DNA of 64,000 nt, taken from assembly GCA_013298075.1 (NCBI GenBank), contig JAAFJG010000018.1, forward strand, positions 1 through 64,000. Direction: 5' to 3'. This DNA comes from Cytophagales bacterium (GTDB lineage: Bacteria; Bacteroidota; Bacteroidia; Cytophagales; Microscillaceae). How positions within the stretch are numbered: position 1 is the stretch's first letter; each line of letters opens with the position of its first letter. Below are positions 1-64,000 of the stretch, one piece after another. The notes under the pieces were generated by a model. That model saw only the letters and a list, made by a program, of their open reading frames with translations. It made no database searches and was not told the origin of the DNA. A program made the translations under genes and the position numbers.

Positions 1-134
1 ATATTATACAAGTTAATTTCTATTTTATTTGTTAAAAAAAAAGAATTTAACAACACTGACCCTAACCCTCCCCAGCTGTGAGGGAACTAAAAATAAGTTT
101 TTTTGAGTGGGTAATTTATTTTTTAGATGTTCCC
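1..134 (-). repeat. Partial copy of the ~300-bp MITE-like repeat (family A), cut by the window start
   Basis: This stretch is the reverse complement of one half of the 299-bp element at 34314-34612. It shares the CCCTAACCCTCCCCAG block, the GAGTGGG block and the terminal TTCCC. It ends at base 134 and is followed directly by TAA (135-137), the trinucleotide that flanks the complete copy on both sides. The other end lies outside the window, so the matching left-hand duplication cannot be checked. The element sits exactly at the TAA that begins the family D repeat. Confidence 0.7.
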
Positions 135-262
135 TAAATGGTAGCCAAAAATTGACAAAAATCATTAAAAATTCAAGAAAAAAGAAAAAAATCCGTATTA
201 ATCCGCTAAATCCGTGTTATCTGTGTGCTAAAATCTCTTTCATTTAAAAAATACTAATATAA
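135..262 (+). repeat. Family D intergenic repeat, uninterrupted copy
   Basis: A roughly 128-bp block begins TAAATGGTAGCCAAAAATTG and contains ATCCGCTAAATCCGTG near 201-216. The same block occurs at 34236-34660, where a 299-bp element interrupts it exactly after CCGCTAA. A more diverged reverse-oriented copy lies at 21815-21905. No reading frame is conserved. This copy serves as the empty-site reference for the family A insertion. Confidence 0.75.
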
Positions 263-267
263 AAATG

Positions 268-345
268 TTATCACCGCAAAAAATGGCTTAGTGATAAATA
301 AATAAACTAAATAACTTTGATAATGACATCTCTTTTTTCTTCTCC
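268..345. repeat. Short palindromic repeat with GCAAAAAAtGGCTTAGTGATAA core (copy 1)
   Basis: TTATCAC (268-274) and GTGATAA (291-297) form an inverted repeat around a CGCAAAAAATGGCTTA core and are followed by AAACTAAATAAC. A near-identical copy lies at 5895-5940 between the two Rpn genes. The two copies share the arms, the core and the trailing ACTAAATAAC. Confidence 0.5.
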
Positions 346-382
346 TTGGTCTGTGTGCCACAGACCAAGGAGAAGAAAAAAG
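332..382. repeat. Perfect 24-bp hairpin of the GGTCTGTG-TGC-CACAGACC family (copy 1)
   Basis: Bases 332-355 pair perfectly with 359-382 around a TGC loop. The inner GGTCTGTGTGCCACAGACC is found again at 35423-35441 and, with changes, at 16876-16893 and 35483-35502. There is no upstream gene on the plus strand in the window for it to terminate. It may be a mobile palindrome rather than a simple terminator. Confidence 0.65.
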
Positions 383-477
383 CGAATAAAAATAAAATTA
401 GTTGTAAAATCCACGATTTTTTTAATTTCGTGGATTTTATTTTTTTGTATTAAAATATAAATTTTTTTTGAAAATTA

Positions 478-509
478 TTTGATGTTTTGAATTATTTTAT
501 TTATCTTTG
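478..509 (+). promoter_or_regulatory. Bacteroidetes-type promoter of the DUF6794 gene
   Basis: TTTG at 478-481 and TATCTTTG at 502-509 fit the Bacteroidetes -33/-7 pair with a 20-bp spacer. Transcription would start near 515, about 40 nt before the ATG at 557. Confidence 0.6.
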
Positions 510-556
510 TATGGTGGGATATACGAGTTCGTATATTTACATACTACGACAATATT

Positions 557-1672
557 ATGAGAAAACTACTACAAATATTGATAATAACAATCACTACCTC
601 AGTTAATTTGCTCGGACAGAATAAACTTCCAAAAAATTTAAAACAAGCAGTACGATATTTAGAAAAAAATTGTTCAGAAGTTCTAAAAAATAAAATTAAG
701 ACTATTCACGAAGATAGTCTTATTTATGCTACTTATCCATTTGCCAAAAATGAACCATACAAAAGCTATAAAACAATATTTTACTGGACAAGTAGCGAAA
801 ATGGTAATCCAAGAATTATAAAATATTTAGAAAGTAAGAAAATTTTTGATTCCCATTCTGAAGTATTATTATATGCTTTTCGACAAAACTTGCTGCACGG
901 AAAAATTAACGAAAAAAAAATACTTGATAAGTTTCTCGAAGTGCAAAGAAAATTACAAGAAAAGGACAAAATAAAATATGTAACTGACACAATAAATCAT
1001 ACCTATATTCCTAAAAATTTGGAAGATTGTTTTAGTCAAATAAATTCATTTTGGAATGATAGTACAAAAATACAAGTGAAAAATTGGAAAGAAAAAGAAT
1101 TTATAGGAAAATCGCATGTGGGATTTGGAAGGTGGATGAGAAATAATTGGAGAATTTGGGGTGGTTCTCGACTTTCAAAATACTTCAATGATTTAGAAAT
1201 TTATCACCCAGATGATATGTCAGGAATTATTTTAGTTAGTTATCATAGACATTTGAATAACAAAGAAATTAAATTGGAAGAACAAGTAAAATACTATCAA
1301 GATTATTGCAAAAATTCTAAAAAAGAAAATTTGGATAGAAAGCAAGAAAAATTTTCGAGATATAAAATTGGAGATACACTCGAATTCAAGTATCGCCAAG
1401 GATATGTAAGTAAAAAACAGGAAGATAAAAATGATGATAATACTTGTATTGCTAAAGGAATTGTAACAGAACGCAATCACAAGAATTATTTAATTAAAGT
1501 CAAAATTATTGAAGCCTGTGATAAAAAAGGAATTATTTACTATGACAATAAGGGAAGTAGAATTTATGACCCAAAAACTAAACATTGGAGCAATCCTGCT
1601 AAACGAATAATAAAAAAAGTAAAGAAAAATAATGAACAATGGTTTGAATGTAATGATTGGGAAGAATTATAA
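557..1672 (+). CDS. Secreted DUF6794-type protein of unknown function
   Basis: The 371-residue protein starts with a hydrophobic signal-like segment (residues 2-20, ending ...LLGQ). Residues about 151-245 resemble the DUF6794 family known from Bacteroidetes, with the stretches GFGRWMRNNW, SRLSKYF and YHPDDMSGIIL. Residues about 24-110 look like a diverged first copy of the same fold: a similar LPKNL opening, and ...LLYAFRQNLLHGK in place of ...ILVSYHRHLNNK. The last 110 residues are basic and unrecognised. Its own promoter lies just upstream, and the next gene starts more than 200 bp away, so it is probably transcribed alone. No enzymatic motif is visible. The family name is from memory of its conserved motifs, and the function is unknown. 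Confidence 0.65.
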   Translation: MRKLLQILIITITTSVNLLGQNKLPKNLKQAVRYLEKNCSEVLKNKIKTIHEDSLIYATYPFAKNEPYKSYKTIFYWTSSENGNPRIIKYLESKKIFDSHSEVLLYAFRQNLLHGKINEKKILDKFLEVQRKLQEKDKIKYVTDTINHTYIPKNLEDCFSQINSFWNDSTKIQVKNWKEKEFIGKSHVGFGRWMRNNWRIWGGSRLSKYFNDLEIYHPDDMSGIILVSYHRHLNNKEIKLEEQVKYYQDYCKNSKKENLDRKQEKFSRYKIGDTLEFKYRQGYVSKKQEDKNDDNTCIAKGIVTERNHKNYLIKVKIIEACDKKGIIYYDNKGSRIYDPKTKHWSNPAKRIIKKVKKNNEQWFECNDWEEL

Positions 1673-1886
1673 TAACAAAAAATACTATGAATAATATTTG
1701 TCAAAAGTATAAAATAGAAAAAGTATTATTGCTAACATTATTTTGATGTAATGAAAGCAGAAATGCTAAATTGAATATTTATATTCCTAATTTTCTACTA
1801 TTTCAAAATCTCAAAAATAAATCATAAAACAAAAACTTTTCTATCAAAAATGGCGTTCTAATTTTATACATTTATCCAAATATTTT

Positions 1887-3101
1887 ATGTTTACAGGTTT
1901 TTTTTATTTTCTTAGACAACATCAACTCAAAGTAACTTTGAGAGAACATCTTACTTTATTAGAAGCGTTGGATAAAGAAGTGATTCGATATAGTGTTGAT
2001 GATTTTTATGCGTTGAGTAGAGCAGTTTATGTCAAGCACGAAAAGGATTTAGATAGATTTGATATATTATTTGGTAATTTTTTTCAGCATTTAGACCAAA
2101 TTCCTGTCGATAAAATCTTTGAAATTCCTGCAGAATGGCTCAAAAAATCAGACCAAGAAAAAACATTTACAGAAGAAGAAAAACAAGCCATTGAAGCAAT
2201 GGGCGGTTTGGAAGCACTTTTGAAAAGATTAGAAGAATTATTAAATGAACAAAAAGAAAAACACGAAGGAGGCAATAAATGGATAGGAACACAAGGAACA
2301 TCACCTTTTGGAAACAATGGCTATAACCCTGAAGGAATTAGATTTGGAGAAAATGGAAAACAAGGAAAAGCGGTTAAAGTTTGGAACAAAAGACTATATC
2401 AAAACCTAAAAGATGACGTAGAATTGGATACAAGAACGATGAAAATGGCACTCAAAAGATTACGAATTTTGACCAGAGATGGAAAAGATGAAGAATTAGA
2501 TTTGCCTAAAACTATCGAAAAAACATCTGAAAATGCAGGTTTTTTGGATATAAAAATGCGTTCAAAATTGAAAAATAACGTAAAAATTTTAATGTTATTT
2601 GATATTGGCGGCTCGATGGATACGTATATTAGAAATTGTGAGCAACTTTTTTCGGCTGCCAAATATGAATTTAAACATTTAGAATATTTTTATTTTCATA
2701 ATTGTTTGTACGAATATGTTTGGAAAGATAACCAAAGAAGGCACGACGAAAGAATATTAACCACTGATATTTTACACAAATATAACAAAGATTATAAAGT
2801 GATTTTTGTGGGTGATGCGTCTATGGCTCCGTATGAAATCACACACGCAGGCGGAAGCGTGGAGCATACAAATAAAGAAGCAGGAATTACTTGGTTAAAC
2901 CGAATCAAAGAGCAATTTCCGCATACAATTTGGCTCAATCCTACTTTGCCTGACTATTGGGATTATACTCATTCTATAAAAATAATCAATGAATTTACAG
3001 AAAATCGTATGTTTCCATTGACGATTGATGGATTGACGCAAGCAATGAAAGCATTGAAAGATTCGAAGAAAAAATTTATCAATCCATTGGATAAAAAATA
3101 A
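1887..3101 (+). CDS. VWA domain protein, CoxE-like
   Basis: The protein has 404 residues. The N-terminal half (about 1-220) resembles the helical part of CoxE-like proteins, and the C-terminal half is a von Willebrand factor A domain. The metal-site motif reads D-I-G-G-S at residues 239-243, a DxSxS variant with Gly at the middle position. There is no signal peptide, so it should be cytosolic. Proteins of this family normally work with a MoxR-type AAA+ ATPase to insert metals or remodel complexes, but no MoxR gene is adjacent here. The upstream gap of about 210 bp holds no other gene. The family assignment is good, but the partner and substrate are unknown. Confidence 0.85.
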   Translation: MFTGFFYFLRQHQLKVTLREHLTLLEALDKEVIRYSVDDFYALSRAVYVKHEKDLDRFDILFGNFFQHLDQIPVDKIFEIPAEWLKKSDQEKTFTEEEKQAIEAMGGLEALLKRLEELLNEQKEKHEGGNKWIGTQGTSPFGNNGYNPEGIRFGENGKQGKAVKVWNKRLYQNLKDDVELDTRTMKMALKRLRILTRDGKDEELDLPKTIEKTSENAGFLDIKMRSKLKNNVKILMLFDIGGSMDTYIRNCEQLFSAAKYEFKHLEYFYFHNCLYEYVWKDNQRRHDERILTTDILHKYNKDYKVIFVGDASMAPYEITHAGGSVEHTNKEAGITWLNRIKEQFPHTIWLNPTLPDYWDYTHSIKIINEFTENRMFPLTIDGLTQAMKALKDSKKKFINPLDKK

Positions 3102-3112
3102 AATTTGAAAAT

Positions 3113-4591
3113 TTATAAAAATAAATTCAATCCAAAAAATAATAAAATTAAAATAAAACCGAAGAGAAAATTGATGAAATAGTGATATTTTATGACAATT
3201 TTTTCTTCTGTCATTTGATTTTTAATAAATAATAAATAAGGAATTTTGAGGTAATAAAACAACGCAAAACCTGTATTTAAAACACCTATAACCAATAAAA
3301 CCAATAACATAAAAATTTTGGTTTGTGTATAAGATTGCCACAAAGCCGAAAAGAAAAATAGTTTAGCATTGAAACCCGAAGTTGGTGGCAAACCATTCAA
3401 AGTAAGTAAAAAAACTAAGAAAATAACACCAAATCCAACATTCCATCTGCCTATTCCTTTTAAATATTTCATATCAAAAGTACCAAACTTTTGGAAATAA
3501 TTTTCTGCTAACCAAAATGCTCCAAAAGTTCCCAAACTATAAACCACCGCATAATATAAAAAGAAATTCCCCGCTAAATGTACGCCTACAATCGCAGGAA
3601 TGAGCATAAAACTCGCATGAGCAATCGAAGAATAAGCCAACATTCGCTTAATATTGGTTTGTTTGAATGCACCAAAATTTCCCAAAGTCATTGTTAAAAT
3701 GGCTATTACACTCAATAAAACTTGCCAAGTTGGAAGCCAAAAAGTAGGCACAAGACTTGAGAAAAATATCAAAATCCAAGCACCTGCAATTTTTGGTGCA
3801 GTCGATAAAAAAGCAACCAAAGGCGAATTTCCTGCTTCATATACATCAGGAGTCCAAAAATGAAAAGGCAAAGAAGATATTTTAAAAAATAAACTACCAC
3901 AAGTTAGAAAAAATGCCATCAACCACAAAGGACTTTTCACTGCATTAAAATTAGCACTAATTATGGCAGGATTCATATCCAAACTTCCTGTCAATCCATA
4001 CAACAAAGACATACCGTATAACGTAATTCCTGTCGTAAACGCTCCAAACAGCAAATATTTGATACTTGCTTCTGCATTTTGTTTTTTGAAAGGCAGTGCA
4101 ACCAATATATAACTCACCAAAGAAACTACTTCTAAACTCAAATAAATCGCTAATAAATTTTGGGACATAACCAAAATATATAGCCCTAATTCGATGGTTA
4201 GAATAAATAATATCCACTCCGAAAATGGAAAATTCTTTTCTTTATAAGTAGAGGAAAAAGCCAAAAAAATAAAAGTAAGTAGCCCAATAATTGCCAATAT
4301 TATTTTTAATTGGAGATTAAAACTATTCAAAACTAACATTTCTTCGAATAAATTTTGTCCTTTTGGGCTGATATTTTTTAAAGTAATCCATAATTGAAAA
4401 ATACTCAAAAGCATTGTTAAAATACCAATAGAAATACCCCAATTTTTGTGTGCAGAAGTGGGTTTTAGTTCTATTAGAATTAAAAAAAATATACCTATCA
4501 ACAAACAATATTCACCTCCTAAATAAGAAAATGAATTGAAAAGATTGTTTAATTGATAAGATAAATTCTCGACTAAATGCTTTGAAAACAT
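3113..4591 (-). CDS. nuoN: NADH-quinone oxidoreductase subunit N
   Basis: This membrane subunit of respiratory complex I belongs to the antiporter-like family and takes part in proton translocation. The sequence is almost entirely hydrophobic, with about a dozen membrane segments, and has the typical ...FHFWTPDVYEAG... stretch in the antiporter core. The start is placed at the ATG at 4591 (MFSKHLVEN), giving 492 residues. The longer frame reaching 4639 would begin upstream of the promoter at 4610-4617. The gene ends 12 bp from the VWA gene stop, tail to tail. NuoN usually ends a nuoA-N operon, but here the preceding gene on the same strand is an Rpn nuclease and no other nuo gene is in the window. 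It is intact, so it probably works with subunits encoded elsewhere. Confidence 0.93.
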   Translation of the reverse strand: MFSKHLVENLSYQLNNLFNSFSYLGGEYCLLIGIFFLILIELKPTSAHKNWGISIGILTMLLSIFQLWITLKNISPKGQNLFEEMLVLNSFNLQLKIILAIIGLLTFIFLAFSSTYKEKNFPFSEWILFILTIELGLYILVMSQNLLAIYLSLEVVSLVSYILVALPFKKQNAEASIKYLLFGAFTTGITLYGMSLLYGLTGSLDMNPAIISANFNAVKSPLWLMAFFLTCGSLFFKISSLPFHFWTPDVYEAGNSPLVAFLSTAPKIAGAWILIFFSSLVPTFWLPTWQVLLSVIAILTMTLGNFGAFKQTNIKRMLAYSSIAHASFMLIPAIVGVHLAGNFFLYYAVVYSLGTFGAFWLAENYFQKFGTFDMKYLKGIGRWNVGFGVIFLVFLLTLNGLPPTSGFNAKLFFFSALWQSYTQTKIFMLLVLLVIGVLNTGFALFYYLKIPYLLFIKNQMTEEKIVIKYHYFINFLFGFILILLFFGLNLFL

Positions 4592-4609
4592 ATTTTTTAA
4601 TTTTTTTTG

Positions 4610-4617
4610 CAAAAATA
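4610..4617 (-). promoter_or_regulatory. -7 promoter element of nuoN
   Basis: On the minus strand this reads TATTTTTG (TAnnTTTG). Transcription would start near 4603, about a dozen bases before the ATG at 4591, which decides the nuoN start. The -33 match is weak. Confidence 0.5.
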
Positions 4618-4870
4618 CAAATAAAATTTTTAATTGCAATTTTTTCTTTTTTTTTAGATTTATTGAAGGTATCTAAATGTAACAATTTGGTATAAAAGTA
4701 GGATTTTGATAAAAATTATATCAAAATTATATTTTAAGTAGATAGGAGAAAGGTAACAAAAATTGGAATTTTATGACTATTGTATATTTATTTATTTATT
4801 TTTAAGTAAAACTTTATAGTTTACGTATTTTTACTTTATAAATTTGATAATTGACCAATCAAAATCAAAA

Positions 4871-4908
4871 AAGTAGAGTTACTTCGTATATTTTCAAGTA
4901 ACTCTATT
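4871..4908 (-). terminator. Terminator of the first Rpn gene
   Basis: TAGAGTTACTT (4874-4884) pairs with AAGTAACTCTA (4896-4906). A T-rich run follows on the minus strand. The same hairpin with one G-U change follows the second Rpn gene, so it was duplicated together with the gene. Confidence 0.75.
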
Positions 4909-4918
4909 AAAATAATTT

Positions 4919-5791
4919 TTATTTGCTTTTGATAACTTTTTTGACATATTCAATACTTACATCAAAAAAATCAGCCAACTCTACAATGGTCATTCCTTTT
5001 GAATGTCCTTTTAAGATGTTATTATTTTTTTCTTCTGCTTTGCCTTTTATTCCACCAACTAATTCGCCTTCTTGATAACGAAGGTCTTTTGTAATATCAA
5101 ATGTAATATCCATATTTTTGAGTATTTGAGTAATTGTATTTTGTAAACCACGTAATTGACTCATCACATCTATCTGACGTAGATATTTTTGTTGTTCAAT
5201 CGTATTTTTATAACGTTGATTGGTGTCAGTTATTGTAATGATTTGCTGTAAAATATTTCTTACTGCTGTCTCTGGTTTGTCTTGTCCAAAACCAGCCAAA
5301 ATCCCTAAAATCACAAACTCTGGAATATCTGATTTCACAAATTCTAAATAATTTTTATCGCGAATATTTATGATTTCAAACCTATGTTCAAAATTTTCGT
5401 GTCGAGTATAATTAACCATAGTCATGGGTTCATCACCTATATAAATCACGTATTGTTTAACAGTTAAATCGTATTTAGTGTACAAAATACCATAATATTC
5501 TCCCATTCGAGCATTCATTCTTGTTTCATTTTTCGTCTGAAATTCTATTTGTAATAAATAGTCTTCTGCTCCGTGATGACCTTTTATTTTTTTCAAAAAA
5601 TCAACTTCTCTTTTCATTGTTGTTTGAATTTGTGGATCAACATCTATCATATCATTGGGTTGAATGTTGAGGTTGAAAAGGTTATCAATAAATGGCAAAG
5701 TACATTCTACCATATTTTCTTTGATAATTTTATCAAATTTATTGCTTTTATCAATCGGGTCTTGTTGATTTTTTCGTTGTTTATTTGACAT
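4919..5791 (-). CDS. Rpn family recombination-promoting nuclease / putative transposase (copy 1)
   Basis: The 290-residue protein belongs to the PD-(D/E)XK superfamily. The conserved region around residues 60-125 contains EVDFLKK followed by YLLQIEFQTKNETRMNARMGEYYG, the family's nuclease core with a QIEFQ strand. The C-terminal 25 residues (MTIVELADFFDVSIEYVKKVI) resemble a helix-turn-helix. Rpn proteins have been linked to DNA cleavage, recombination and phage defence. Some family members carry an intragenic start making a small inhibitory C-terminal protein. An internal Met (about residue 212, MSQLRGLQN) could be such a start, but this is inference. A nearly identical copy lies at 6790-7722, and this copy lacks the GEAR repeats found there. 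Confidence 0.85.
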   Translation of the reverse strand: MSNKQRKNQQDPIDKSNKFDKIIKENMVECTLPFIDNLFNLNIQPNDMIDVDPQIQTTMKREVDFLKKIKGHHGAEDYLLQIEFQTKNETRMNARMGEYYGILYTKYDLTVKQYVIYIGDEPMTMVNYTRHENFEHRFEIINIRDKNYLEFVKSDIPEFVILGILAGFGQDKPETAVRNILQQIITITDTNQRYKNTIEQQKYLRQIDVMSQLRGLQNTITQILKNMDITFDITKDLRYQEGELVGGIKGKAEEKNNNILKGHSKGMTIVELADFFDVSIEYVKKVIKSK

Positions 5792-6063
5792 ATTTTTTAT
5801 TATTTTTTTCTATCCAAATACAAATTTTTAAATTAGTATCGGAAAAAGTAATAATGTAAACTTTTTATTTTATTTATTTTTGGGGTATAAAAATGCTATC
5901 ATTGCAAAAAACGGCTTAGTGATAAAACAAACTAAATAACTAAAAAATACAATAATTTTAATTTTATATTTACTTTTTTTTGTTTACATTATTTAAAATT
6001 AGTACTTATCTAAATATTTATCTTTTATTTTTGAAAATATATACACATATAAAGTGAGATTTC
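5792..6063. repeat. Intergenic region with palindromic repeat (copy 2) inside a larger inverted repeat
   Basis: This gap between the first Rpn gene and the membrane protein holds TATCATTGCAAAAAACGGC followed by TTAGTGATAAA (about 5897-5926) and ACTAAATAAC, matching the repeat at 268-345. It is enclosed by AATAATGTAAAC (5849-5860) and its complement GTTTACATTATT (5981-5992). No gene is seen. Confidence 0.45.
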
Positions 6064-6705
6064 TTATGTGTAACATTCCTCTAATTCCTCAATAAACCTT
6101 GTTAAAATTTTTTCAACTTCTTTTTTATTAAATGTTTTATGATTTCGTCTTGACTTTACATAATTTTCTATTGTCATTTTTTCAACTATTTGTTTAATTG
6201 TTATTAATTCAATTTCGTTACTAATTCTGGCAGCAAACAAAATTCCAATGATTGAAAATGCCAATATAAATAATCCAAGTTGTGAATTGAAGAATTGTAC
6301 GACGAAAGAAATAAAAAACAAAATTAAGAACATTATTAGTACAAAAAGAGATGGTTGTAATAAATTTAGTTCAAAACCTAAATGGGTTTCTAATTTTTTA
6401 ATTCTTGATTTTCTACTATGTTGAGGCAAAAGATTAATCAGTGAAAAATTTGTCGAAATTATTTTACTATCGATTTGAAATGTTGATGAAATAGCATTAC
6501 GAAGTTTATAAAATGCTTGTTGGCTCGTACAATCATCAACACTATCGAGTTGAATTTTGTTGATAATATGGTTATAAAGTTGTTCTGAATTTGTGATATA
6601 AAATAATTCATCAGCAATAAATCTAATATCAAATGATTTTTCAATTTTTATAAGCAAATCTTCAATACCCTCTGGGTCAATATTTTTAAGTTCGTATTTT
6701 GTCAT
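6064..6705 (-). CDS. Membrane protein of unknown function between the Rpn copies
   Basis: The start is taken at the ATG at 6705 (MTKYELKNIDPEG), giving 213 residues. A longer frame to 6738 exists but begins in an AT-rich run. Residues 1-115 are soluble and mixed in charge. Two close hydrophobic segments follow (about 121-144 and 148-166, LFVLIMFLILFFISFVVQFF and LGLFILAFSIIGILFAA), then a charged C-terminal tail of about 45 residues. I do not recognise the family. It is co-oriented with, and flanked by, the two Rpn genes, and the Rpn2 terminator lies just upstream, so it is probably transcribed separately. It may be cargo trapped by the duplication. Confidence 0.6.
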   Translation of the reverse strand: MTKYELKNIDPEGIEDLLIKIEKSFDIRFIADELFYITNSEQLYNHIINKIQLDSVDDCTSQQAFYKLRNAISSTFQIDSKIISTNFSLINLLPQHSRKSRIKKLETHLGFELNLLQPSLFVLIMFLILFFISFVVQFFNSQLGLFILAFSIIGILFAARISNEIELITIKQIVEKMTIENYVKSRRNHKTFNKKEVEKILTRFIEELEECYT

Positions 6706-6740
6706 AGTATTATTATTTTTATTAAAATTTAAAATCAAAA

Positions 6741-6780
6741 AAAATAGAGTTACTTATTATATTTTTAAGCAACTCTATTC
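6741..6780 (-). terminator. Terminator of the second Rpn gene
   Basis: TAGAGTTACTT (6745-6755) pairs with AAGCAACTCTA (6767-6777) with one G-U pair in the minus-strand RNA. A poly-U stretch follows. It is the duplicate of the hairpin at 4871-4908. Confidence 0.7.
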
Positions 6781-6789
6781 AAACAATTT

Positions 6790-7722
6790 TTATTTACTTT
6801 TGATAACTTTTTTGACATATTCAATGCTTACATCAAAAAAATCAGCCAACTCTATAATAGTCATTCCTTTTGAATGTCCTTTTAAGATATTTTTGTTTCT
6901 TTCTTTTGCTTCGCCTTTTGCTTCGCCTTCTGCTTTGCCTCTTGCTTCGCCTCTTGCTTCACCTCTTGCTTCGCCTCTTGCTTCGCCGATTAATTCGCCT
7001 TCTTGATAACGAAGGTCTTTTGTAATATCAAATGTAATATCCATATTTTTGAGTATTTGAGTAATTGTATTTTGTAAACCACGTAATTGACTCATCACAT
7101 CTATCTGACGTAGATATTTTTGTTGTTCAATCGTATTTTTATAACGTTGATTGGTGTCAGTTATTGTAATGATTTGCTGTAAAATATTTCTTACTGCTGT
7201 CTCTGGTTTGTCTTGTCCAAAACCAGCCAAAATCCCTAAAATCACAAACTCTGGAATATCTGATTTCACAAATTCTAAATAATTTTTATCGCGAATATTT
7301 ATGATTTCAAACCTATGTTCAAAATTTTCGTGTCGAGTATAATTAACCATAGTCATGGGTTCATCACCTATATAAATCACGTATTGTTTAACAGTTAAAT
7401 CGTATTTAGTGTACAAAATACCATAATATTCTCCCATTCGAGCATTCATTCTTGTTTCATTTTTCGTCTGAAATTCTATTTGTAATAAATAGTCTTTTGC
7501 TCCGTTATGACCTTTTATTTTTTTCAAAAAATCAACTTCTCTTTTCATTGTTGTTTGAATTTGTGGATCAACATCTACCATATCATTGGGTTGAATATTG
7601 AGGTTGAAAAGGCTATCAATAAATGGTAAAGTACATTCTACCATATTTTCTTTGATAATTTTATCAAATTTATTGCTTTTATCAATCGGGTCTTGTTGAT
7701 TTTTTTGTTGTTTATTTGACAT
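6790..7722 (-). CDS. Rpn family recombination-promoting nuclease / putative transposase (copy 2, with GEAR repeats)
   Basis: This 310-residue protein starts at the ATG at 7722 (MSNKQQKN), the position matching copy 1. The longer frame to 7761 is not conserved in copy 1. Apart from a handful of substitutions (for example N/S, I/V, HH/HN, E/K) it is identical to copy 1 through the nuclease core and the C-terminal helix-turn-helix-like end. The linker between them is expanded by seven 12-bp tandem repeats encoding GEAR/GEAK units. Near-identity at DNA level over about 0.95 kb, including the terminator, indicates a recent duplication or gene conversion. Confidence 0.85.
   Translation of the reverse strand: MSNKQQKNQQDPIDKSNKFDKIIKENMVECTLPFIDSLFNLNIQPNDMVDVDPQIQTTMKREVDFLKKIKGHNGAKDYLLQIEFQTKNETRMNARMGEYYGILYTKYDLTVKQYVIYIGDEPMTMVNYTRHENFEHRFEIINIRDKNYLEFVKSDIPEFVILGILAGFGQDKPETAVRNILQQIITITDTNQRYKNTIEQQKYLRQIDVMSQLRGLQNTITQILKNMDITFDITKDLRYQEGELIGEARGEARGEARGEARGKAEGEAKGEAKERNKNILKGHSKGMTIIELADFFDVSIEYVKKVIKSK
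6903..6986 (-). repeat. Seven 12-bp tandem repeats inside the second Rpn gene
   Basis: Units of the form CTCTTGCTTCGC are repeated seven times in register and encode a GEAR/GEAK linker. Copy 1 at 4919-5791 has only a short, non-repeated linker at this place. Such repeats gain and lose units by slippage without shifting the frame. Confidence 0.85.
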
Positions 7723-7832
7723 ATTTTTTTTATTTTTTTTATTTTTTCTATCCAAATACAAATTTCGAAATCATACCATTTTTCAAAACAATATTTCTAA
7801 TCATAATCCTTTAAAAATGATAGATTTTATTT

Positions 7833-8951
7833 CTATTGATGATTCAAAAAATCCCAAATAGCACGAGCCGTTTTTTCAGACGCACCAGATTCGCCCATTT
7901 TGTCTGTCAATTCTTGATAATCTTTTTTGATTTGGTTATGTTGTGGATTTTCAGGTAATAAAGGTTGTAAATAATTGGCAATATTTAAAGGAGTAGCATA
8001 AAATTGTAACAATTCGGGAGCAATCATTTTTTCACCCACCCAATTTAATAAACTTACATAGGGCAATTTTACAAGTCTATGAGCAATTTCAAAAGTAATT
8101 TTACTCATTTTATAAATCACTACTTGTGGCACGTGAAAAAGTCCTGTTTCCAAAGTTGCCGTACCCGAAGCCACAATCGAACCCTCTGCAATATGTAATA
8201 ATTGATAAGTTTGGTCAATAATTATAGGAATTGTTGGATATTTTTCGATAATTTGATAAATTTCTTTGTCCAAACTACTCACTCCCGCCACCACAAATTG
8301 ATATTGAGGAAAATATTGAGCGGTTTCGAGCATCACAGGAAGATTATATTTTACTTCTTGTTTTCTACTACCTGGTAGTAAAGCAATTATTTTTTTATCT
8401 ATTAAGTTATTTTTTTGTCTAAAATCAATATCAGATTCAAATTTTTTTAATTCATCTAACAAAGGATTTCCTACATATTTTACTTTACAATCGTATTGTT
8501 GATAAAATTTTTCTTCAAAAGGAAGTATTACCAACATCAAATCAATGATTTTTTTGATAGTAAAAACTCTTTTGGTATTCCAAGCCCAAATTTTTGGAGA
8601 AATATAAAAAACGGTTTTAATATTTGGTAGATTTTTTTTGACAAATTTAGCAATTCTAAGATTAAAACCTGCATAATCTGTCAAAATCAATACATCAGGT
8701 TGATAATTTTGAATATCTTTTTTACATTCTTTCAAAAAACGACTGATTTTTCTAATATTTTTCAACACTTCTAAAAAACCCATAAAAGCCGTTTCTTTGT
8801 AATGTTTAACTAATTCACCACCAATTTTTTGCATTTCATCACCTCCCCAAAATCTAAATGTTGCTTTCTCATCTTTTTTTTGAAGTTCACGCATTAAATT
8901 AGCGGTGTGAATATCGCCTGAACGTTCCCCTGCTATTAAATAATATTTCAT
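7833..8951 (-). CDS. lpxB: Lipid-A-disaccharide synthase
   Basis: LpxB joins UDP-2,3-diacylglucosamine and lipid X into the lipid A disaccharide at the inner face of the cytoplasmic membrane. The 372-residue length is normal for glycosyltransferase family 19. The start MKYYLIAGERSGDIH has the conserved GE.SGD motif. Further family signatures include FYISPKIWAWN near residue 118, the LLPGSRKQEV motif near 192 and SGTATLETGL near 263. It lies 14 bp downstream of the GT4 gene stop on the same strand, so the two may form one envelope operon. Confidence 0.95.
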   Translation of the reverse strand: MKYYLIAGERSGDIHTANLMRELQKKDEKATFRFWGGDEMQKIGGELVKHYKETAFMGFLEVLKNIRKISRFLKECKKDIQNYQPDVLILTDYAGFNLRIAKFVKKNLPNIKTVFYISPKIWAWNTKRVFTIKKIIDLMLVILPFEEKFYQQYDCKVKYVGNPLLDELKKFESDIDFRQKNNLIDKKIIALLPGSRKQEVKYNLPVMLETAQYFPQYQFVVAGVSSLDKEIYQIIEKYPTIPIIIDQTYQLLHIAEGSIVASGTATLETGLFHVPQVVIYKMSKITFEIAHRLVKLPYVSLLNWVGEKMIAPELLQFYATPLNIANYLQPLLPENPQHNQIKKDYQELTDKMGESGASEKTARAIWDFLNHQ

Positions 8952-8965
8952 TTTTTTGGATTATT

Positions 8966-10144
8966 TTACACGCCAAACCACCACATTCCAGCCCTGTGAA
9001 TTTTTACTTTATTTGTTTTATTGAGTTTTCTTTTTTGTAAGATTTCGTAAGATTTTATGATAGTCAAATATTTATTGATGACAATTTTTTCATCAAATTC
9101 ATTTTCAACTTTTTTTCGGCTTTTTTCGCCCATTTTTTGTAGTGTTTCATTATCTAATGTGTACATTTTTTGCATTTTATCAGCCAAATCTTCTGCATTT
9201 TTGACTTCACACAAAAAACCATTTACGCCATCATCAACCGTTTGTCTACAACCTACTACATCAGTTGTAATAATTGGTTTTGCCATCGCACACGCCTCCA
9301 AAAGCGAGCGAGGCGTACCCTCGCGATACGAAGGCAACACTACACAATCTGCTTTTTTGATAATTTCTGCTACATTATCACTTGTCCCTAAATATTCGAT
9401 AATATTTTCTTTTTGCCAATTTTCAACTTGTTCTTTACTAACGCCCAATTTTGCTTCGGTTTCGAGATTGCCTAATACTTGAAAATTTACTTGTAAACCC
9501 ATATTTTTCAAAATTTTAGCGGCATTAACATATTCTATAATTCCTTTGTCATATAATAGTCTTGCAATCATCAAAAAATTAAAAGTTTTATTTCTTTTAA
9601 AATCTTGTGCTTTAAATTTATCTAAACAAACGCCAGAACCCGGCAAAATATCAGTTGTTTTTTCTTTGATAAGATTTTTTTCTATGAATAATTGCATATC
9701 ATCTTCATTTTGAAAAAAAACTCTTTTAGGAAATTTGAAAGATAATTTATATAAAAATTTAGCAATTTTAGAAGATAAATTATTATGCAAAAAAACCGTT
9801 CCTAAACCTGAAACATTATTGACAACTAATTTTCGCAAAGGCAAGGCAGCAAAAGTACCATAAATATTGGGCTTGATAGTAAATTGTAGGATAATATCAA
9901 TGTTTGATTTTTTGTAGATTTTATATAATTGATACGCATATTGCAAATCTTTGAAAGGATTTGTGCCTTTATTTTCCATTTTGACTGCATAAAATTCACA
10001 GCCCATCTCAACAAGATTTTCAGAATATTTATCTTCAGGAGCAATAGCAACTACCTGATGTCCTTCTGCTAAAAGTGCCTTAACCAAACCGTGCCTGAAA
10101 TTAAAAATATTCCAAGAAGTATTCAATACGATAGCTATACGCAT
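8966..10144 (-). CDS. Glycosyltransferase family 4 protein
   Basis: The 392-residue protein shows an N-terminal GT4 half starting MRIAIVLNTSWNIFNFRHGL and a C-terminal donor-binding half with the E-x7-E region (EGTPRSLLEACAMAKPIITT, about residues 276-295). It resembles the PglA/WcaA-like enzymes that add sugars to polyisoprenyl-linked O-antigen or capsule intermediates. The acceptor and donor cannot be read from sequence. The last ten residues (HRAGMWWFGV) come from a patch richer in G+C than its surroundings and look like a late extension. lpxB follows 14 bp after, supporting an envelope role. Confidence 0.85.
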   Translation of the reverse strand: MRIAIVLNTSWNIFNFRHGLVKALLAEGHQVVAIAPEDKYSENLVEMGCEFYAVKMENKGTNPFKDLQYAYQLYKIYKKSNIDIILQFTIKPNIYGTFAALPLRKLVVNNVSGLGTVFLHNNLSSKIAKFLYKLSFKFPKRVFFQNEDDMQLFIEKNLIKEKTTDILPGSGVCLDKFKAQDFKRNKTFNFLMIARLLYDKGIIEYVNAAKILKNMGLQVNFQVLGNLETEAKLGVSKEQVENWQKENIIEYLGTSDNVAEIIKKADCVVLPSYREGTPRSLLEACAMAKPIITTDVVGCRQTVDDGVNGFLCEVKNAEDLADKMQKMYTLDNETLQKMGEKSRKKVENEFDEKIVINKYLTIIKSYEILQKRKLNKTNKVKIHRAGMWWFGV

Positions 10145-10443
10145 AAAATAGAATAATTAAACATAAATGATTATAAATTATAAAATGGCTGGAACAAATA
10201 TTATGTAAAATTACGAAAAATTAGCCTAAAAAGTTGTTTTTTTAGATTATTTTTTTATTATTTTTTATAAAATGATATACAAAATTTATTTTTTTGTTAT
10301 TCTTTGACATTTTTGAGATGTTTTTTTAGAGAATATTATTTTTTTAAATAAAAAAATAAAGTAATTTTTAGGAATATAACCATTTTTTTAACTACCTTTG
10401 CTCACCGATTCAAACTATTTTAAAACTTTTATCTCAAATTACC
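10145..10443. other. AT-rich intergenic region between divergent genes
   Basis: The gap separates the divergently transcribed GT4 and Ppx/GppA genes. Apart from the -7 element at 10393-10400 it is low-complexity A/T sequence. No ORF or repeat family member is seen. Confidence 0.5.
10393..10400 (+). promoter_or_regulatory. -7 promoter element of the Ppx/GppA gene
   Basis: TACCTTTG fits TAnnTTTG. It lies about 44 bp before the GTG start at 10444. No clear -33 TTTG is seen. Confidence 0.45.
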
Positions 10444-11349
10444 GTGAAATTCGGAGCGATTGACATAGGCTCAAATGGAGCAAGGCTACTTATATGTAGC
10501 GTATTGAAAGAAAATATTGACCAAGTAAAGTTTAAAGATGTAGAATATACACGCTTTCCTTTGCGATTAGGGACTGACGTATTTACCGAGCAAAAAATTG
10601 GAAAGAAAAAAACAGAGCAATTATTAAAGCTTATCAAGGCTTTCAAATTACTTTTAGAACTACACGAAGTAGAAGATTTTATGGTCGTGGCAACTTCTGC
10701 TTTTAGAGAAGCAAAAAATGGAAAAGAAGTTATCCAAAAAGTAAAAATAGAAACAGGCATAGAAATAGAAATTATTGAAGGAAGTCGGGAGGCTGAAATT
10801 TTAGACGCAGTCATTACCAAACAAATTACTTCTTTTCAAAATTATCTTCATATAGATGTAGGCGGCGGAAGTACCGAACTCAATCTTTATTTTGGTACGC
10901 AAAAAGTAGCCTCAAAATCTTTTCCTATGGGTTCGATACGCAACGTAGGCTCACGCGAAAATATTGAAATTCTAAAAAATATTCGTATTTGGATTGAAGA
11001 AAATAAAAAGAAAATCCATACACAATTACCTATTACAACCATTGGCACAGGCGGAAATATCAATAAAATTGCGAGTTTATTGCGTTCAAAAAACCAACTC
11101 ATACAACTTTCTCAAATACGTGAAATTCTTTTCGAACTCAATAAAATGAGTTTTTATCATAAAGTCAATACGTTGCAACTTAATCCTGATAGAGCAGACA
11201 CAATATGCCCTGCGGCTTATATTTATTTATCTGTCATGGAATGGGTGGGAGCAACCGAAATGGAAGTTCCTGAATTAGGAATGACCGATGGAATGATGGA
11301 ACTGATGTGGAGAAAATATCAATTAAAACCTTTGAAAAAAAAAAGTTAA
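10444..11349 (+). CDS. Ppx/GppA family phosphatase
   Basis: The protein belongs to the exopolyphosphatase / pppGpp phosphohydrolase family, which hydrolyses polyphosphate or (p)ppGpp using an actin-like ATPase fold. The 301-residue length matches the short form of this family, lacking the C-terminal HD domain. The N terminus shows the phosphate-1 motif AIDIGSNGARLL, the phosphate-2 motif DVGGGSTEL lies near residue 139, and GTGGNINKIA lies near 201. The start is a GTG at 10444, since no ATG occurs before the conserved DIGSN motif. It stands alone, with divergent and distant neighbours. Polyphosphatase and GppA activities cannot be told apart from sequence. Confidence 0.88.
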   Translation: MKFGAIDIGSNGARLLICSVLKENIDQVKFKDVEYTRFPLRLGTDVFTEQKIGKKKTEQLLKLIKAFKLLLELHEVEDFMVVATSAFREAKNGKEVIQKVKIETGIEIEIIEGSREAEILDAVITKQITSFQNYLHIDVGGGSTELNLYFGTQKVASKSFPMGSIRNVGSRENIEILKNIRIWIEENKKKIHTQLPITTIGTGGNINKIASLLRSKNQLIQLSQIREILFELNKMSFYHKVNTLQLNPDRADTICPAAYIYLSVMEWVGATEMEVPELGMTDGMMELMWRKYQLKPLKKKS

Positions 11350-11645
11350 AAAAAAGTAGATTTTTTAAAACATAATAACTAAAAAATTAGTTATTATAAA
11401 AAAGAGGTAAAAAATCAAAAAATAGATATTTTTTAGTAGTAAAAATAAAAAAACATAAAAAAAAACAATTTTTTTATAAAAAAATACAAAAAATCTTTGG
11501 AAAGATAACGAATGATATATATTTTTGTGCAAAGAAATAAAAAGACGTTTTTTACTTTCAAAAAAATACTTTCTTTTATTAAAAAAAAATTAAATTCAAA
11601 ATTATTTTCCGTCCAAAAACAACAACGTTTATTTATTAAAAAGTT
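11350..11645. other. Intergenic region with a hairpin and the exb operon leader
   Basis: ATAATAACTAA (11372-11382) pairs with TTAGTTATTAT (11387-11397) just after the Ppx/GppA gene, but no T-run follows, so termination is uncertain. The rest is A/T-rich and holds the exb promoter and about 110 nt of untranslated leader. Confidence 0.45.
11496..11527 (+). promoter_or_regulatory. Promoter of the ExbB-ExbD operon
   Basis: TTTG (11496-11499) and TATTTTTG (11520-11527) are separated by 20 bp, a good Bacteroidetes -33/-7 pair. The leader before the ATG at 11646 would be about 110 nt. Confidence 0.65.
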
Positions 11646-12464
11646 ATGAAAAAAACAATTGCTCAACTTTTATTGGCATTCTTTATTCTTATGAATGCAA
11701 CCTTTGTAATGGCACAAGACAAACCTAAACCAGAGGACAAACCTAAAGAAGCACAAGAGGACAAACCACAAGAAAAACCTGCAAAAGAGGAAACCGCTCC
11801 TCCAACAGAAGAAACTAAAAAAGTGGCAAATGCTACTTTTCACCAAGTAATTAAACAAAAATTTATTGAAGGTGACTGGATTTATATGACTCCCGTTATT
11901 ATTTGTTTGATTATTGGTTTGGCGATTGCTTTAGAAAGAGTAATTACTTTGAATTTGGCAAGCACAAACACTAAAAAATTCGAACAAAAAATCGAAAAAG
12001 CGTTAAAAACAGGTGGTATTGATGCAGCAAAACAAATTGCTATCAACACACGTGGTCCAGTAGCATCAATTTATGCACAAGGTTTGATTAGAAATTCAGA
12101 AGGACTTGATATGGTTGAAAAATCGGTCGTTTCTTATGGTTCGGTTGAAATGGGACGTTTAGAACAAGGTCTTGTTTGGATTTCATTGTTTATTGCGTTA
12201 GCACCCATGTTAGGTTTCTTAGGAACTGTTGTGGGTATGATTCAAGCGTTTGATATGATTCAGGCGGCAGGTGATATTTCTCCTACAATCGTTGCGGGTG
12301 GTATTAAAGTAGCCCTTTTGACAACTGTTGCAGGTTTGATTGTGGCTATTATCTTACAAATTTTATATAACTATATCACAAGTAAAGTGTCTTCGATTGT
12401 ATCTCAAATGGAAGATTCATCGATTACTTTGATTGATATGTTGGTTGTTTATAACCGTAAATAA
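11646..12464 (+). CDS. MotA/TolQ/ExbB proton channel family protein
   Basis: This inner-membrane channel protein, together with ExbD, converts proton flow into force, normally for TonB-dependent uptake. The 272-residue protein has a signal-like N terminus, a Lys/Pro/Glu-rich periplasmic stretch at residues about 25-60 (repeated KPE/EDKP units), then three membrane segments (about 79-100, 178-203 and 220-245). The conserved ...LGFLGTVVGMIQAF and VAGGIKVALLTTVAGL regions of the channel family are present. It begins a four-gene operon (gaps of 36, 21 and 1 nt) with a small membrane protein and two ExbD proteins. No tonB gene is in the operon. Confidence 0.9.
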   Translation: MKKTIAQLLLAFFILMNATFVMAQDKPKPEDKPKEAQEDKPQEKPAKEETAPPTEETKKVANATFHQVIKQKFIEGDWIYMTPVIICLIIGLAIALERVITLNLASTNTKKFEQKIEKALKTGGIDAAKQIAINTRGPVASIYAQGLIRNSEGLDMVEKSVVSYGSVEMGRLEQGLVWISLFIALAPMLGFLGTVVGMIQAFDMIQAAGDISPTIVAGGIKVALLTTVAGLIVAIILQILYNYITSKVSSIVSQMEDSSITLIDMLVVYNRK

Positions 12465-12500
12465 TACTTTATCCTTTAAAAAAAATATTTTAATATTACA

Positions 12501-13016
12501 ATGGACAAAAAAATAAGTAAAATATTAACTCCAGTTTTATTGGGTTTAGCATTTTTTGTAAGTTTATTAGGCGTATTTATGGGAGGATTAATGACTAAAA
12601 ATTATATTCCCAAAGATGGCGTGCCACCTGAACCTGCTCGTTCACAAGGTGTTGATTTTTCGACAGATTTATTTTTGAATTTTAGTTATATATTTATTAT
12701 TGTAGTGATTATTGCAGTGATTGCAGGCTCAATTTTAAGTATGATTGATGATTTGAAAGGTTCGATGATGTCTATTATTTCTTTAGGTGGTTTAATTGTT
12801 GTTTTTGGACTTTTATATCTTGCTTTTGCGAGTACTGATGTATTAGGACATGGAAATTTGCTTCCCGATGGAAAAAAAATAGATATGTATAGAGATTTCA
12901 AAATCACGATGGGACAAGTAAGATTTGTAGACACAACTTTGTTATTGTCTTATTTTCTTGGAATAGCAGCCTTTTTAGGTGTGATTTTGGGAGAGTTGAG
13001 AGGGGCTTTGAAATAA
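12501..13016 (+). CDS. Small integral membrane protein in the Exb operon
   Basis: The 171-residue protein has four predicted membrane segments, at about 10-33, 58-83, 88-110 and 145-167. Short loops include a GVPPEPARSQGVDF stretch after the first segment. I do not know a named family. Its place between exbB-like and exbD-like genes with short spacing suggests that it is an accessory subunit of this energy-transducing complex. That is an inference from position only. Confidence 0.7.
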   Translation: MDKKISKILTPVLLGLAFFVSLLGVFMGGLMTKNYIPKDGVPPEPARSQGVDFSTDLFLNFSYIFIIVVIIAVIAGSILSMIDDLKGSMMSIISLGGLIVVFGLLYLAFASTDVLGHGNLLPDGKKIDMYRDFKITMGQVRFVDTTLLLSYFLGIAAFLGVILGELRGALK

Positions 13017-13037
13017 AACTTTTAAACTTCAAATAAT

Positions 13038-13757
13038 ATGAAGAAAAGAAAATCGGAAGGCTCGCAAGAAATCAATGCGAGTTCTATGGCTGATATAGCA
13101 TTTTTATTGTTGATATTCTTTTTGGTAACAACTACTATTGCTTCGGATAAAGGTTTGACTATTATCCTACCTCCAAAAAAGACTGATATAACAGTAATTG
13201 AACAAAACGAAAGAAATGTTTATGTCGTATTGGTTAATTCAAAAAATCAACTTTTAGTAGAAGGTGAGCCAATGGCTTTGCCTGATTTGCGTGCAGGAGT
13301 AAAGAAATTTATTTTGAATAATGGAGAAGACAAAAAATCTTCGGATTCTCCAAAAGACGCAGCAGTTTCTTTCAAAACGGATAGAGCCACAAAACACGCT
13401 ACTTATATAAGAGTGTATGATGAAATCATCGCAGCTTACAACGAAATACGTGCTGAAAAGTTAGGTATTTCTGTGAAAGACTATATAACTTTTGATAAAG
13501 AAAAAGCAAAAAAAGAACCTGCTTTGATTCAAAAAGCAGAATTATTTGCTCAAAAATCGAATTATGTAGATCAAGATGTAGTTGATAATTACCTAAGTTA
13601 TGATAAAGATTCGAGAGATAAACGTAAACAAAGAATGTTAGACGCTTTTACAGCAGCTCGTACTTCTTCAAAACTTTTATTTGTAGAAAAATTTTATGAC
13701 GTTCAAAAAGAATATCCTAAACGTATCTCAAAAGCAGAACCAACAAAAGTAGAATAA
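13038..13757 (+). CDS. ExbD/TolR family biopolymer transport protein (long form)
   Basis: A single membrane anchor near the N terminus carries the ExbD proton-site Asp (SSMADIAFLLLIFFLVTTTIA, residues about 14-34, Asp at about 18). A periplasmic domain follows. At 239 residues it is longer than usual for ExbD (about 135-160), with an insert of charged sequence at about 100-200. The preceding gene ends 21 bp upstream, and the next ExbD begins one base after its stop. It probably pairs with the second ExbD in a heteromeric complex. Confidence 0.88.
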   Translation: MKKRKSEGSQEINASSMADIAFLLLIFFLVTTTIASDKGLTIILPPKKTDITVIEQNERNVYVVLVNSKNQLLVEGEPMALPDLRAGVKKFILNNGEDKKSSDSPKDAAVSFKTDRATKHATYIRVYDEIIAAYNEIRAEKLGISVKDYITFDKEKAKKEPALIQKAELFAQKSNYVDQDVVDNYLSYDKDSRDKRKQRMLDAFTAARTSSKLLFVEKFYDVQKEYPKRISKAEPTKVE

Positions 13758-13758
13758 T

Positions 13759-14217
13759 ATGGCACAATTTAGGAAACAAAACAAAACACTCCCTGCTATT
13801 TCTACGGCTTCGTTGCCTGATATAGTATTTATGTTGTTATTCTTTTTCATGGTAACAACTGTATTGCGTGAAACTGACGTAAAAGTAACGTACTCAGCGC
13901 CCGGGGCTACTCAATTAGAACAAATTGAGAAAAAATCGGTAGTAAGTCATTTGTATGTGGGTTTTCCAAAAGATTCAAAATTAGGAAAAGAAGCACGCAT
14001 ACAAGCCAATGACGTACTTTTGAATGCTCCCAGCGAAATAAAACAATGGGTTGCAAACGAAAAAAGTAAAGTACCTATAAAAGATAGAAGTGAACATACT
14101 ATTTCTTTGAAAGTAGATAGAGATGCCAAAGTAGGTATCGTTACTGATATTGAAACAGAATTAAGAGAAATTGATTCAAGACGTGTGATTTATAATGCAA
14201 ATCGTGCAGGAAAATAA
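13759..14217 (+). CDS. ExbD/TolR family biopolymer transport protein (short form)
   Basis: The 152-residue protein has the anchor TASLPDIVFMLLFFFMVTTVL at residues about 16-36 with the conserved Asp, followed by a periplasmic domain. Length is typical for the family. It is the last gene of the Exb operon and ends at a strong hairpin shared with the convergent aconitase gene. Confidence 0.9.
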   Translation: MAQFRKQNKTLPAISTASLPDIVFMLLFFFMVTTVLRETDVKVTYSAPGATQLEQIEKKSVVSHLYVGFPKDSKLGKEARIQANDVLLNAPSEIKQWVANEKSKVPIKDRSEHTISLKVDRDAKVGIVTDIETELREIDSRRVIYNANRAGK

Positions 14218-14240
14218 TCAAAATTTCTTATAAAAATAAA

Positions 14241-14275
14241 AAAAACAAATCTGAAAATTTTCAGATTTGTTTTTT
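14241..14275. terminator. Bidirectional terminator between the exb operon and the aconitase gene
   Basis: AAAAACAAATCTGAAAA pairs with TTTTCAGATTTGTTTTT with essentially no loop, and runs of A and T flank it on both sides. It can end transcription from both convergent units. Confidence 0.85.
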
Positions 14276-14296
14276 GTTTTAAAAAATATCTAACAA

Positions 14297-16558
14297 CTAT
14301 TTTCCACCAATCAAATTTAAAGCCGAACCTGCTTTAAACCAACCAATTTGTTGTGTATTATACGTATGATTTACTTTTACTTCATCTTTTGAGCCGTCTT
14401 TATGTGTGAAAACCACAGTCAAACCAACGCCTTCTGTAAAAGTTGTCAAACCTAAAATATCAACGCTATCATCTTCTTGAATTTTGTCATAATCTGAAGG
14501 ATTAGCAAAAGTCAAGCCTAACATACCCTGTTTTTTTAAGTTTGTTTCGTGAATACGGGCAAAAGATTTTACTAAAATTGCTCTCACACCCAAAAAACGT
14601 GGCTCCATTGCTGCGTGTTCTCTTGATGAACCTTCGCCATAATTTTCATCTCCTACCACAATACTTCCGATGCCTTTTGATTTATACACACGTTGCACTG
14701 CAGGAACTTCGCCATAACTTCCATCTAATTGATTTTTAACCGAATTAGTTTTATTGTCATTGAACGAATTAACTGCACCAATCAACATATTGTTAGAAAT
14801 ATTATCTAAATGTCCACGATATTTTAACCAAGGTCCCGCCATCGAAATATGGTCGGTTGTACATTTTCCTTTTGCTTTAATCAGTAATTTTAAGCCTTTG
14901 ATGTCTGTGCCTTCCCACGCTTTGAACGCTTCTAATAATTGCAAACGGTCAGAAGTGGTACTTACTTTTACTTGTACTTGTGAGCCATCAGCAGCAGGTG
15001 CTTGATAACCTCTATCGCCGACTGCATAGCCTTTTGGTGGCTCCATTAAGCCTTTTGGCTCATCTAATTTTACTTGTTCTCCTTTTTCGTTAGTCAAAGT
15101 ATCAGTCATTGGATTGAAAGTCAAATCTCCCGCAATCGCAAACGCAGTTACAATTTCAGGCGAAGCCACAAAAGCGTGTGTTCCTGCATAACTATCATTT
15201 CTTTTTGCAAAATTACGATTGAAAGAAGTAATAATAGAATTAGCACGATTGACATCATCAATATGTCTTGACCATTGTCCGATACAAGGGCCACAAGCAT
15301 TTGCCAAAACCACTCCGCCCATTTTAGCAAAAATATCTAAAATCCCATCTCTTTCTGCCGTAAAACGAACAGTTTCGGAGCCGGGCGTAATCGTAAATTC
15401 TGCTTTTGCTTTCAAATTTTTATCAATCGCTTGTTGTGCCAATGAAGAAGCACGCGTTAAATCTTCGTAAGATGAATTAGTACAAGAACCAATCAAACCT
15501 ACTTCTAATTTTGCAGGATAATTATTATCTTTTACCGCTTGTGCAAATTTTGAAAGAGGCCAAGCCAAATCTGGCGTAAAAGGTCCGTTTACATAAGGCT
15601 CTAATTCTGACAAGTTCAATTCGATTACTTGGTCATAATATTTAGAAGGATTAGCCATTACTTCTTCATCAGGACGAAGATTTGCTTTGTATTGATTTGC
15701 CAATTCTGCTACTTCTTTTCTTTCGGTTGATGCCAAATAATCGTACATATTTTGGTCATATCCAAACAAAGAAGTCGTTGCACCAATTTCAGCACCCATA
15801 TTACAAATTGTTCCTTTGCCTGTTGCCGAGAGAGAATCTGCTCCTTCTCCAAAATATTCTACGATACAACCTGTACCACCTTTTACGGTTAATTTACCTG
15901 CTACCCATAAAATTACGTCTTTGGCAGAAGTCCAGCCTGATAATTTTCCTGTCAATTTTATACCGATTAGTTTAGGAAATTTTAATTCCCAAGCCATTCC
16001 CGCCATTACATCAACCGCATCTGCTCCACCAACTCCAATCGCAATCATACCTAAACCACCTGCATTAGGCGTGTGTGAGTCTGTGCCAATCATCATTCCA
16101 CCCGGAAAAGCATAATTTTCTAATACAACTTGGTGAATAATTCCTGCCCCCGGTTTCCAAAATCCGATGCCATATTTATCAGATACAGAAGCCAAAAAGT
16201 CATAAACTTCTTTGTTGCCAACGTTGGCGGTTTCTAAATCTTGTTTTGCACCAATTTTTGCTTGAATTAAATGGTCGCAATGCACCGTACTCGGCACAGC
16301 CACTTTTGGTTTTCCTGCTGACATAAATTGTAATAATGCCATTTGAGCGGTTGCATCTTGCATAGCGACTCTATCTGGGGCAAAATCTACATAATCTACG
16401 CCACGTTTGTAGGCGTGTGCGGGAGTTCCTTCGTACAAATGTGAGTACAAAATCTTTTCGGCTAAGGTCAATGCACGACCTTCCAATTTTTTAGCAGCCT
16501 CAATGCGTTCGCTCATGCGTGCATAGACTTGCTTTATCATTTCGATATCAAATGCCAT
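14297..16558 (-). CDS. acn: Aconitate hydratase (mitochondrial type)
   Basis: The enzyme interconverts citrate and isocitrate in the TCA cycle using a [4Fe-4S] cluster. The 753-residue length fits the mitochondrial-type aconitase typical of Bacteroidetes rather than the longer AcnA or AcnB. The cluster ligands are visible as Cys359 in [11 protein letters not shown] and Cys422/Cys425 in [10 protein letters not shown]. The swivel domain carries the [17 protein letters not shown] motif near residues 641-657. It has its own promoter and no operon partner, facing the exb operon. All key motifs are intact. Confidence 0.95.
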
Positions 16559-16666
16559 AATGAAATAGGAATATATATTTTAATTTTATTGATAAGTAAA
16601 AACGAACTAAATTTTATCACTGATTTTTTAATAAAACGATTTTTTTTCAGTCTATTTATCTATACG

Positions 16667-16697
16667 CAAAAATAATAAATATAATTAGAAAAACAAA
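16667..16697 (-). promoter_or_regulatory. Promoter of the aconitase gene
   Basis: On the minus strand TATTTTTG (16667-16674) has a TTTG (16694-16697) 19 bp upstream. Transcription would start about 100 bp before the ATG at 16558. Confidence 0.6.
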
Positions 16698-16872
16698 AAT
16701 GTAAGCAAAAAATACGCTTTTTATCTTTATTTATTTTGATTTTAAATAAAGAAAAGGCATTTTTATACGGAACATTATCATTCTTCGAATGGTAAAGTCG
16801 GGAAACTTCGTTTTTTGATTGTCTGACAATTTTTGTGGAAGACCTACAATTAGAAATTTTTGTTTTTTACTC

Positions 16873-16896
16873 CTTGGTCTGTGTGACACAGACCTA
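16873..16896. repeat. Hairpin of the GGTCTGTG family (copy 2)
   Basis: CTTGGTCTGTG-TGA-CACAGACC: the eight inner base pairs are kept, while the outer arms have diverged. The loop is TGA instead of TGC. Confidence 0.55.
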
Positions 16897-17051
16897 AAAG
16901 AAGAGGCAAGTCAAAAAATACATTTTTATTTTCTGCAAAACTTCTTATTAAATTTCAAAAATTTACGATTAAAATCAGCCATAAAAGGTTAAAAAATGAT
17001 GGCAAAAAAAACATTATTCTGAAACAAACAAACATATTTTTGGCACAATAT

Positions 17052-17082
17052 TTTGATATATATAGTTTTTGGCTTAATTTTG
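17052..17082 (+). promoter_or_regulatory. Promoter of the amidase gene
   Basis: TTTG (17052-17055) and TAATTTTG (17075-17082) are 19 bp apart, a consensus Bacteroidetes promoter about 55 bp before the ATG. Confidence 0.65.
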
Positions 17083-17136
17083 TAAAAAAATGCTACATTT
17101 TCTAAGGTTTCATTCATCAAATAAAAAACAATAACA

Positions 17137-18036
17137 ATGTATTCTGTTAAAAAAATATTTCTTATTCTATTGATTTTCAATCTATTCACATTTGTATATG
17201 CCCAAAAAAAGCAAGAAAAGTATGTAGTAGTGATAGATGCAGGGCATGGCGGAACTGACCCCGGAAAACCCAAAGGAAAGGTTAATTTAGCACACGAAAA
17301 AGACCTTAATCTCGAAATTTCTTTTAAAATTGGTAAATATATCAAACAAAATATGCCTAATGTTGATGTGTATTATACGCGCAGCATCGACCAATTTGTT
17401 TCTTTGCAAGATAGAGTAGAATTAGCCAACAAAAAAGACGCAGATTTATTGATAAGTGTGCATTGTAATTCGAATAAAAATGCGTCTATTCACGGAGTTG
17501 AGGCACATATTTATAATTTATCTATGCCCGCCAGCAAAAAAATTGCTAATTTGGTACTCGATGAACTACAAAAAGGAGCAAAAAGAAAATCGAGAGGTGT
17601 GGTAGATGCCAAAATGAGAGGGCGAAATTTATACGTTACACAATACGCAAATATGCCTTCTGTGTTGATTGAATTTGGATATATGAGCAATCAAAATGAA
17701 GAAAAATATTTGAATAATGATGAAAATCAAAATATTTTAGCGTCTGCTGTTTATCGTGGTGTCAAAAAATATTTTCAAAATGCTGCCCCCTCAGAAAATC
17801 GTTCTAAATATTATCGTGTGCAACTATTGGCAACCAATAAATTATTATCATCAGAAGCAAAAATTTTTGAAGATTTAGAAATTAAAGTCGATATTTATGA
17901 AAATCCTGAGAATACAAAGGCAAAATATAAATATGTAGTTGGGCGTGAATATGACCTCGAGAGAGCCGAAGCATTGGCAAAAAAAGTAGCAGAATTAGGT
18001 TTTAAAAACGCTTTTGTTGTTAAAATTGAAGAGTAA
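17137..18036 (+). CDS. N-acetylmuramoyl-L-alanine amidase (Amidase_3) with C-terminal SPOR-like domain
   Basis: The enzyme cleaves the bond between MurNAc and the stem peptide of peptidoglycan, acting in the periplasm. The 299-residue protein has a signal peptide (residues 1-22, ending FVYAQ). The zinc amidase domain (about 30-215) shows VVVIDAGHGGTDPG with the first His ligand, a later Glu-bearing stretch, LLISVHCNSN with the second His, and the catalytic VLIEFGYMSN. Residues about 225-298 (YYRVQLLATNK...) resemble a SPOR-like repeat that binds denuded glycan and localises proteins to the septum. That part is inferred from pattern. It is transcribed alone. Confidence 0.9.
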   Translation: MYSVKKIFLILLIFNLFTFVYAQKKQEKYVVVIDAGHGGTDPGKPKGKVNLAHEKDLNLEISFKIGKYIKQNMPNVDVYYTRSIDQFVSLQDRVELANKKDADLLISVHCNSNKNASIHGVEAHIYNLSMPASKKIANLVLDELQKGAKRKSRGVVDAKMRGRNLYVTQYANMPSVLIEFGYMSNQNEEKYLNNDENQNILASAVYRGVKKYFQNAAPSENRSKYYRVQLLATNKLLSSEAKIFEDLEIKVDIYENPENTKAKYKYVVGREYDLERAEALAKKVAELGFKNAFVVKIEE

Positions 18037-18052
18037 ATGACATTTTTTTTAA

Positions 18053-18269
18053 GTTATTTTGATTTTTGGAAAATTTGTGCAGATAATGAAAATGTATTTT
18101 TTGAATTGCCTCCAGATTTATCTGGAGGTTAATATAAAATTCAATTCTTGGCTTTAGCCGAAATTTTTATGTTTATTAAATGGATATTTTTCTGTATTTT
18201 TTAAATAAAAGGCTACTTATATATAGACCAGAATTAATTCCGTAATAATTTCCTAAGAATCGTCATTTT
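18053..18269. repeat. MITE-like repeat family E, copy E1 with 8-bp target duplication
   Basis: The element spans 18061-18261 (201 bp). It is flanked by GTTATTTT (18053-18060) and GTCATTTT (18262-18269), an 8-bp duplication with one change. Its right end, read inward, is GATTCTTAGGAAATTATTAC. The inside carries the palindrome CCTCCAGATTTATCTGGAGG (18109-18128) and a TTGGCTTTAGCCGA stem. It aligns over its whole length with the copies at 24463-24673 and 35544-35749. Confidence 0.8.
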
Positions 18270-18303
18270 TTTATGCTAATTTTTTTAAACCAAATAATTG
18301 CAC

Positions 18304-18311
18304 TATATTTG
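18304..18311 (+). promoter_or_regulatory. -7 promoter element of the DUF1573 gene at 18354
   Basis: TATATTTG fits TAnnTTTG and lies 43 bp before the ATG at 18354. It makes the longer frame starting at 18273 unlikely. Confidence 0.5.
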
Positions 18312-18353
18312 CACAAAAATTATAAACAACATCACAAAAACATTTTTTACACA

Positions 18354-18779
18354 ATGAAAATTTTAATTTTTAATATTTTATTATTTTGTTCTTTGCAAAT
18401 ATTGGCACAAAATAAAGCCGAAACATTGGCAATGGAAACCAACGAATTACACGGAAAATTGGCTTTTGTAGATAGAACTTATAACTTTGGAAAAATTCGA
18501 AAAGGCGAAAAAGTTACTACTTCTTTTTATTACAAAAATACAGGCTCAAAACCTATTCATATATTACAAGTTCAAACTTCTTGCGGTTGCACTATCACAG
18601 AATGGAGCAAAAAAACAATAGAAGTAGGAAAAACAGGCGAAATTTCTGTTACTTTTGATTCAAATGAAAAGGAAGATATTATCGGACAACAAAATAAAGT
18701 AATTTTAGTGATTTCAAATGCTTCAAATAAAGAAGAAAAACTAACTTTGCAAGGCGAAGTTCAAAAAATTGGAAACTAA
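18354..18779 (+). CDS. Secreted DUF1573 domain protein
   Basis: The start at 18354 (MKILIFNILLFCSLQILAQ) gives a clear signal peptide and 141 residues. The longer frame from 18273 would begin before the promoter. The rest is a single DUF1573 immunoglobulin-like domain with the family hallmarks: a TYNFGKIRKGE opening, FYYKNTGSKPIHI and the SCGCT motif near residue 80. Its cellular role is not established. The dcd gene follows after 30 bp on the same strand and may be co-transcribed. A second DUF1573 gene lies at 50076. Confidence 0.85.
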   Translation: MKILIFNILLFCSLQILAQNKAETLAMETNELHGKLAFVDRTYNFGKIRKGEKVTTSFYYKNTGSKPIHILQVQTSCGCTITEWSKKTIEVGKTGEISVTFDSNEKEDIIGQQNKVILVISNASNKEEKLTLQGEVQKIGN

Positions 18780-18809
18780 AATCCAGCAAAATAATCGTAT
18801 AAATAAAAA

Positions 18810-19331
18810 ATGATACTTTCAGGCTTAGAAATAGAAAAAAGATTAGGAACAGAAATTATTATCGAACCTTTTGATAAAAATAGATTAAATCCTAATAGTT
18901 ATAATTTGCGTTTGCATAATAAATTATTGCGTTATAAAAATCCAATTTTGGATATGAAAACTCCTCACGAAACAGAGGAAATTATCATAGAAGAAGATGG
19001 TTTTCTGTTGCAACCCAACGAATTATATTTGGGAAGAACAGTCGAATATACAGAATCTCACGCCTGCGTACCGATGCTCGAAGGCAGAAGTTCGGTGGGA
19101 AGATTGGGGCTTTTTATTCATATTACAGCTGGTTTTGGTGATGTTGGTTTTTGTGGATATTGGACATTGGAAATTTTTTGTATCAAACCAATTCGAGTGT
19201 ATCCAAATGTAGAAATTTGTCAAGTATATTATCACGACATCAAAGGCGAATACGAAAAATATCAGAGCAATAAATATCAACATAATCAAGATGTGCAACC
19301 AAGTATGTTGTATAAAGATTTTATAAAATAA
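18810..19331 (+). CDS. dcd: dCTP deaminase
   Basis: Dcd deaminates dCTP to dUTP, feeding dTMP synthesis. The 173-residue protein begins MILSGLEIEKRLG and has the trimeric dUTPase-like core with EGRSSVGRLGLFIH (about residues 91-104) and AGFGDVGFCGYWTLEI (about 107-122), which carries the catalytic Glu. Length and motifs are normal. It lies between the DUF1573 and DUF4230 genes with gaps of 30 and 19 bp, suggesting a three-gene transcript. Confidence 0.93.
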   Translation: MILSGLEIEKRLGTEIIIEPFDKNRLNPNSYNLRLHNKLLRYKNPILDMKTPHETEEIIIEEDGFLLQPNELYLGRTVEYTESHACVPMLEGRSSVGRLGLFIHITAGFGDVGFCGYWTLEIFCIKPIRVYPNVEICQVYYHDIKGEYEKYQSNKYQHNQDVQPSMLYKDFIK

Positions 19332-19350
19332 ACATAAAAAATATAAAAAT

Positions 19351-19929
19351 ATGCGTTCAATTACTTCTCTGATTGTTTTATTGGTATTAATTGTGTTGGC
19401 TTATATTCTTTATATGGTCAATGGATTTGGTTTTGCGTCTTGGGGAAAGCCACAAATTATTCATAATCATAACATTGTTTTAGAAAAAATAGAACAATTA
19501 GGGAGATTAGAATTAGTCAAATATAAATTTAAAGATATTTATGATTATGTTGAAAAAGGGTATTTGGCAAACGAAACTGTCGGAATTATTGTGAGTGCAG
19601 AAGCGGTTGGTTGTATTGATTTGAAAAAAATAAAAATGCAAGATATTCAACCCAAAGGAAGTGATAGTTTATTGATTACTTTGCCCAAACCTGAATTATG
19701 TTATTGGAAAATAAATCAACAAGAAACACGCATTTATAATAGTTTTCATATTCGAATGAACTCAGCAAGTTTGTATGGACAAGCGTATAAAGAAGCGGAA
19801 AATTTTATCGAAAAAACAGCCCGAAAATCTGATATTCTTGATAAAACAAAAGCAAGTGCAGAACAATTATTAAAACCTTTATTGCAAGAAATTTCACAAA
19901 AAAAAGTGGTTTTTTTGTATGCAAAATGA
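19351..19929 (+). CDS. DUF4230 domain protein
   Basis: The 192-residue protein has an N-terminal membrane anchor (residues 4-24, SLIVLLVLIVLAYILYMVNG). A DUF4230-type extracytoplasmic domain follows (VLEKIEQLGRLELVKYKFKD, then VGIIVSAEAVGCIDL). The family is common in Bacteroidetes and Firmicutes, and its function is unknown. It is 19 bp downstream of dcd. Confidence 0.82.
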   Translation: MRSITSLIVLLVLIVLAYILYMVNGFGFASWGKPQIIHNHNIVLEKIEQLGRLELVKYKFKDIYDYVEKGYLANETVGIIVSAEAVGCIDLKKIKMQDIQPKGSDSLLITLPKPELCYWKINQQETRIYNSFHIRMNSASLYGQAYKEAENFIEKTARKSDILDKTKASAEQLLKPLLQEISQKKVVFLYAK

Positions 19930-19939
19930 TAAATAAATA

Positions 19940-20130
19940 GGTCTATAAAATGATTGTGAAACTAATTTTAGTATGAGTAGCCATTGATTTTGGAATAAAA
20001 AATAAATTAAAAAAATATAAAAATTTTGGATAGATCAAAGTATTAAATTTTATACATCCTCCAGATAAATCTGGAGGCAATTCAAAAAACACGTTTGAAA
20101 AAAAAATCCTACACAAATTGACTAAGAGCC
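19940..20130. repeat. MITE-like repeat family E, degenerate copy E2
   Basis: This copy keeps the 20-bp palindrome CCTCCAGATAAATCTGGAGG (20058-20077) with flanking CAATTCAAAAAACA. The right end, read inward, is GGCTCTTAGTCAATTTGTG and the left end GGTCTATAAAATGATTGTG. The inner TTGGCT stem is lost. No matching 8-bp duplication remains, which suggests an older insertion. Confidence 0.6.
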
Positions 20131-20330
20131 AAATTTATTCCCTAAAAAAGTATCTATTTTTTCAAATCTTTTTTTTGTTTTATAAACATATTTATTCTGT
20201 ATTAAAAATAAAAAAATGTCAAATATTCAATTTTCTTTTCCAAATATACAAAAAAATATAAAAAATATAAAATTAAGATTGATTTATATCAAAAAACGTA
20301 AAAAAATTTTTAAACGAATTTTTTTTTTAC

Positions 20331-20338
20331 TAATTTTG
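20331..20338 (+). promoter_or_regulatory. -7 promoter element of pyrH-frr
   Basis: TAATTTTG lies 38 bp before the ATG at 20376. Confidence 0.5.
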
Positions 20339-20375
20339 CAAAATTTTTAATTACAATTTGATTTTTCTCTCTCAA

Positions 20376-21080
20376 ATGAAATATAAACGTATCCTTCTAA
20401 AATTAAGTGGCGAGTCTTTACAAGGTGAAAAATCTTATGGACTTGATGCAAAAGTATTGCAACAATATGCCCAAGAAATAAAAAAAGTATCAGAAAGTGG
20501 TATTCAAGTGGCTGTCGTGATTGGTGGTGGAAATATTTTTAGGGGAGCGCAAACCGTTGGAAGTAATATAGATAGAGTGCAAGGCGATTATATGGGTATG
20601 TTAGCCACACTTATTAATGCGATGGCATTGCAAAGTACCTTAGAAAAAATTGGCGTTTTTACCCGATTGATGTCTGGAATAAAAATGGAACAAGTTTGTG
20701 AGCCATTTATTAAACGTAGAGCCGTTAGACATTTAGAAAAAGGACGTGTGGTAATATTTGGAGCAGGAATTGGAAGCCCTTATTTTACAACTGATTCAGC
20801 AGCAAGTTTAAGAGCGATTGAAATTGAGGCTGATGTAGTTTTGAAAGGCACAAGAGTTGATGGCGTTTATACTGCAGATCCTGAAAAATTTGATGATGCC
20901 GAAAAATTTACCAATATTTCTTTCCAAGAAGTATATGAAAGAGGTTTAAATGTAATGGATATGACTGCCTTCACCCTTTGTAGAGAAAACAATTTACCGA
21001 TTATTGTTTTTGATATGAATAGCGAAGGCAATTTATTAAGAGTGGTGGCGGGCGAAGAAGTCGGAACTTTGGTGCATTAA
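20376..21080 (+). CDS. pyrH: UMP kinase
   Basis: PyrH phosphorylates UMP to UDP in pyrimidine biosynthesis. The start is the ATG at 20376 ([15 protein letters not shown]), giving 234 residues. An in-frame TTG at 20358 is less likely. Amino-acid-kinase motifs are present: KLSGE near residue 9, [11 protein letters not shown] near 47, and [21 protein letters not shown] near 158-178. frr follows after 45 bp, the usual bacterial pairing. Confidence 0.95.
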
Positions 21081-21125
21081 AATATACATAAAAGTCAAAA
21101 ATAAACTAAATATTAAAACAAAAAA

Positions 21126-21689
21126 ATGGAAGAAGAAATTAAAATGTACCTTGATGAAGCACGCGAATTGATGGAAAAAGCAGTGCAACATACACAACGT
21201 GAATTTACAAAAATTCGTGCAGGAAAAGCAAGCCCTGAAATGTTAAACGGAATTATGGTCGATTATTATGGCGTAATGACTCCTATCGGACAAGTGGCAG
21301 GTATCAACACGCCTGATGCGCGTACTATTGCTTTGAAACCTTTTGAAAAATCAATGATTGGTAAAATTGAAAAAGCAATTAAAGATAGTGATTTAGGTAT
21401 TCAGCCCAATAATGATGGTGAATTGATACGTCTTTCTATGCCACCTTTGACAGAAGAACGCAGACAAAAATTGGTAAAACAAGTAAAACAAGAAGGTGAA
21501 GCGGGAAAAGTAAGCGTTAGAAATATCAGAAAAGACATCAACAGCTCACTCAAAGAGTTACAAAAAGATGGTGCTTCTGAAGATTCTATCAAAAAAGCAG
21601 AGGAAAAAGTACAAAAATTTACCGATGAATTTATCGTAAAAGTTGATGAAATTGTTGGTAAAAAAGAAAATGAATTGATGACTGTATAA
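21126..21689 (+). CDS. frr: Ribosome recycling factor
   Basis: RRF splits post-termination ribosomes together with EF-G. The 187-residue length is typical. The helical domain contains REFTKIRAGKASPEML (about 26-41), and the C-terminal helix pair includes VSVRNIRKDINSSLKEL. The ATG at 21126 is used. A second ATG six codons later would also fit. It probably shares a transcript with pyrH. Confidence 0.95.
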   Translation: MEEEIKMYLDEARELMEKAVQHTQREFTKIRAGKASPEMLNGIMVDYYGVMTPIGQVAGINTPDARTIALKPFEKSMIGKIEKAIKDSDLGIQPNNDGELIRLSMPPLTEERRQKLVKQVKQEGEAGKVSVRNIRKDINSSLKELQKDGASEDSIKKAEEKVQKFTDEFIVKVDEIVGKKENELMTV

Positions 21690-21993
21690 GCTAAATTTTT
21701 TTAGATACAGCAAAAATTTCGTCTATATTACAAAAACAATTTTTATCAAGTCTATAAACAAAACTTCATAAAAATTGTTTTTGATTTAAGTCATAGATTT
21801 TTTAAAATGACAGGAATTTTAGCACGCGGATAACGCGGATTTAGCGGATTAAAACGGATTTTCTTCTTTTTTCCGAATTTTTAGTGTTTTTTATTAATTT
21901 TTGTTTTCTATTTTAAAAACTCTAATAATCAAAGTTTATTTATCTTTTAAATAATTCTTTTTTTCTCTGAAAAATAAGAATTAAAATTACATT
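21690..21993. other. Intergenic region between frr and comM
   Basis: The 304-bp gap holds the reversed family D repeat at 21815-21905. No clear terminator or TAnnTTTG promoter for comM is visible. Confidence 0.45.
21815..21905 (-). repeat. Family D intergenic repeat, reversed and diverged copy
   Basis: Read on the minus strand it contains AATCCGCTAAATCCGCGTTA followed by TCCGCGTGCTAAAAT. This matches the 135-262 copy (AATCCGCTAAATCCGTGTTA), including the A-rich upstream part. It carries no insertion. Confidence 0.65.
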
Positions 21994-23535
21994 ATGTTGG
22001 CAAAAGTTTTTGGAAGTTCTTTTTTTGGGGTCAATGCTTCTGTGGTAACTATCGAAGTAAATGTTACGCAAGGAACAGGTTTTTTTATTGTCGGATTGGC
22101 AGATGGAGCAGTAAAAGAAAGCCAACACAGAGTAGAAATGGCTATCAAACATTTAGGATTTCCTTATCCTCGAACGCATATTGTAGTCAATTTAGCGCCC
22201 GCAGATGTACGCAAAGAAGGTGCAGCTTATGATTTGCCAATTGCTTTGGGAATTTTAGCTTCGCAAGGAATTATTCCGCAAGAAAGTTTAGAAAAATATA
22301 TTATTTTAGGAGAATTGGCTTTAGATGGCGAATTAAGACCTATCAAAGGCATTTTACCGATTGCTATTGAAGCCAGAAAAAAACAATTCAAAGGATTTAT
22401 ATTACCTGAAGCCAATGCTGATGAAGCGGCTATTGTCAATAGTTTAGACGTAATTCCTGTTACAAATTTATTGGAAGCGGTAGATTTTTTGAATGGAAAA
22501 TTACCCATTACGCCCAAAGAAAGTAAAACAAGAGAAATATTTGCAGACGCTCAAAACGAATATGATGTAGATTTTTCACAAGTGCAAGGACAAGAAAGTA
22601 TGAAACGTGCTTTGGAAATTGCAGCAGCAGGCGGACATAATGTGATTATGATAGGTCCTCCGGGCGCAGGAAAAACAATGCTTGCGAAACGTTTGCCTAC
22701 TATTTTGCCACCTTTGAGTTTGCAAGAAGCATTAGAAACGACCAAAATTCATTCGGTAGCAGGGAAATTACCCGCTCATTCTTCTTTGATTGCGAGCAGA
22801 CCTTTTCGCTCTCCGCATCATACCATTAGTGATGTGGCGTTGGTAGGTGGCGGACAGATTCCACAACCGGGCGAAATTTCTTTGGCTCATAATGGTGTTT
22901 TGTTTTTAGATGAACTGCCTGAGTTTAAAAGAACAGTGTTAGAAGTAATGCGACAACCTTTGGAAGACCGAAAAGTTAATATTGCCCGTGCAAAAATTTC
23001 TGTAGATTTTCCTGCTAATTTTATGTTGATTGCCAGTATGAATCCTTGTCCTTGTGGCTATTATTCTCATCCTGAAAAAGATTGTGTTTGTCAGGCAGGC
23101 GTTGTTCAAAAATATTTGAATAAAATTAGCGGACCTTTATTAGATAGAATCGATTTACATGTACAAGTTACGCCTATTTCTTTTGATGAAATGACGGCAA
23201 ATCGCAAAAATGAAACGAGCCAACAAATCAGAGAAAGAGTTATCAAAGCAAGAGATATTCAATTAGAAAGGTTTAAAGATTATGAAGGAGTATATTCGAA
23301 TGCTATGATGCCTTCGGCTATGGTGAAAGAAGTTTGTGTAATTAGTTCGGCTGGAAAAACTTTATTAAAAACGGCTATGGAAAGATTAGGACTTTCAGCA
23401 CGTGCATACGATAGAATTTTGAGAGTAGCACGCACTATTGCAGATTTGGGTGCAAGCCACGAAATTAAAACTGAACATATTGCAGAGGCAATACAATATA
23501 GAAGTTTGGATAGAGATAATTGGGGGCAGAAATAA
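21994..23535 (+). CDS. comM: YifB/ComM family Mg-chelatase-like AAA+ ATPase
   Basis: ComM is a hexameric helicase that promotes branch migration during natural transformation in other bacteria. The 513-residue protein has an N-terminal Lon-protease-like (ChlI) domain (about 1-170). The AAA+ core has Walker A GPPGAGKT (about 222-229), Walker B-like LFLDELPEF (about 304-312) and a Cys-rich CPCGYYSHPEKDCVC insert, followed by the C-terminal Mg-chelatase domain. Length is standard. The neighbour ccsA begins 30 bp later but is functionally unrelated. Confidence 0.93.
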   Translation: MLAKVFGSSFFGVNASVVTIEVNVTQGTGFFIVGLADGAVKESQHRVEMAIKHLGFPYPRTHIVVNLAPADVRKEGAAYDLPIALGILASQGIIPQESLEKYIILGELALDGELRPIKGILPIAIEARKKQFKGFILPEANADEAAIVNSLDVIPVTNLLEAVDFLNGKLPITPKESKTREIFADAQNEYDVDFSQVQGQESMKRALEIAAAGGHNVIMIGPPGAGKTMLAKRLPTILPPLSLQEALETTKIHSVAGKLPAHSSLIASRPFRSPHHTISDVALVGGGQIPQPGEISLAHNGVLFLDELPEFKRTVLEVMRQPLEDRKVNIARAKISVDFPANFMLIASMNPCPCGYYSHPEKDCVCQAGVVQKYLNKISGPLLDRIDLHVQVTPISFDEMTANRKNETSQQIRERVIKARDIQLERFKDYEGVYSNAMMPSAMVKEVCVISSAGKTLLKTAMERLGLSARAYDRILRVARTIADLGASHEIKTEHIAEAIQYRSLDRDNWGQK

Positions 23536-23565
23536 AATAGATTAAAAACTAAAAACTAAATCAAA

Positions 23566-24225
23566 ATGAAAAAAAATTGGTGGAAAATATTGACCGTAAT
23601 TTTATTAGTTTATACACTTATTATTGGTTTTTTGGGCGAAGTTCCAAGAATGCCAATTTTAAATGAAAGCATTAGAAATTTATTTTTTCATGTACCTATG
23701 TGGTTTGGAATGATAATTATTTTAACTACCTCAGTCTATCATTCTGTTTTATATTTGAATCATCAGAAAGAAAAAAATGATTTTTATGCGGTAGAAAGTG
23801 TAAATATTGGCATATTATTTGGATTTTTAGGATTAGTAACAGGAATGATTTGGGCAAAACCTACTTGGGGACAATATTGGAGTGGAGACCCCAAACAAAA
23901 TGCGTCTGCCATCGGATTATTGATGTATTTGGCGTATAGTGTTTTGCGTGGTTCGATAGCAGACGAACAAATGCGAGCAAAATTTTCGGCTGTTTATGCT
24001 ATTTTTGCTTTTGCTATTTTTATTCCTTTAATTTTTATTTTGCCACGCTTGACCGATTCTTTGCACCCCGGCAATGGTGGAAACCCTGGTTTTAATGTAT
24101 ATGACCAAGCCAAAAGTTTGAGATTAATTTTTTATCCTGCGGTGATTGGTTGGACTTTGTTAGGTTGGTGGTTGATTACGTTGCGTGTGCGTATGCGTAT
24201 TTGGGCAGTAAAAATGATTGAGTAA
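23566..24225 (+). CDS. CcsA/CcmC-type cytochrome c biogenesis heme-handling membrane protein
   Basis: The 219-residue protein has six predicted membrane segments and the tryptophan-rich heme-handling motif (WAKPTWGQYWSGDPKQNAS, about residues 99-117) between them. Conserved His residues are visible near 42 and 60. These proteins move heme to the periplasm for cytochrome c maturation. In Bacteroidetes this gene normally sits beside ccmB and ccmE homologues. Here comM precedes it and a repeat-filled gap follows, so it is isolated. CcmC and CcsA are hard to tell apart from this alone. Confidence 0.82.
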   Translation: MKKNWWKILTVILLVYTLIIGFLGEVPRMPILNESIRNLFFHVPMWFGMIIILTTSVYHSVLYLNHQKEKNDFYAVESVNIGILFGFLGLVTGMIWAKPTWGQYWSGDPKQNASAIGLLMYLAYSVLRGSIADEQMRAKFSAVYAIFAFAIFIPLIFILPRLTDSLHPGNGGNPGFNVYDQAKSLRLIFYPAVIGWTLLGWWLITLRVRMRIWAVKMIE

Positions 24226-24362
24226 TATACTGTTTATCATTTTTTTGTTTATTTGATTGATGTTTATTTGATTGATGTTCATTTGATTGATATTCATTTG
24301 GATTTTATTGGTTACAAATTTTATTGGTTCTCTGACAATTTTTCTAGAATCAGTAAGAAATA

Positions 24363-24452
24363 CTAAACTTCTCCATTGAGGTTGTTAATATCTTCTGTTA
24401 CAGCATGTAAGATATTGTTTTGGACATAGTTGGCAATATATTTTTGTACTTT
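24363..24452 (-). pseudogene. Possible 3' remnant of a lost gene
   Basis: On the minus strand an open frame reads KVQKYIANYVQNNILHAVTE followed by DINNLNGEV and a TAG stop. Its composition is like real protein, but it is only 29 codons long and lacks a start. It abuts the family E element at 24463. The parent family is not recognised, and this could be chance. Confidence 0.25.
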
Positions 24453-24462
24453 TCAGCGTTCT

Positions 24463-24673
24463 GGTTTATGGGAAATTATTGCGGAGCTAATTTTATTCTA
24501 TTATAAATAGCCATTTATTTTGAAAATATAGAAAAATATCAATTTGAAAAACATAGATATTGTTGGCTCAAGCCAACATTTGAGTTTTATATTATCCTCC
24601 AAATAAATCTGGAGGGAACTCAAAAAATATACTTCAATAAAAAATTATTTTCTGCACAAATTTCCTAAGAATC
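24463..24673. repeat. MITE-like repeat family E, copy E3
   Basis: Left end GGTTTATGGGAAATTATTGC; right end, read inward, GATTCTTAGGAAATTTGTGC. It contains the palindrome CCTCCAAATAAATCTGGAGG (24596-24615) and a TTGGCTCAAGCCAA stem (24563-24576). The orientation is opposite to E1 and E4. The flanking 8-mers do not match, so the target duplication is lost or the copy rearranged. Confidence 0.75.
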
Positions 24674-24756
24674 ATAATTTTTTGTAAAAATACCTTAAAA
24701 ACTAAACTAAAAAAAAATATTTTTGTTAAAAAATAATTTTAATACAAAAAAATAAC

Positions 24757-24764
24757 TACATTTG
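24757..24764 (+). promoter_or_regulatory. -7 promoter element of the giant secreted protein gene
   Basis: TACATTTG fits TAnnTTTG, about 90 bp before the ATG at 24857. Confidence 0.45.
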
Positions 24765-24856
24765 AATAGTTTTTAAAAAAATATCCTAATTTTTATTTAA
24801 AATCAATCATTTTCGTTAAAAAAATTATATTTATTATTGATATATCACAAAAAAAT

Positions 24857-27800
24857 ATGCAAAAATTTCATTATTTAATTTTATTATTATTTTTTACGTC
24901 TTATGTTGCTTTTGCACAACGTATCAATTTTCCTGATTCACCACAAGAATTTGTGGCTTATGTAAACGACCAACTTACCAAAGCAAAACAAGTCGAGATA
25001 GCCATCGATTTTTCTTCGGCTTGGAGTGGGGGATTAACTTCCCATCAGACTAAAATTATCGAAGTATCTAAAAAATTAGTACCCGCCAAAATGATTTTTT
25101 CTGCAGGTTTTACTGATTTTTTTGCGAGTTTAGCCAATGCAAGCAACAAAACAAAGGCAAATACAACCCAAATTGCTGATTTTTTGAGTGTTTGCGAAAA
25201 ATCAACTGCCCTAAGAGATACGAGAGATTTGAATACATTTTTGAAAAGAAGTAAATATTTTTTTAGTAATTTTGCTATTGTTTATGATAAATTATATCAG
25301 GCTTATGTGGTGCAAGGTGAGTATAAATTTATATATTTAGATAAAAAAGATGATGCCTTGCAAAATGAATTTTCGAGTATGGGTACAGATAGTTTGGCAC
25401 AAGAAACCAAAGAATTATTAGGTCCGATGATTAAATTTAGTAATACCAATTTTGTAATGAAGTCTACTCAAGATTCTGTGGTGTATAAAGGTACGAAAGG
25501 AGTTTGGTTGATGACTAAAAATATATTGGTTGGAAAAGGTGGAAAAGTAAATTGGAAATCAGTAGAGTTTGATGAAAATAAAGTTTTTACAGAATTATCT
25601 AATTATATTTTTGATGGTGCTAAAAATGAATTAAAAGGTACAAATGCCACCTTGACGCATACTGATGTATTAAAAAAACCAATCAAAGGAGATTATACAT
25701 TTGCCAGTCGTCCAAGAAAAAGTGCCAATTATGCTGTTTATCCAAAATTTATTTCTAACGAACACAACGTAGAAATTCCAAATATTTCTCAAAATATTGA
25801 TTATAAAGGCGGTTTTACCTTAGAAGGAAAGAAAATTTTAAGTACTTCAAAACAAGGGAATTTATATTCTTATTTGATAGGAAAATCTGGATTTATTGAA
25901 AATGATAAAAAGTCAAGTTTTTTGATTGCCTCACGAAAATTAGCCATTACAGATTCTACTATTTCTACGAATAATGCAAAATTTTCTTTGTATATGGGCA
26001 AGCAAGATTCTTTATATCATTCAGATTTGCAACTTAATTATTATCGTTCAGCAGCACAAAAAAAGGAAAAAAAATATGATTTACGTTTGGTAAGAGATAG
26101 AAATACGGCTTCAGGAAGTACGCCTTTTATCGATAATCATCACGAATTTTATATTGATGCTGATGTGGTTCGATACAATATTGAAAAAGATAGTTTAGAT
26201 TTATTTATGCTCACAGGCTCACAAGATTTACGTCCTGCGATGTTTGAATCTTTTGATTTTTTTGATAAAGAAAGATACAATCAAATGATTGGTTTATATA
26301 ATTTTCACCCTTTGCGTTTGTTTGGAGAATTTGCTCGTAAAAATAAAACGAATACTTTTAGTGTGGGAGAAGTGGTAAAAGATATAGTAGATATTTCCAA
26401 AGATTTAGCCAAAAAACAAGGAAAAAAAGAGGTTGATTTAAGAAATTTACCCAATGAAGCCACCTTACGAAATTTGGCTGTTGATTTACGCTCCAAAGGA
26501 TATTTAGATTTTGATGAAGGAAATGGATTTATTACGATGGGAAGACGGATTAGTCAGGCAGATTCAACTGACGTATTTTTGACTGCTATTGATAGATTTC
26601 AACGAAAAACTGCCAAAAAAAGTGATTCTACTTTGTATAAAACATACGACCATGATACTTTTTTGATAAAATCTGTGTCAGGAAAAAATCCTAATGCAAG
26701 TATGAATCGTGCTACTAATGAGTTACTGATTAGAGGTATTGACAAATTTCCTATTAGTCAATTATTGAATGTAAATATTATTCCTGATACTTCAAAAAGA
26801 GAAGTAAAAATTTTCCAAGGGCGAAGTTTGTATTTAGATAAAGGAGAAGTTACGGTCGGTAATTTTAGATTTATTGGACAGAAATTTTTTATGTTTTATA
26901 AAGATTTTGCGGTAGATATGCCTATTATTGATAAAATTTTATTTATTATTGCTGATACTACAGATGATAAGAAAGTAGAATTTCATGAATATGGCGGTGA
27001 AGTTTCTTTTCAACCCGGGCGTGTGCTGGTTAGTGACCCTTTGAATAAATCAGGGCGTAAAAAAGGAAAAATTTTAGATACAAAAAATTCCTATGAAGAA
27101 TATCCAAAACTAATCATTGAAAATGGTGGATTAACCTATTTTAAAACAAAAGATAGACAAAATATGGCGTATGATAGTCTGGTCGTAACTATTCCACAGG
27201 AGTTTGAACAAGCCAATGATGTGAAAAACCTAAAAAATAAACACGGCTCTGTTTTTATCTTAGACCCGATTGATATGGATAGTTTAACTTCGAAAGTTCC
27301 TATTTTTCCTGGTCGATTTGTGTCTAATATATTGCCTACATTCAAAGAGAAATTAAAACCAATGCCCGATTATTCGATGGGTTTTGTACATAAAGCACCC
27401 AAGGCTGGTTATCCTTTGTATCCAATTAGTAGCCAAGTGAAAGGAGCAAAAATTAAATTTTCGAGAGATTTGGTGATGACCAAAGAAGCACTTTCTACAG
27501 GTGGCGAGATTTCATATTTAAGTACTGTTTTAAAATCACCTGAATTTGTGTTGATGCCCGATTCTGTAACTTCTGATAACATTGAATTTGTGGTAACGAA
27601 AGCAAAAATAGGAGCAAGTGAATATCCTGAAGCCACTGGGCAAACTTCTCAACTTCGCTGGAATGAAACAGAAGATAAAATGATTATTACCAATAAAATG
27701 GAAATAGAAAGATTAGAAGGAACAAGATCGACTTTACCAAAAGGTGCATTTGAACAACGTTTTAAAGATAAATTATTTACGATTTATGGTAAAGCAAATC

Positions 27801-29959
27801 CTGTTACATTGAGAGGAAACTTGATTGTAGGTGCCAATGGATTGACTGCCGAAGGCTCATTGGTCAGAAAAGATTTTACGATTTTATCGGTGAGTGAGGA
27901 TAAATTTACATTGGGACAAAATGGATTTGTAGCTAAAAATATTGAATTAAGGATTAACTCAAAACCTTTTGACCCTTACGTACTTGACCAATTTTTCTAT
28001 GCCAACAATAAACCAATTATGCGTGGAAATTTTGTAAATACGGAATTTGATTTTATTAAAGGAGAAACTGACATCAAACCAAGTGAAGAATTTGGAGACG
28101 AACTTGCCTCCATGGAGTTTCCTTATGCAGAATATAAAACTTCTATCAAAGATGCTTTGTGGAATTTGAATAAACAAACCATTGTTATGAAAGGCGATAC
28201 AAATAGTCGTTTTACAGCTACTATTTTTGGAACAGAAGAAAATAATCCTGAAAACTTAACTTTTAAAGCTGACCAAGCCTTATATGATATTCCTAATTTA
28301 ACTTTATTGACCAAAGGTATCCGTCGAATTCGCTCTGCTGATGCAACCATTATTCCAAAAGATGGTATTGCTACAATATTAAAAGATGCAGAAATGCAAG
28401 AACTAAAAGATGCACGTATTTTGATGGATACAATCAATAATTATCATAAATTATTTAATGCAACCCTTCATATTAAATCTAAATTAGATTTTGACGGAGA
28501 TGCCACTTATCAGTTTGTCAATGTCAAAAAAGATACATTTAATATTAAATTTGATAAAATTCAATTTTTAAATGAAAATGAATTGGCAGGAAAAGAAAAA
28601 GATACCAAGAAAAAAAGAAGAAAAAAACGTAACAAAGAAGAAACCCGATTCACGTATGCCGAAGGAACAGTGGGAGAGGAGGATAAGAAAAAATTCTATA
28701 TTACCTCCCGAATCTTATACAAAGGAAAAGTAAAAATGCGTGCTGATAAAAAAGATTTAGGACTCGAAGGTTTTATCAAATTAGATTTAGCAAGTCGTGA
28801 GGATTTTGACCAATGGTTGCCCTATAAAAGTAATAAAGGTGATGAAGTATCATTAGAATTAGAAGAAAAACAAAAAATTGGTACCAATATAATTACTTCA
28901 GGATTGCATTTTAATGGCGGTCTTGATTTATATTCTACGTTCTTATCGCCCAAACCACAAGAAAATGACCTAGATATTTTCTTGGCAAAAGGAACATTGA
29001 GTTATAGTCCCGCTATCAATCAATTTAAAGTTGCTCCTATAGATAAAGGCGACGGAAAGAATTTTACAGGAAATTTATTGGTATTTGATGATTCTGAAAA
29101 TTCTATTTATGTGGAAGGAAAACTCAATTTATTTGATAAAAATTTAGCTAAAATTGTCAATAAATCTGGAAGCATAAAAGTTGATAATAAAAATAAAAAA
29201 TATAATTTAGATTTATTATTAGTATTCGATTTGCCTTTCTCTTCAAAAATAAATAAAGAAATAGAAAAGATAATGCTCGGTAAATTTAGTGAAAAACCTT
29301 TAAGTTTAACTGCTAATGACCCTTTGAATTATAAAATTGCAGAAATTGTAGGCGAAAAATCGTATCGTGATTATACTGATGATTTTAAAACAGGCAAAAA
29401 TGTAATGGCGTGGAAAGACAAAGAAATGAAAAAAGCCATTACTTTCTCAAAAGTTGACATGCAATGGTCTGAAGAATTTAAAACTTTTTATAGCGTTGGA
29501 AAACTGAATTTACTAAGTACCAATGATAAAATGTGGCAATTAGAAACATCAGGTTATGTAGAGTTTAAAAAATCTACAGAAGGTGATGCTTATACTTTTT
29601 ATATCCAACCTAAACCTGATTTTTGGTTATATGTAGAATTTGAAAAGGAAAAATTCTATATTCTATCTTCTGACCCTACCATCAATAAAAATTTAAAATC
29701 TAAAAATGTCGAAGAAGCAGGCTTAGATAGAAAAGACGCTTTTTTATCTAAATTTAGAGAAATCTATAAAGCAGAAGCTTTGCCATTGGTAGAAGAGAAA
29801 AAAGAAGAGCCTAAAAAGGACGAAGAACCTAAAAAAGACGAGGATTCTAAAAAAGAGGACGAAAAAGACAAGAAAAAAGATAAAAAGGAAAAGAAAAAAG
29901 AAGAGGAGGAGAAAAAGAAAAAAGAAGAGGAAAAGAAAAAAGAAGAGGAAAAATTCTAA
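24857..29959 (+). CDS. Giant secreted protein of unknown function (1700 residues)
   Basis: The protein has a signal peptide (residues 1-20, ...SYVAFAQ) and then about 1620 residues rich in beta-type patterns, with no membrane segment and no family I recognise. Residues about 1250-1265 contain a basic patch (KKKRRKKRNK). The last 55 residues are almost only Lys, Glu and Asp (KKEEEEKKKKEEEKKKEEEKF), an unusual acidic-basic tail. No T9SS sorting motif, TonB plug or enzyme signature is seen. It is a single-gene unit with its own promoter and a terminator shared with fabI. It could be a periplasmic scaffold or outer-membrane-associated protein, which is inference only. Confidence 0.85.
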   Translation: MQKFHYLILLLFFTSYVAFAQRINFPDSPQEFVAYVNDQLTKAKQVEIAIDFSSAWSGGLTSHQTKIIEVSKKLVPAKMIFSAGFTDFFASLANASNKTKANTTQIADFLSVCEKSTALRDTRDLNTFLKRSKYFFSNFAIVYDKLYQAYVVQGEYKFIYLDKKDDALQNEFSSMGTDSLAQETKELLGPMIKFSNTNFVMKSTQDSVVYKGTKGVWLMTKNILVGKGGKVNWKSVEFDENKVFTELSNYIFDGAKNELKGTNATLTHTDVLKKPIKGDYTFASRPRKSANYAVYPKFISNEHNVEIPNISQNIDYKGGFTLEGKKILSTSKQGNLYSYLIGKSGFIENDKKSSFLIASRKLAITDSTISTNNAKFSLYMGKQDSLYHSDLQLNYYRSAAQKKEKKYDLRLVRDRNTASGSTPFIDNHHEFYIDADVVRYNIEKDSLDLFMLTGSQDLRPAMFESFDFFDKERYNQMIGLYNFHPLRLFGEFARKNKTNTFSVGEVVKDIVDISKDLAKKQGKKEVDLRNLPNEATLRNLAVDLRSKGYLDFDEGNGFITMGRRISQADSTDVFLTAIDRFQRKTAKKSDSTLYKTYDHDTFLIKSVSGKNPNASMNRATNELLIRGIDKFPISQLLNVNIIPDTSKREVKIFQGRSLYLDKGEVTVGNFRFIGQKFFMFYKDFAVDMPIIDKILFIIADTTDDKKVEFHEYGGEVSFQPGRVLVSDPLNKSGRKKGKILDTKNSYEEYPKLIIENGGLTYFKTKDRQNMAYDSLVVTIPQEFEQANDVKNLKNKHGSVFILDPIDMDSLTSKVPIFPGRFVSNILPTFKEKLKPMPDYSMGFVHKAPKAGYPLYPISSQVKGAKIKFSRDLVMTKEALSTGGEISYLSTVLKSPEFVLMPDSVTSDNIEFVVTKAKIGASEYPEATGQTSQLRWNETEDKMIITNKMEIERLEGTRSTLPKGAFEQRFKDKLFTIYGKANPVTLRGNLIVGANGLTAEGSLVRKDFTILSVSEDKFTLGQNGFVAKNIELRINSKPFDPYVLDQFFYANNKPIMRGNFVNTEFDFIKGETDIKPSEEFGDELASMEFPYAEYKTSIKDALWNLNKQTIVMKGDTNSRFTATIFGTEENNPENLTFKADQALYDIPNLTLLTKGIRRIRSADATIIPKDGIATILKDAEMQELKDARILMDTINNYHKLFNATLHIKSKLDFDGDATYQFVNVKKDTFNIKFDKIQFLNENELAGKEKDTKKKRRKKRNKEETRFTYAEGTVGEEDKKKFYITSRILYKGKVKMRADKKDLGLEGFIKLDLASREDFDQWLPYKSNKGDEVSLELEEKQKIGTNIITSGLHFNGGLDLYSTFLSPKPQENDLDIFLAKGTLSYSPAINQFKVAPIDKGDGKNFTGNLLVFDDSENSIYVEGKLNLFDKNLAKIVNKSGSIKVDNKNKKYNLDLLLVFDLPFSSKINKEIEKIMLGKFSEKPLSLTANDPLNYKIAEIVGEKSYRDYTDDFKTGKNVMAWKDKEMKKAITFSKVDMQWSEEFKTFYSVGKLNLLSTNDKMWQLETSGYVEFKKSTEGDAYTFYIQPKPDFWLYVEFEKEKFYILSSDPTINKNLKSKNVEEAGLDRKDAFLSKFREIYKAEALPLVEEKKEEPKKDEEPKKDEDSKKEDEKDKKKDKKEKKKEEEEKKKKEEEKKKEEEKF

Positions 29960-30023
29960 CATCCCTCAAAAATTTCTTTTGTATTTTTCAATTTTCAATG
30001 AATTTTCAACAATAATTTTCCAT

Positions 30024-30066
30024 AAAAAAATTCCACAATCTTTAAAAAAATTGTGGAATTTTTTAT
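30024..30066. terminator. Bidirectional terminator between the giant gene and fabI
   Basis: ATTCCACAAT (30030-30039) pairs with ATTGTGGAAT (30050-30059). A-runs lie on the left and T-runs on the right, so it serves both convergent genes. Confidence 0.85.
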
Positions 30067-30084
30067 TTATCATTTACCTATTTT

Positions 30085-30897
30085 TTATCCTTTAATTTTA
30101 TCAATCAAAGCATCAGAAATTCCGTTGGTAGAAAATCCGCCATCATGGAAAAGATTTTGCATCGTTACCATACGCGTTAAATCTGAAAATAAAGTCAAAA
30201 CATAATTCGCACAATCTTCTGCACTGGCATTACCCAATGGCGAAAGCATATCTGCAAAACTATAAAAAGCATCAAAACCATCAATGCCCGCGCCCGCAGT
30301 AGTTTTTGTAGGTGATTGAGAAATAGTATTGACTCTTACTTTTCTATGTTTGCCATAACGTTCTCCATAGCTTCGAGCAATCGATTCTAATACCGCTTTT
30401 GCTTGTGCCATATCCGAATAAGTTCCAAAAGTTCTTTGAGCAGCAATATAAGAAAGTGCCACTACCGAACCCCATTCGTTGATAGCATCTAATTTTTCGG
30501 CAGTTTGCAACATTTTATGCAACGACAACGCAGAAATATCAAGGCTTTGTAAGAAATAATCATATTTTAAATCTCCATAAGGTCTATCTTTACGAACATT
30601 GGGACTCATTCCGATAGAATGTAATACAAAATCAAGTTTTCCGCCTAAATGCGTCATCGCTTGTGTATATAAATTTTCTAAATCTTCAATTTTTGTGGCA
30701 TCAGCAGGAATCACAATCGTATTACAAGCAGTTGCTAATTCGTTGATTTTGCCCATACGCATCGCAACAGGTGCGTTGGTGAGTACAAAAGTTGCTCCTT
30801 CTTCGTAGGCACGCAAAGCGACTTTCCAAGCAATAGAATTTTCATCTAATGCCCCTGTGATAATTCCTTTTTTTCCTTTTAATAATTGATAACTCAT
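30085..30897 (-). CDS. fabI: Enoyl-[acyl-carrier-protein] reductase
   Basis: FabI carries out the last reduction in each fatty-acid elongation cycle with NADH or NADPH. The 270-residue SDR-type protein shows the atypical nucleotide motif of FabI near the N terminus (GKKGIITGALDENSIAW). The catalytic pair is Y-x6-K in TYSDMAQAK (about Tyr160 and Lys167), and SQSPTKTTAG follows the active site. queA ends 24 bp upstream, so the two probably form one transcript. Confidence 0.94.
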   Translation of the reverse strand: MSYQLLKGKKGIITGALDENSIAWKVALRAYEEGATFVLTNAPVAMRMGKINELATACNTIVIPADATKIEDLENLYTQAMTHLGGKLDFVLHSIGMSPNVRKDRPYGDLKYDYFLQSLDISALSLHKMLQTAEKLDAINEWGSVVALSYIAAQRTFGTYSDMAQAKAVLESIARSYGERYGKHRKVRVNTISQSPTKTTAGAGIDGFDAFYSFADMLSPLGNASAEDCANYVLTLFSDLTRMVTMQNLFHDGGFSTNGISDALIDKIKG

Positions 30898-30921
30898 TTT
30901 GAATGGATTTTATGTTTAAGT

Positions 30922-31968
30922 TTATATAATTAACATCGCATCGCCATAACTAAAAAATCTATATTTTTCTCTCACTGCAGTTTCATAAGCTTCCATAATT
31001 AGTTCGTAGCCACCAAAAGTGCAAGTAGTCATAAAAAGAGTAGATTGTGGCAAATGAAAACTTGTTACTAAAGAATTGGGTACTTTGAATTCGTATGGAG
31101 CAAATATAAATTTATCTGTCCAACCACTCGCAGATTTTAGTTTTCCATTCGCAGAAACAGACGATTCTAAGGCTTTTATACTTGTTGTACCAATGGCACA
31201 AACACGCTTTTTCTTTTCTAAAGCATTGTTAATCATATTGGCTGTACTCTCCAAAATTTCATAATTTTCAGAATCTGCTTTGTGTTTGGTTAAATCCTCT
31301 ACATCAACGCTTCTAAAAGTTCCCAAACCAATATGCAAAGTAATCGGAGCAATATCTACTCCTTTGAGTTCCAAACGTTGCATTAATTGTCTTGTGAAAT
31401 GCAAACCAGCCGTAGGAGCAGCCACCGCTCCAATATGTTTTGCATAAATAGTTTGAAAACGTTGTTCGTCTTCTGCAATAATTTGTCTTTGAGAATATAT
31501 ATTTTTGGGCAATGGGGTTTCACCAATCCCATAGACTATATCATAAAAATCAGGTTTATCGTATAAAAATCGGATTGTTCTTCCTCTTGAGGTAGTATTA
31601 TCGACCACTTCTGCGACCAAATCACTATCGCCAAAAAAAAGTTTATTTCCTACTCTTATTTTTCGGGCTGGATCTACCAATACGTCCCAAAGATGTTCGG
31701 TTTCACTAAGTTCTCTTAATAAAAAAACTTCAATTTTTGCTCCTGTTTTTTCTTTGCTTCCGTATAGGCGTGCAGGAAAAACTTTTGTATCATTGATAAC
31801 GACCACATCGCCTTCATCAAAATATTCGATAATATCTTTAAATATTTTATGCTCAATTTTACCTGTATCTCTATGGACAACCATCAATCTTGCGTCATCG
31901 CGATTATGTGTAGGGTGCAAAGCTATCAAGCTATCAGGTAGAATAAAACGAAACTCAGAAAGCTTCAT
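30922..31968 (-). CDS. queA: S-adenosylmethionine:tRNA ribosyltransferase-isomerase
   Basis: QueA adds the epoxycyclopentanediol group of queuosine to tRNA. The 348-residue length is typical. Family motifs include the start [56 protein letters not shown] and [10 protein letters not shown]. It is upstream of fabI with a short gap and has a promoter at 32007-32014. Confidence 0.95.
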
Positions 31969-32006
31969 AGTTAGTTTATATTTTAAAAAGTGATTAAAAC
32001 AAACAG

Positions 32007-32014
32007 CAAAATTA
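32007..32014 (-). promoter_or_regulatory. -7 promoter element of queA-fabI
   Basis: The minus strand reads TAATTTTG, about 40 bp before the ATG at 31968. Confidence 0.45.
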
Positions 32015-32246
32015 AACGTTTTTTTAAAATAAAATGAAAATAATTATATATATTTTCTAAATTCACGCTAAATTTTTGTGTATTTTATTTTTTTTATTTA
32101 TTTTTTGTGTATTATCTATATTTATACACATAATATATGTATTTTTGAGTACGTATATTTATATTATATAGTTGTATAACGTAATTATTTTATAAATATG
32201 ATAAAAAAAGGTTTTTATTTGGAGAATAAAAATTCATAATTTCATA

Positions 32247-34139
32247 TTAAACAGGCATTAATTTCAATCCAAAAATTAAAATATCATCAATTTGTCGGCT
32301 ATTTTTAGTCCATTCATTGATGCGTTTTCTTAAAATACTTCTTTGTTCTTCCATAGGCATTTCGTGAATTTCTATCAATAAATTTTTAAATCTTTTGGTT
32401 GTAAAACGACTATTTCTTTCGCCACCAAATTGATCTTGATATCCGTCAGAAAACATATATAACATAGTTGGTGTATTAATTTCTACTTGATGTTTTCTAA
32501 AAAAATCTTCTTTTATAAAATAATCTACGCCACCAATTGCCAAATTCGAGCCTTTTATTTCTTTCAATTCACCATTTTGGATATAATACAAAGGATTATT
32601 GGCACCTGCAAATTCAATTTTAGGTTCACCTAACATTTCTTTGTATTCATCTGGAAATTGGTCAATAGTTAAAATAGTTGCGTCCATTCCATCGTGATTG
32701 CCTGTTTCTTCTTGCCTTAATGCTTTTTTGATACCCGCTCTTAATTCATTTAAAATTTCTTCAGGCGAAATAATATTTCTAAAATTTACAATTTCATTCA
32801 ATAATAAAGCCCCAATAAAACTCATAAAAGCGCCTGGAATACCATGACCTGTGCAATCTGCGACTACCAAAATCGTTTTATAATTTCGATGCGAAAGCCA
32901 ATAAAAATCACCTGATACAATATCTTTTGGTACATATAAGATAAAATTTTCAGGTATATATTTTTTAATTATTTCGTTGTGTGGCAAAATAGCATTTTGG
33001 ATTCTTTGTGCATAATTCAAACTATCTAACACATCTTCGTGGATTCCTTCTAGTTCAATTTGTGCTTGTTTGAGTAAAGTTACATCGATAGCAGTGCCGT
33101 GAACGCCTATTTTTTCTTTGGTTAGATTACGTTTATTTTCTATTTTTAGGGTTAGATATTTGGTTTCATTTTTTAGAGTAATGATTCTTTTTGTAAATTG
33201 AATAAGGTCTTCATCTTGGTCTAATTTACCCCAAGTTTGTAATGTTTTTGTTTTGTCTTGTGGGTGAATATATTCCAAATATTCTTCTGCGTAAGGTGCT
33301 TTCACAGATTTATCCATACTAAATATTTGGTACATCGTATCAGACCATGTAGTAGTTTTTTCGATTGTATCTATTTCAAAATAACCTACGCCTGCAAAAT
33401 TTTGAATATCTGTTAATAATTTTTCTTGTTTGATGGCTTGTTTTTCTCTTGCTTCTAAATTTTTATTTAATACTTCTAATCTTTCGATATTATTTTGAAA
33501 TTCTTTTTCAATATTATATATTTCGGTTACTTGTTTAGATAGTTTATCGTTTACTTCTGTAATTTCAATGCTCATTCCACTAAGTTTTAACCACATAGGT
33601 TTGAAAGTGGAAAGCCATTGAGCTATCAAAATAACAAAAAATAAAATAGTAATTATAATTTCAGTATTAACTAAAAACGCTTTATCATCGTCTTTTTTTT
33701 GATTAAATACATTTCTAATGTTATTTAACTCTTCCAAAAAAAGTAATTCTGTGGGGGCGAAAGCAGAAATATCAGCAGATTGAGTGATTTTTTTTGATTT
33801 TTGGATAAATATATCAAATACGTTTTTAAATTTTTGTGTATCAATTTTTTTTTTATTTTCTTTTATTTTTTCGAGAATAAAAATATGATTTTCCTTTATT
33901 TTTTGATATGATTTTTCCTTTTCTTCTATATCAAATAAACTTATTTTTTGTGCCAATAAAGTTTGTTGAGCAATTCTTTCGGTAATTTCTCTATCTTCAT
34001 CTATCCAAGTGAGTTCATAAAAAAGTAAACCTTGATTGATAATTAACAAACTAAATAAACTTAGCCATGCAACTAAATAATAATTACGAGTTTGGTATAA
34101 AAAATTGACGTATTGATGGTTATTTTTATTGTTTGACAC
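32247..34139 (-). CDS. Membrane-anchored PAS-SpoIIE serine phosphatase
   Basis: The 630-residue protein has a membrane segment at about 18-38, an extracytoplasmic helical region (about 40-155), a second membrane segment (about 156-175), a coiled coil (185-240), a PAS domain (about 240-355) and a SpoIIE/RsbU-type PP2C phosphatase domain (about 370-630). Phosphatase signatures include KDIVSGDFYW, ADCTGHGIPGAFMS and FSDGYQDQFGG. Such proteins usually dephosphorylate an anti-sigma antagonist in partner switching. No antagonist or anti-sigma kinase gene is adjacent. The phosphatase domain closely resembles the one encoded at 36889-38964. Confidence 0.9.
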   Translation of the reverse strand: MSNNKNNHQYVNFLYQTRNYYLVAWLSLFSLLIINQGLLFYELTWIDEDREITERIAQQTLLAQKISLFDIEEKEKSYQKIKENHIFILEKIKENKKKIDTQKFKNVFDIFIQKSKKITQSADISAFAPTELLFLEELNNIRNVFNQKKDDDKAFLVNTEIIITILFFVILIAQWLSTFKPMWLKLSGMSIEITEVNDKLSKQVTEIYNIEKEFQNNIERLEVLNKNLEAREKQAIKQEKLLTDIQNFAGVGYFEIDTIEKTTTWSDTMYQIFSMDKSVKAPYAEEYLEYIHPQDKTKTLQTWGKLDQDEDLIQFTKRIITLKNETKYLTLKIENKRNLTKEKIGVHGTAIDVTLLKQAQIELEGIHEDVLDSLNYAQRIQNAILPHNEIIKKYIPENFILYVPKDIVSGDFYWLSHRNYKTILVVADCTGHGIPGAFMSFIGALLLNEIVNFRNIISPEEILNELRAGIKKALRQEETGNHDGMDATILTIDQFPDEYKEMLGEPKIEFAGANNPLYYIQNGELKEIKGSNLAIGGVDYFIKEDFFRKHQVEINTPTMLYMFSDGYQDQFGGERNSRFTTKRFKNLLIEIHEMPMEEQRSILRKRINEWTKNSRQIDDILIFGLKLMPV

Positions 34140-34194
34140 GATTTTTTAAAATTATTTTATGAGGTTGTTGAAAATTTTACTTATTTATAATTCT

Positions 34195-34202
34195 CAAATG
34201 TA
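34195..34202 (-). promoter_or_regulatory. -7 promoter element of the PAS-SpoIIE gene
   Basis: The minus strand reads TACATTTG, about 56 bp before the ATG at 34139. Confidence 0.45.
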
Positions 34203-34235
34203 GCAATTATAGTTTTATTTATATAATAGAGTTTT

Positions 34236-34660
34236 TTAAATGGTAGCCAAAAATTGACAAAAATCATTAAAAATTCAAGAAAAAAGAAAAAAAAATTCGT
34301 ATTAATCCGCTAAGGGAGCATATAAAAAATAAACTACCCACTCAAAAAAACTTATTTTTAGTTCCCTCACCGCTGGGGAGGGTTAGGGTCAGTGTTGTTA
34401 AATTCTTTTTTTTTAACAAATAAAATAGAAATTAACTTGTATAATATTCTGTAAAAAATCTATAATTTTTTGAAAATCTTATAGATTTGGCAAATTATAT
34501 TTTGATTTGTAAAATAATTTACCTGACAAATATTAGAACTTAACAACACTGACCCCAGCCCTCCCCAAAGGTGAGGGAGTTTTTTTGGGTATAATATTTT
34601 CTACTTAGTCCCTAAATCCGTGTGCTAAAATCTCTTTCATTTAAAAAATACTAATAATAA
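34236..34660 (+). repeat. Family D intergenic repeat interrupted by a family A element
   Basis: TAAATGGTAGCCAAAAATTG to CCGCTAA (34236-34313) and TAAATCCGTGTGCTAAAATC onward (34613-34660) rebuild the repeat found whole at 135-262. A 9-bp stretch of the 135-262 copy (TTATCTGTG) is missing here between two GTG repeats. Confidence 0.8.
34311..34615. mobile_element. Complete 299-bp MITE-like element (family A) with TAA target duplication
   Basis: The element spans 34314-34612, from GGGAGCATATAAAA to CTACTTAGTCCC, and is flanked by TAA on each side (34311-34313 and 34613-34615). Long subterminal inverted repeats read TCCCTCACC...GGGGAGGG...GGTCAGTGTTGTTAA on both arms. It has no ORF. The empty target is visible at 201-216 in the family D copy. 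The TNA-type duplication and GGG ends would fit mobilisation by an IS5-group transposase, which is an inference; no transposase is in the window. Confidence 0.85.
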
Positions 34661-34700
34661 ATAAAGGTCAAAAAAAATATAAATATAAAAAAAATAAAAG

Positions 34701-34760
34701 ATGGTTTGTTTTTTAATAAATAAATAAATAAATAAATACATTCATTAAAAAACAAACCTA
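34701..34760 (-). terminator. Terminator of the acidic protein gene
   Basis: GGTTTGTTTTTTAAT (34703-34717) pairs perfectly with ATTAAAAAACAAACC (34744-34758) around a loop of AAAT tetranucleotide repeats. A T-rich run follows on the minus strand. Confidence 0.8.
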
Positions 34761-34797
34761 CAATAAATTGTTTTAGAAAGTTACATCGGATGATAAA

Positions 34798-35040
34798 TTA
34801 AAACTCATCTTCTTCTGCAATTTCTTCTTCTTCAAAATCATCTTCTACTCTTTCATCAAATTCTTCAAATGCTTGGTCATAACCGCGTTCATCTTCAAAT
34901 TCTTTTAAAAGTTCAGCTTGTTTGATAGGGTCATCAATTTCCTCCACATCATCAAGGTCATCAAAATCATCGAGAGGATCATACTCATCGTCTTCATCTT
35001 CGTCTTCATCAAAATCATCGAAGTCATCATCCCAAGCCAT
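34798..35040 (-). CDS. Small, extremely acidic protein
   Basis: With the start at 35040 (MAWDDDFDDF) the protein has 80 residues, more than half of them Asp or Glu. It has two acidic blocks around a less charged segment, DPIKQAELLKEFEDERGYDQAF. A longer frame to 35121 (MNKNFVLFY...) or 35154 exists. The promoter at 35144-35151 rules out the longest and leaves a leader of about 97 nt for the chosen start. The family is not recognised. Polyacidic proteins of this kind can bind basic proteins or nucleic-acid-binding partners, but nothing more specific can be said. It is monocistronic with a strong terminator. Confidence 0.65.
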   Translation of the reverse strand: MAWDDDFDDFDEDEDEDDEYDPLDDFDDLDDVEEIDDPIKQAELLKEFEDERGYDQAFEEFDERVEDDFEEEEIAEEDEF

Positions 35041-35143
35041 ATTCAATGCGTTATTTTGTGTTTGGAACGGAAATAAGATACAATTTTGAGTATTGTAAAA
35101 TAGTACAAAATTCTTGTTCATAAATTTTAGGGTTTTTAGCACG

Positions 35144-35175
35144 CAAAGATACACAAAATAATTCTTTGTATCAAA
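35144..35175 (-). promoter_or_regulatory. Promoter of the acidic protein gene
   Basis: The minus strand reads TATCTTTG (35144-35151) with TTTG (35172-35175) 20 bp upstream. This is a consensus pair. Confidence 0.6.
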
Positions 35176-35417
35176 TATTAGATAAAAATATCAGTGCAAA
35201 TATCTTAAATTTAAAAAAAAAAGAAAAATAATTTTTAAATATTTTTTTTAATTTCTTATTTTTTTTCAAAAACATCATTTTTTTGATACAATTTGATAGC
35301 GTTTTTTTAATTTTGTAAATAGATATTTTTTTTATTATTCCTTCAAAGTTTTTAAAAACCTTGAAGAAATTTTATACTATTTAGTCTAACATAAAATAAA
35401 TATCGTTATCAAATTTT

Positions 35418-35510
35418 GTTTTGGTCTGTGTGCCACAGACCAAGGAGTAGAGTAGAAGTAGAGTATTTTATTTTTTTCTACTCGGTCTGTGTGCCATAGA
35501 GCGAGTAGAA
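35418..35510. repeat. Two tandem hairpins of the GGTCTGTG family (copies 3 and 4)
   Basis: Copy 3 (about 35421-35444) has GGTCTGTG-TGC-CACAGACC. Copy 4 (about 35474-35510) reads TTTTCTACTCGGTCTGTGTG then CCATAGAGCGAGTAGAAAA, with two mismatches in the inner stem but a new outer stem, TTTTCTACTC/GAGTAGAAAA. They differ in the outer arms while keeping the core. Confidence 0.6.
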
Positions 35511-35535
35511 AAAAATAAAAGAAATATCAGTATCA

Positions 35536-35757
35536 AATTATTCGGTTCTTAGGAAGTTTGTGCGGAAAATAAAAAAAAATTTGAAATATGTTTTTTGAAT
35601 TGCCTCCAGATTTATCTGGAGGATAATAATAAAATTCAATCCTTGGCTTTAGCCAAAATCCCGGCACTTTTCAAATTGATATTTTTTAAATAAATGCCAT
35701 TTCTATTCATACAGAAGAAAATTATATCCGCAATAATTTCTCATGAACCAATTATTC
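35536..35757. mobile_element. MITE-like element family E, copy E4 with perfect 8-bp target duplication
   Basis: The element spans 35544-35749 (206 bp). It is flanked on both sides by AATTATTC (35536-35543 and 35750-35757). Left end GGTTCTTAGGAAGTTTGTGC; right end, read inward, GGTTCATGAGAAATTATTGC. It contains the palindrome CCTCCAGATTTATCTGGAGG (35603-35622) and the TTGGCTTTAGCCAA stem. It has no ORF. The GG(T/C)TCTT ends and 8-bp duplication recall ISL3-family insertion sequences, which is an inference. Confidence 0.85.
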
Positions 35758-35876
35758 TAAACATAAAAGAAATGTCAGTATCATAATAAACCTATAAATT
35801 AGATTTTTTAGATAAAAATTAAAAACTTATTTTTTCATTCCATCCATAATAGTCAAAAAATATTTTTAAATTTGCA

Positions 35877-35884
35877 CTTTCAAT
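35877..35884 (+). promoter_or_regulatory. -7 promoter element of hemF
   Basis: TAAATTTG lies 27 bp before the ATG at 35911. Confidence 0.5.
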
Positions 35885-35910
35885 TATGGATTTGATTTTT
35901 TATTAAAATA

Positions 35911-36807
35911 ATGTTATTAGAAAAACAAAAAATTATAGATTATTTTCAAATATTACAAAAAAACATTTGTAAAAGTTTAGAAGAAGAAGACCAAAAATCA
36001 ACATTCTTTTCTGAAAAATGGGAAAGAGAAGAAGGCGGCGGCGGCATTACCAACGTTTTTCAAGAAGGAAATATTTGGGAAAAAGGTTGTGTTAATTTTT
36101 CTGCAGTGAGCGGAAAAATGCCCGAAGCATTAGCAAAACGCGATGCTTTTGGCGAAGGAAACTTTTTTGCCACAGGCGTTTCTATTGTCCTGCACCCGCA
36201 TAATCCGTTTGTGCCTATCATACACATGAACGTGAGATATTTTGAAATGAACCAAGAAAAAGCGTGGTTTGGCGGTGGAATAGATTTAACTCCCCATTAT
36301 ATTCAAGATAATGATGCCGTTTTTTTTCATCAACAATTAAAAAATGCGTGTGATAAATTTTCACCCAATTATTATTCTGACTTTAAAAAATGGGCTGATG
36401 ATTATTTTTATATCAAACATAGAAACGAAACCAGAGGAATTGGCGGTATTTTTTTTGATAGATTGGCTCAAAATAATAACTTTTCGTGGCAAAATAGATT
36501 CGAATTTGTACAAGAAATTGGAAATTCTTTTATTCCTACTTATTTGCCGATTGTCCAAAAAAATAAAAATAAAAAATATAACAAACAACATAAAAATTGG
36601 CAATTATATAGACGTGGAAGATACGTAGAATTTAATTTGGTTTATGATGCAGGAACAAAATTTGGCTTAGAAACATCAGGAAGAATTGAATCTATTTTGT
36701 TGAGTTTGCCCGCACAAGCAGCGTGGATTTATGATTTAAAACCTGAAAAAAACTCTCTCGAATTTAATACTTTATCTTTATTAAAAAAAGGAATTGATTG
36801 GATTTAG
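35911..36807 (+). CDS. hemF: Oxygen-dependent coproporphyrinogen III oxidase
   Basis: HemF uses O2 to decarboxylate coproporphyrinogen III to protoporphyrinogen IX in heme synthesis. The 298-residue protein carries the family signatures FSAVSGKMPE, ATGVSIVLHPHNPFVPIIHMN (about 90-110), WFGGGIDLTPHY (about 127-138) and YRRGRYVEFNLVYDAGTKFGLETSGRIESILLS near the C terminus. The presence of HemF implies growth with oxygen. The SpoIIE gene starts 81 bp later under its own promoter. Confidence 0.95.
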   Translation: MLLEKQKIIDYFQILQKNICKSLEEEDQKSTFFSEKWEREEGGGGITNVFQEGNIWEKGCVNFSAVSGKMPEALAKRDAFGEGNFFATGVSIVLHPHNPFVPIIHMNVRYFEMNQEKAWFGGGIDLTPHYIQDNDAVFFHQQLKNACDKFSPNYYSDFKKWADDYFYIKHRNETRGIGGIFFDRLAQNNNFSWQNRFEFVQEIGNSFIPTYLPIVQKNKNKKYNKQHKNWQLYRRGRYVEFNLVYDAGTKFGLETSGRIESILLSLPAQAAWIYDLKPEKNSLEFNTLSLLKKGIDWI

Positions 36808-36828
36808 ATTTGTAATAATTTTTTTATG

Positions 36829-36836
36829 TAATTTTG
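36829..36836 (+). promoter_or_regulatory. -7 promoter element of the TPR-SpoIIE gene
   Basis: TAATTTTG lies 52 bp before the ATG at 36889. TTTG at 36809-36812 is 16 bp upstream, a short spacer. Confidence 0.45.
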
Positions 36837-36888
36837 TGCATAGTTTTTGACTAAAATAAAGTATGAAAATAAGGTGTGAAAATAAGGT

Positions 36889-38964
36889 ATGAAAATAAAA
36901 ATATCTTTATTGGTTTGTGTTTTGTTTTTTTGGGTGAATATATTCGTATTTGCTCAAAAAGGTGTGTCTTCCTATATCGATAGCTTAAATAATGTATTAC
37001 CCAAAAGCCACGATACCATTAAAGTTTCTATCCATCAAGATTTATGTTTTGCTTATTTGCCTATTAGTTTTGAAAAATCATTTGCAGCAATAAAAAAATC
37101 TTTGATACTTTCTCAAAAAATAAAATATTGGAAAGGAGAAGCAAGAGCAAATGATTTAATTGGAAGTTTATACGTCCAAAGTGGTGATTATTCGACAGGT
37201 TTACAATATAAATTCAACGCTTTAAAAATATATGAAACCCAAAAAGGTGTAAAAGGTGTGGCAACTATTTCTAATAATATCGGCGTTTTATATTTTAGAA
37301 AAGGAGATTATGACTTGGCTTTAAAATATTATCAACAAGCCTATCAAATAGCCAAAGCCTTGAACGATGAAAATTCACAAGCCATTTATTGCTTGAACAT
37401 GGGCGAGGTATATCAAATGCAACGTAAATTTGAAAAAGCCATCGAATTTGAAAGAAAAACACTACAATTAACCAAAAAATCAGAAACAGATGATAATACG
37501 GCGTATGCGTATGGCATCATAGGAAAAGTATTTGAGGATAAAAAAGATTGGAAAGAAGCAGAAATTTATTACCAAAAAGCATTAGCTCTTTTTACAAAAT
37601 TAAGCATTGATGAAGCTATAATAGAATATTTATTTTATTCTTCTCGCAATCATTTAAAGCAAAATAATATCAAAAATGCTTTAGAATTATCTAAAAAAAG
37701 CATAGAAATTGCCAAAAAAAACAACGAAAAAACGTGGGAAAAACAAAATTACGAACTTTTAGCTGATATTTATGCCAAAGATAATAATTTTATGGAAGCA
37801 TTCAAATACCAAAAAATTTATATCAAATTAAGAGATTCTTTAGTAACAACCGAAACGCAAATTAAAACTGCCCATTTACAAACCATTTATGATAGCGATA
37901 AAAAACAATCACAAATCGATATTCTCACGCGTGACCAAGCACTTCAAAATGATAAAATTGCTTTTCGAAATTTAATTTTATTAGTGGTTTTGATTGTGTT
38001 GATTTCTGTGGCGATTTTGTCTGGTTTATTATTTAGAAATAATAGACAAAAACAAAAGGCAAATCTTGAATTATTGCTAAAAAATGAAGAGATAAATCAA
38101 CAAAAAGAAGAAATATTATCGCAAAGAGATAATTTACAAGAATTGAACGAGGAAATATATGCCCAAAAAGATGAAATTGAAAAAATAAATGATGATATTA
38201 TTGATAGTATTAATTATGCTCAACATATTCAGCAAGCCATTTTGCCTGTGAGAGAAGAAATGTATCAAATTTTTCCTCAACATTTTATTTTATTCAAACC
38301 TCGTGATATTGTTTCGGGTGATTTTTATTGGTTTGAACATCTCAAAGAAGAAAATATAACTTTTTTGGCAGCCGTTGATTGTACGGGTCATGGTGTGCCG
38401 GGCGCATTTATGAGTATGTTATCGAATCAACTTTTATATGAAATTATTATTTCAAATAAAATACACAAACCAAATTTAATTTTAGAGCAATTAAGAATAG
38501 AAGTAAGGCGTGCTTTGCATCAAAGTTTTTCGAAGGCAAAAGATGGTATGGATATTTCTTTGGTTTGTATTGATCATCAAAATAAAAAAATGCAGTTTTC
38601 GGGAGCAGGAAATCCATTGATTTATTTTCAAAATAATCAATTATTCGAAATAAAAGGAGATGCCAGCACGATTGGCGGCACACGCAGAGATAGAGAAAAA
38701 GAATTTGCGATACACGAAATTGACATAGATATTGCGACCACTATTTATTTATTTTCTGATGGACTTCAAGACCAATTTGGGGGAGAAAGAGGAAAAAAAT
38801 TTATGTATAAACATTTGAAAGAAACTTTGACAAATTTACAACTAATAGACTTTGAAACGCATCAAAATGAACTCGAAAATATACTAAATCATTGGCGTTT
38901 TGGACATAGAAATCAGCAAAAACAAATAGATGATATTTTGATGTTAGGAGCAAAAATAAGTTAA
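36889..38964 (+). CDS. TPR-SpoIIE sensor phosphatase
   Basis: The 691-residue protein has a signal peptide (residues 1-22), an extracytoplasmic TPR array (about 30-330, for example GDYDLALKYYQQAYQIAKALN), one membrane segment (about 360-382), a coiled coil (385-435) and a cytosolic SpoIIE phosphatase domain (about 440-690). Phosphatase motifs are RDIVSGDFYWF, VDCTGHGVPGAFMSM and FSDGLQDQFGG. This arrangement is widespread in Cytophagales and probably couples an envelope signal to partner switching or other serine dephosphorylation. The GAF/PAS gene follows 224 bp later, and they may act in the same pathway. The substrate is unknown. Confidence 0.92.
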   Translation: MKIKISLLVCVLFFWVNIFVFAQKGVSSYIDSLNNVLPKSHDTIKVSIHQDLCFAYLPISFEKSFAAIKKSLILSQKIKYWKGEARANDLIGSLYVQSGDYSTGLQYKFNALKIYETQKGVKGVATISNNIGVLYFRKGDYDLALKYYQQAYQIAKALNDENSQAIYCLNMGEVYQMQRKFEKAIEFERKTLQLTKKSETDDNTAYAYGIIGKVFEDKKDWKEAEIYYQKALALFTKLSIDEAIIEYLFYSSRNHLKQNNIKNALELSKKSIEIAKKNNEKTWEKQNYELLADIYAKDNNFMEAFKYQKIYIKLRDSLVTTETQIKTAHLQTIYDSDKKQSQIDILTRDQALQNDKIAFRNLILLVVLIVLISVAILSGLLFRNNRQKQKANLELLLKNEEINQQKEEILSQRDNLQELNEEIYAQKDEIEKINDDIIDSINYAQHIQQAILPVREEMYQIFPQHFILFKPRDIVSGDFYWFEHLKEENITFLAAVDCTGHGVPGAFMSMLSNQLLYEIIISNKIHKPNLILEQLRIEVRRALHQSFSKAKDGMDISLVCIDHQNKKMQFSGAGNPLIYFQNNQLFEIKGDASTIGGTRRDREKEFAIHEIDIDIATTIYLFSDGLQDQFGGERGKKFMYKHLKETLTNLQLIDFETHQNELENILNHWRFGHRNQQKQIDDILMLGAKIS

Positions 38965-39188
38965 TTTATGTTTCAAATCTAAATTATTAGAACTATTTTT
39001 ATAATTAAAATTAAAAAAATTTGATTTATCAATAAATTTAAAGCAAATTTGCAAATATAATTTATCAAAATAATAAAGAATAGCACAATTTTAGAATAGA
39101 TAATTATAACAATAATTGTTTATGTATCTTTTTAATCAATTTTTATCATATTATTTTTCATTACTTTGATTATTCACTACTTTTGAAT

Positions 39189-41510
39189 ATGGCACAAAAA
39201 AGAAAATATTTATTTAATATTGGTATAAAACTGCCCACAGAAATCAATAATCGGGTTTTTTGGAGTTTTGTATTCATCAATATTGCTGTTTTATTGGTGG
39301 CTTTTTTGTCTTATCAACAAATCAATATTTTAATAAAAAACAACCAAACAAGTTATCAAACTTTAAGAAATACACAAAGCTATTTACAAAAAGTAAGAAA
39401 TAATATAAATCAAAGTAATATTTTGTTGCAAAATGAAATCATTACCAGAAATACACAATCTGATTTAACACGACAAAATGGTTGGAAACAAATTTTTGTA
39501 GATGTGGATTCTTTGTCTAATTATGAAAACTCGTGGCAAAGCAGAGATATGCGTCTGAAGTTTGAAAATTTTATCATTTATATCAAAAAATTAAAAAAAC
39601 TTCAAGACGAAACGCAATCACTTTTATCTTTTGAAATTTTACCAAATACTGAAAAAAATCCGAAAGATACTTTATTAAAAATAAAAGCAAAAGATTTATT
39701 TCAAAATAAAGTATTAGAAAATATTCAAATTGTCAATCAACAATTAGATATTTTAACTAACTATTTAATGGAAGAATTTAAAGAAAAAAATATTGATAGC
39801 CAATATAGTCTTTCATCTTTTTGGACAATAGAAGTAATTTCGATGATGTTTTTAGTGAGTAGTATTGCTTATACAGGCTGGTGGATTTCGAGGCGTTATC
39901 GAAAGCAATTATATACTATTGAGGAATATATTGATATTTTGGCACACGGTAATATCCCTGAACAAATGTTAAATGAAGACGTTGAAACGCAAAATATTAC
40001 CGAAAAAATAAATGATTTAGCCGAACAATTACAAAAAATTAAAGAATTTGCAGGCACCGTGGGCAGCGGAACTTTTGACCAAGCGATGAACGTTTTTAAT
40101 AATGAAGGAGAATTAGGGGTGGCTTTGGCTCAAATGCAAAAAGGTTTAACTCAAATTGCTGTCCGAGATATGCAACGAAATTGGGTCAATGAAGGCATTG
40201 CTTTGTTTGGAAATGTATTGCGAGAATATGTAAATGCACAAGCTTTATATGATGATATTATTACTAACTTAGTTAAATATATCCATGCTACACAAGGAAG
40301 TATTTTTATTTTGAAAGAAAGTGTAGAAGATAAAGAAACAGTTTTGGAGCAAAAAGCCCTTTATGCGTATGATAGACAAAGAATGGGCAATAAAATAATT
40401 AAGCCTGGACAAGGATTGATAGGACAAGTGTGGCTCGAAAAAGATGTTATTTATTTGGAAGAAGCAGGCGAAAAATTTATCGAAATTACGTCAGGTTTGG
40501 GTGGAAGTTTGCCAAGATGCGTTTTGATTGTGCCGATGATTAATACAGAATCGAAAGTTTTGGGAATAGTAGAATTGGCTTCTTTCCAAAAATTTGATGA
40601 TTATGAAATAGATTTTGTAAAAAGAGTATGCGAAATGATGGTTTCGGCTATTTCTGCTTTGCAAAATAATGATAAAACACGTAGATTATTAGAAGAAGCA
40701 CAACGAAATTCGCAACGTGCCAGCGTACAAGAGCAAGAAACAAGGCAAAATCAGCAACGTTTAACTTCTATCAAAGATGAAATTTCATACTTAAAAAGTG
40801 AGATAGAAAATAGAGATACTTCATTAGAACGCACTTTGGCTTATCTCGAAGTAAATTTAAGAGATGAAATTTTGGTAGCCAATAATTATTTTTTAGATAC
40901 AATTAGATACGATTTTTCAGAAATGGAAGGACAACACCTAAGTATTTTGTTTAAGGATAAAGCACAAATTACGACCGAATATCAAAAAATATGGCAAGCA
41001 CTCCGAAATGGTGAAAATGAAGAATATATTTTACAATTATTAACCAAAAATGGAGAAGATGTTTGGTTTGATGCTACTTTTACACCAATTTTTGATGACA
41101 GAGAAATTGTCCAAAAAATCGTAATTCTAGGCATTGAAACCACCGAAAATAGAATTTTAATTACCCAACAACAAAATAAATGGGACGCAGTTTCGAAAGG
41201 AGTTCCGATTGCTGAAATGACTTTATCAGGCATATTTGTGCACGTAAATGAAGCATTTTTGAAAAATACAGGCTATAGATTAAACGAAATAATTGGGCAA
41301 TCTTATAATAGATTTTTGCCCGAACAAAATGCCGACCAAAGTGAAAATGAAGAAAAAATTTGGCAAAAACTAACCTTTGGCGATGTAGTCAATAAAGAAT
41401 TAACTTTGACTGCTCGCAATGGACATGTTTTAGTGGGTCATGCTACTTTTTCACCTGTGTTAGATTTGAATGAAAAACCAAACAAAGTTTTATTAGTTTG
41501 GAAAATATAA
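39189..41510 (+). CDS. Membrane GAF-PAS sensor protein without output domain
   Basis: The start at the ATG 39189 (MAQKRKYLF) gives 773 residues. An in-frame TTG six bases earlier is less likely. Membrane segments at about 25-45 and 210-235 enclose an extracytoplasmic four-helix-like sensor. A HAMP-like linker (about 235-290), a GAF domain (about 350-490, ending ...VSAISALQN), a coiled coil (about 500-550) and two PAS domains (about 553-660 and 665-773) follow. The protein stops at the end of the second PAS domain. No histidine kinase, methyl-accepting, GGDEF or phosphatase domain is present. It may signal by contact with another protein, possibly the SpoIIE phosphatase encoded upstream. dxr follows 37 bp later. 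Confidence 0.88.
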   Translation: MAQKRKYLFNIGIKLPTEINNRVFWSFVFINIAVLLVAFLSYQQINILIKNNQTSYQTLRNTQSYLQKVRNNINQSNILLQNEIITRNTQSDLTRQNGWKQIFVDVDSLSNYENSWQSRDMRLKFENFIIYIKKLKKLQDETQSLLSFEILPNTEKNPKDTLLKIKAKDLFQNKVLENIQIVNQQLDILTNYLMEEFKEKNIDSQYSLSSFWTIEVISMMFLVSSIAYTGWWISRRYRKQLYTIEEYIDILAHGNIPEQMLNEDVETQNITEKINDLAEQLQKIKEFAGTVGSGTFDQAMNVFNNEGELGVALAQMQKGLTQIAVRDMQRNWVNEGIALFGNVLREYVNAQALYDDIITNLVKYIHATQGSIFILKESVEDKETVLEQKALYAYDRQRMGNKIIKPGQGLIGQVWLEKDVIYLEEAGEKFIEITSGLGGSLPRCVLIVPMINTESKVLGIVELASFQKFDDYEIDFVKRVCEMMVSAISALQNNDKTRRLLEEAQRNSQRASVQEQETRQNQQRLTSIKDEISYLKSEIENRDTSLERTLAYLEVNLRDEILVANNYFLDTIRYDFSEMEGQHLSILFKDKAQITTEYQKIWQALRNGENEEYILQLLTKNGEDVWFDATFTPIFDDREIVQKIVILGIETTENRILITQQQNKWDAVSKGVPIAEMTLSGIFVHVNEAFLKNTGYRLNEIIGQSYNRFLPEQNADQSENEEKIWQKLTFGDVVNKELTLTARNGHVLVGHATFSPVLDLNEKPNKVLLVWKI

Positions 41511-41547
41511 ATGGTGAAAATATAAATAGTTTTGGAAAAATATATCT

Positions 41548-42705
41548 ATGCAAAAAAAAAATATTGCTATTTTAGGTAGCACAGGCTCCATCGGTACACA
41601 AGCACTCGAAGTAATCAGACAGCATCCAGATAAATTTAAAGTAGAAATACTCACTGCTCGCTCTAATGCGGATTTATTGATAGAGCAAGCAAAATTATTT
41701 TCGCCAACAATGATTGTTATCACAGATAAAAATCAAGCCGAAAAAGTTAAAATTGCCTTATCAAATACAAATATAAAAATTTATTCTGATGAAAATTCTC
41801 TCGCAGAAATTGTAAAAAGTGATACAATAGATATAGTCTTGACCGCTTTGGTCGGTTATGCAGGACTTTTGCCAACTTTAAATGCCTTAGAAGCCAAAAA
41901 AACGATTGCTTTAGCCAATAAAGAAACTTTAGTGGTTGCGGGGGAGTTAGTCATGAATTTAGCCAAAAAAAATAATTGTCATATTTTACCTGTCGATTCT
42001 GAACATTCTGCTATTTTTCAATGTCTGGTAGGAGAAAATTATCAACAAATCGAAAAAATAATTCTAACGGCATCAGGCGGACCTTTTCGAGGTAAAAAAA
42101 CGCAAGATTTAATCCATATTACCAAAACACAAGCATTGAAACATCCAAATTGGAGTATGGGTGCAAAAATTACGATTGATTCTGCGTCATTGATGAATAA
42201 AGGTTTGGAAGTAATAGAAGCAAAATGGTTGTTTGGTATGGCTAATGACCAAATTGATGTGGTCGTTCACCCGCAATCGATTGTTCATTCTTTGGTGCAA
42301 TTCAAAGATAGTTCTATCAAAGCACAATTAGGGCTGCCTGATATGAAATTGCCTATTCAATATGCATTCGGTTTTCCTGATAGATTAGAAAATAATTTTG
42401 AAAGATTTAATTTTTTGAATTATCCACAACTTACTTTTGAAAGTCCAGATTTAACCACTTTCCGAAATTTATCATTGGCTTTTGAGGCACTTAAAAAAGG
42501 CGGAAATATGCCTTGTATTTTGAATGCAGCCAATGAAATTGCGGTGGATAAATTTTTACACGATAAAATTTCTTTTTTAGGAATGTCTGATTTGATAGAA
42601 AATGTGATGCAAAAAATGACTTTTATCCAAAATCCAACTTATAATGATTACGTCAAAACAGATATCGAAACAAGAAAAATATCTGAAAATTATGGGAATA
42701 AATAA
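41548..42705 (+). CDS. dxr: 1-deoxy-D-xylulose-5-phosphate reductoisomerase
   Basis: Dxr makes methylerythritol phosphate, the committed step of the non-mevalonate isoprenoid pathway. The 385-residue protein starts with the NADPH-binding motif AILGSTGSIG. Active-site motifs are LPVDSEHSAIFQCL (about 149-162), SGGPFR, SMGAKITIDSASLMNKGLEVIEA (about 202-224) and a C-terminal NAANEIAV. Length is typical. The last three codons and the TAA stop (42694-42705) lie inside what appears to be the start of a family A repeat. It lies 37 bp after the GAF-PAS gene and may be co-transcribed. Confidence 0.94.
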   Translation: MQKKNIAILGSTGSIGTQALEVIRQHPDKFKVEILTARSNADLLIEQAKLFSPTMIVITDKNQAEKVKIALSNTNIKIYSDENSLAEIVKSDTIDIVLTALVGYAGLLPTLNALEAKKTIALANKETLVVAGELVMNLAKKNNCHILPVDSEHSAIFQCLVGENYQQIEKIILTASGGPFRGKKTQDLIHITKTQALKHPNWSMGAKITIDSASLMNKGLEVIEAKWLFGMANDQIDVVVHPQSIVHSLVQFKDSSIKAQLGLPDMKLPIQYAFGFPDRLENNFERFNFLNYPQLTFESPDLTTFRNLSLAFEALKKGGNMPCILNAANEIAVDKFLHDKISFLGMSDLIENVMQKMTFIQNPTYNDYVKTDIETRKISENYGNK

Positions 42706-42941
42706 TTTAAAAAAAAACTCCCTCACCTTTGGCTAATTTTGTAGGGGTAGTGTTGTTAAATACTAATATTTATCAGGTAAATTATTCTATAAATCAAAAT
42801 ATAATTTGCCAAATCTATAAGATTCTCAAAAATTATAGGTTTTTTACAGAATATTATATAAGTTAATTGCTATTTTATTTGTCAAAAAAAAGAATTTAAC
42901 GTTTTTTTGAGTGGGTAGTTTATTTTTTAGAGGCTCCGTAA
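42691..42941 (-). mobile_element. Family A MITE-like element overlapping the 3' end of dxr, with internal deletion
   Basis: The element appears to run from GGGAATAAATAATT (from 42694) to GGCTCCG (to 42938), in the orientation opposite to 34314-34612. It shares the AACTCCCTCACC end and the AT-rich centre (CTAATATTTATCAGGTAAAT) with that copy. The other arm lacks about 45 bp: GAATTTAAC joins directly to GTTTTTTTGAGTGGG. TAA follows at 42939-42941. The dxr side shows TAT rather than TAA, so the duplication is imperfect. Confidence 0.7.
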
Positions 42942-43074
42942 TTTTATCCTCAAAAAAAACATTTAAAAAAATTTATCGAAAAAAACATTTTTTATCCTAA
43001 AAAAAGAACGTTTTTTTAAATTTTATCTATAATTTTGCGGTTATAAATATTATTCGATTGTATTTTTCAAATCT
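42942..43074. other. Remainder of the dxr-TPR gap
   Basis: After the family A copy the sequence is A-rich with AAAAAAAACATTTA/AAAAACATTTTTTA-like repeats and the TPR gene promoter. No gene is seen. Confidence 0.4.
43030..43037 (+). promoter_or_regulatory. -7 promoter element of the TPR gene at 43075
   Basis: TAATTTTG lies 38 bp before the ATG. Confidence 0.45.
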
Positions 43075-43983
43075 ATGTCCAAAACCGATATTACATTCAA
43101 TTATTTGTATAACATTGCCCGTGAGTTTTATCAAAAAAAAGACTTTAATAAAGCCTTTAATTTTTATAAAACGGCTTTGCAAATTAATGCAGATTTTGCA
43201 GTAGTTTGGCAAGAAGCAGGTTATACGTTGATGCGTATGCAACGAATGGCTGAGGCTGGAGTTTATTTTAGAAATGCACTGATTAAATATGACCAAATCG
43301 AAAATGTAAATATTCCTGCAGATAAAAAATTTTATTTGAAGGCTTGTTTGTATGCTCTTTTGGAAGAAAAAGAAGAAACTATCCAAAATTTAAAACAAGC
43401 TCTGGAATTAAACCCTGAATTGAAACAAAAAATAAAAGAAGAAGCAGATTTTAATGCTTTTTTAGATGATGAAATGTTTTTAGAATTATTACTGGAAGAA
43501 AATCAACAAGAAAATCAAGAGAAAAATCAAAATGAAGACGAAAATAATATTCATAACGAAAGAGGAAGTAAACTCAAAAAAAGTGAATTGACAGAATCCG
43601 AAATTCAAAAAAGAAATATTCTCGTAGAAATTTTAACCACAGAAAATTGGATAACCAATGAACTCGAAAATGATTTTGAAAATGATAAAGCCATTGCTCC
43701 ACAAACTTTATTGATTTATCCATATAATCCAAATTTCGAAATTCAATTAAGTTATTATATAGAAGAAGAATTTATTTTTTTGGATTTATTAAATAAAAAT
43801 GAAAGAAGTGAAACGCAAATTTGTAGATTAAAACCCAATAATTTAGGCGAATTAATAGAAAAAATTGTGGAGGCACAAAATGATTTAAGTGATGAAAATT
43901 GGACTGATTTATTGGGAAAATTTATTGATATTTGTGAAGAAGTACTTTTGCAAATGCCCGATGGAAGGCAAGTAAAATTATAA
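43075..43983 (+). CDS. Cytosolic TPR protein of unknown function
   Basis: The 302-residue protein has no signal peptide. Residues about 6-125 form roughly three TPR-like helical repeats (YNIAREFYQKKDFNKAFNFYKTALQIN and AVVWQEAGYTLMRMQRMAEAGVYFRNAL). A Glu/Asn/Gln-rich linker (about 140-175, EENQQENQEKNQNEDENN) follows, then a C-terminal domain of about 120 residues that I do not recognise. The protein probably acts as an adaptor. The downstream Ig-repeat gene starts 133 bp later and may or may not be co-transcribed. Confidence 0.8.
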   Translation: MSKTDITFNYLYNIAREFYQKKDFNKAFNFYKTALQINADFAVVWQEAGYTLMRMQRMAEAGVYFRNALIKYDQIENVNIPADKKFYLKACLYALLEEKEETIQNLKQALELNPELKQKIKEEADFNAFLDDEMFLELLLEENQQENQEKNQNEDENNIHNERGSKLKKSELTESEIQKRNILVEILTTENWITNELENDFENDKAIAPQTLLIYPYNPNFEIQLSYYIEEEFIFLDLLNKNERSETQICRLKPNNLGELIEKIVEAQNDLSDENWTDLLGKFIDICEEVLLQMPDGRQVKL

Positions 43984-44115
43984 AATAAGCAAAAATATAC
44001 CTCAAGAAAATAAAAAAAAGTAAGAAAATTAACTTTTATGCTTTGTTTTTCGTTTTAATTAGATAAACCTACCCATTAAAAATTTTATACTTATATATAA
44101 ATAATTACAATTTCG

Positions 44116-47100
44116 ATGTTGATACATTTTTTCAAAAAAAAATATTATTTTTATATTCTCTTTTTTTTGAGTCATCATATTTTATTTGCCACTCCAACAG
44201 ACCCAAATATTGCCGTTACAACTAATTTTGGACTACTCAATGCCGTAACTACCAATCTTTTGCCTGCTATGGGCTTGCAAATTTTCAAAATTTGTGCGGG
44301 AAGTCAAGTCAAATTAGAAGCAACTTCATTGGGAACAGGCACTTTGACATATAAATGGAAAGAAGCATTGACAGGCACAACCATCAGCACCGCCAATCCT
44401 TTTGTGGGTGCATTGCCCGAAAATCAATATTTTGTCGAAATTACAGACGTATCTGGCACGATTCAATCAACTGCGGTCGTACAAATCTGCGTTGAAACCG
44501 CCACGCCTACCAATCCAAACATCACACCCACAGGTACGCAAGTGTTGTGTAGTTCGGGAGCAGGTACATTGACTTTAACCGCCAATGCAAATAATCCAGC
44601 GTCTAATATTTTGTGTACTACGAGTAGTTTTACGTATCAATGGTTTAAAAATAATGGTATTTTAGCAGGCGAAACGAATAAAACTTTGGTCTTAAATTCT
44701 TTGGTTTCGAATGCAGGAGATTATACAGTTAGCATCAGAAATGCTTGTGGTGCGGTGGTTTCTAATCCATCTACGGTGATTATTTCTAATACTACCCCAC
44801 AAAATCCGACTATTACTACTAATACAAATAGCAATGAAATTTGTCCAAGTGGTACATTGATTATGACATCTAATGCGCTTGGTTCAGTGGCTCAATATCA
44901 ATGGTTTAGAAATAATGTGTCAATTTTTACAGGAAATCCTTTGAATGTTATTGCTTCGGGTACGTATAAAGTGATCGCGATTAATGCGTGTGGATTTACG
45001 GAATCAAGTGATTTTTTTGTAATTACAAGTACGCCACCACTTTCTGTGAATGTAAATAGTAATCCAATTTCGGGGCAAGGCTGTGGTAATGTTTCTTTAT
45101 TTGCTAACCGAACAGGAGGTATTCCCACAAAATATGAATGGTTTCAAAATAATAATTTAGTGGCTACTTATACTTTTCCCTTTCCGACAGGTTTTAATTA
45201 TATAGCCACACAAGATGGGTTATATTCAGTCAAAATAAGCAATCAATGTAGTAGTGTCATTTCGCCTAATCGTGCCATTACGATTATTCAACCGCCAACC
45301 AATGCCAATATTACGACCAATGTTCCGCCTTCTTTGAGTTCAACTTGTATTCCTAATGTCAGTTCGGTATTATTGCAGGCGAATACAAATGCAAGTAATC
45401 CTATGTATCAATGGTATTTAGATGGCAATGAAATTCTTGGAGCGACTAATTCTAGTTATAATGTTACTTCGGCAGGTGGTTATTCTGTTCTGGTGAGCAA
45501 TAATTGTAGTGATTTTTTTTCTGATGAATTATCAATTATAGATGTTAGTACGCCTGTTCCTACTAATATTAATTTAACAAATCCTGGAAATGTACTTAAT
45601 TCTTGCACAGGAAATCTACTTTTAAGCTGCACAAACGCAGGTTTAGGGGCTTTATACGAATGGTACAAAGATAATATTTTATTGAGTAGTACGTTTATTC
45701 CCCAATTAATTGTAACACAAACAGGCAGTTATAAAGTAAAAGCAAAAAATGCATGCAATAGTTCTAATTTTTCAAATGTATTGCCTTTAGTTATTAGTCT
45801 TACGCCTAATACGCCTGTGTTAGTGGCTACAAATGGGAGTTTTACTTGTGATATTACTTCTTCGCTTGTTTTGCAAACCAATAGCGTTTTGCGTCCTGAT
45901 GTGATTTATAGTTGGGTAAAAGATAATGTAGAAATAACTAATCCAGTTTTTTCAAATCCTTTAAATATTTTGCAGGCTCAAAGTGGTACATATCAAATCA
46001 AAGCCAACAATACTTGCGGAACATTTTATTCAAATAGTATTACAACACGATTTATTGTGCCTCCGCAGGCAAATTCTGTTAATATTTTATACAATCCTTG
46101 TGATATTCCTATTTTATTGCAGGCTCAAAGTGCGGGAACATTTTTAGAATATCAATGGCAACGCATAGATGGGCTTACCAATCCTGTTGTGAGTAATCAA
46201 GCTAATTTTAATCCTAATATCAGTGGAAGTTATCAATTAAGTGTAAGAAATGATTGTATGCCAATCAATCAATATTTTAGTTCTAGTCCTTTGTCAATCA
46301 ATATCAATGCCACTTCTTTGCCTATTCCGACCATTATTTCGACTCCTTTGGTGGGTATAGATAGAATTTGCCCGAATACAAATGTAACTTTACAAGCACA
46401 AATAACAGGAAGTTTAACAAATTTAGGGTATCGTTGGTTTAGAAATAATACGTTAATTTCAGGACAAAATAGTCAAACTTATACAGCATCAGAAGGTGGT
46501 TTTTATAGTGTAGAAGTATTTTCTACGGTCAATAATACATGTTCGCGTGTGTCAGTTCCTTATAATATTTTTATCCGTCCTAATCCAATTCTTTTGATAA
46601 GTTTTAGGGGAAATTTAGATTTTTGTGAGGGGGATAGTATTCGTTTGCAAGCTTCTTCGCAAGTTACTCCTTCAGAATTTCGTTGGAAAAAAAATAATGT
46701 TTTATTAGTTACAAGCAGTATCTATAATGCACGTGAGGCAGGAACATATACATTAGAAGCGGTTTATAATGCAGGAACTTTGGGTTATCCTTGTGATTTA
46801 GTAGTGAGCAAAATAATTGATATTACGACACAAGTAGCACCATTACCACAAATTTTTACTAAAAATGGTTTATTACAAGTAAAAGACAAACAACTTTCTT
46901 ATCAATGGAATTTTAACAATATTCCTATTATTGGGGCAACAGATTCGAGTTGGTTGGCGTTAGATGCAGGGCAATATTCGGTTACTGTCAAAAATAATGT
47001 AGGTTGTTTGGGGACTTCTTTGCCTATTTATCAGAAAGGAATTTATGAAAATCAAACTCCTGTTATCCAAATTATTCCTAATCCTTGTCGTGATGATTGT

Positions 47101-47307
47101 GGAATAGTGGTAATGGGAACAGGTGAAATGCTATTAGATATTTTAGATTTGAAAGGATATGTATTAACTCCAAAACTCACTATTACACGCCGTTTGAGTT
47201 TGGCAGGACAAACTACTTTTGCTGTACAAGGCTTGCCTGCAGGTATGTATATAGTGCGTACATATAGCAAAGAAGGTGCCAGAAATACGAAATTAATCGT
47301 GATTTAA
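44116..47307 (+). CDS. Secreted Ig-repeat protein with type IX secretion C-terminal sorting domain
   Basis: The 1063-residue protein has a signal peptide (residues about 8-26, ...HHILFATP). About eleven immunoglobulin-like repeats follow, each with a Y-x-W strand (YQWFKNNG, YQWFRNN, YEWFQNN, YQWYLDG, YEWYKDN and so on) and an ending like AGxYxVxxxNxCG. The last 80 residues are a T9SS type A sorting domain: IIPNPC near 990, GLPAGMYIVRTY, then a KLIVI end. The protein should be exported by the type IX system and attached to, or released from, the cell surface. Cys pairs in the repeats suggest disulfides. It probably acts as an adhesin, which is inference. Confidence 0.93.
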   Translation: MLIHFFKKKYYFYILFFLSHHILFATPTDPNIAVTTNFGLLNAVTTNLLPAMGLQIFKICAGSQVKLEATSLGTGTLTYKWKEALTGTTISTANPFVGALPENQYFVEITDVSGTIQSTAVVQICVETATPTNPNITPTGTQVLCSSGAGTLTLTANANNPASNILCTTSSFTYQWFKNNGILAGETNKTLVLNSLVSNAGDYTVSIRNACGAVVSNPSTVIISNTTPQNPTITTNTNSNEICPSGTLIMTSNALGSVAQYQWFRNNVSIFTGNPLNVIASGTYKVIAINACGFTESSDFFVITSTPPLSVNVNSNPISGQGCGNVSLFANRTGGIPTKYEWFQNNNLVATYTFPFPTGFNYIATQDGLYSVKISNQCSSVISPNRAITIIQPPTNANITTNVPPSLSSTCIPNVSSVLLQANTNASNPMYQWYLDGNEILGATNSSYNVTSAGGYSVLVSNNCSDFFSDELSIIDVSTPVPTNINLTNPGNVLNSCTGNLLLSCTNAGLGALYEWYKDNILLSSTFIPQLIVTQTGSYKVKAKNACNSSNFSNVLPLVISLTPNTPVLVATNGSFTCDITSSLVLQTNSVLRPDVIYSWVKDNVEITNPVFSNPLNILQAQSGTYQIKANNTCGTFYSNSITTRFIVPPQANSVNILYNPCDIPILLQAQSAGTFLEYQWQRIDGLTNPVVSNQANFNPNISGSYQLSVRNDCMPINQYFSSSPLSININATSLPIPTIISTPLVGIDRICPNTNVTLQAQITGSLTNLGYRWFRNNTLISGQNSQTYTASEGGFYSVEVFSTVNNTCSRVSVPYNIFIRPNPILLISFRGNLDFCEGDSIRLQASSQVTPSEFRWKKNNVLLVTSSIYNAREAGTYTLEAVYNAGTLGYPCDLVVSKIIDITTQVAPLPQIFTKNGLLQVKDKQLSYQWNFNNIPIIGATDSSWLALDAGQYSVTVKNNVGCLGTSLPIYQKGIYENQTPVIQIIPNPCRDDCGIVVMGTGEMLLDILDLKGYVLTPKLTITRRLSLAGQTTFAVQGLPAGMYIVRTYSKEGARNTKLIVI

Positions 47308-47660
47308 TCAGCCTCTTCAAATAAAATAGAGATACAGAAAGTCAAATTTATAAACATAATTTGATAAATTAACAACCATTTTTACACACATAAAAAAGTA
47401 AAAACATTACCAATTTATTTTTCATGAACTTAAATTTTACCTTTTCAAAATAACAAAATTTTTTACCATTTTTTATTTAAAGCCTAAATACAAACTTCCA
47501 TTATAAGAAATACAGCAAAATATAAATCATTGAAAATCAATTATTTATTATATATTGAAAAAAAATTAGAAAAAAAATTTGGAATTTAAAAAAAAGATAC
47601 ATAATTTTATAGCAAAATTTTAAATAACTTATTTATTCATTCAAATCAAATAAAAAAATT
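47308..47660. other. Intergenic region before pspA
   Basis: 353 bp of A/T-rich sequence. No terminator-grade hairpin and no clear TAnnTTTG element is visible, so pspA control cannot be read from it. Confidence 0.4.
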
Positions 47661-48335
47661 ATGGGTATTTTTGGTAGAATTGCCGATATTTTCAAAGCAA
47701 ACGTCAATGACACTTTGGATAAAATGGAAGATCCTGAGAAAATGATTAAGCAAATGGTGGTTGAGATGCAAGAAGCAATCGCAAAAGCTACATCAGGACT
47801 TGCTACTGCAATGGCACAAGAGAAAAAATTAGAAAGAGATTATTTGCAACATCAAAAAAATGCAGATGAATGGGAACAAAAAGCCATGCAAGCGTTAAAC
47901 GCTGGCAATGAAGATTTGGCTCGCCAAGCATTGGCAAAAAAAGCAGATGCTACAAACTTAGCGACTCAATTCAAAGGAATGTTTGATTCTGCTACAAAAA
48001 CAACAAGCAATTTGAAAGTGCAAGTCGAACAATTAAAAGGCAAATTGAACGAGGCAAGAATGAAAGAAAGTACTTTGATTGCTCGCAATGAAACTGCAAA
48101 AGCACAAAAACAAATCGCAAAACAAGTCGGCAATTTTGATGCCTCAAGCTCTTTTGCTAAATTTGACAAATGGGAAGAAAAAATCATGAAAAATGAAGCA
48201 GAAGCACAAGCATTTACTGAATTAGGAAATGATGGCTCAAAAGCACTCGATGATCAATTCAAAGCATTATCAAGTGGTGCTGCGGTTGATGATGACTTGG
48301 CTCGTTTGCGTGCTAAATTAAATCAAGGTAGTTAA
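47661..48335 (+). CDS. pspA: PspA/IM30 family membrane-stress protein
   Basis: PspA/Vipp1 proteins are ESCRT-III-like coiled-coil proteins that coat and repair the inner membrane under stress. The 224-residue protein starts with the amphipathic helix MGIFGRIADIFKANVNDTLDK, followed by the family stretch EDPEKMIKQMVVEMQEAIAKA and long helices to the C terminus. Length and motifs are typical. A YbjN-like gene (53 bp later) and a GIDE-like membrane protein (137 bp later) follow on the same strand and are probably functional partners. Confidence 0.92.
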   Translation: MGIFGRIADIFKANVNDTLDKMEDPEKMIKQMVVEMQEAIAKATSGLATAMAQEKKLERDYLQHQKNADEWEQKAMQALNAGNEDLARQALAKKADATNLATQFKGMFDSATKTTSNLKVQVEQLKGKLNEARMKESTLIARNETAKAQKQIAKQVGNFDASSSFAKFDKWEEKIMKNEAEAQAFTELGNDGSKALDDQFKALSSGAAVDDDLARLRAKLNQGS

Positions 48336-48388
48336 TTATTTTTTTTACATTTCTAAATTTTTTAAACGAAAAACAAAATTTCAAACTT

Positions 48389-48835
48389 ATGCCTAAATTC
48401 ACGGCTTTAAAAGAGGGAACAAACGATGCTATCATAGCATCAACTCAACAAAAGGTAGAAAAATATATGGGACAACTTTTTCACGAACACGAAATAGTGA
48501 AAATTGATGATTTCTACACATTTACATTTGGTACAATTACCGTTACAATTCAAGTTTTACCTTGGCATAGCGAAGACGTAATCGTTAAAGTTTATTCGTA
48601 TGTTGGCGAAGAAAATCAAGAAGTTACAGCAGAAATGAGAGACGAATTATTACGTTTAAATTCTTCTATTCCATTTGGTAGCTTTGGCGTTAATTTCGAA
48701 AAACAAGCCATTTTTACTTATTCATTACCGGGCGCAAACTTAGATTATAATGAATTTGAAGCAGCCGTTCAAATGGTAGCAAAAGTAGCAGATGAATATG
48801 ATGAAGCAGTAAAGAGCATAGCAGTTGTTGCTTAA
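48389..48835 (+). CDS. YbjN / CesT-Tir-chaperone-like protein
   Basis: The 148-residue protein has the compact alpha/beta pattern of the YbjN or type III secretion chaperone-like fold. It has an N-terminal helix (TNDAIIASTQQKVEKYMGQLF), beta strands including FYTFTFGTITVTIQVLPW, and an FGVNFEKQAIFTYSLPG hairpin followed by a C-terminal helix. There is no signal peptide. Proteins of this fold are found next to pspA in several phyla. Here it lies 53 bp downstream of pspA, suggesting a chaperone or adaptor for PspA. The family call is moderately sure. Confidence 0.7.
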   Translation: MPKFTALKEGTNDAIIASTQQKVEKYMGQLFHEHEIVKIDDFYTFTFGTITVTIQVLPWHSEDVIVKVYSYVGEENQEVTAEMRDELLRLNSSIPFGSFGVNFEKQAIFTYSLPGANLDYNEFEAAVQMVAKVADEYDEAVKSIAVVA

Positions 48836-48972
48836 TTTTATAAAATATTAAATAAATCGGTTCTAATATATTTGTATTATGATCGATTTGTTTTAATATT
48901 ATATCTACAAAATAAAAAATAAATATATTTCTAATCTTCGTTTGTATTTCTACAAACCTTAAACTTTACATT

Positions 48973-49746
48973 ATGGTCTTAATTATTATAGGAATTATTT
49001 TAATTGGAATAGGAGTTTTTTTATACTTCAACCGACAAAATGCACTCAATAAATCGTTAGATGTGCGTTATTACGAAACTTCAAAAGTAAAAGATTTAAT
49101 CGATATTTATAAATCTACCACTGCCGAAATAGGAACAGGTATGTATTCTGCGGGAGTAGTAGAAATAAAAGGAGTTGGGCATACTGATAATCCACTTGTT
49201 TCTGAACATACACAAACTGAATGTTTATATTTCGAATCTGCAGTAGAAAGAAAATACGAAGTGCAAGAACAATATAGCGATAGTGATGGCAATTATAGAA
49301 CAAGAACTGTAACAAAAACTGATACAATTTCGAGCAATAGACGCAGCACACCTTTTTATATTAATGATAACAGCGGAGAAAAAATATTAGTCAATCCTGA
49401 TGGAGCAGATATTGATGCGGAAGAAGTTTTAAATAATTTTCAAGCAGATGCACCGCTTAATTATATAGTTTCATCTTTATTATCAAGCTCTCGCACATTG
49501 GGTTATACGTATCGAGAATCTGTGATTCCTTTAAATGCTCATTTATATGTGTTAGGTGAAATTTCAGATAGAGCAGGAAAAGTTGGTATTGTAAAACCCA
49601 AAGAAGCAGGAAAGCAATTTATTGTGTCTATCAAATCTGAAGACCAAATTGTAGCAGATGCCGAATCATCAGCCGCTTGGCAGTTATATGGAGGTATTGG
49701 ATTGGGTGTAGTTGGTATTATTTTAATTATTATTGGAATTATTTAA
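48973..49746 (+). CDS. GIDE-like membrane protein
   Basis: The 257-residue protein has membrane segments at both ends (about 2-20, VLIIIGIILIGIGVFLYF, and about 236-256, LYGGIGLGVVGIILIIIGII). The extracytoplasmic or cytoplasmic domain between them matches the GIDE domain pattern, known from mitochondrial MUL1-type ligases: AGVVEIKGVGH, LVSEHTQTECLYFESAVERKYEV, then YRESVIPLNAHLYVLGEISD. There is no RING finger, so no ubiquitin ligase activity is implied. It is the third gene of the pspA cluster. A role in membrane-stress sensing is inferred. Confidence 0.75.
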   Translation: MVLIIIGIILIGIGVFLYFNRQNALNKSLDVRYYETSKVKDLIDIYKSTTAEIGTGMYSAGVVEIKGVGHTDNPLVSEHTQTECLYFESAVERKYEVQEQYSDSDGNYRTRTVTKTDTISSNRRSTPFYINDNSGEKILVNPDGADIDAEEVLNNFQADAPLNYIVSSLLSSSRTLGYTYRESVIPLNAHLYVLGEISDRAGKVGIVKPKEAGKQFIVSIKSEDQIVADAESSAAWQLYGGIGLGVVGIILIIIGII

Positions 49747-49796
49747 TATTTTTTCTTATAACAACCAATAAAAAAAACTTTATGTTTTATATTTTG

Positions 49797-49828
49797 AAAA
49801 TGACAAAAATTTTTGTCATTTTTTTTAT
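49797..49828 (+). terminator. Terminator of the pspA cluster
   Basis: AAAATGACAAAAA pairs with TTTTTGTCATTTT without a loop gap and is followed by a long T-run. Confidence 0.85.
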
Positions 49829-50028
49829 TTTATCTATTTTCTGTTAATGTACCATTAACAAAAAAACCTACATATCAATCCTAAAAAAATGATTTTTATG
49901 ATTATAATTAATTGAAAATCAAACTATTATAATAAAAAAGAAAAGAAAGTAATGATAATCAAAAAGTGAAGTCGTGTTAATTATGACTTAATCTTTCATT
50001 TTTTTATGGTTATTTGAAAAACAAACTT

Positions 50029-50036
50029 TATCTTTG
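50029..50036 (+). promoter_or_regulatory. -7 promoter element of the second DUF1573 gene
   Basis: TATCTTTG lies 39 bp before the ATG at 50076. Confidence 0.5.
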
Positions 50037-50075
50037 TATCGTTAAATAACTCATAAAACTTTAAAAAATATTTAT

Positions 50076-50492
50076 ATGAAAAAATTAGTTGTTCTTTTCG
50101 CTTTTTTGTTTGTAGCATCTTTTGCTTTTGCTCAAACTCAACCTGCTGCTTCAGGTAAAACTCCTATTTCAAAATGGTCAAAAACTACGCATGACTTTGG
50201 TAATATCGTCCAAAATGTACCCGTTACCACTACTTTTACGGTGAAAAATACAGGAAAAAGTCCTTTAATTATCTCTGCTGTTAATCCTTCTTGTGGTTGC
50301 ACAACGCCTGCATATACAAAAGAACCAATTATGCCAGGTAAAACGGGAGAGGTAAAAGCACAATTTAATGCGGCTGCGGCTGGTGCTTTCTCAAAAACAT
50401 TATCAGTAACTACTAATTCATCTAACGAGCCTAATTTGACTTTGACTATCAAAGGAAATGTAGGAACAGGCGGTACGGTAGTAGGTCAATAA
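50076..50492 (+). CDS. Secreted DUF1573 domain protein (second copy)
   Basis: The 138-residue protein has a signal peptide (residues 1-20, ...VASFAFAQ) and one DUF1573 Ig-like domain: THDFGNIVQNVPV, FTVKNTGKSPLIIS, and SCGCT near residue 72. It shares the same layout and the SCGCT motif with the protein at 18354 but is clearly diverged. It is monocistronic. Function is unknown. Confidence 0.88.
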   Translation: MKKLVVLFAFLFVASFAFAQTQPAASGKTPISKWSKTTHDFGNIVQNVPVTTTFTVKNTGKSPLIISAVNPSCGCTTPAYTKEPIMPGKTGEVKAQFNAAAAGAFSKTLSVTTNSSNEPNLTLTIKGNVGTGGTVVGQ

Positions 50493-50855
50493 AATATAAA
50501 TGCAAAATAAATTATTCATTAAAAATAATTTTACTGAGAAATAATTGATTTTATGTTTTTTACAAAGATAAGTTCTTGAAAATCAAGTTAATAAATCTTT
50601 ATAAGTCCTGAGAGTCGTGTAAATCTTAGTGATATTTTGCTTTTTTTATCTTATATTTAGTTTTTAGTATGAATGAAAATGCGTACTAAAAACTATTTTT
50701 TTATTTTTATATAGAAATTATGAAAATATTTTTAATAAAATTGTTAAATTACCATTAAAATATCTTTTATTTTATTTATTTTTGCAAAATATTATTGATA
50801 TTTGTAAAAAATAATATTTTCTAAAATTTTACTTAAAACTAATTATTTTATAAAG
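50493..50855. other. Intergenic region before the MscS-CNB gene
   Basis: 363 bp of A/T-rich sequence with the promoter element at 50777-50784. No repeat family member or terminator is recognised. Confidence 0.4.
50777..50784 (+). promoter_or_regulatory. -7 promoter element of the MscS-CNB gene
   Basis: TATTTTTG lies 72 bp before the ATG at 50856. Confidence 0.45.
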
Positions 50856-52424
50856 ATGAATCTTTTAATTGCATCAATTATTGTGCTTGGTTATTATGTT
50901 TTGTGTGGAATATTGATTTGGGTGATGTGGTTTCTTATCAATTTACTCAAAATTCCAAAAAGAAATAAACCTATTTTAAATAATTTAGGTATCTTGATTG
51001 CCATGTCTCTCGTTTTACTTTTGAGTAATCTTTATTTTTGGATTTGGGAGGCAACAGGTCTTTTCTCTTTAGAGGGTAATGGAACGATTAATTTTTCGGA
51101 TAGTGAAACGCCCAGAACAAATATTATTTTAGGTATAAATTCTGTTTTTAGTATTTGGCCTATTTTTTTATTGGCTTATTTTGTCAATACATTAATTAAT
51201 GCTTTTTTTTGGTACGGAATGTTTATTGATGATGAAGGCGAGTCGATGGTGCCAAAATTATTAAGACAAATCACTATGTTATTGTTGTATATTGTTGCTT
51301 TGGGTGCAGTAATAACCATTTTTAAACCTGATTTTTTAAATCAATTTTTGGCAGGTTTAGGGGCTACGGGCGCAGTAGGGGCATTTATGAGCAAAGAACC
51401 TGTCAAACAAGCCTTTACCGCTTTGTCTTTGAATATCAATAAACAAATTAAAAAAGGAGACGTAATAGAAATGGATAGTTATTTGGGTGAAGTACAAGAA
51501 ATTGGTTGGAAAGCCATCAAATTATTGACTCCTGATAATAATATTTTAACTATTCCAAATACTACTTTAATCAATTCTTGTTATATCAATCATTCACGCC
51601 CTAATGCAGGTTCGATGGTGCGTTTAGAAATAGCATTAGATTCATCTATTCCGCCTGCCAAAGCAGAAAGCTTATTGAAAAGGTCGGCAGAAGATTCAAA
51701 TCTAATTATTAGTGATGCAAAAATAAAATTATTGGGGTTACAAGGTTTAAATGCATTATATTTGATAGAAGTTCAGATTGCTACCACCGATTCTAATAGC
51801 GTCAAAAGTCAAATTTTGTCTTCTATTTGGTATATGTTGAGGCGTGAAAATTTAGTAGAAAGACCCGCAGGTTATAGTATTGATAATACGTTTGAAAGAA
51901 CAATTACTTTGTTAAACGCTATTCCAATTTTAGAATCTTTGACTGATGAAGAAGATGCTTTGATAGCAGAAAAAGCAGAATGGTTAAAATTCGGACCCTT
52001 GGAAAGAATTATGGTAGAAGGCGAATTAGATTATTCTTTGTGTATTATTGCAGAAGGAGAAGTCGAAATTTTGAAAAAACAAGAAGACGGAAAACTCAAA
52101 TTTATTACAAAAATGCCTAAAAATAGTATTTTAGGTGAACAAAGTTTTTTAACAGGACAACCAAGAGGCGCAACCGTTAGAGCATCAAAAGAAGCTTTAG
52201 TTTGTAAAATTTCAAGAGAAAGTTTGAAACCACTTTTGATAAGCAGACCCCAAATTATGGAAGAATTAAGCGAAATTTTAGCAGAAAAAGAATTGCAAAA
52301 CGAACAAGCAAGCAATAAATATAAAGACGATATGTCAAAACGTGCTTCAAAATTAAATGCAAAACAACGCTTTCTAGGCTCCATAAAAAAATTCTTTAGT
52401 GAAGAAGAAAAGGCTGGCTCTTAA
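50856..52424 (+). CDS. MscS family channel fused to a cyclic-nucleotide-binding domain
   Basis: The 522-residue protein has about four membrane segments in the first 160 residues. The MscS pore and beta domains follow (about 150-340): FLAGLGATGAVGAFMS, KKGDVIEMDSYLGEVQEIGWKAIKLLTPDN and IPNTTLINSCYINHSRP. A C-terminal cNMP-binding domain occupies about 365-490 (GELDYSLCIIAEGEVEIL, SILGEQSFLTGQPRGATVRA). Such channels are gated or tuned by cyclic nucleotides in addition to tension in characterised relatives. The phosphate-binding cassette reads LGEQSFLTGQPRGATVRA, with the Arg-Ala-Thr core kept, so nucleotide binding is plausible. It stands alone. Confidence 0.9.
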   Translation: MNLLIASIIVLGYYVLCGILIWVMWFLINLLKIPKRNKPILNNLGILIAMSLVLLLSNLYFWIWEATGLFSLEGNGTINFSDSETPRTNIILGINSVFSIWPIFLLAYFVNTLINAFFWYGMFIDDEGESMVPKLLRQITMLLLYIVALGAVITIFKPDFLNQFLAGLGATGAVGAFMSKEPVKQAFTALSLNINKQIKKGDVIEMDSYLGEVQEIGWKAIKLLTPDNNILTIPNTTLINSCYINHSRPNAGSMVRLEIALDSSIPPAKAESLLKRSAEDSNLIISDAKIKLLGLQGLNALYLIEVQIATTDSNSVKSQILSSIWYMLRRENLVERPAGYSIDNTFERTITLLNAIPILESLTDEEDALIAEKAEWLKFGPLERIMVEGELDYSLCIIAEGEVEILKKQEDGKLKFITKMPKNSILGEQSFLTGQPRGATVRASKEALVCKISRESLKPLLISRPQIMEELSEILAEKELQNEQASNKYKDDMSKRASKLNAKQRFLGSIKKFFSEEEKAGS

Positions 52425-52464
52425 AAAAATACAGGTGAGATAATTTAATTTTTTTATTATTTAT

Positions 52465-52512
52465 TTTCAAATGTATTTTATTTATTTTTATATCCATAAA
52501 ATACATTTGAAA
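52465..52512. terminator. 17-bp hairpin between the MscS-CNB gene and the GSCFA gene, containing the GSCFA promoter
   Basis: TTTCAAATGTATTTTAT (52465-52481) pairs perfectly with ATAAAATACATTTGAAA (52496-52512). It can act as terminator of the channel gene, although no long T-run follows. The right arm contains TACATTTG (52502-52509), a -7 promoter element 18 bp before the ATG at 52527. Confidence 0.6.
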
Positions 52513-52526
52513 TAATCATTTTTTAG

Positions 52527-53501
52527 ATGAAATTTAGAACAGAAATTAGTATCAATACTTCACATTTTCGGCTCAATCATCAACAAAATATATTGAGTAT
52601 AGGCTCGTGTTTTGCCGATACAATAGCCGAAAAATTAAAAGAACATAAATTTAATATCCTCAAAAATCCTTTTGGAAATTTATTTCACCCGCTTGCTCTG
52701 ACAAAAATCATAGATTTTGCTATCCATCATCAATCAAAAGAATATCAAAATGCGTACATAGAAAGAGATAATATTTGGTTAAATTATTATTTTCACTCTG
52801 ATATTTGGGCAGATACAAAACAAAATTTGCAAAATATAATCGAAGAAAAAATAAATATAACACATCAATTTATACAAAAAATAGATATTTTGATGCTTAC
52901 TTTTGGTACTTCATTTATTTATCAAACGATTGAAAATCAACAAATTGTCAGTAATTGTCATAAACAAAATCCTGCTATTTTTGAAAAAAAATTACTTTCT
53001 ATTGATGAAATTGTCCTCAATTTTGACAATATGTATCAATCATTACAAAAAATAAATCCAAATATAAAAATTATATTGACCCTAAGTCCTGTGCGTCATT
53101 CGAAAGAAGACTTAGCAAACGACCATTTGAGTAAATCTATTTTAAGAGTGGCTACGCATATCTTGACCGAAAAATACAAAAAAAATATCTATTATTTTCC
53201 CGCTTTTGAGATTTTGAATGATGATTTGCGAGATTATAGATTTTATGCTGATGATTTAATTCACCCTAATTCGCAAGCACAAAATTATATTTGGGAAAAA
53301 TTTAAAGATACTTTTTTTGATACATCAACCCAAAAAATAATGGCAGATTGGTATAAAATCTATCAAAATCTAAACCATCAACCCAGAAATAAAAACAATC
53401 CAAATTATGACCTATTTATCACAAAAATAAAACAAGATTTACAAAAAATAAGTCAATTTATTGATGTCAAACAGGAAATAAAATTGTTGTCTAAAACCTA
53501 A
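52527..53501 (+). CDS. GSCFA domain protein
   Basis: The 324-residue protein carries the family-naming motif near its start (ILSIGSCFADTIAEKL, about residues 25-40). Downstream it has NPFGNLFHP, LMLTFGTSFIYQT, LTLSPVRHSKEDL and a C-terminal DDLIHPNSQAQNYIWEKF. GSCFA proteins are related to SGNH hydrolases. The GSC Ser and the D-x-x-H near the end fit that catalytic pattern. The substrate is unknown, possibly a glycan or lipid ester. It is cytosolic, with no signal peptide. Confidence 0.88.
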   Translation: MKFRTEISINTSHFRLNHQQNILSIGSCFADTIAEKLKEHKFNILKNPFGNLFHPLALTKIIDFAIHHQSKEYQNAYIERDNIWLNYYFHSDIWADTKQNLQNIIEEKINITHQFIQKIDILMLTFGTSFIYQTIENQQIVSNCHKQNPAIFEKKLLSIDEIVLNFDNMYQSLQKINPNIKIILTLSPVRHSKEDLANDHLSKSILRVATHILTEKYKKNIYYFPAFEILNDDLRDYRFYADDLIHPNSQAQNYIWEKFKDTFFDTSTQKIMADWYKIYQNLNHQPRNKNNPNYDLFITKIKQDLQKISQFIDVKQEIKLLSKT

Positions 53502-53605
53502 AAAAAATCAAAAAAATGAATATCATCAATCATTTCATACTTCTGTTCTTCTTCTAAAAATCGATAGCCCGCATACTCACGCCCATTCGTAATACGCCTA
53601 ATAAT
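53498..53605 (-). pseudogene. Possible 3' remnant of a lost gene
   Basis: On the minus strand an open frame reads RRITNGREYAGYRFLEEEQK, then YEMIDDIHFFDFF and TAG at 53498-53500, overlapping the GSCFA stop region. Just upstream, another frame reads RYPKSKLLGVLRMG, so a frameshifted C-terminal fragment is possible. The family is unknown and this could be chance. Confidence 0.3.
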
Positions 53606-53828
53606 TTACTTTTTGGATAGCGTTATAAGTGAAGGATTGAAATAAAAATTTTTAAGAAAGTGGAATATTTTCTGCTTTACATTTTATCAAAAAATAAAAA
53701 TTTATGTCCTTTGTCCATTCTAAAATATCAGTAACAAATTTTCACAAATTTAGAGTATCAAAATTGGATTTATCTAGAATTATTTTTGGGGTCTGAAATA
53801 ATAATTTACATATTAGAATATAAAAAAA
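53606..53828. other. Intergenic stretch before the tRNA terminator
   Basis: A/T-rich sequence without a supported ORF, RNA or repeat family member. Confidence 0.4.
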
Positions 53829-53868
53829 TAAGCAGCATTTTTATAATTACTTATAAAAATGTTGCTTG
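53829..53868 (-). terminator. Hairpin downstream of tRNA-Asp
   Basis: AAGCAGCATTTTTATAA (53830-53846) pairs with TTATAAAAATGTTGCTT (53851-53867), with one G-U pair. T-runs flank it in both directions. It probably terminates the tRNA transcript. Confidence 0.7.
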
Positions 53869-53903
53869 TTTTGTCTCAATGAGTCAATTTTGAGTTTTAC
53901 TTG

Positions 53904-53977
53904 CGGAATGGATGGGGCTCGAACCCACGACCTCCTGCGTGACAGGCAGGCGTTCTAACCAACTGAACTACCACTCC
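53904..53977 (-). tRNA. tRNA-Asp (GTC)
   Basis: The minus strand folds into a 74-nt cloverleaf. The acceptor stem is GGAGTGG/CCATTCC with one G-U pair. The anticodon stem CCTGC/GCAGG encloses loop CTGTCAC, giving anticodon GTC, and the T arm is GTGGG-TTCGAGC-CCCAT. The discriminator base is G, as expected for Asp. CCA is not encoded. Confidence 0.95.
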
Positions 53978-54014
53978 TTATTGTAGATAACTAATTGATT
54001 TCGTTATTGTAGTG

Positions 54015-54046
54015 CAAAGGTAGAGAGTTATTTTTTAATATCCAAA
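54015..54046 (-). promoter_or_regulatory. Promoter of tRNA-Asp
   Basis: The minus strand reads TACCTTTG (54015-54022) with TTTG (54043-54046) 20 bp upstream. The transcript start would be about 30 nt before the tRNA. Confidence 0.65.
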
Positions 54047-54078
54047 TTTTTTTGAATTTTTTTTCAAAAAAACTTAAA

Positions 54079-54306
54079 TTATTTTTTTTTCTCTGTTACA
54101 GACTCGTCTATTTCTTCTTCTACAGGCTCACCTGAAGCCTTTTCATTTTTATCGTCAGTTTTTTTTTCCTCAGATTTTTTGTTTTCTGTATTTTTCTCTT
54201 CTTTTTTAGTACCAGCAGTATCTTTTTTAGTTGTATCTTTTTTATCACCACCATTACAAGCAAATAAAAAAGTAGAGGCAATTAGAATTATAAATATTTT
54301 TTTCAT
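54079..54306 (-). CDS. Small Lys/Glu-rich lipoprotein
   Basis: The 75-residue protein has a lipoprotein signal with lipobox LFAC (Cys17) in MKKIFIILIASTFLFACNGG. The mature part is almost entirely Lys, Glu, Asp, Thr and Ser, low-complexity and probably unstructured. It lies 52 bp downstream of rplT behind a terminator. Function is unknown. Confidence 0.75.
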   Translation of the reverse strand: MKKIFIILIASTFLFACNGGDKKDTTKKDTAGTKKEEKNTENKKSEEKKTDDKNEKASGEPVEEEIDESVTEKKK

Positions 54307-54316
54307 TTTTTTTTAG

Positions 54317-54355
54317 AAAAAACCCTCTATTTTATTTAAAAAGAGGGTTTTATTG
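54317..54355 (-). terminator. Terminator of rplT
   Basis: AACCCTCT pairs with AGAGGGTT, and a T-run follows on the minus strand. It separates rplT from the lipoprotein gene. Confidence 0.8.
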
Positions 54356-54358
54356 GTT

Positions 54359-54703
54359 TTATTTTACTTTATCAACAACTGCTTTAAATGCTTCTGGATG
54401 ATTCATTGCTAAATCAGCCAACACTTTGCGATTGATTACAACATTTGCTTTTGCTAATTTATGGATAAATTCTGAATAAATCATTCCATATTGACGAACC
54501 CCTGCATTGATACGTTGTATCCAAAGACTACGGAAGTTACGTTTTTTTTGTTTACGGTCGCGATACGCATATTGCAAACCTTTTTCAACGCCATTTTTGG
54601 CAACCGTCCATACATTTTTACGGCGACCAAAATAACCTTTTGCTAATTTTAATACGTGCTTGCGTCTTGCTCGGGAAGCGACGTGATTTACTGAACGAGG
54701 CAT
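54359..54703 (-). CDS. rplT: 50S ribosomal protein L20 (bL20)
   Basis: The 114-residue protein starts [30 protein letters not shown] and contains [19 protein letters not shown], the bL20 signatures. It is required for early 50S assembly. rpmI lies 121 bp upstream on the same strand. The usual infC is not adjacent. Confidence 0.97.
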
Positions 54704-54824
54704 ATTTTAAAAGTTTTTTTTGTGGAGTATCGGTGGCATCAATTTTTAATTTTCATCAAAAACGGCTCTTCATTACCTGCTCCTGTTTTTAAAAAATAAT
54801 AAATAAATAGAAAAGAAGATAAAA

Positions 54825-55019
54825 TTACATTTTTAACAAGGCTTTTACATTGTTCATATCAGAAGGGTGAACTAATGTAGCGTGAGTTAATGCACGTTTT
54901 TGTTTAGTAGCCTTTTTTGTTAAGATATGACGTTTGAAAGCATGTTTACGCTTAATTTTACCTGTTCCTGTAATTTTGAAGCGTTTGCTTGCTCCAGAAT
55001 TTCTTTTTACTTTAGGCAT
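54825..55019 (-). CDS. rpmI: 50S ribosomal protein L35 (bL35)
   Basis: The start at 55019 ([20 protein letters not shown]) gives the standard 64-residue bL35. The longer frame to 55052 starts before transcription, because the promoter is at 55050-55057. In many bacteria infC precedes rpmI in one operon. Here rpmI has its own promoter and infC is absent from the window. Confidence 0.96.
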
Positions 55020-55049
55020 TTTATTACAAAAGTTTAATATTTTGAGGTG

Positions 55050-55081
55050 CAAAGATAATAAATTGATATGTATATTCCAAA
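55050..55081 (-). promoter_or_regulatory. Promoter of rpmI-rplT
   Basis: The minus strand reads TATCTTTG (55050-55057) with TTTG (55078-55081) 20 bp upstream. It fixes the rpmI start at 55019. Confidence 0.7.
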
Positions 55082-55147
55082 ATAAATCTAAAAAAAATTA
55101 AAAATAAATATTTTATTGGAGATAAAAGACCTTTTTTAGTTCGTATA

Positions 55148-55564
55148 TTAAAATTGTTCTAAACTTTCATCTTCTTTTACTCTCATTATTTTTGCTTCTT
55201 CTTCTGATTTATCTCCAAAACCTAAAATATGCCAAACGCCATGAATCATCACTCGTTTTAATTCATTTTCAAACATAACTCCTTGATTATCAGCATTTTC
55301 TTTTACTCTTTCAATACTTATATAAATATCAGAATCAATAATTGTTTCAGATTCGCTCTGGTCAAAAGTAATAATATCAGTATAAGTATCGTGTTGCAAA
55401 TATTCCATATTAATTTGGTGTAAATATTGGTCATCACAAAAAATAAAATTCATTTCGCCCACTTCATATTTTTCACTTTGGATAATTTTTTTTATCCAAA
55501 TGCGTATTTTTTGAGGTTGTGGTACTTCAAATGTTATATTTTCATAAAAAAAACGAATAGGCAT
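55148..55564 (-). CDS. ybeY: Endoribonuclease YbeY (16S rRNA maturation)
   Basis: The start at 55564 (MPIRFFYENITFEVP) gives 138 residues. YbeY is a zinc-dependent RNase acting in 16S rRNA 3' maturation and ribosome quality control. The metal motif reads MIHGVWHILGFGDKSEEE. The first two His of H-x3-H are present, and the third ligand position holds Asp in GDK, as is usual in Bacteroidetes versions. Upstream parts include the conserved DIITFDQ stretch. The next plus-strand ORFs start divergently about 50 bp away. Confidence 0.93.
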   Translation of the reverse strand: MPIRFFYENITFEVPQPQKIRIWIKKIIQSEKYEVGEMNFIFCDDQYLHQINMEYLQHDTYTDIITFDQSESETIIDSDIYISIERVKENADNQGVMFENELKRVMIHGVWHILGFGDKSEEEAKIMRVKEDESLEQF

Positions 55565-55617
55565 ATATAATAAATATTTAAAATTAAAAATAAACAAAAA
55601 ATTAAGTTGGTCGAAAG

Positions 55618-55760
55618 ATGAGTATCATTTATCCAATTTTTTTTTTACGTTTATTGACTGTACTAAACCTCCAAAATTTGATTCTGTTAAAGATAGTATA
55701 AGGGAAGTCAAAAAACAAAAACAAAATTCCCAATTAAATTTCAAAATCAAAAAAATATGA
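55618..55760 (+). pseudogene. Possible small lipoprotein ORF interrupted at a run of ten T
   Basis: An ATG at 55618 opens MSIIYPIFF and enters the T10 run at 55637-55646. In its own frame it then reads a hydrophobic nonsense tail. A one-base shift inside the run would continue as FTFIDCTKPPKFDSVKDSIR followed by EVKKQKQNSQLNFKIKKI, with a Cys after a hydrophobic stretch as in a lipoprotein. The shifted frame ends in TGA at 55758-55760, overlapping the ATG at 55757 of the next ORF (ATGA). This could be an off-phase contingency gene, a decayed gene, or chance. Confidence 0.35.
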
Positions 55761-55855
55761 ATAGTTCATTAAATATATCGCAAATGAAATCAATGAATAA
55801 TCAAATTTTACAAATTCGTAAAAAAATTGATGAAATAAGTGAAAAAATGCAATAA
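55757..55855 (+). CDS. Small coiled-coil ORF 1 of a tandem array, shortened by a nonsense codon
   Basis: The 32-codon ORF ends in QILQIRKKIDEISEKMQ followed by TAA. The same frame then continues ATG AAA GAA AGT TTA TCA (MKESLSTDNRKN, to 55894). Aligned with ORF 2 (ICKKIDEFCQKISEMKANLS), the TAA stands exactly where ORF 2 has GAA (Glu), so this copy looks truncated by one base change. It is AT-rich with no Shine-Dalgarno, as is usual here. Function is unknown. Confidence 0.45.
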   Translation: MNSSLNISQMKSMNNQILQIRKKIDEISEKMQ

Positions 55856-55952
55856 ATGAAAGAAAGTTTATCAACAGATAATCGTAAAAACTAATATTTT
55901 TCAAAAATTAAACTTAATAACAAAAACAACAACTTATCATTCTTTACTTAAT

Positions 55953-56105
55953 ATGAACGAGAATACTGAATTAAATACTCAAAAACCAAACAAAGAAGAA
56001 ATTCAAAATTCTGATATGATTGAAATTTGCAAAAAAATTGATGAATTTTGTCAAAAAATTAGCGAAATGAAAGCAAATTTATCAAAAACTAAAAACCTTA
56101 ATTAA
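55953..56105 (+). CDS. Small coiled-coil ORF 2 of a tandem array
   Basis: A 50-residue protein has a polar N terminus (MNENTELNTQKPNKEEIQNS) and a heptad-like C-terminal helix, IEICKKIDEFCQKISEMKAN, ending LSKTKNLN. The helix is shared with ORFs 1 and 3. ORF 3 starts 5 bp after the stop. No signal peptide or known family. The repetition supports its being real. Confidence 0.5.
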   Translation: MNENTELNTQKPNKEEIQNSDMIEICKKIDEFCQKISEMKANLSKTKNLN

Positions 56106-56110
56106 AAAAT

Positions 56111-56248
56111 ATGAATACTTTACTCAATAAAACAAAGACGTTATCAATAAACGAAAAGATTTTATTACTTCGCAAAAGAATTACTGAATCTAATCAAAAA
56201 ATTAGCGAAATAAAAATAAATTTATCTAAAAATAACGATACAAATTAA
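56111..56248 (+). CDS. Small coiled-coil ORF 3 of a tandem array
   Basis: A 45-residue protein whose C-terminal part (ILLLRKRITESNQKISEIKI, then NLSKNNDTN) matches the ORF 2 helix (KKIDEFCQKISEMKANLSK). The N-terminal part differs. A terminator-like hairpin follows at 56316-56357. Function is unknown. Confidence 0.5.
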   Translation: MNTLLNKTKTLSINEKILLLRKRITESNQKISEIKINLSKNNDTN

Positions 56249-56315
56249 AAATATTACACACGATAATTGACCTTTGAAACATTGACACAATAATAATTTA
56301 CTACTTTATTTTGTC

Positions 56316-56357
56316 TTAAAACCAAATTTCTGAAAAGAATTTGGTTTTTATTTTTTT
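56316..56357. terminator. Terminator between the small-ORF array and the rhomboid gene
   Basis: AAACCAAATT pairs with AATTTGGTTT and is followed by TTATTTTTTT on the plus strand. It suits the small-ORF array and overlaps the end of the convergent rhomboid gene. Confidence 0.75.
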
Positions 56358-57135
56358 AGTATATTCTTTTGATTTTCCAATATTTTATCAATAAAAAAGC
56401 AATCAACGCTCCACCTAAATGGGCAAAATGGGCTACATTACTCACGTCAGAACCACTAAAACCCATAAATAATTCATATACTACATAAAATCCGATTAAA
56501 TATTTGGCTTTGATAGGCATCGGAAAAAACAATAACATCAATTCTACGTTTGGAAACAATAACATAAATGCTAATAAAATTCCAAAAACTGCTCCCGAAG
56601 CACCCACCATCGAATACATATCTAAACTTTCTTTAAACATCGTTTTTAGTCCTTTTGCTTGTTGTTTTCTTTGTTCAGGAGTCATTTTATCAATATCTTC
56701 TTGCCATTTTTCTGCTTTTTGAATATATTCTTTATGATGATAAGTATCTAAATATTTAACAAAATTCTCTTCTGTGGGATATTTTTCTAATTGCGTAAGG
56801 TTTGTATTTCTCAACTCTGTTTCGCCAAAAACAATTCCCAAATTAATCAATGCTGCCCCCATTCCGCAAATAAAATAAAAAGGAATAAATCTTCTTGAGC
56901 CTAATGTATTTTCTATCCAAGGTCCAAAAAAGAACAAACCTAACATATTGCTAATCAAATGGCTAATATTGGCGTGCAAAAACATATACGTAAGAAGTTG
57001 CCAAGGCTGAAATTCGGGCGAAGTAAAGTATCGCAACGCAAATAATTCTTTAAACGGCAACGAGCCTAATTCTTGTAATAAAAATATCAGAATATTAGCA
57101 ATTAAAAGATTGCGAACGATAGGAGTAGGTTTCAT
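56356..57135 (-). CDS. Rhomboid family intramembrane serine protease
   Basis: The start at 57135 (MKPTPIVRNLLIANILIFLLQ) gives 259 residues and six membrane segments. The catalytic pair is visible as GASGAVFG (Ser at about 177) and the last-helix His in AHFAHLGGALIAF (about 234). The HANISHLISNML stretch in the second helix matches the conserved rhomboid loop. A soluble insert of about 60 residues (about 108-170) sits between helices 3 and 4. Substrates are unknown. The longer frame to 57183 is not needed. Confidence 0.92.
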   Translation of the reverse strand: MKPTPIVRNLLIANILIFLLQELGSLPFKELFALRYFTSPEFQPWQLLTYMFLHANISHLISNMLGLFFFGPWIENTLGSRRFIPFYFICGMGAALINLGIVFGETELRNTNLTQLEKYPTEENFVKYLDTYHHKEYIQKAEKWQEDIDKMTPEQRKQQAKGLKTMFKESLDMYSMVGASGAVFGILLAFMLLFPNVELMLLFFPMPIKAKYLIGFYVVYELFMGFSGSDVSNVAHFAHLGGALIAFLLIKYWKIKRIY

Positions 57136-57497
57136 ATTTTTTTTAAGTAATTTAGTTTTTAATGATAAAAAATTCACACACAAAATTAAAAGTTTTTTTG
57201 ATAAATTCCAAATAATTATTCACAAAACTTTTCATAACTTTTTTACAACATTATTTTTGATTTCAGAGAATATCAAAATAATGGTAATGAATAGAATAAT
57301 TCTTTTATTAAGCATTAAAAAAATAGATATTTGCGTTTTAATTGATAGTTTTATGTTTAATTTGATAAAAACAGCATAAATAAAAAATATTTTTTGTAAA
57401 TAATTTTTTTATTATATAAAAAAAAATTATTTTTGCATAAATTATTTATTGGTACAAAAAATTAAATATTGGTAACTATTGTACCTCAATATCATTC
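57136..57497. other. Intergenic region between divergent rhomboid and transketolase genes
   Basis: 362 bp, A/T-rich. The only recognisable element is the transketolase promoter. An 89-codon plus-strand frame overlapping the rhomboid start is hydrophobic noise. Confidence 0.4.
57428..57435 (+). promoter_or_regulatory. -7 promoter element of the transketolase subunit gene
   Basis: TATTTTTG lies 63 bp before the ATG at 57498. Confidence 0.5.
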
Positions 57498-58454
57498 ATG
57501 AAAAAATATACAATACTTGGTAATAATGACACTCGTTCTGGTTTTGGAGATGGATTATTAGAAGCTGGAAAAAGAAATCAAAACGTCGTGGCTTTGTGTG
57601 CAGATTTAACTGGCTCACTTAAAATGGACGCTTTTGCAAAAGAATTTCCAAATCGTTTTTTTCAAGTTGGTATCGCAGAGGCGAATATGATGGGCGTGGC
57701 AGCAGGTATGACAATTAACGGAAAAATTCCTTTTACGGGAACTTTTGCTAATTTTTCTACGGGTAGAGTATATGACCAAATCCGTCAATCTATTGCTTAT
57801 TCAGGTAAAAATGTAAAAATTTGTGCGTCTCATGCAGGTTTAACTTTGGGAGAAGATGGGGCAACTCACCAAATTTTAGAAGATATTGGAATGATGAAAA
57901 TGTTGCCAACTATGACCGTTATCAATCCTTGCGATTATAATCAAACTAAACAAGCAACTTTGGCGATTGTAGATTATCCTCATCCTGTTTATTTGCGTTT
58001 TGGAAGACCGAAAGTGCCTATTTTTATTCCTGAGGATATGCCTTTTGAAATCGGAAAAGCAATTTTATTGAGTGAAGGAACAGATGTAAGTATTTTTGCG
58101 ACAGGGCATTTGGTTTGGCAAGCGTTATTGGCTTGTGAAATGCTTGAAAATGAAGGAATTAAGGCTGAAATTATTAATATTCATACCATAAAACCTTTGG
58201 ATAATGAAAGAATTTTGAAGTCAGTTAAAAAAACAAATTGTGCGGTAAGTGCTGAAGAACATCAATTAAATGGTGGTTTAGGAGATAGTATTGCCCAATT
58301 ATTGGCACAAAATTATCCAACTCCATTAGAAATGGTGGGCGTGAATGATAGTTTTGGGGAAAGTGGAAAACCAGAAGATTTAATGAAAAAATATGGTTTA
58401 ACAGCAGAAAAAATTGTAGAAAAGGTAAAAAATGCTTTGAAACGAAAAAAATAA
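57498..58454 (+). CDS. Transketolase, C-terminal (pyrimidine-binding) subunit
   Basis: Transketolase moves two-carbon units in the pentose phosphate pathway. The 318-residue protein covers the Pyr and C-terminal domains only. It contains [29 protein letters not shown] with the catalytic Glu, [21 protein letters not shown] and a C-terminal [15 protein letters not shown]. In split transketolases the thiamine-diphosphate-binding N-terminal subunit is encoded next door, but none is adjacent here. It must pair with a subunit encoded elsewhere. Confidence 0.92.
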
Positions 58455-58570
58455 TTTTAATAATTGAAACTTTTTTATTATTTTGATAGTTATTAGATTA
58501 TTACGTAAAAATTTTCAAAAAATATCATTTTTTTTGATTACATAACAAACCTTTTACGTATATAATAAAA

Positions 58571-58891
58571 ATGATAGTTGAAAGGAAAAAAGTTGAAATA
58601 GTTATCGAGTCTTTAAAATTAAATAGAATCGTTTTCGAACTCGAAGAAATTGGTGTACCAGGTTTTACCATTGTGGGTAATATTTCGGGAAAAGGCGTGA
58701 ATGGTGCGGTTGATCACAATAGAAAGGTAAAAGTATTTGAAAATACGTATATTTTTACGGTTTGTACCACCGAACAAGCGGACAAAATAGTAGATTATAT
58801 GGAAGGCGTATTACAATATTTTTCTGGTACGTGCTTTGTATCTAATGTACAAGTGTTAGATGTACCCTCAAGAAACAAACAGTCTCGATAA
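58571..58891 (+). CDS. P-II-like signal protein
   Basis: The 106-residue protein has the ferredoxin-like P-II core (MIVERKKVEIVIESLKLNRIVFELEEIGVPGFTIV...). A short loop region, GNISGKGVNGAVDHNRKVKVFENTYI, replaces the classical T-loop, and the uridylylated Tyr is not evident. This pattern recalls SbtB-type P-II proteins that regulate transporters, usually encoded beside sbtA. No transporter is adjacent here. It ends before a strong terminator. The target is unknown. Confidence 0.75.
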   Translation: MIVERKKVEIVIESLKLNRIVFELEEIGVPGFTIVGNISGKGVNGAVDHNRKVKVFENTYIFTVCTTEQADKIVDYMEGVLQYFSGTCFVSNVQVLDVPSRNKQSR

Positions 58892-58944
58892 TATATCGAG
58901 TATTTATACTGTCAAAGATCTCTTTTTTTAGATTTGTAGATTCA

Positions 58945-58983
58945 ATTAGGAGCATGAGATTTTCTCTGCTCTTAATTTTTTTA
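58945..58983 (+). terminator. Terminator of the P-II-like gene
   Basis: ATTAGGAGCA (58945-58954) pairs with TGCTCTTAAT (58967-58976), with an inner GAGA/TCTC extension, and TTTTTTT follows. Confidence 0.85.
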
Positions 58984-59086
58984 TTCTTATCTCAATAATG
59001 TATATTTCCAATTCAAATTCAAAAAAAAAATTATCTCAAAAAAATATTTTTGTTTTTTTGAATAGATTTTCTAGGACCTAAGAAAA

Positions 59087-61243
59087 TTAAATATCAATAC
59101 CAAGTCTAATACTGATATTTCTCCCTGTATCATCAGCAAAATATCTAAAACGATTCAAATATTCTCTATACGATTGATTAAATAGGTTTTCGCAACGCAA
59201 ACCAATATTTATTTTTTTTATTTTGATATTTATATCTGTTTGAAAAAGTAAATAGGCTGGCGGAGGAGCAGCAAAATCAAAAGTTGTTTTGGGAATTGAA
59301 ATATCTCCTACAAAAAACGATTGTAAAACTTGATTAGCCGTAAAAACAGGCGGAGCAAAATTTTGTCGCCTCACGTACATTACGCCCAAAGAGAAAGTGA
59401 TTTTATCAAAAAAGAATAATTTTTTGGCTGATTTTTCTAAACTATAAATCCATTCATTTTTAAATCTATTGGCGGGCATAAAAATCAGGGGTGCATTTTC
59501 TTTCAAATCTTTGCCTTTTATCAAAGAAATATCAACTTTTGAACTCAAAAATGAATTAAATTGATAATTAATGCTTATATCTGACCCAAAAATTACGGCA
59601 TTCGTTTGACGATATTGCAACACAGGAAACACGCCACGAATCGTAGTTCTGATTTCTTGTGGTGAGGAGAAAATATAGTTTTGAAGATATTGATAATAAA
59701 AAACGGCTTGCAAATTCCATCTATTTATTTTTTCTTTTTTAGATTGATATTGAAAATTAAAAGTTGTTTTCCATGATTTTTCTACTTGTAAATTTTGGTT
59801 TCCTTCTTCTATTACGCCACTTCCATGATGCACACCTTCGCTAAACATTTCAGCCACCGAAGGAGGACGAAAAGCAGAAGCTATCGTAACACGTGAACTT
59901 ATTTTTTCATTCCATTGATAAATATTTCCCAAAGTCAAAGAAAAATTTTTGAAATTAAAATCACTCGTAACTAATTGATTTTGAATATTAAATTTTTTTA
60001 CTTCGATATTTTTATTATCCAAACGCCCACCTATTTCCCACTCCGATTTTTCACGCACATAACGCATTATGCCAAAAAAACCTATGCCTGTATGATAAAA
60101 TTGAGGTAAAAGCGGTCTGATTCCTGTAAAACCAACATTCAAATTATCCTGAATCAAACCATTAAAACCAACTTGCGTAATAAATTTTTTATTTTTCAAA
60201 ATTGGTACTAAAACTAAGTCAAAAGTAGTAGTAGTCAATGCCAAATTTAAAGTAGGAATATTAGTAGAAACGGCAGTTCTTCTTACATCAAATTCTTTTC
60301 TTTCATTTTTTTGATGTCCTAATTGCCATTTAATTTGCAAAAAATTGGTTTGCCATTCTCCTTGCCATTTCAATAATTGATGGATAACTTTTTGTCGAGG
60401 ATTATTGATTTGATACGTAAAATCTTTGATAACAAAAGGCGTTTGTCTATCAATCGCATTTGCCAAATCGTTCATATTTCCAATGTGTGCGGCACTCAAA
60501 ATAGCCAAATCTGTATCAAAACGGCTAAAAAAAAGTTCTTGTTTTAGATTTTTAAATTGATTGCCAACAGCGATTGAAAAATTACGTTCTTCCATACCTG
60601 TATTCGAAAGCGTGTAAGTGGCACTTCGGGCATCACCTAATTTTTTGAAACTACCTTGCACGCGATATGCCCATTTTCGATGGCTATGCCCAATCGTCAA
60701 AGAACTTGCACCGCCCCAGCCATTGCTAAAACCAATATTTTGCCAAGAAATTGTTTGTTTTTTTTCAAATAAATCTGCAGGCTCTACCAAAATTACGCCT
60801 CCAATTGCTTCTGCTCCATATCGCATGGATTCTGCTCCTTTAATAACCGTAATTTGATTGGCAATAAAAGGGTCAATCTCGGGAGCGTGTTCCGAACCCC
60901 ATTGTTGTCCTTCTTGTCTGATGCCATTATTTAAAATCAAAATTCTATTACCCGAATTGCCTTGAATAATTGGTTTGGAGATAGTAGAGCCTGTTTGTAA
61001 TGCGTTTACGCCATTGATATTACGTAATAGATCGCCCAAACTTTTGCCTTTTTGCGTATTGAGTTCATCTGCTGTCAATGTTTCTGTGGCTTGAGTAGAA
61101 TATTCTTTTATGCTTTCTTTTTGGCTTTTGATAATGATTTCTTGTAAATGTTTTGTAGTATCTGTTTCAGAAGTATTATTTTGAGAAAATAATAACGTAG
61201 GAAAATATATAAGGAAGATAAAAAAATAAATCCGTTTTTTCAC
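59087..61243 (-). CDS. TonB-dependent outer-membrane receptor
   Basis: The start is taken at the GTG at 61243, which gives a clean signal peptide (residues 1-20, KKRIYFFIFLIYFPTLLFSQ) and 718 residues. The promoter at 61275-61282 makes the longer frame to 61399 impossible. A plug domain follows (LQEIIIKSQKESIKEYSTQA, GNRILILNNGIRQEGQQWG, VIKGAESMRYGAEAIGGVILV), then a 22-strand type barrel ending in an aromatic residue-rich C terminus (...GRNISIRLGIDI). There is no N-terminal carboxypeptidase-like domain and no adjacent SusD, so it is probably an uptake receptor for metal or siderophore. The substrate cannot be read. Confidence 0.92.
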   Translation of the reverse strand: MKKRIYFFIFLIYFPTLLFSQNNTSETDTTKHLQEIIIKSQKESIKEYSTQATETLTADELNTQKGKSLGDLLRNINGVNALQTGSTISKPIIQGNSGNRILILNNGIRQEGQQWGSEHAPEIDPFIANQITVIKGAESMRYGAEAIGGVILVEPADLFEKKQTISWQNIGFSNGWGGASSLTIGHSHRKWAYRVQGSFKKLGDARSATYTLSNTGMEERNFSIAVGNQFKNLKQELFFSRFDTDLAILSAAHIGNMNDLANAIDRQTPFVIKDFTYQINNPRQKVIHQLLKWQGEWQTNFLQIKWQLGHQKNERKEFDVRRTAVSTNIPTLNLALTTTTFDLVLVPILKNKKFITQVGFNGLIQDNLNVGFTGIRPLLPQFYHTGIGFFGIMRYVREKSEWEIGGRLDNKNIEVKKFNIQNQLVTSDFNFKNFSLTLGNIYQWNEKISSRVTIASAFRPPSVAEMFSEGVHHGSGVIEEGNQNLQVEKSWKTTFNFQYQSKKEKINRWNLQAVFYYQYLQNYIFSSPQEIRTTIRGVFPVLQYRQTNAVIFGSDISINYQFNSFLSSKVDISLIKGKDLKENAPLIFMPANRFKNEWIYSLEKSAKKLFFFDKITFSLGVMYVRRQNFAPPVFTANQVLQSFFVGDISIPKTTFDFAAPPPAYLLFQTDINIKIKKINIGLRCENLFNQSYREYLNRFRYFADDTGRNISIRLGIDI

Positions 61244-61274
61244 AATTTCTGTAAATTTTGAGCCAATGATTTTG

Positions 61275-61306
61275 CAAAGGTAGTATTTTTGCAACTTTGT
61301 TGCAAA
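61275..61306 (-). promoter_or_regulatory. Promoter of the TonB-dependent receptor
   Basis: The minus strand reads TACCTTTG (61275-61282) with TTTG (61303-61306) 20 bp upstream. Transcription would start near 61268, 25 nt before the GTG at 61243. Confidence 0.65.
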
Positions 61307-61411
61307 TTTTATTTGATTTTTTTTAAATTGATTACGTATAAAAAAAAGTAAAATTAATAATAGGGTAAAAATAATTCTTTTTTTTTTTTTAATTATCAAT
61401 CAATAAATTTA

Positions 61412-61419
61412 TAACTTTG
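61412..61419 (+). promoter_or_regulatory. -7 promoter element of aroE
   Basis: TAACTTTG lies about 128 bp before the ATG at 61547, giving a long leader of more than 100 nt. Confidence 0.45.
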
Positions 61420-61546
61420 CAGGTACTTTAGACTAGTTAACCATTGTTTTCACACATAAAAGTGATCAATCCGTAAGTCATTTTTCTCGTTTTTTATTTT
61501 TTAATAGTCTTTTCTGTCCAGAATCAAAATAACATCAAAAACAACA

Positions 61547-62311
61547 ATGAAAATAGAAAAAAAAGTATATGGTTTAATTGGTTATCCACTAACACATTCG
61601 TTTTCTCCCTCATACTTTGAAAAAAAGTTTCAAAGTATGAGAATTACTGATGTAAGTTATGAGTTATTTTTGTTAGAAAATATCAATTTATTCCCATTTT
61701 TATTCGAAAATAATTTAAACTTACAAGGTGTGAATGTTACGATACCTTATAAAGAAGCAATTATTCCTTTTTTAGATGAATTAGATGAAAGTGCAAAAAA
61801 AGTTGGAGCAGTCAATGTGATAAAAAGAATGGAAAATAATACATTAAAAGGTTATAATTCTGATATTTTTGGATTAGAGCAAACTTTTAATACTATTTTA
61901 TCATATTTTTCTATACAAAAACCAAAAGCGTTAATATTTGGCACAGGTGGGGCTTCTAAAGCCGTAGAATCGTGTTTAAAAGATTTTGATATAGAATTTA
62001 AGTATGTTTCTCGACAGAAAAATAAAGAAAATTGTTATATATATGAAGAATTAACCGAAAAAATCCTCGATAATCATTTATTATGGATAAATACAACTCC
62101 TGTAGGTATGTATCCAAATAATAATCAGTGTTTGCCAATTGATTATAATACAATCACTCCACAACACTATCTTTTGGATTTGATTTATAACCCCAAAGAA
62201 ACTTTGTTTTTAGAGGAAGGAAGCAAAAGAAATGCTTATGCACAAAATGGTTTGCAGATGCTTTATGCACAAGCCGAAAAATCGTGGGAAATTTGGCAAT
62301 CAAATTGTTAA
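61547..62311 (+). CDS. aroE: Shikimate dehydrogenase
   Basis: AroE reduces 3-dehydroshikimate to shikimate in aromatic amino-acid synthesis. The 254-residue protein carries GYPLTHSFSPSYFEKKF (shikimate site), GVNVTIPYKE with the catalytic Lys (about 69), GAVNVIKR, GYNSDIFG and the NADP motif FGTGGASKAVESCL (about 126-139). The C terminus has the NGLQMLYAQAEKSWEIW signature. It is intact. Confidence 0.94.
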   Translation: MKIEKKVYGLIGYPLTHSFSPSYFEKKFQSMRITDVSYELFLLENINLFPFLFENNLNLQGVNVTIPYKEAIIPFLDELDESAKKVGAVNVIKRMENNTLKGYNSDIFGLEQTFNTILSYFSIQKPKALIFGTGGASKAVESCLKDFDIEFKYVSRQKNKENCYIYEELTEKILDNHLLWINTTPVGMYPNNNQCLPIDYNTITPQHYLLDLIYNPKETLFLEEGSKRNAYAQNGLQMLYAQAEKSWEIWQSNC

Positions 62312-62410
62312 TTATATATACTTTTTTATTAAAAATATTTAACATATTATTAAAATAAAACTAATTCTTAATAAAAGTAAAAAAAATATTAAAAAAAAAT
62401 ATTATTTTTC

Positions 62411-62441
62411 TTTGCAATGTAATTTTTTCTTCATAATTTTG
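62411..62441 (+). promoter_or_regulatory. Promoter of the truncated TPR gene
   Basis: TTTG (62411-62414) and TAATTTTG (62434-62441) are 19 bp apart, a consensus pair about 110 bp before the ATG at 62554. Confidence 0.65.
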
Positions 62442-62553
62442 CCTTACTAAATATGAGTTATGACAAAAGACTCTGCAACAACCCCCAAAATAATAATATC
62501 TATTCTTTAGTTTTCTTTTTCTAATACACCAAAATTTTAAATATTTATCAATT

Positions 62554-64000
62554 ATGAGGTGCCACAAAAAAATCGTATCCTTATTTATCTGCTACCATTT
62601 ATTATTGCTGAACATTGTTGCTCAACAATTAGATTTGCATAGTGATGTTGAAACAGCCATTAAATTAAAAAACTTTAGTAAAGCTGAATCTCTTCTAACC
62701 CAAATGCTTTATGAGAATCCAAAATCATTAAAATCACTTAAAAAACGAGCAGAACTCAGAATGTATATCGGCAATTATAGAGATGCCTCTATGGACTTAA
62801 CCAATGCTCTTAGATTAGATGAAGGAAATGCTTTCTTGTATAATGAAAGAGGTGATTGTTACATGAAATTAGAAGAATATGCACTTGCTTTTGTAGATTA
62901 TCAAAAATCAAGTACTATAATTGGGCTTGATACTCGCCCTTTTATTGGCATGGCAAAAGCATTGATAGCAAAAGGTAGTTTATCAACTGCAAAGGCAACC
63001 TTAAAAAGTGGAAAAGATTTACATGCAAATAATCATACTTTAGCTAGTTTGGAAGCCCATATTTTATTATTAGAAGGGCAAACCTTTAAAGCGTATGATA
63101 TTTTACATCCTATTTATCAAATAAATGATAAAAATACTGATGTAAATTATTATCTGGCTTTGTATCATTTGCAAACTGGAGAACCTGATAAAGCAATAAA
63201 ACATTGTAGAGAAGCAATCAATGGAAATAAATTTTTTATTGAGGCGTACATTACTAAATTCAAAGCTATGTTAGAATTAAATCAAAATAAAGAAGTAGCT
63301 AAGGATTCTAAAGACGTAAGAACAGGTGCTGATTATGTGCAAACAAGCTTCAGGGATAATTTACAACTCAATGTAATTCAATCTATTGCTGAATATAATA
63401 CTTCAAAAACTTCCAATAAATATCATGATGGAGTGGCTCTTTTTAATAATTTTTTTAGAAAAACAAATAACCCCGCAGAATATGAAAAGGTTTTAAAAGT
63501 AATATTAAAATACACAAAATTCAAAAAAGAAAGCACAGAAACCACCAGTAGCACACCTAATTTAGTTGGTTTAGGATTGGCTTGCGCTCAAAAATTAGTA
63601 GACAGAAATAAAAATTATGATGCCTACTTAAATTTGGGGGCTTTATGGTATAAAATTGGACAAATCGCTAATGCTAAGAAAAACTTATTAATTGCTTTAG
63701 ATAAAGCAAATGAAATGGGGCGATTGGGCATTGAGGCAGAACAAATATTAAAAAAAATCAACTTGCTTAACAATGACAATAAAGGTCCTGCCATATTTAT
63801 TATCAGTCCTGCTATGGCTTCAGCACGTGGAGGAATTTTAATTGATAATCAACCTGAAAAAGTTACTATCATAGGTACACTTTCAGATGATAGCAAAATT
63901 ACTTCTGTAGTAGTCAATCAAAATCCTGCCAAATTAATGCAAAATGGTAATTTTGAGTGTGATGTATATTTAAGACAAGATATTACAGAAATCAAAATTA
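62554..64000 (+). CDS. Secreted TPR protein, cut by the window end
   Basis: An open frame of at least 482 codons runs off the right edge. It begins MRCHKKIVSLFICYHLLLLN with a signal peptide ending ...IVAQQ. Several TPR units follow (residues about 25-410), for example AFLYNERGDCYMKLEEYALAFVDYQKSS and AYLNLGALWYKIGQIANAKKNLLIAL. After about residue 415 a beta-type domain begins (IISPAMASARGGILIDNQPEKVTIIGTLSDDSKITSVVVNQNPA). In related Cytophagales proteins a linker like this often precedes a caspase-like (peptidase C14) domain, but that part is outside the window. Confidence 0.85.
   Translation, partial: MRCHKKIVSLFICYHLLLLNIVAQQLDLHSDVETAIKLKNFSKAESLLTQMLYENPKSLKSLKKRAELRMYIGNYRDASMDLTNALRLDEGNAFLYNERGDCYMKLEEYALAFVDYQKSSTIIGLDTRPFIGMAKALIAKGSLSTAKATLKSGKDLHANNHTLASLEAHILLLEGQTFKAYDILHPIYQINDKNTDVNYYLALYHLQTGEPDKAIKHCREAINGNKFFIEAYITKFKAMLELNQNKEVAKDSKDVRTGADYVQTSFRDNLQLNVIQSIAEYNTSKTSNKYHDGVALFNNFFRKTNNPAEYEKVLKVILKYTKFKKESTETTSSTPNLVGLGLACAQKLVDRNKNYDAYLNLGALWYKIGQIANAKKNLLIALDKANEMGRLGIEAEQILKKINLLNNDNKGPAIFIISPAMASARGGILIDNQPEKVTIIGTLSDDSKITSVVVNQNPAKLMQNGNFECDVYLRQDITEIKI

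Follow-up and report, generated by a model that had tools for sequence, protein, structure and literature searches.

Lineage-restricted (orphan) small-protein families are a known bacterial class, and a further known class comprises coiled-coil microproteins, which work by forming a pair with a partner helix. In the window (the whole 64,000-nucleotide stretch of DNA that was analysed), a tandem array of three short ORFs lies between ybeY and a rhomboid-family gene (Table 1). We lean towards reading this array as a family of coiled-coil microproteins that is restricted to one genus and evolves fast, arose by tandem duplication, and is gaining, losing and breaking copies.

Table 1. Coordinates of the array and neighbouring features (window genome, G000; second species, G001)
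Feature	Position	Strand	Details
ybeY, flanking gene	55148–55561	−	Pfam PF02130, E 9.8e-27
Remnant of a different short ORF	55635–55760	+	open frame without ATG, GTG or TTG start
Copy 1 (ORF 1)	55757–55855	+	32 aa, ends at in-frame TAA 55853–55855
Copy 2 (ORF 2)	55953–56105	+	50 aa, predicted helix at residues 14–49
Copy 3 (ORF 3)	56111–56248	+	45 aa
27-base identical stretch	56282–56308; L007:1401–1427 (minus)		G000 versus G001
Hairpin with U-tract	56318–56348	either	usable as terminator by the array and the rhomboid gene
Rhomboid-family gene, flanking	56356–57135	−	Pfam PF01694, E 7.7e-28

Three tandem ORFs of 32, 50 and 45 codons had been described in an earlier, sequence-only reading of the window, and all three are present as described. 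A C-terminal helix is common to them, as that reading had proposed, but the motif it gave for all three, KKIDExxxKISEMKxNLSK, is exact in ORF 2 only (KKIDEFCQKISEMKANLSK). The counterpart in ORF 3 is KRITESNQKISEIKINLSK, and that in ORF 1 is KKIDEISEKMQ-stop-MKESLS. The frame of ORF 1 does run on beyond its TAA, as had been noticed, with 12 more codons open up to a TAA at 55892–55894. In ORFs 2 and 3 the codon aligned with the first TAA is GAA, but the copy-1 orthologue of a second species has AAA there, so that the claim that the stop replaces a conserved GAA holds among the window copies only.

The second species, of the same genus, is represented by a metagenome-assembled genome (MAG; G001, RDXZ01000196.1), and the window genome is a 4.7 Mb assembly of 153 contigs. 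In G001 the array recurs between ybeY and the rhomboid gene, in the order ybeY, a 37-aa hydrophobic ORF, copy 1, copy 2 and the rhomboid gene. Specifically, copy 1 is intact and encodes 45 aa, while copy 2 is frameshifted: an A-run in the MAG sequence lacks one base, and the shifted frame then reads SEMKSIFSKNINKN. Copy 2 measures 38 aa from an inner ATG or 42 aa from an outer ATG. The G001 locus lacks copy 3. Homologous copies thus occupy one locus in two species, three in G000 versus two in G001, with a different copy broken in each (copy 1 in the former and copy 2 in the latter) and with the heptad pattern kept.

To compare the copies, we performed pairwise local protein alignments of the three window copies and the two G001 copies (10 pairs, 2000 shuffles each), reading window copy 1 past its stop with X and G001 copy 2 only up to its frameshift. 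The z scores range from 3.7 to 9.9, and the observed score is reached by 0–2 of 2000 shuffles in seven pairs and by 3–5 in the remaining three. Judged by these alignments, the window and G001 copies are a real homologous tandem family. The earlier proposal of a real, evolving tandem family with one decayed copy is supported by this similarity, by the second species, and by the different copy that is broken there. We also counted plus-strand ORFs after shuffling the 794-base interval that holds the array (2000 dinucleotide shuffles). At least one ORF of 45 or more codons appears in 289 shuffles, two such ORFs in 13, and two such ORFs together with a third of at least 32 codons in 4, indicating that an isolated ORF of this length is nothing unusual at 20% G+C, whereas the three-ORF set is rare.

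The AlphaFold2 model of ORF 2 (alignment A2, five rows) consists of one helix spanning residues 14–49, with a mean pLDDT of 79.8 (94 over residues 21–30 and 97 over residues 31–40) and a pTM of 0.50. The heptad a/d positions of the copies carry I/M, I/L, I, I/F/S/A, M/I/L, M/I and L/F; 33 of 35 a/d cells are hydrophobic in the coding frame, compared with 12 of 73 cells elsewhere, and the pattern is matched by 13 of 20,000 column shuffles in their best phase. In the control frames, the hydrophobic a/d cells number 21 of 22 versus 22 of 57 elsewhere (frame +1, four copies) and 11 of 22 versus 9 of 53 elsewhere (frame +2). Because frame +1 gives a similar pattern, the heptad signal is partly DNA periodicity. 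The array combines a heptad hydrophobic pattern with a predicted helix, as in a small coiled-coil family, and its predicted products are probably coiled-coil proteins.

A search of 37 genomes, G000 included, with ORF 2 at E up to 5 gave matches in 15, and only those in G000 and G001 adjoin ybeY. A further match in G001 (C250) was rejected as a family member, as none of its listed ORFs of 30 or more aa resembles the family, and a match in G010 (L012) lies in a frame with an internal stop. A five-row profile of the copies, built from G000 and G001, was then run on 15 genomes of the taxonomic family. At E up to 1, 13 of the 15 show a match, mostly inside long frames; matches below 1e-10 are confined to G000 and G001, which supplied the profile, so that their E-values are not independent, and the best match in the other 13 has an E of 0.046. 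A wide spread in Bacteroidetes, where the sequence-only reading had suggested a search for relatives, was not seen, with strong matches in only 2 of the 15.

The profile found no convincing relatives in the 12 other genomes of the taxonomic family or in 394 other genomes of the class, with no match below 1e-4 in the latter. Matches at E up to 0.05 occur in 47 of the 394 (48 of 395 with G000), and the best class-wide match outside G000 (E 5.5e-4) lies inside a 371-residue frame; G001 is not among the listed class-wide matches, evidently falling outside the class sample drawn. In other genomes of the family and class, most matches fall inside long frames and align over 10 to 35 of the 43 positions; these were read as chance coiled-coil similarity. 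A few fall in short frames, several with stops. The genus has a third genome (G002, 79% complete), in which neither the array nor ybeY was found; downstream of its rhomboid gene lies another gene.

Homologues thus appear to be confined to close relatives, as in a lineage-restricted family. With ORF 2 as sole query, there is no match in phages (E limit 10) or in plasmids (E limit 1), and 15 stretches of viral contigs match a search pattern, none encoding a relative. The three window ORFs stay below the Pfam cut-off (best 14.8 bits versus 27), NCBIfam gives no match at E up to 0.1, PHROGs gives weak matches only (best E 0.0068 and 0.0072), and none of the titles listed by a literature search deals with an array of this kind. 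Upstream of ybeY in other genomes of the taxonomic family, 11 loci are listed (L017–L037), of which nine are usable (L035, which has no ybeY frame, and L032 were left out). In seven of the nine, a gene beginning ...ENIRIVESFIDNA..., which we take to be an ATP-binding regulator, lies directly upstream on the same strand, unlike in G000 and G001, where ybeY is divergent to the array. No small divergent ORF is listed for any of the nine, so the order ybeY, array, rhomboid gene is seen in G000 and G001 only.

Downstream of the array, the terminator that had been proposed was found by folding as a hairpin with a U-tract, although a terminator consensus scan does not list it. The folding energy of positions 56300–56357 is −10.7 kcal/mol (z −2.8), which 1 of 200 shuffles matches, and the opposite strand, that of the rhomboid gene, folds about as well (−9.8). 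In G001, a hairpin of different sequence occupies the corresponding position (z −1.7), and 10 of 200 shuffles of that stretch reach the same stability. Directly before the hairpin is the 27-base stretch, which is single copy in each of the two species and absent from G002 at up to three mismatches; the interval around it is otherwise much diverged between the species, and by eye it is the best kept part. The plus strand of the interval has no TAnnTTTG site, and the count of sigma-70-like sites does not exceed that in shuffles (20 found versus 20.5 expected). The single Rfam match, to a viral element (E 0.063, under its cut-off), was read as chance.

Upstream of the array, the TGA of the remnant ORF (55758–55760) overlaps the copy 1 ATG. 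The remnant is 50% identical over 26 residues (E 0.006) to the 37-aa hydrophobic ORF of G001, which is intact at L007:1844–1957 (minus), and the window frame sits behind a run of ten T. Some match to the 37-aa ORF at E up to 1 occurs in 12 of the 15 genomes of the taxonomic family, the best outside G000 and G001 having an E of 0.096. We considered a toxin-antitoxin pair made of a hydrophobic peptide and a helical partner. In G001 the hydrophobic peptide gene next to its would-be partner is intact, in the window it is not, and this candidate was dropped because the window ORF has no usual start.

The main rival explanation is a dying gene family, in which an array functional in the common ancestor has lost constraint and the intact ORFs are chance survivors becoming pseudogenes; we place it on the unlikely side. 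Comparison of G000 and G001 orthologues (fractional counts rounded; protein-level alignments, which favour low pN; Fisher test) gives a pN/pS of 0.66 for copy 1 (p 0.14), indistinguishable from 1, as decay would predict, and of 0.51 for copy 2 (p 0.034). Over both copies together the ratio is 0.58 (p 0.011), which argues against lost constraint, while ybeY gives 0.17. Within the window, paralogue dN/dS is about 1.0 (copies 2/3), 0.63 (copies 1/3) and 0.75 (copies 1/2), again in the direction of decay. The signal of purifying selection, for which the sequence-only reading had suggested a dN/dS check among copies, is modest between species, and the window paralogues give about 0.6 to 1.0; constraint on the array proteins appears weak to modest by these counts. 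A dying family would also fit the breakage of one of the three G000 copies and of one of the two G001 copies, as well as the missing start of the hydrophobic ORF in G000, yet at least one copy is intact in each species despite a synonymous divergence of about 0.6–0.9.

Quite improbable, in our estimate, is a non-coding A+T-rich repeat, that is, an RNA or DNA element whose units are open by chance and whose working part is the 27-base element plus the hairpin. By codon position, the array has a G+C of 0.24/0.21/0.18, which comes close to that of the non-coding remainder of the interval (0.20) and differs from that of eight window genes taken together (0.43/0.32/0.22). This composition, the well-kept single-copy 27-base element, and the indel and stop inside copies are consistent with such a repeat. 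Against it, constraint is greater in the coding frame than in the other two. Specifically, in a protein-similarity null that keeps aligned base pairs (10 copy pairs, not independent), the coding frame has a mean z of 1.62 and five pairs with p no higher than 0.05, compared with 0.21 (one pair) and 0.60 (no pair) in the other plus-strand frames. By the same shuffle, the two copy-2 orthologues, which are the closest pair, show no constraint at protein level (z −0.34), and little is seen between copies 2 and 3 (z 0.53). The rarity of the ORF set in shuffles and the chance reading of the sole Rfam match also count against a non-coding repeat.

For the microprotein family, we count the synteny and homology in G001, the ORF statistics, the pairwise protein alignments, the coding-frame similarity, the pN/pS, the heptads and the helix. 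Against it, we count the near-non-coding composition, the z scores of the copy-2 pair and of copies 2/3, the frame +1 heptad pattern, the lack of TAnnTTTG, the shuffle-level sigma-70-like sites, and the fact that the indels in A/T runs rest on a MAG (G001) and a 153-contig assembly (G000). In such a family, the intact copies would be translated from one short transcript ending at the hairpin, and each product would comprise a flexible N-terminus and a single amphipathic helix, about three heptads long, which could pair with itself or with other copies as a coiled coil. If the copies are interchangeable partners, the loss or breakage of single copies would cost little, which would explain the turnover. 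It is unlikely, though conceivable, that the array represents a family which emerged only recently within one genus from the A+T-rich DNA between ybeY and the rhomboid gene, with its origin at a rearrangement point, and caught duplicating, diverging and losing copies.

If translated, the array would be a compact case of tiny-protein turnover, with one locus, two species, and different copy numbers and broken copies, and a test case for how genes arise and disappear at lengths often skipped by gene callers. Because the second find is in one related species only, with a different copy broken, the array looks like an ordinary fast-changing orphan family; it is ordinary in kind and gives no hint of a novel type of system. 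Its predicted single helix with a pattern of three to four heptads resembles coiled-coil microproteins. It is like orphan small-protein families in that its members are very short, occur in a close relative only, appear to be under weak constraint, and are reached by no family model, and it differs from such families in general in that it consists of predicted tandem paralogues with different broken copies in each species.
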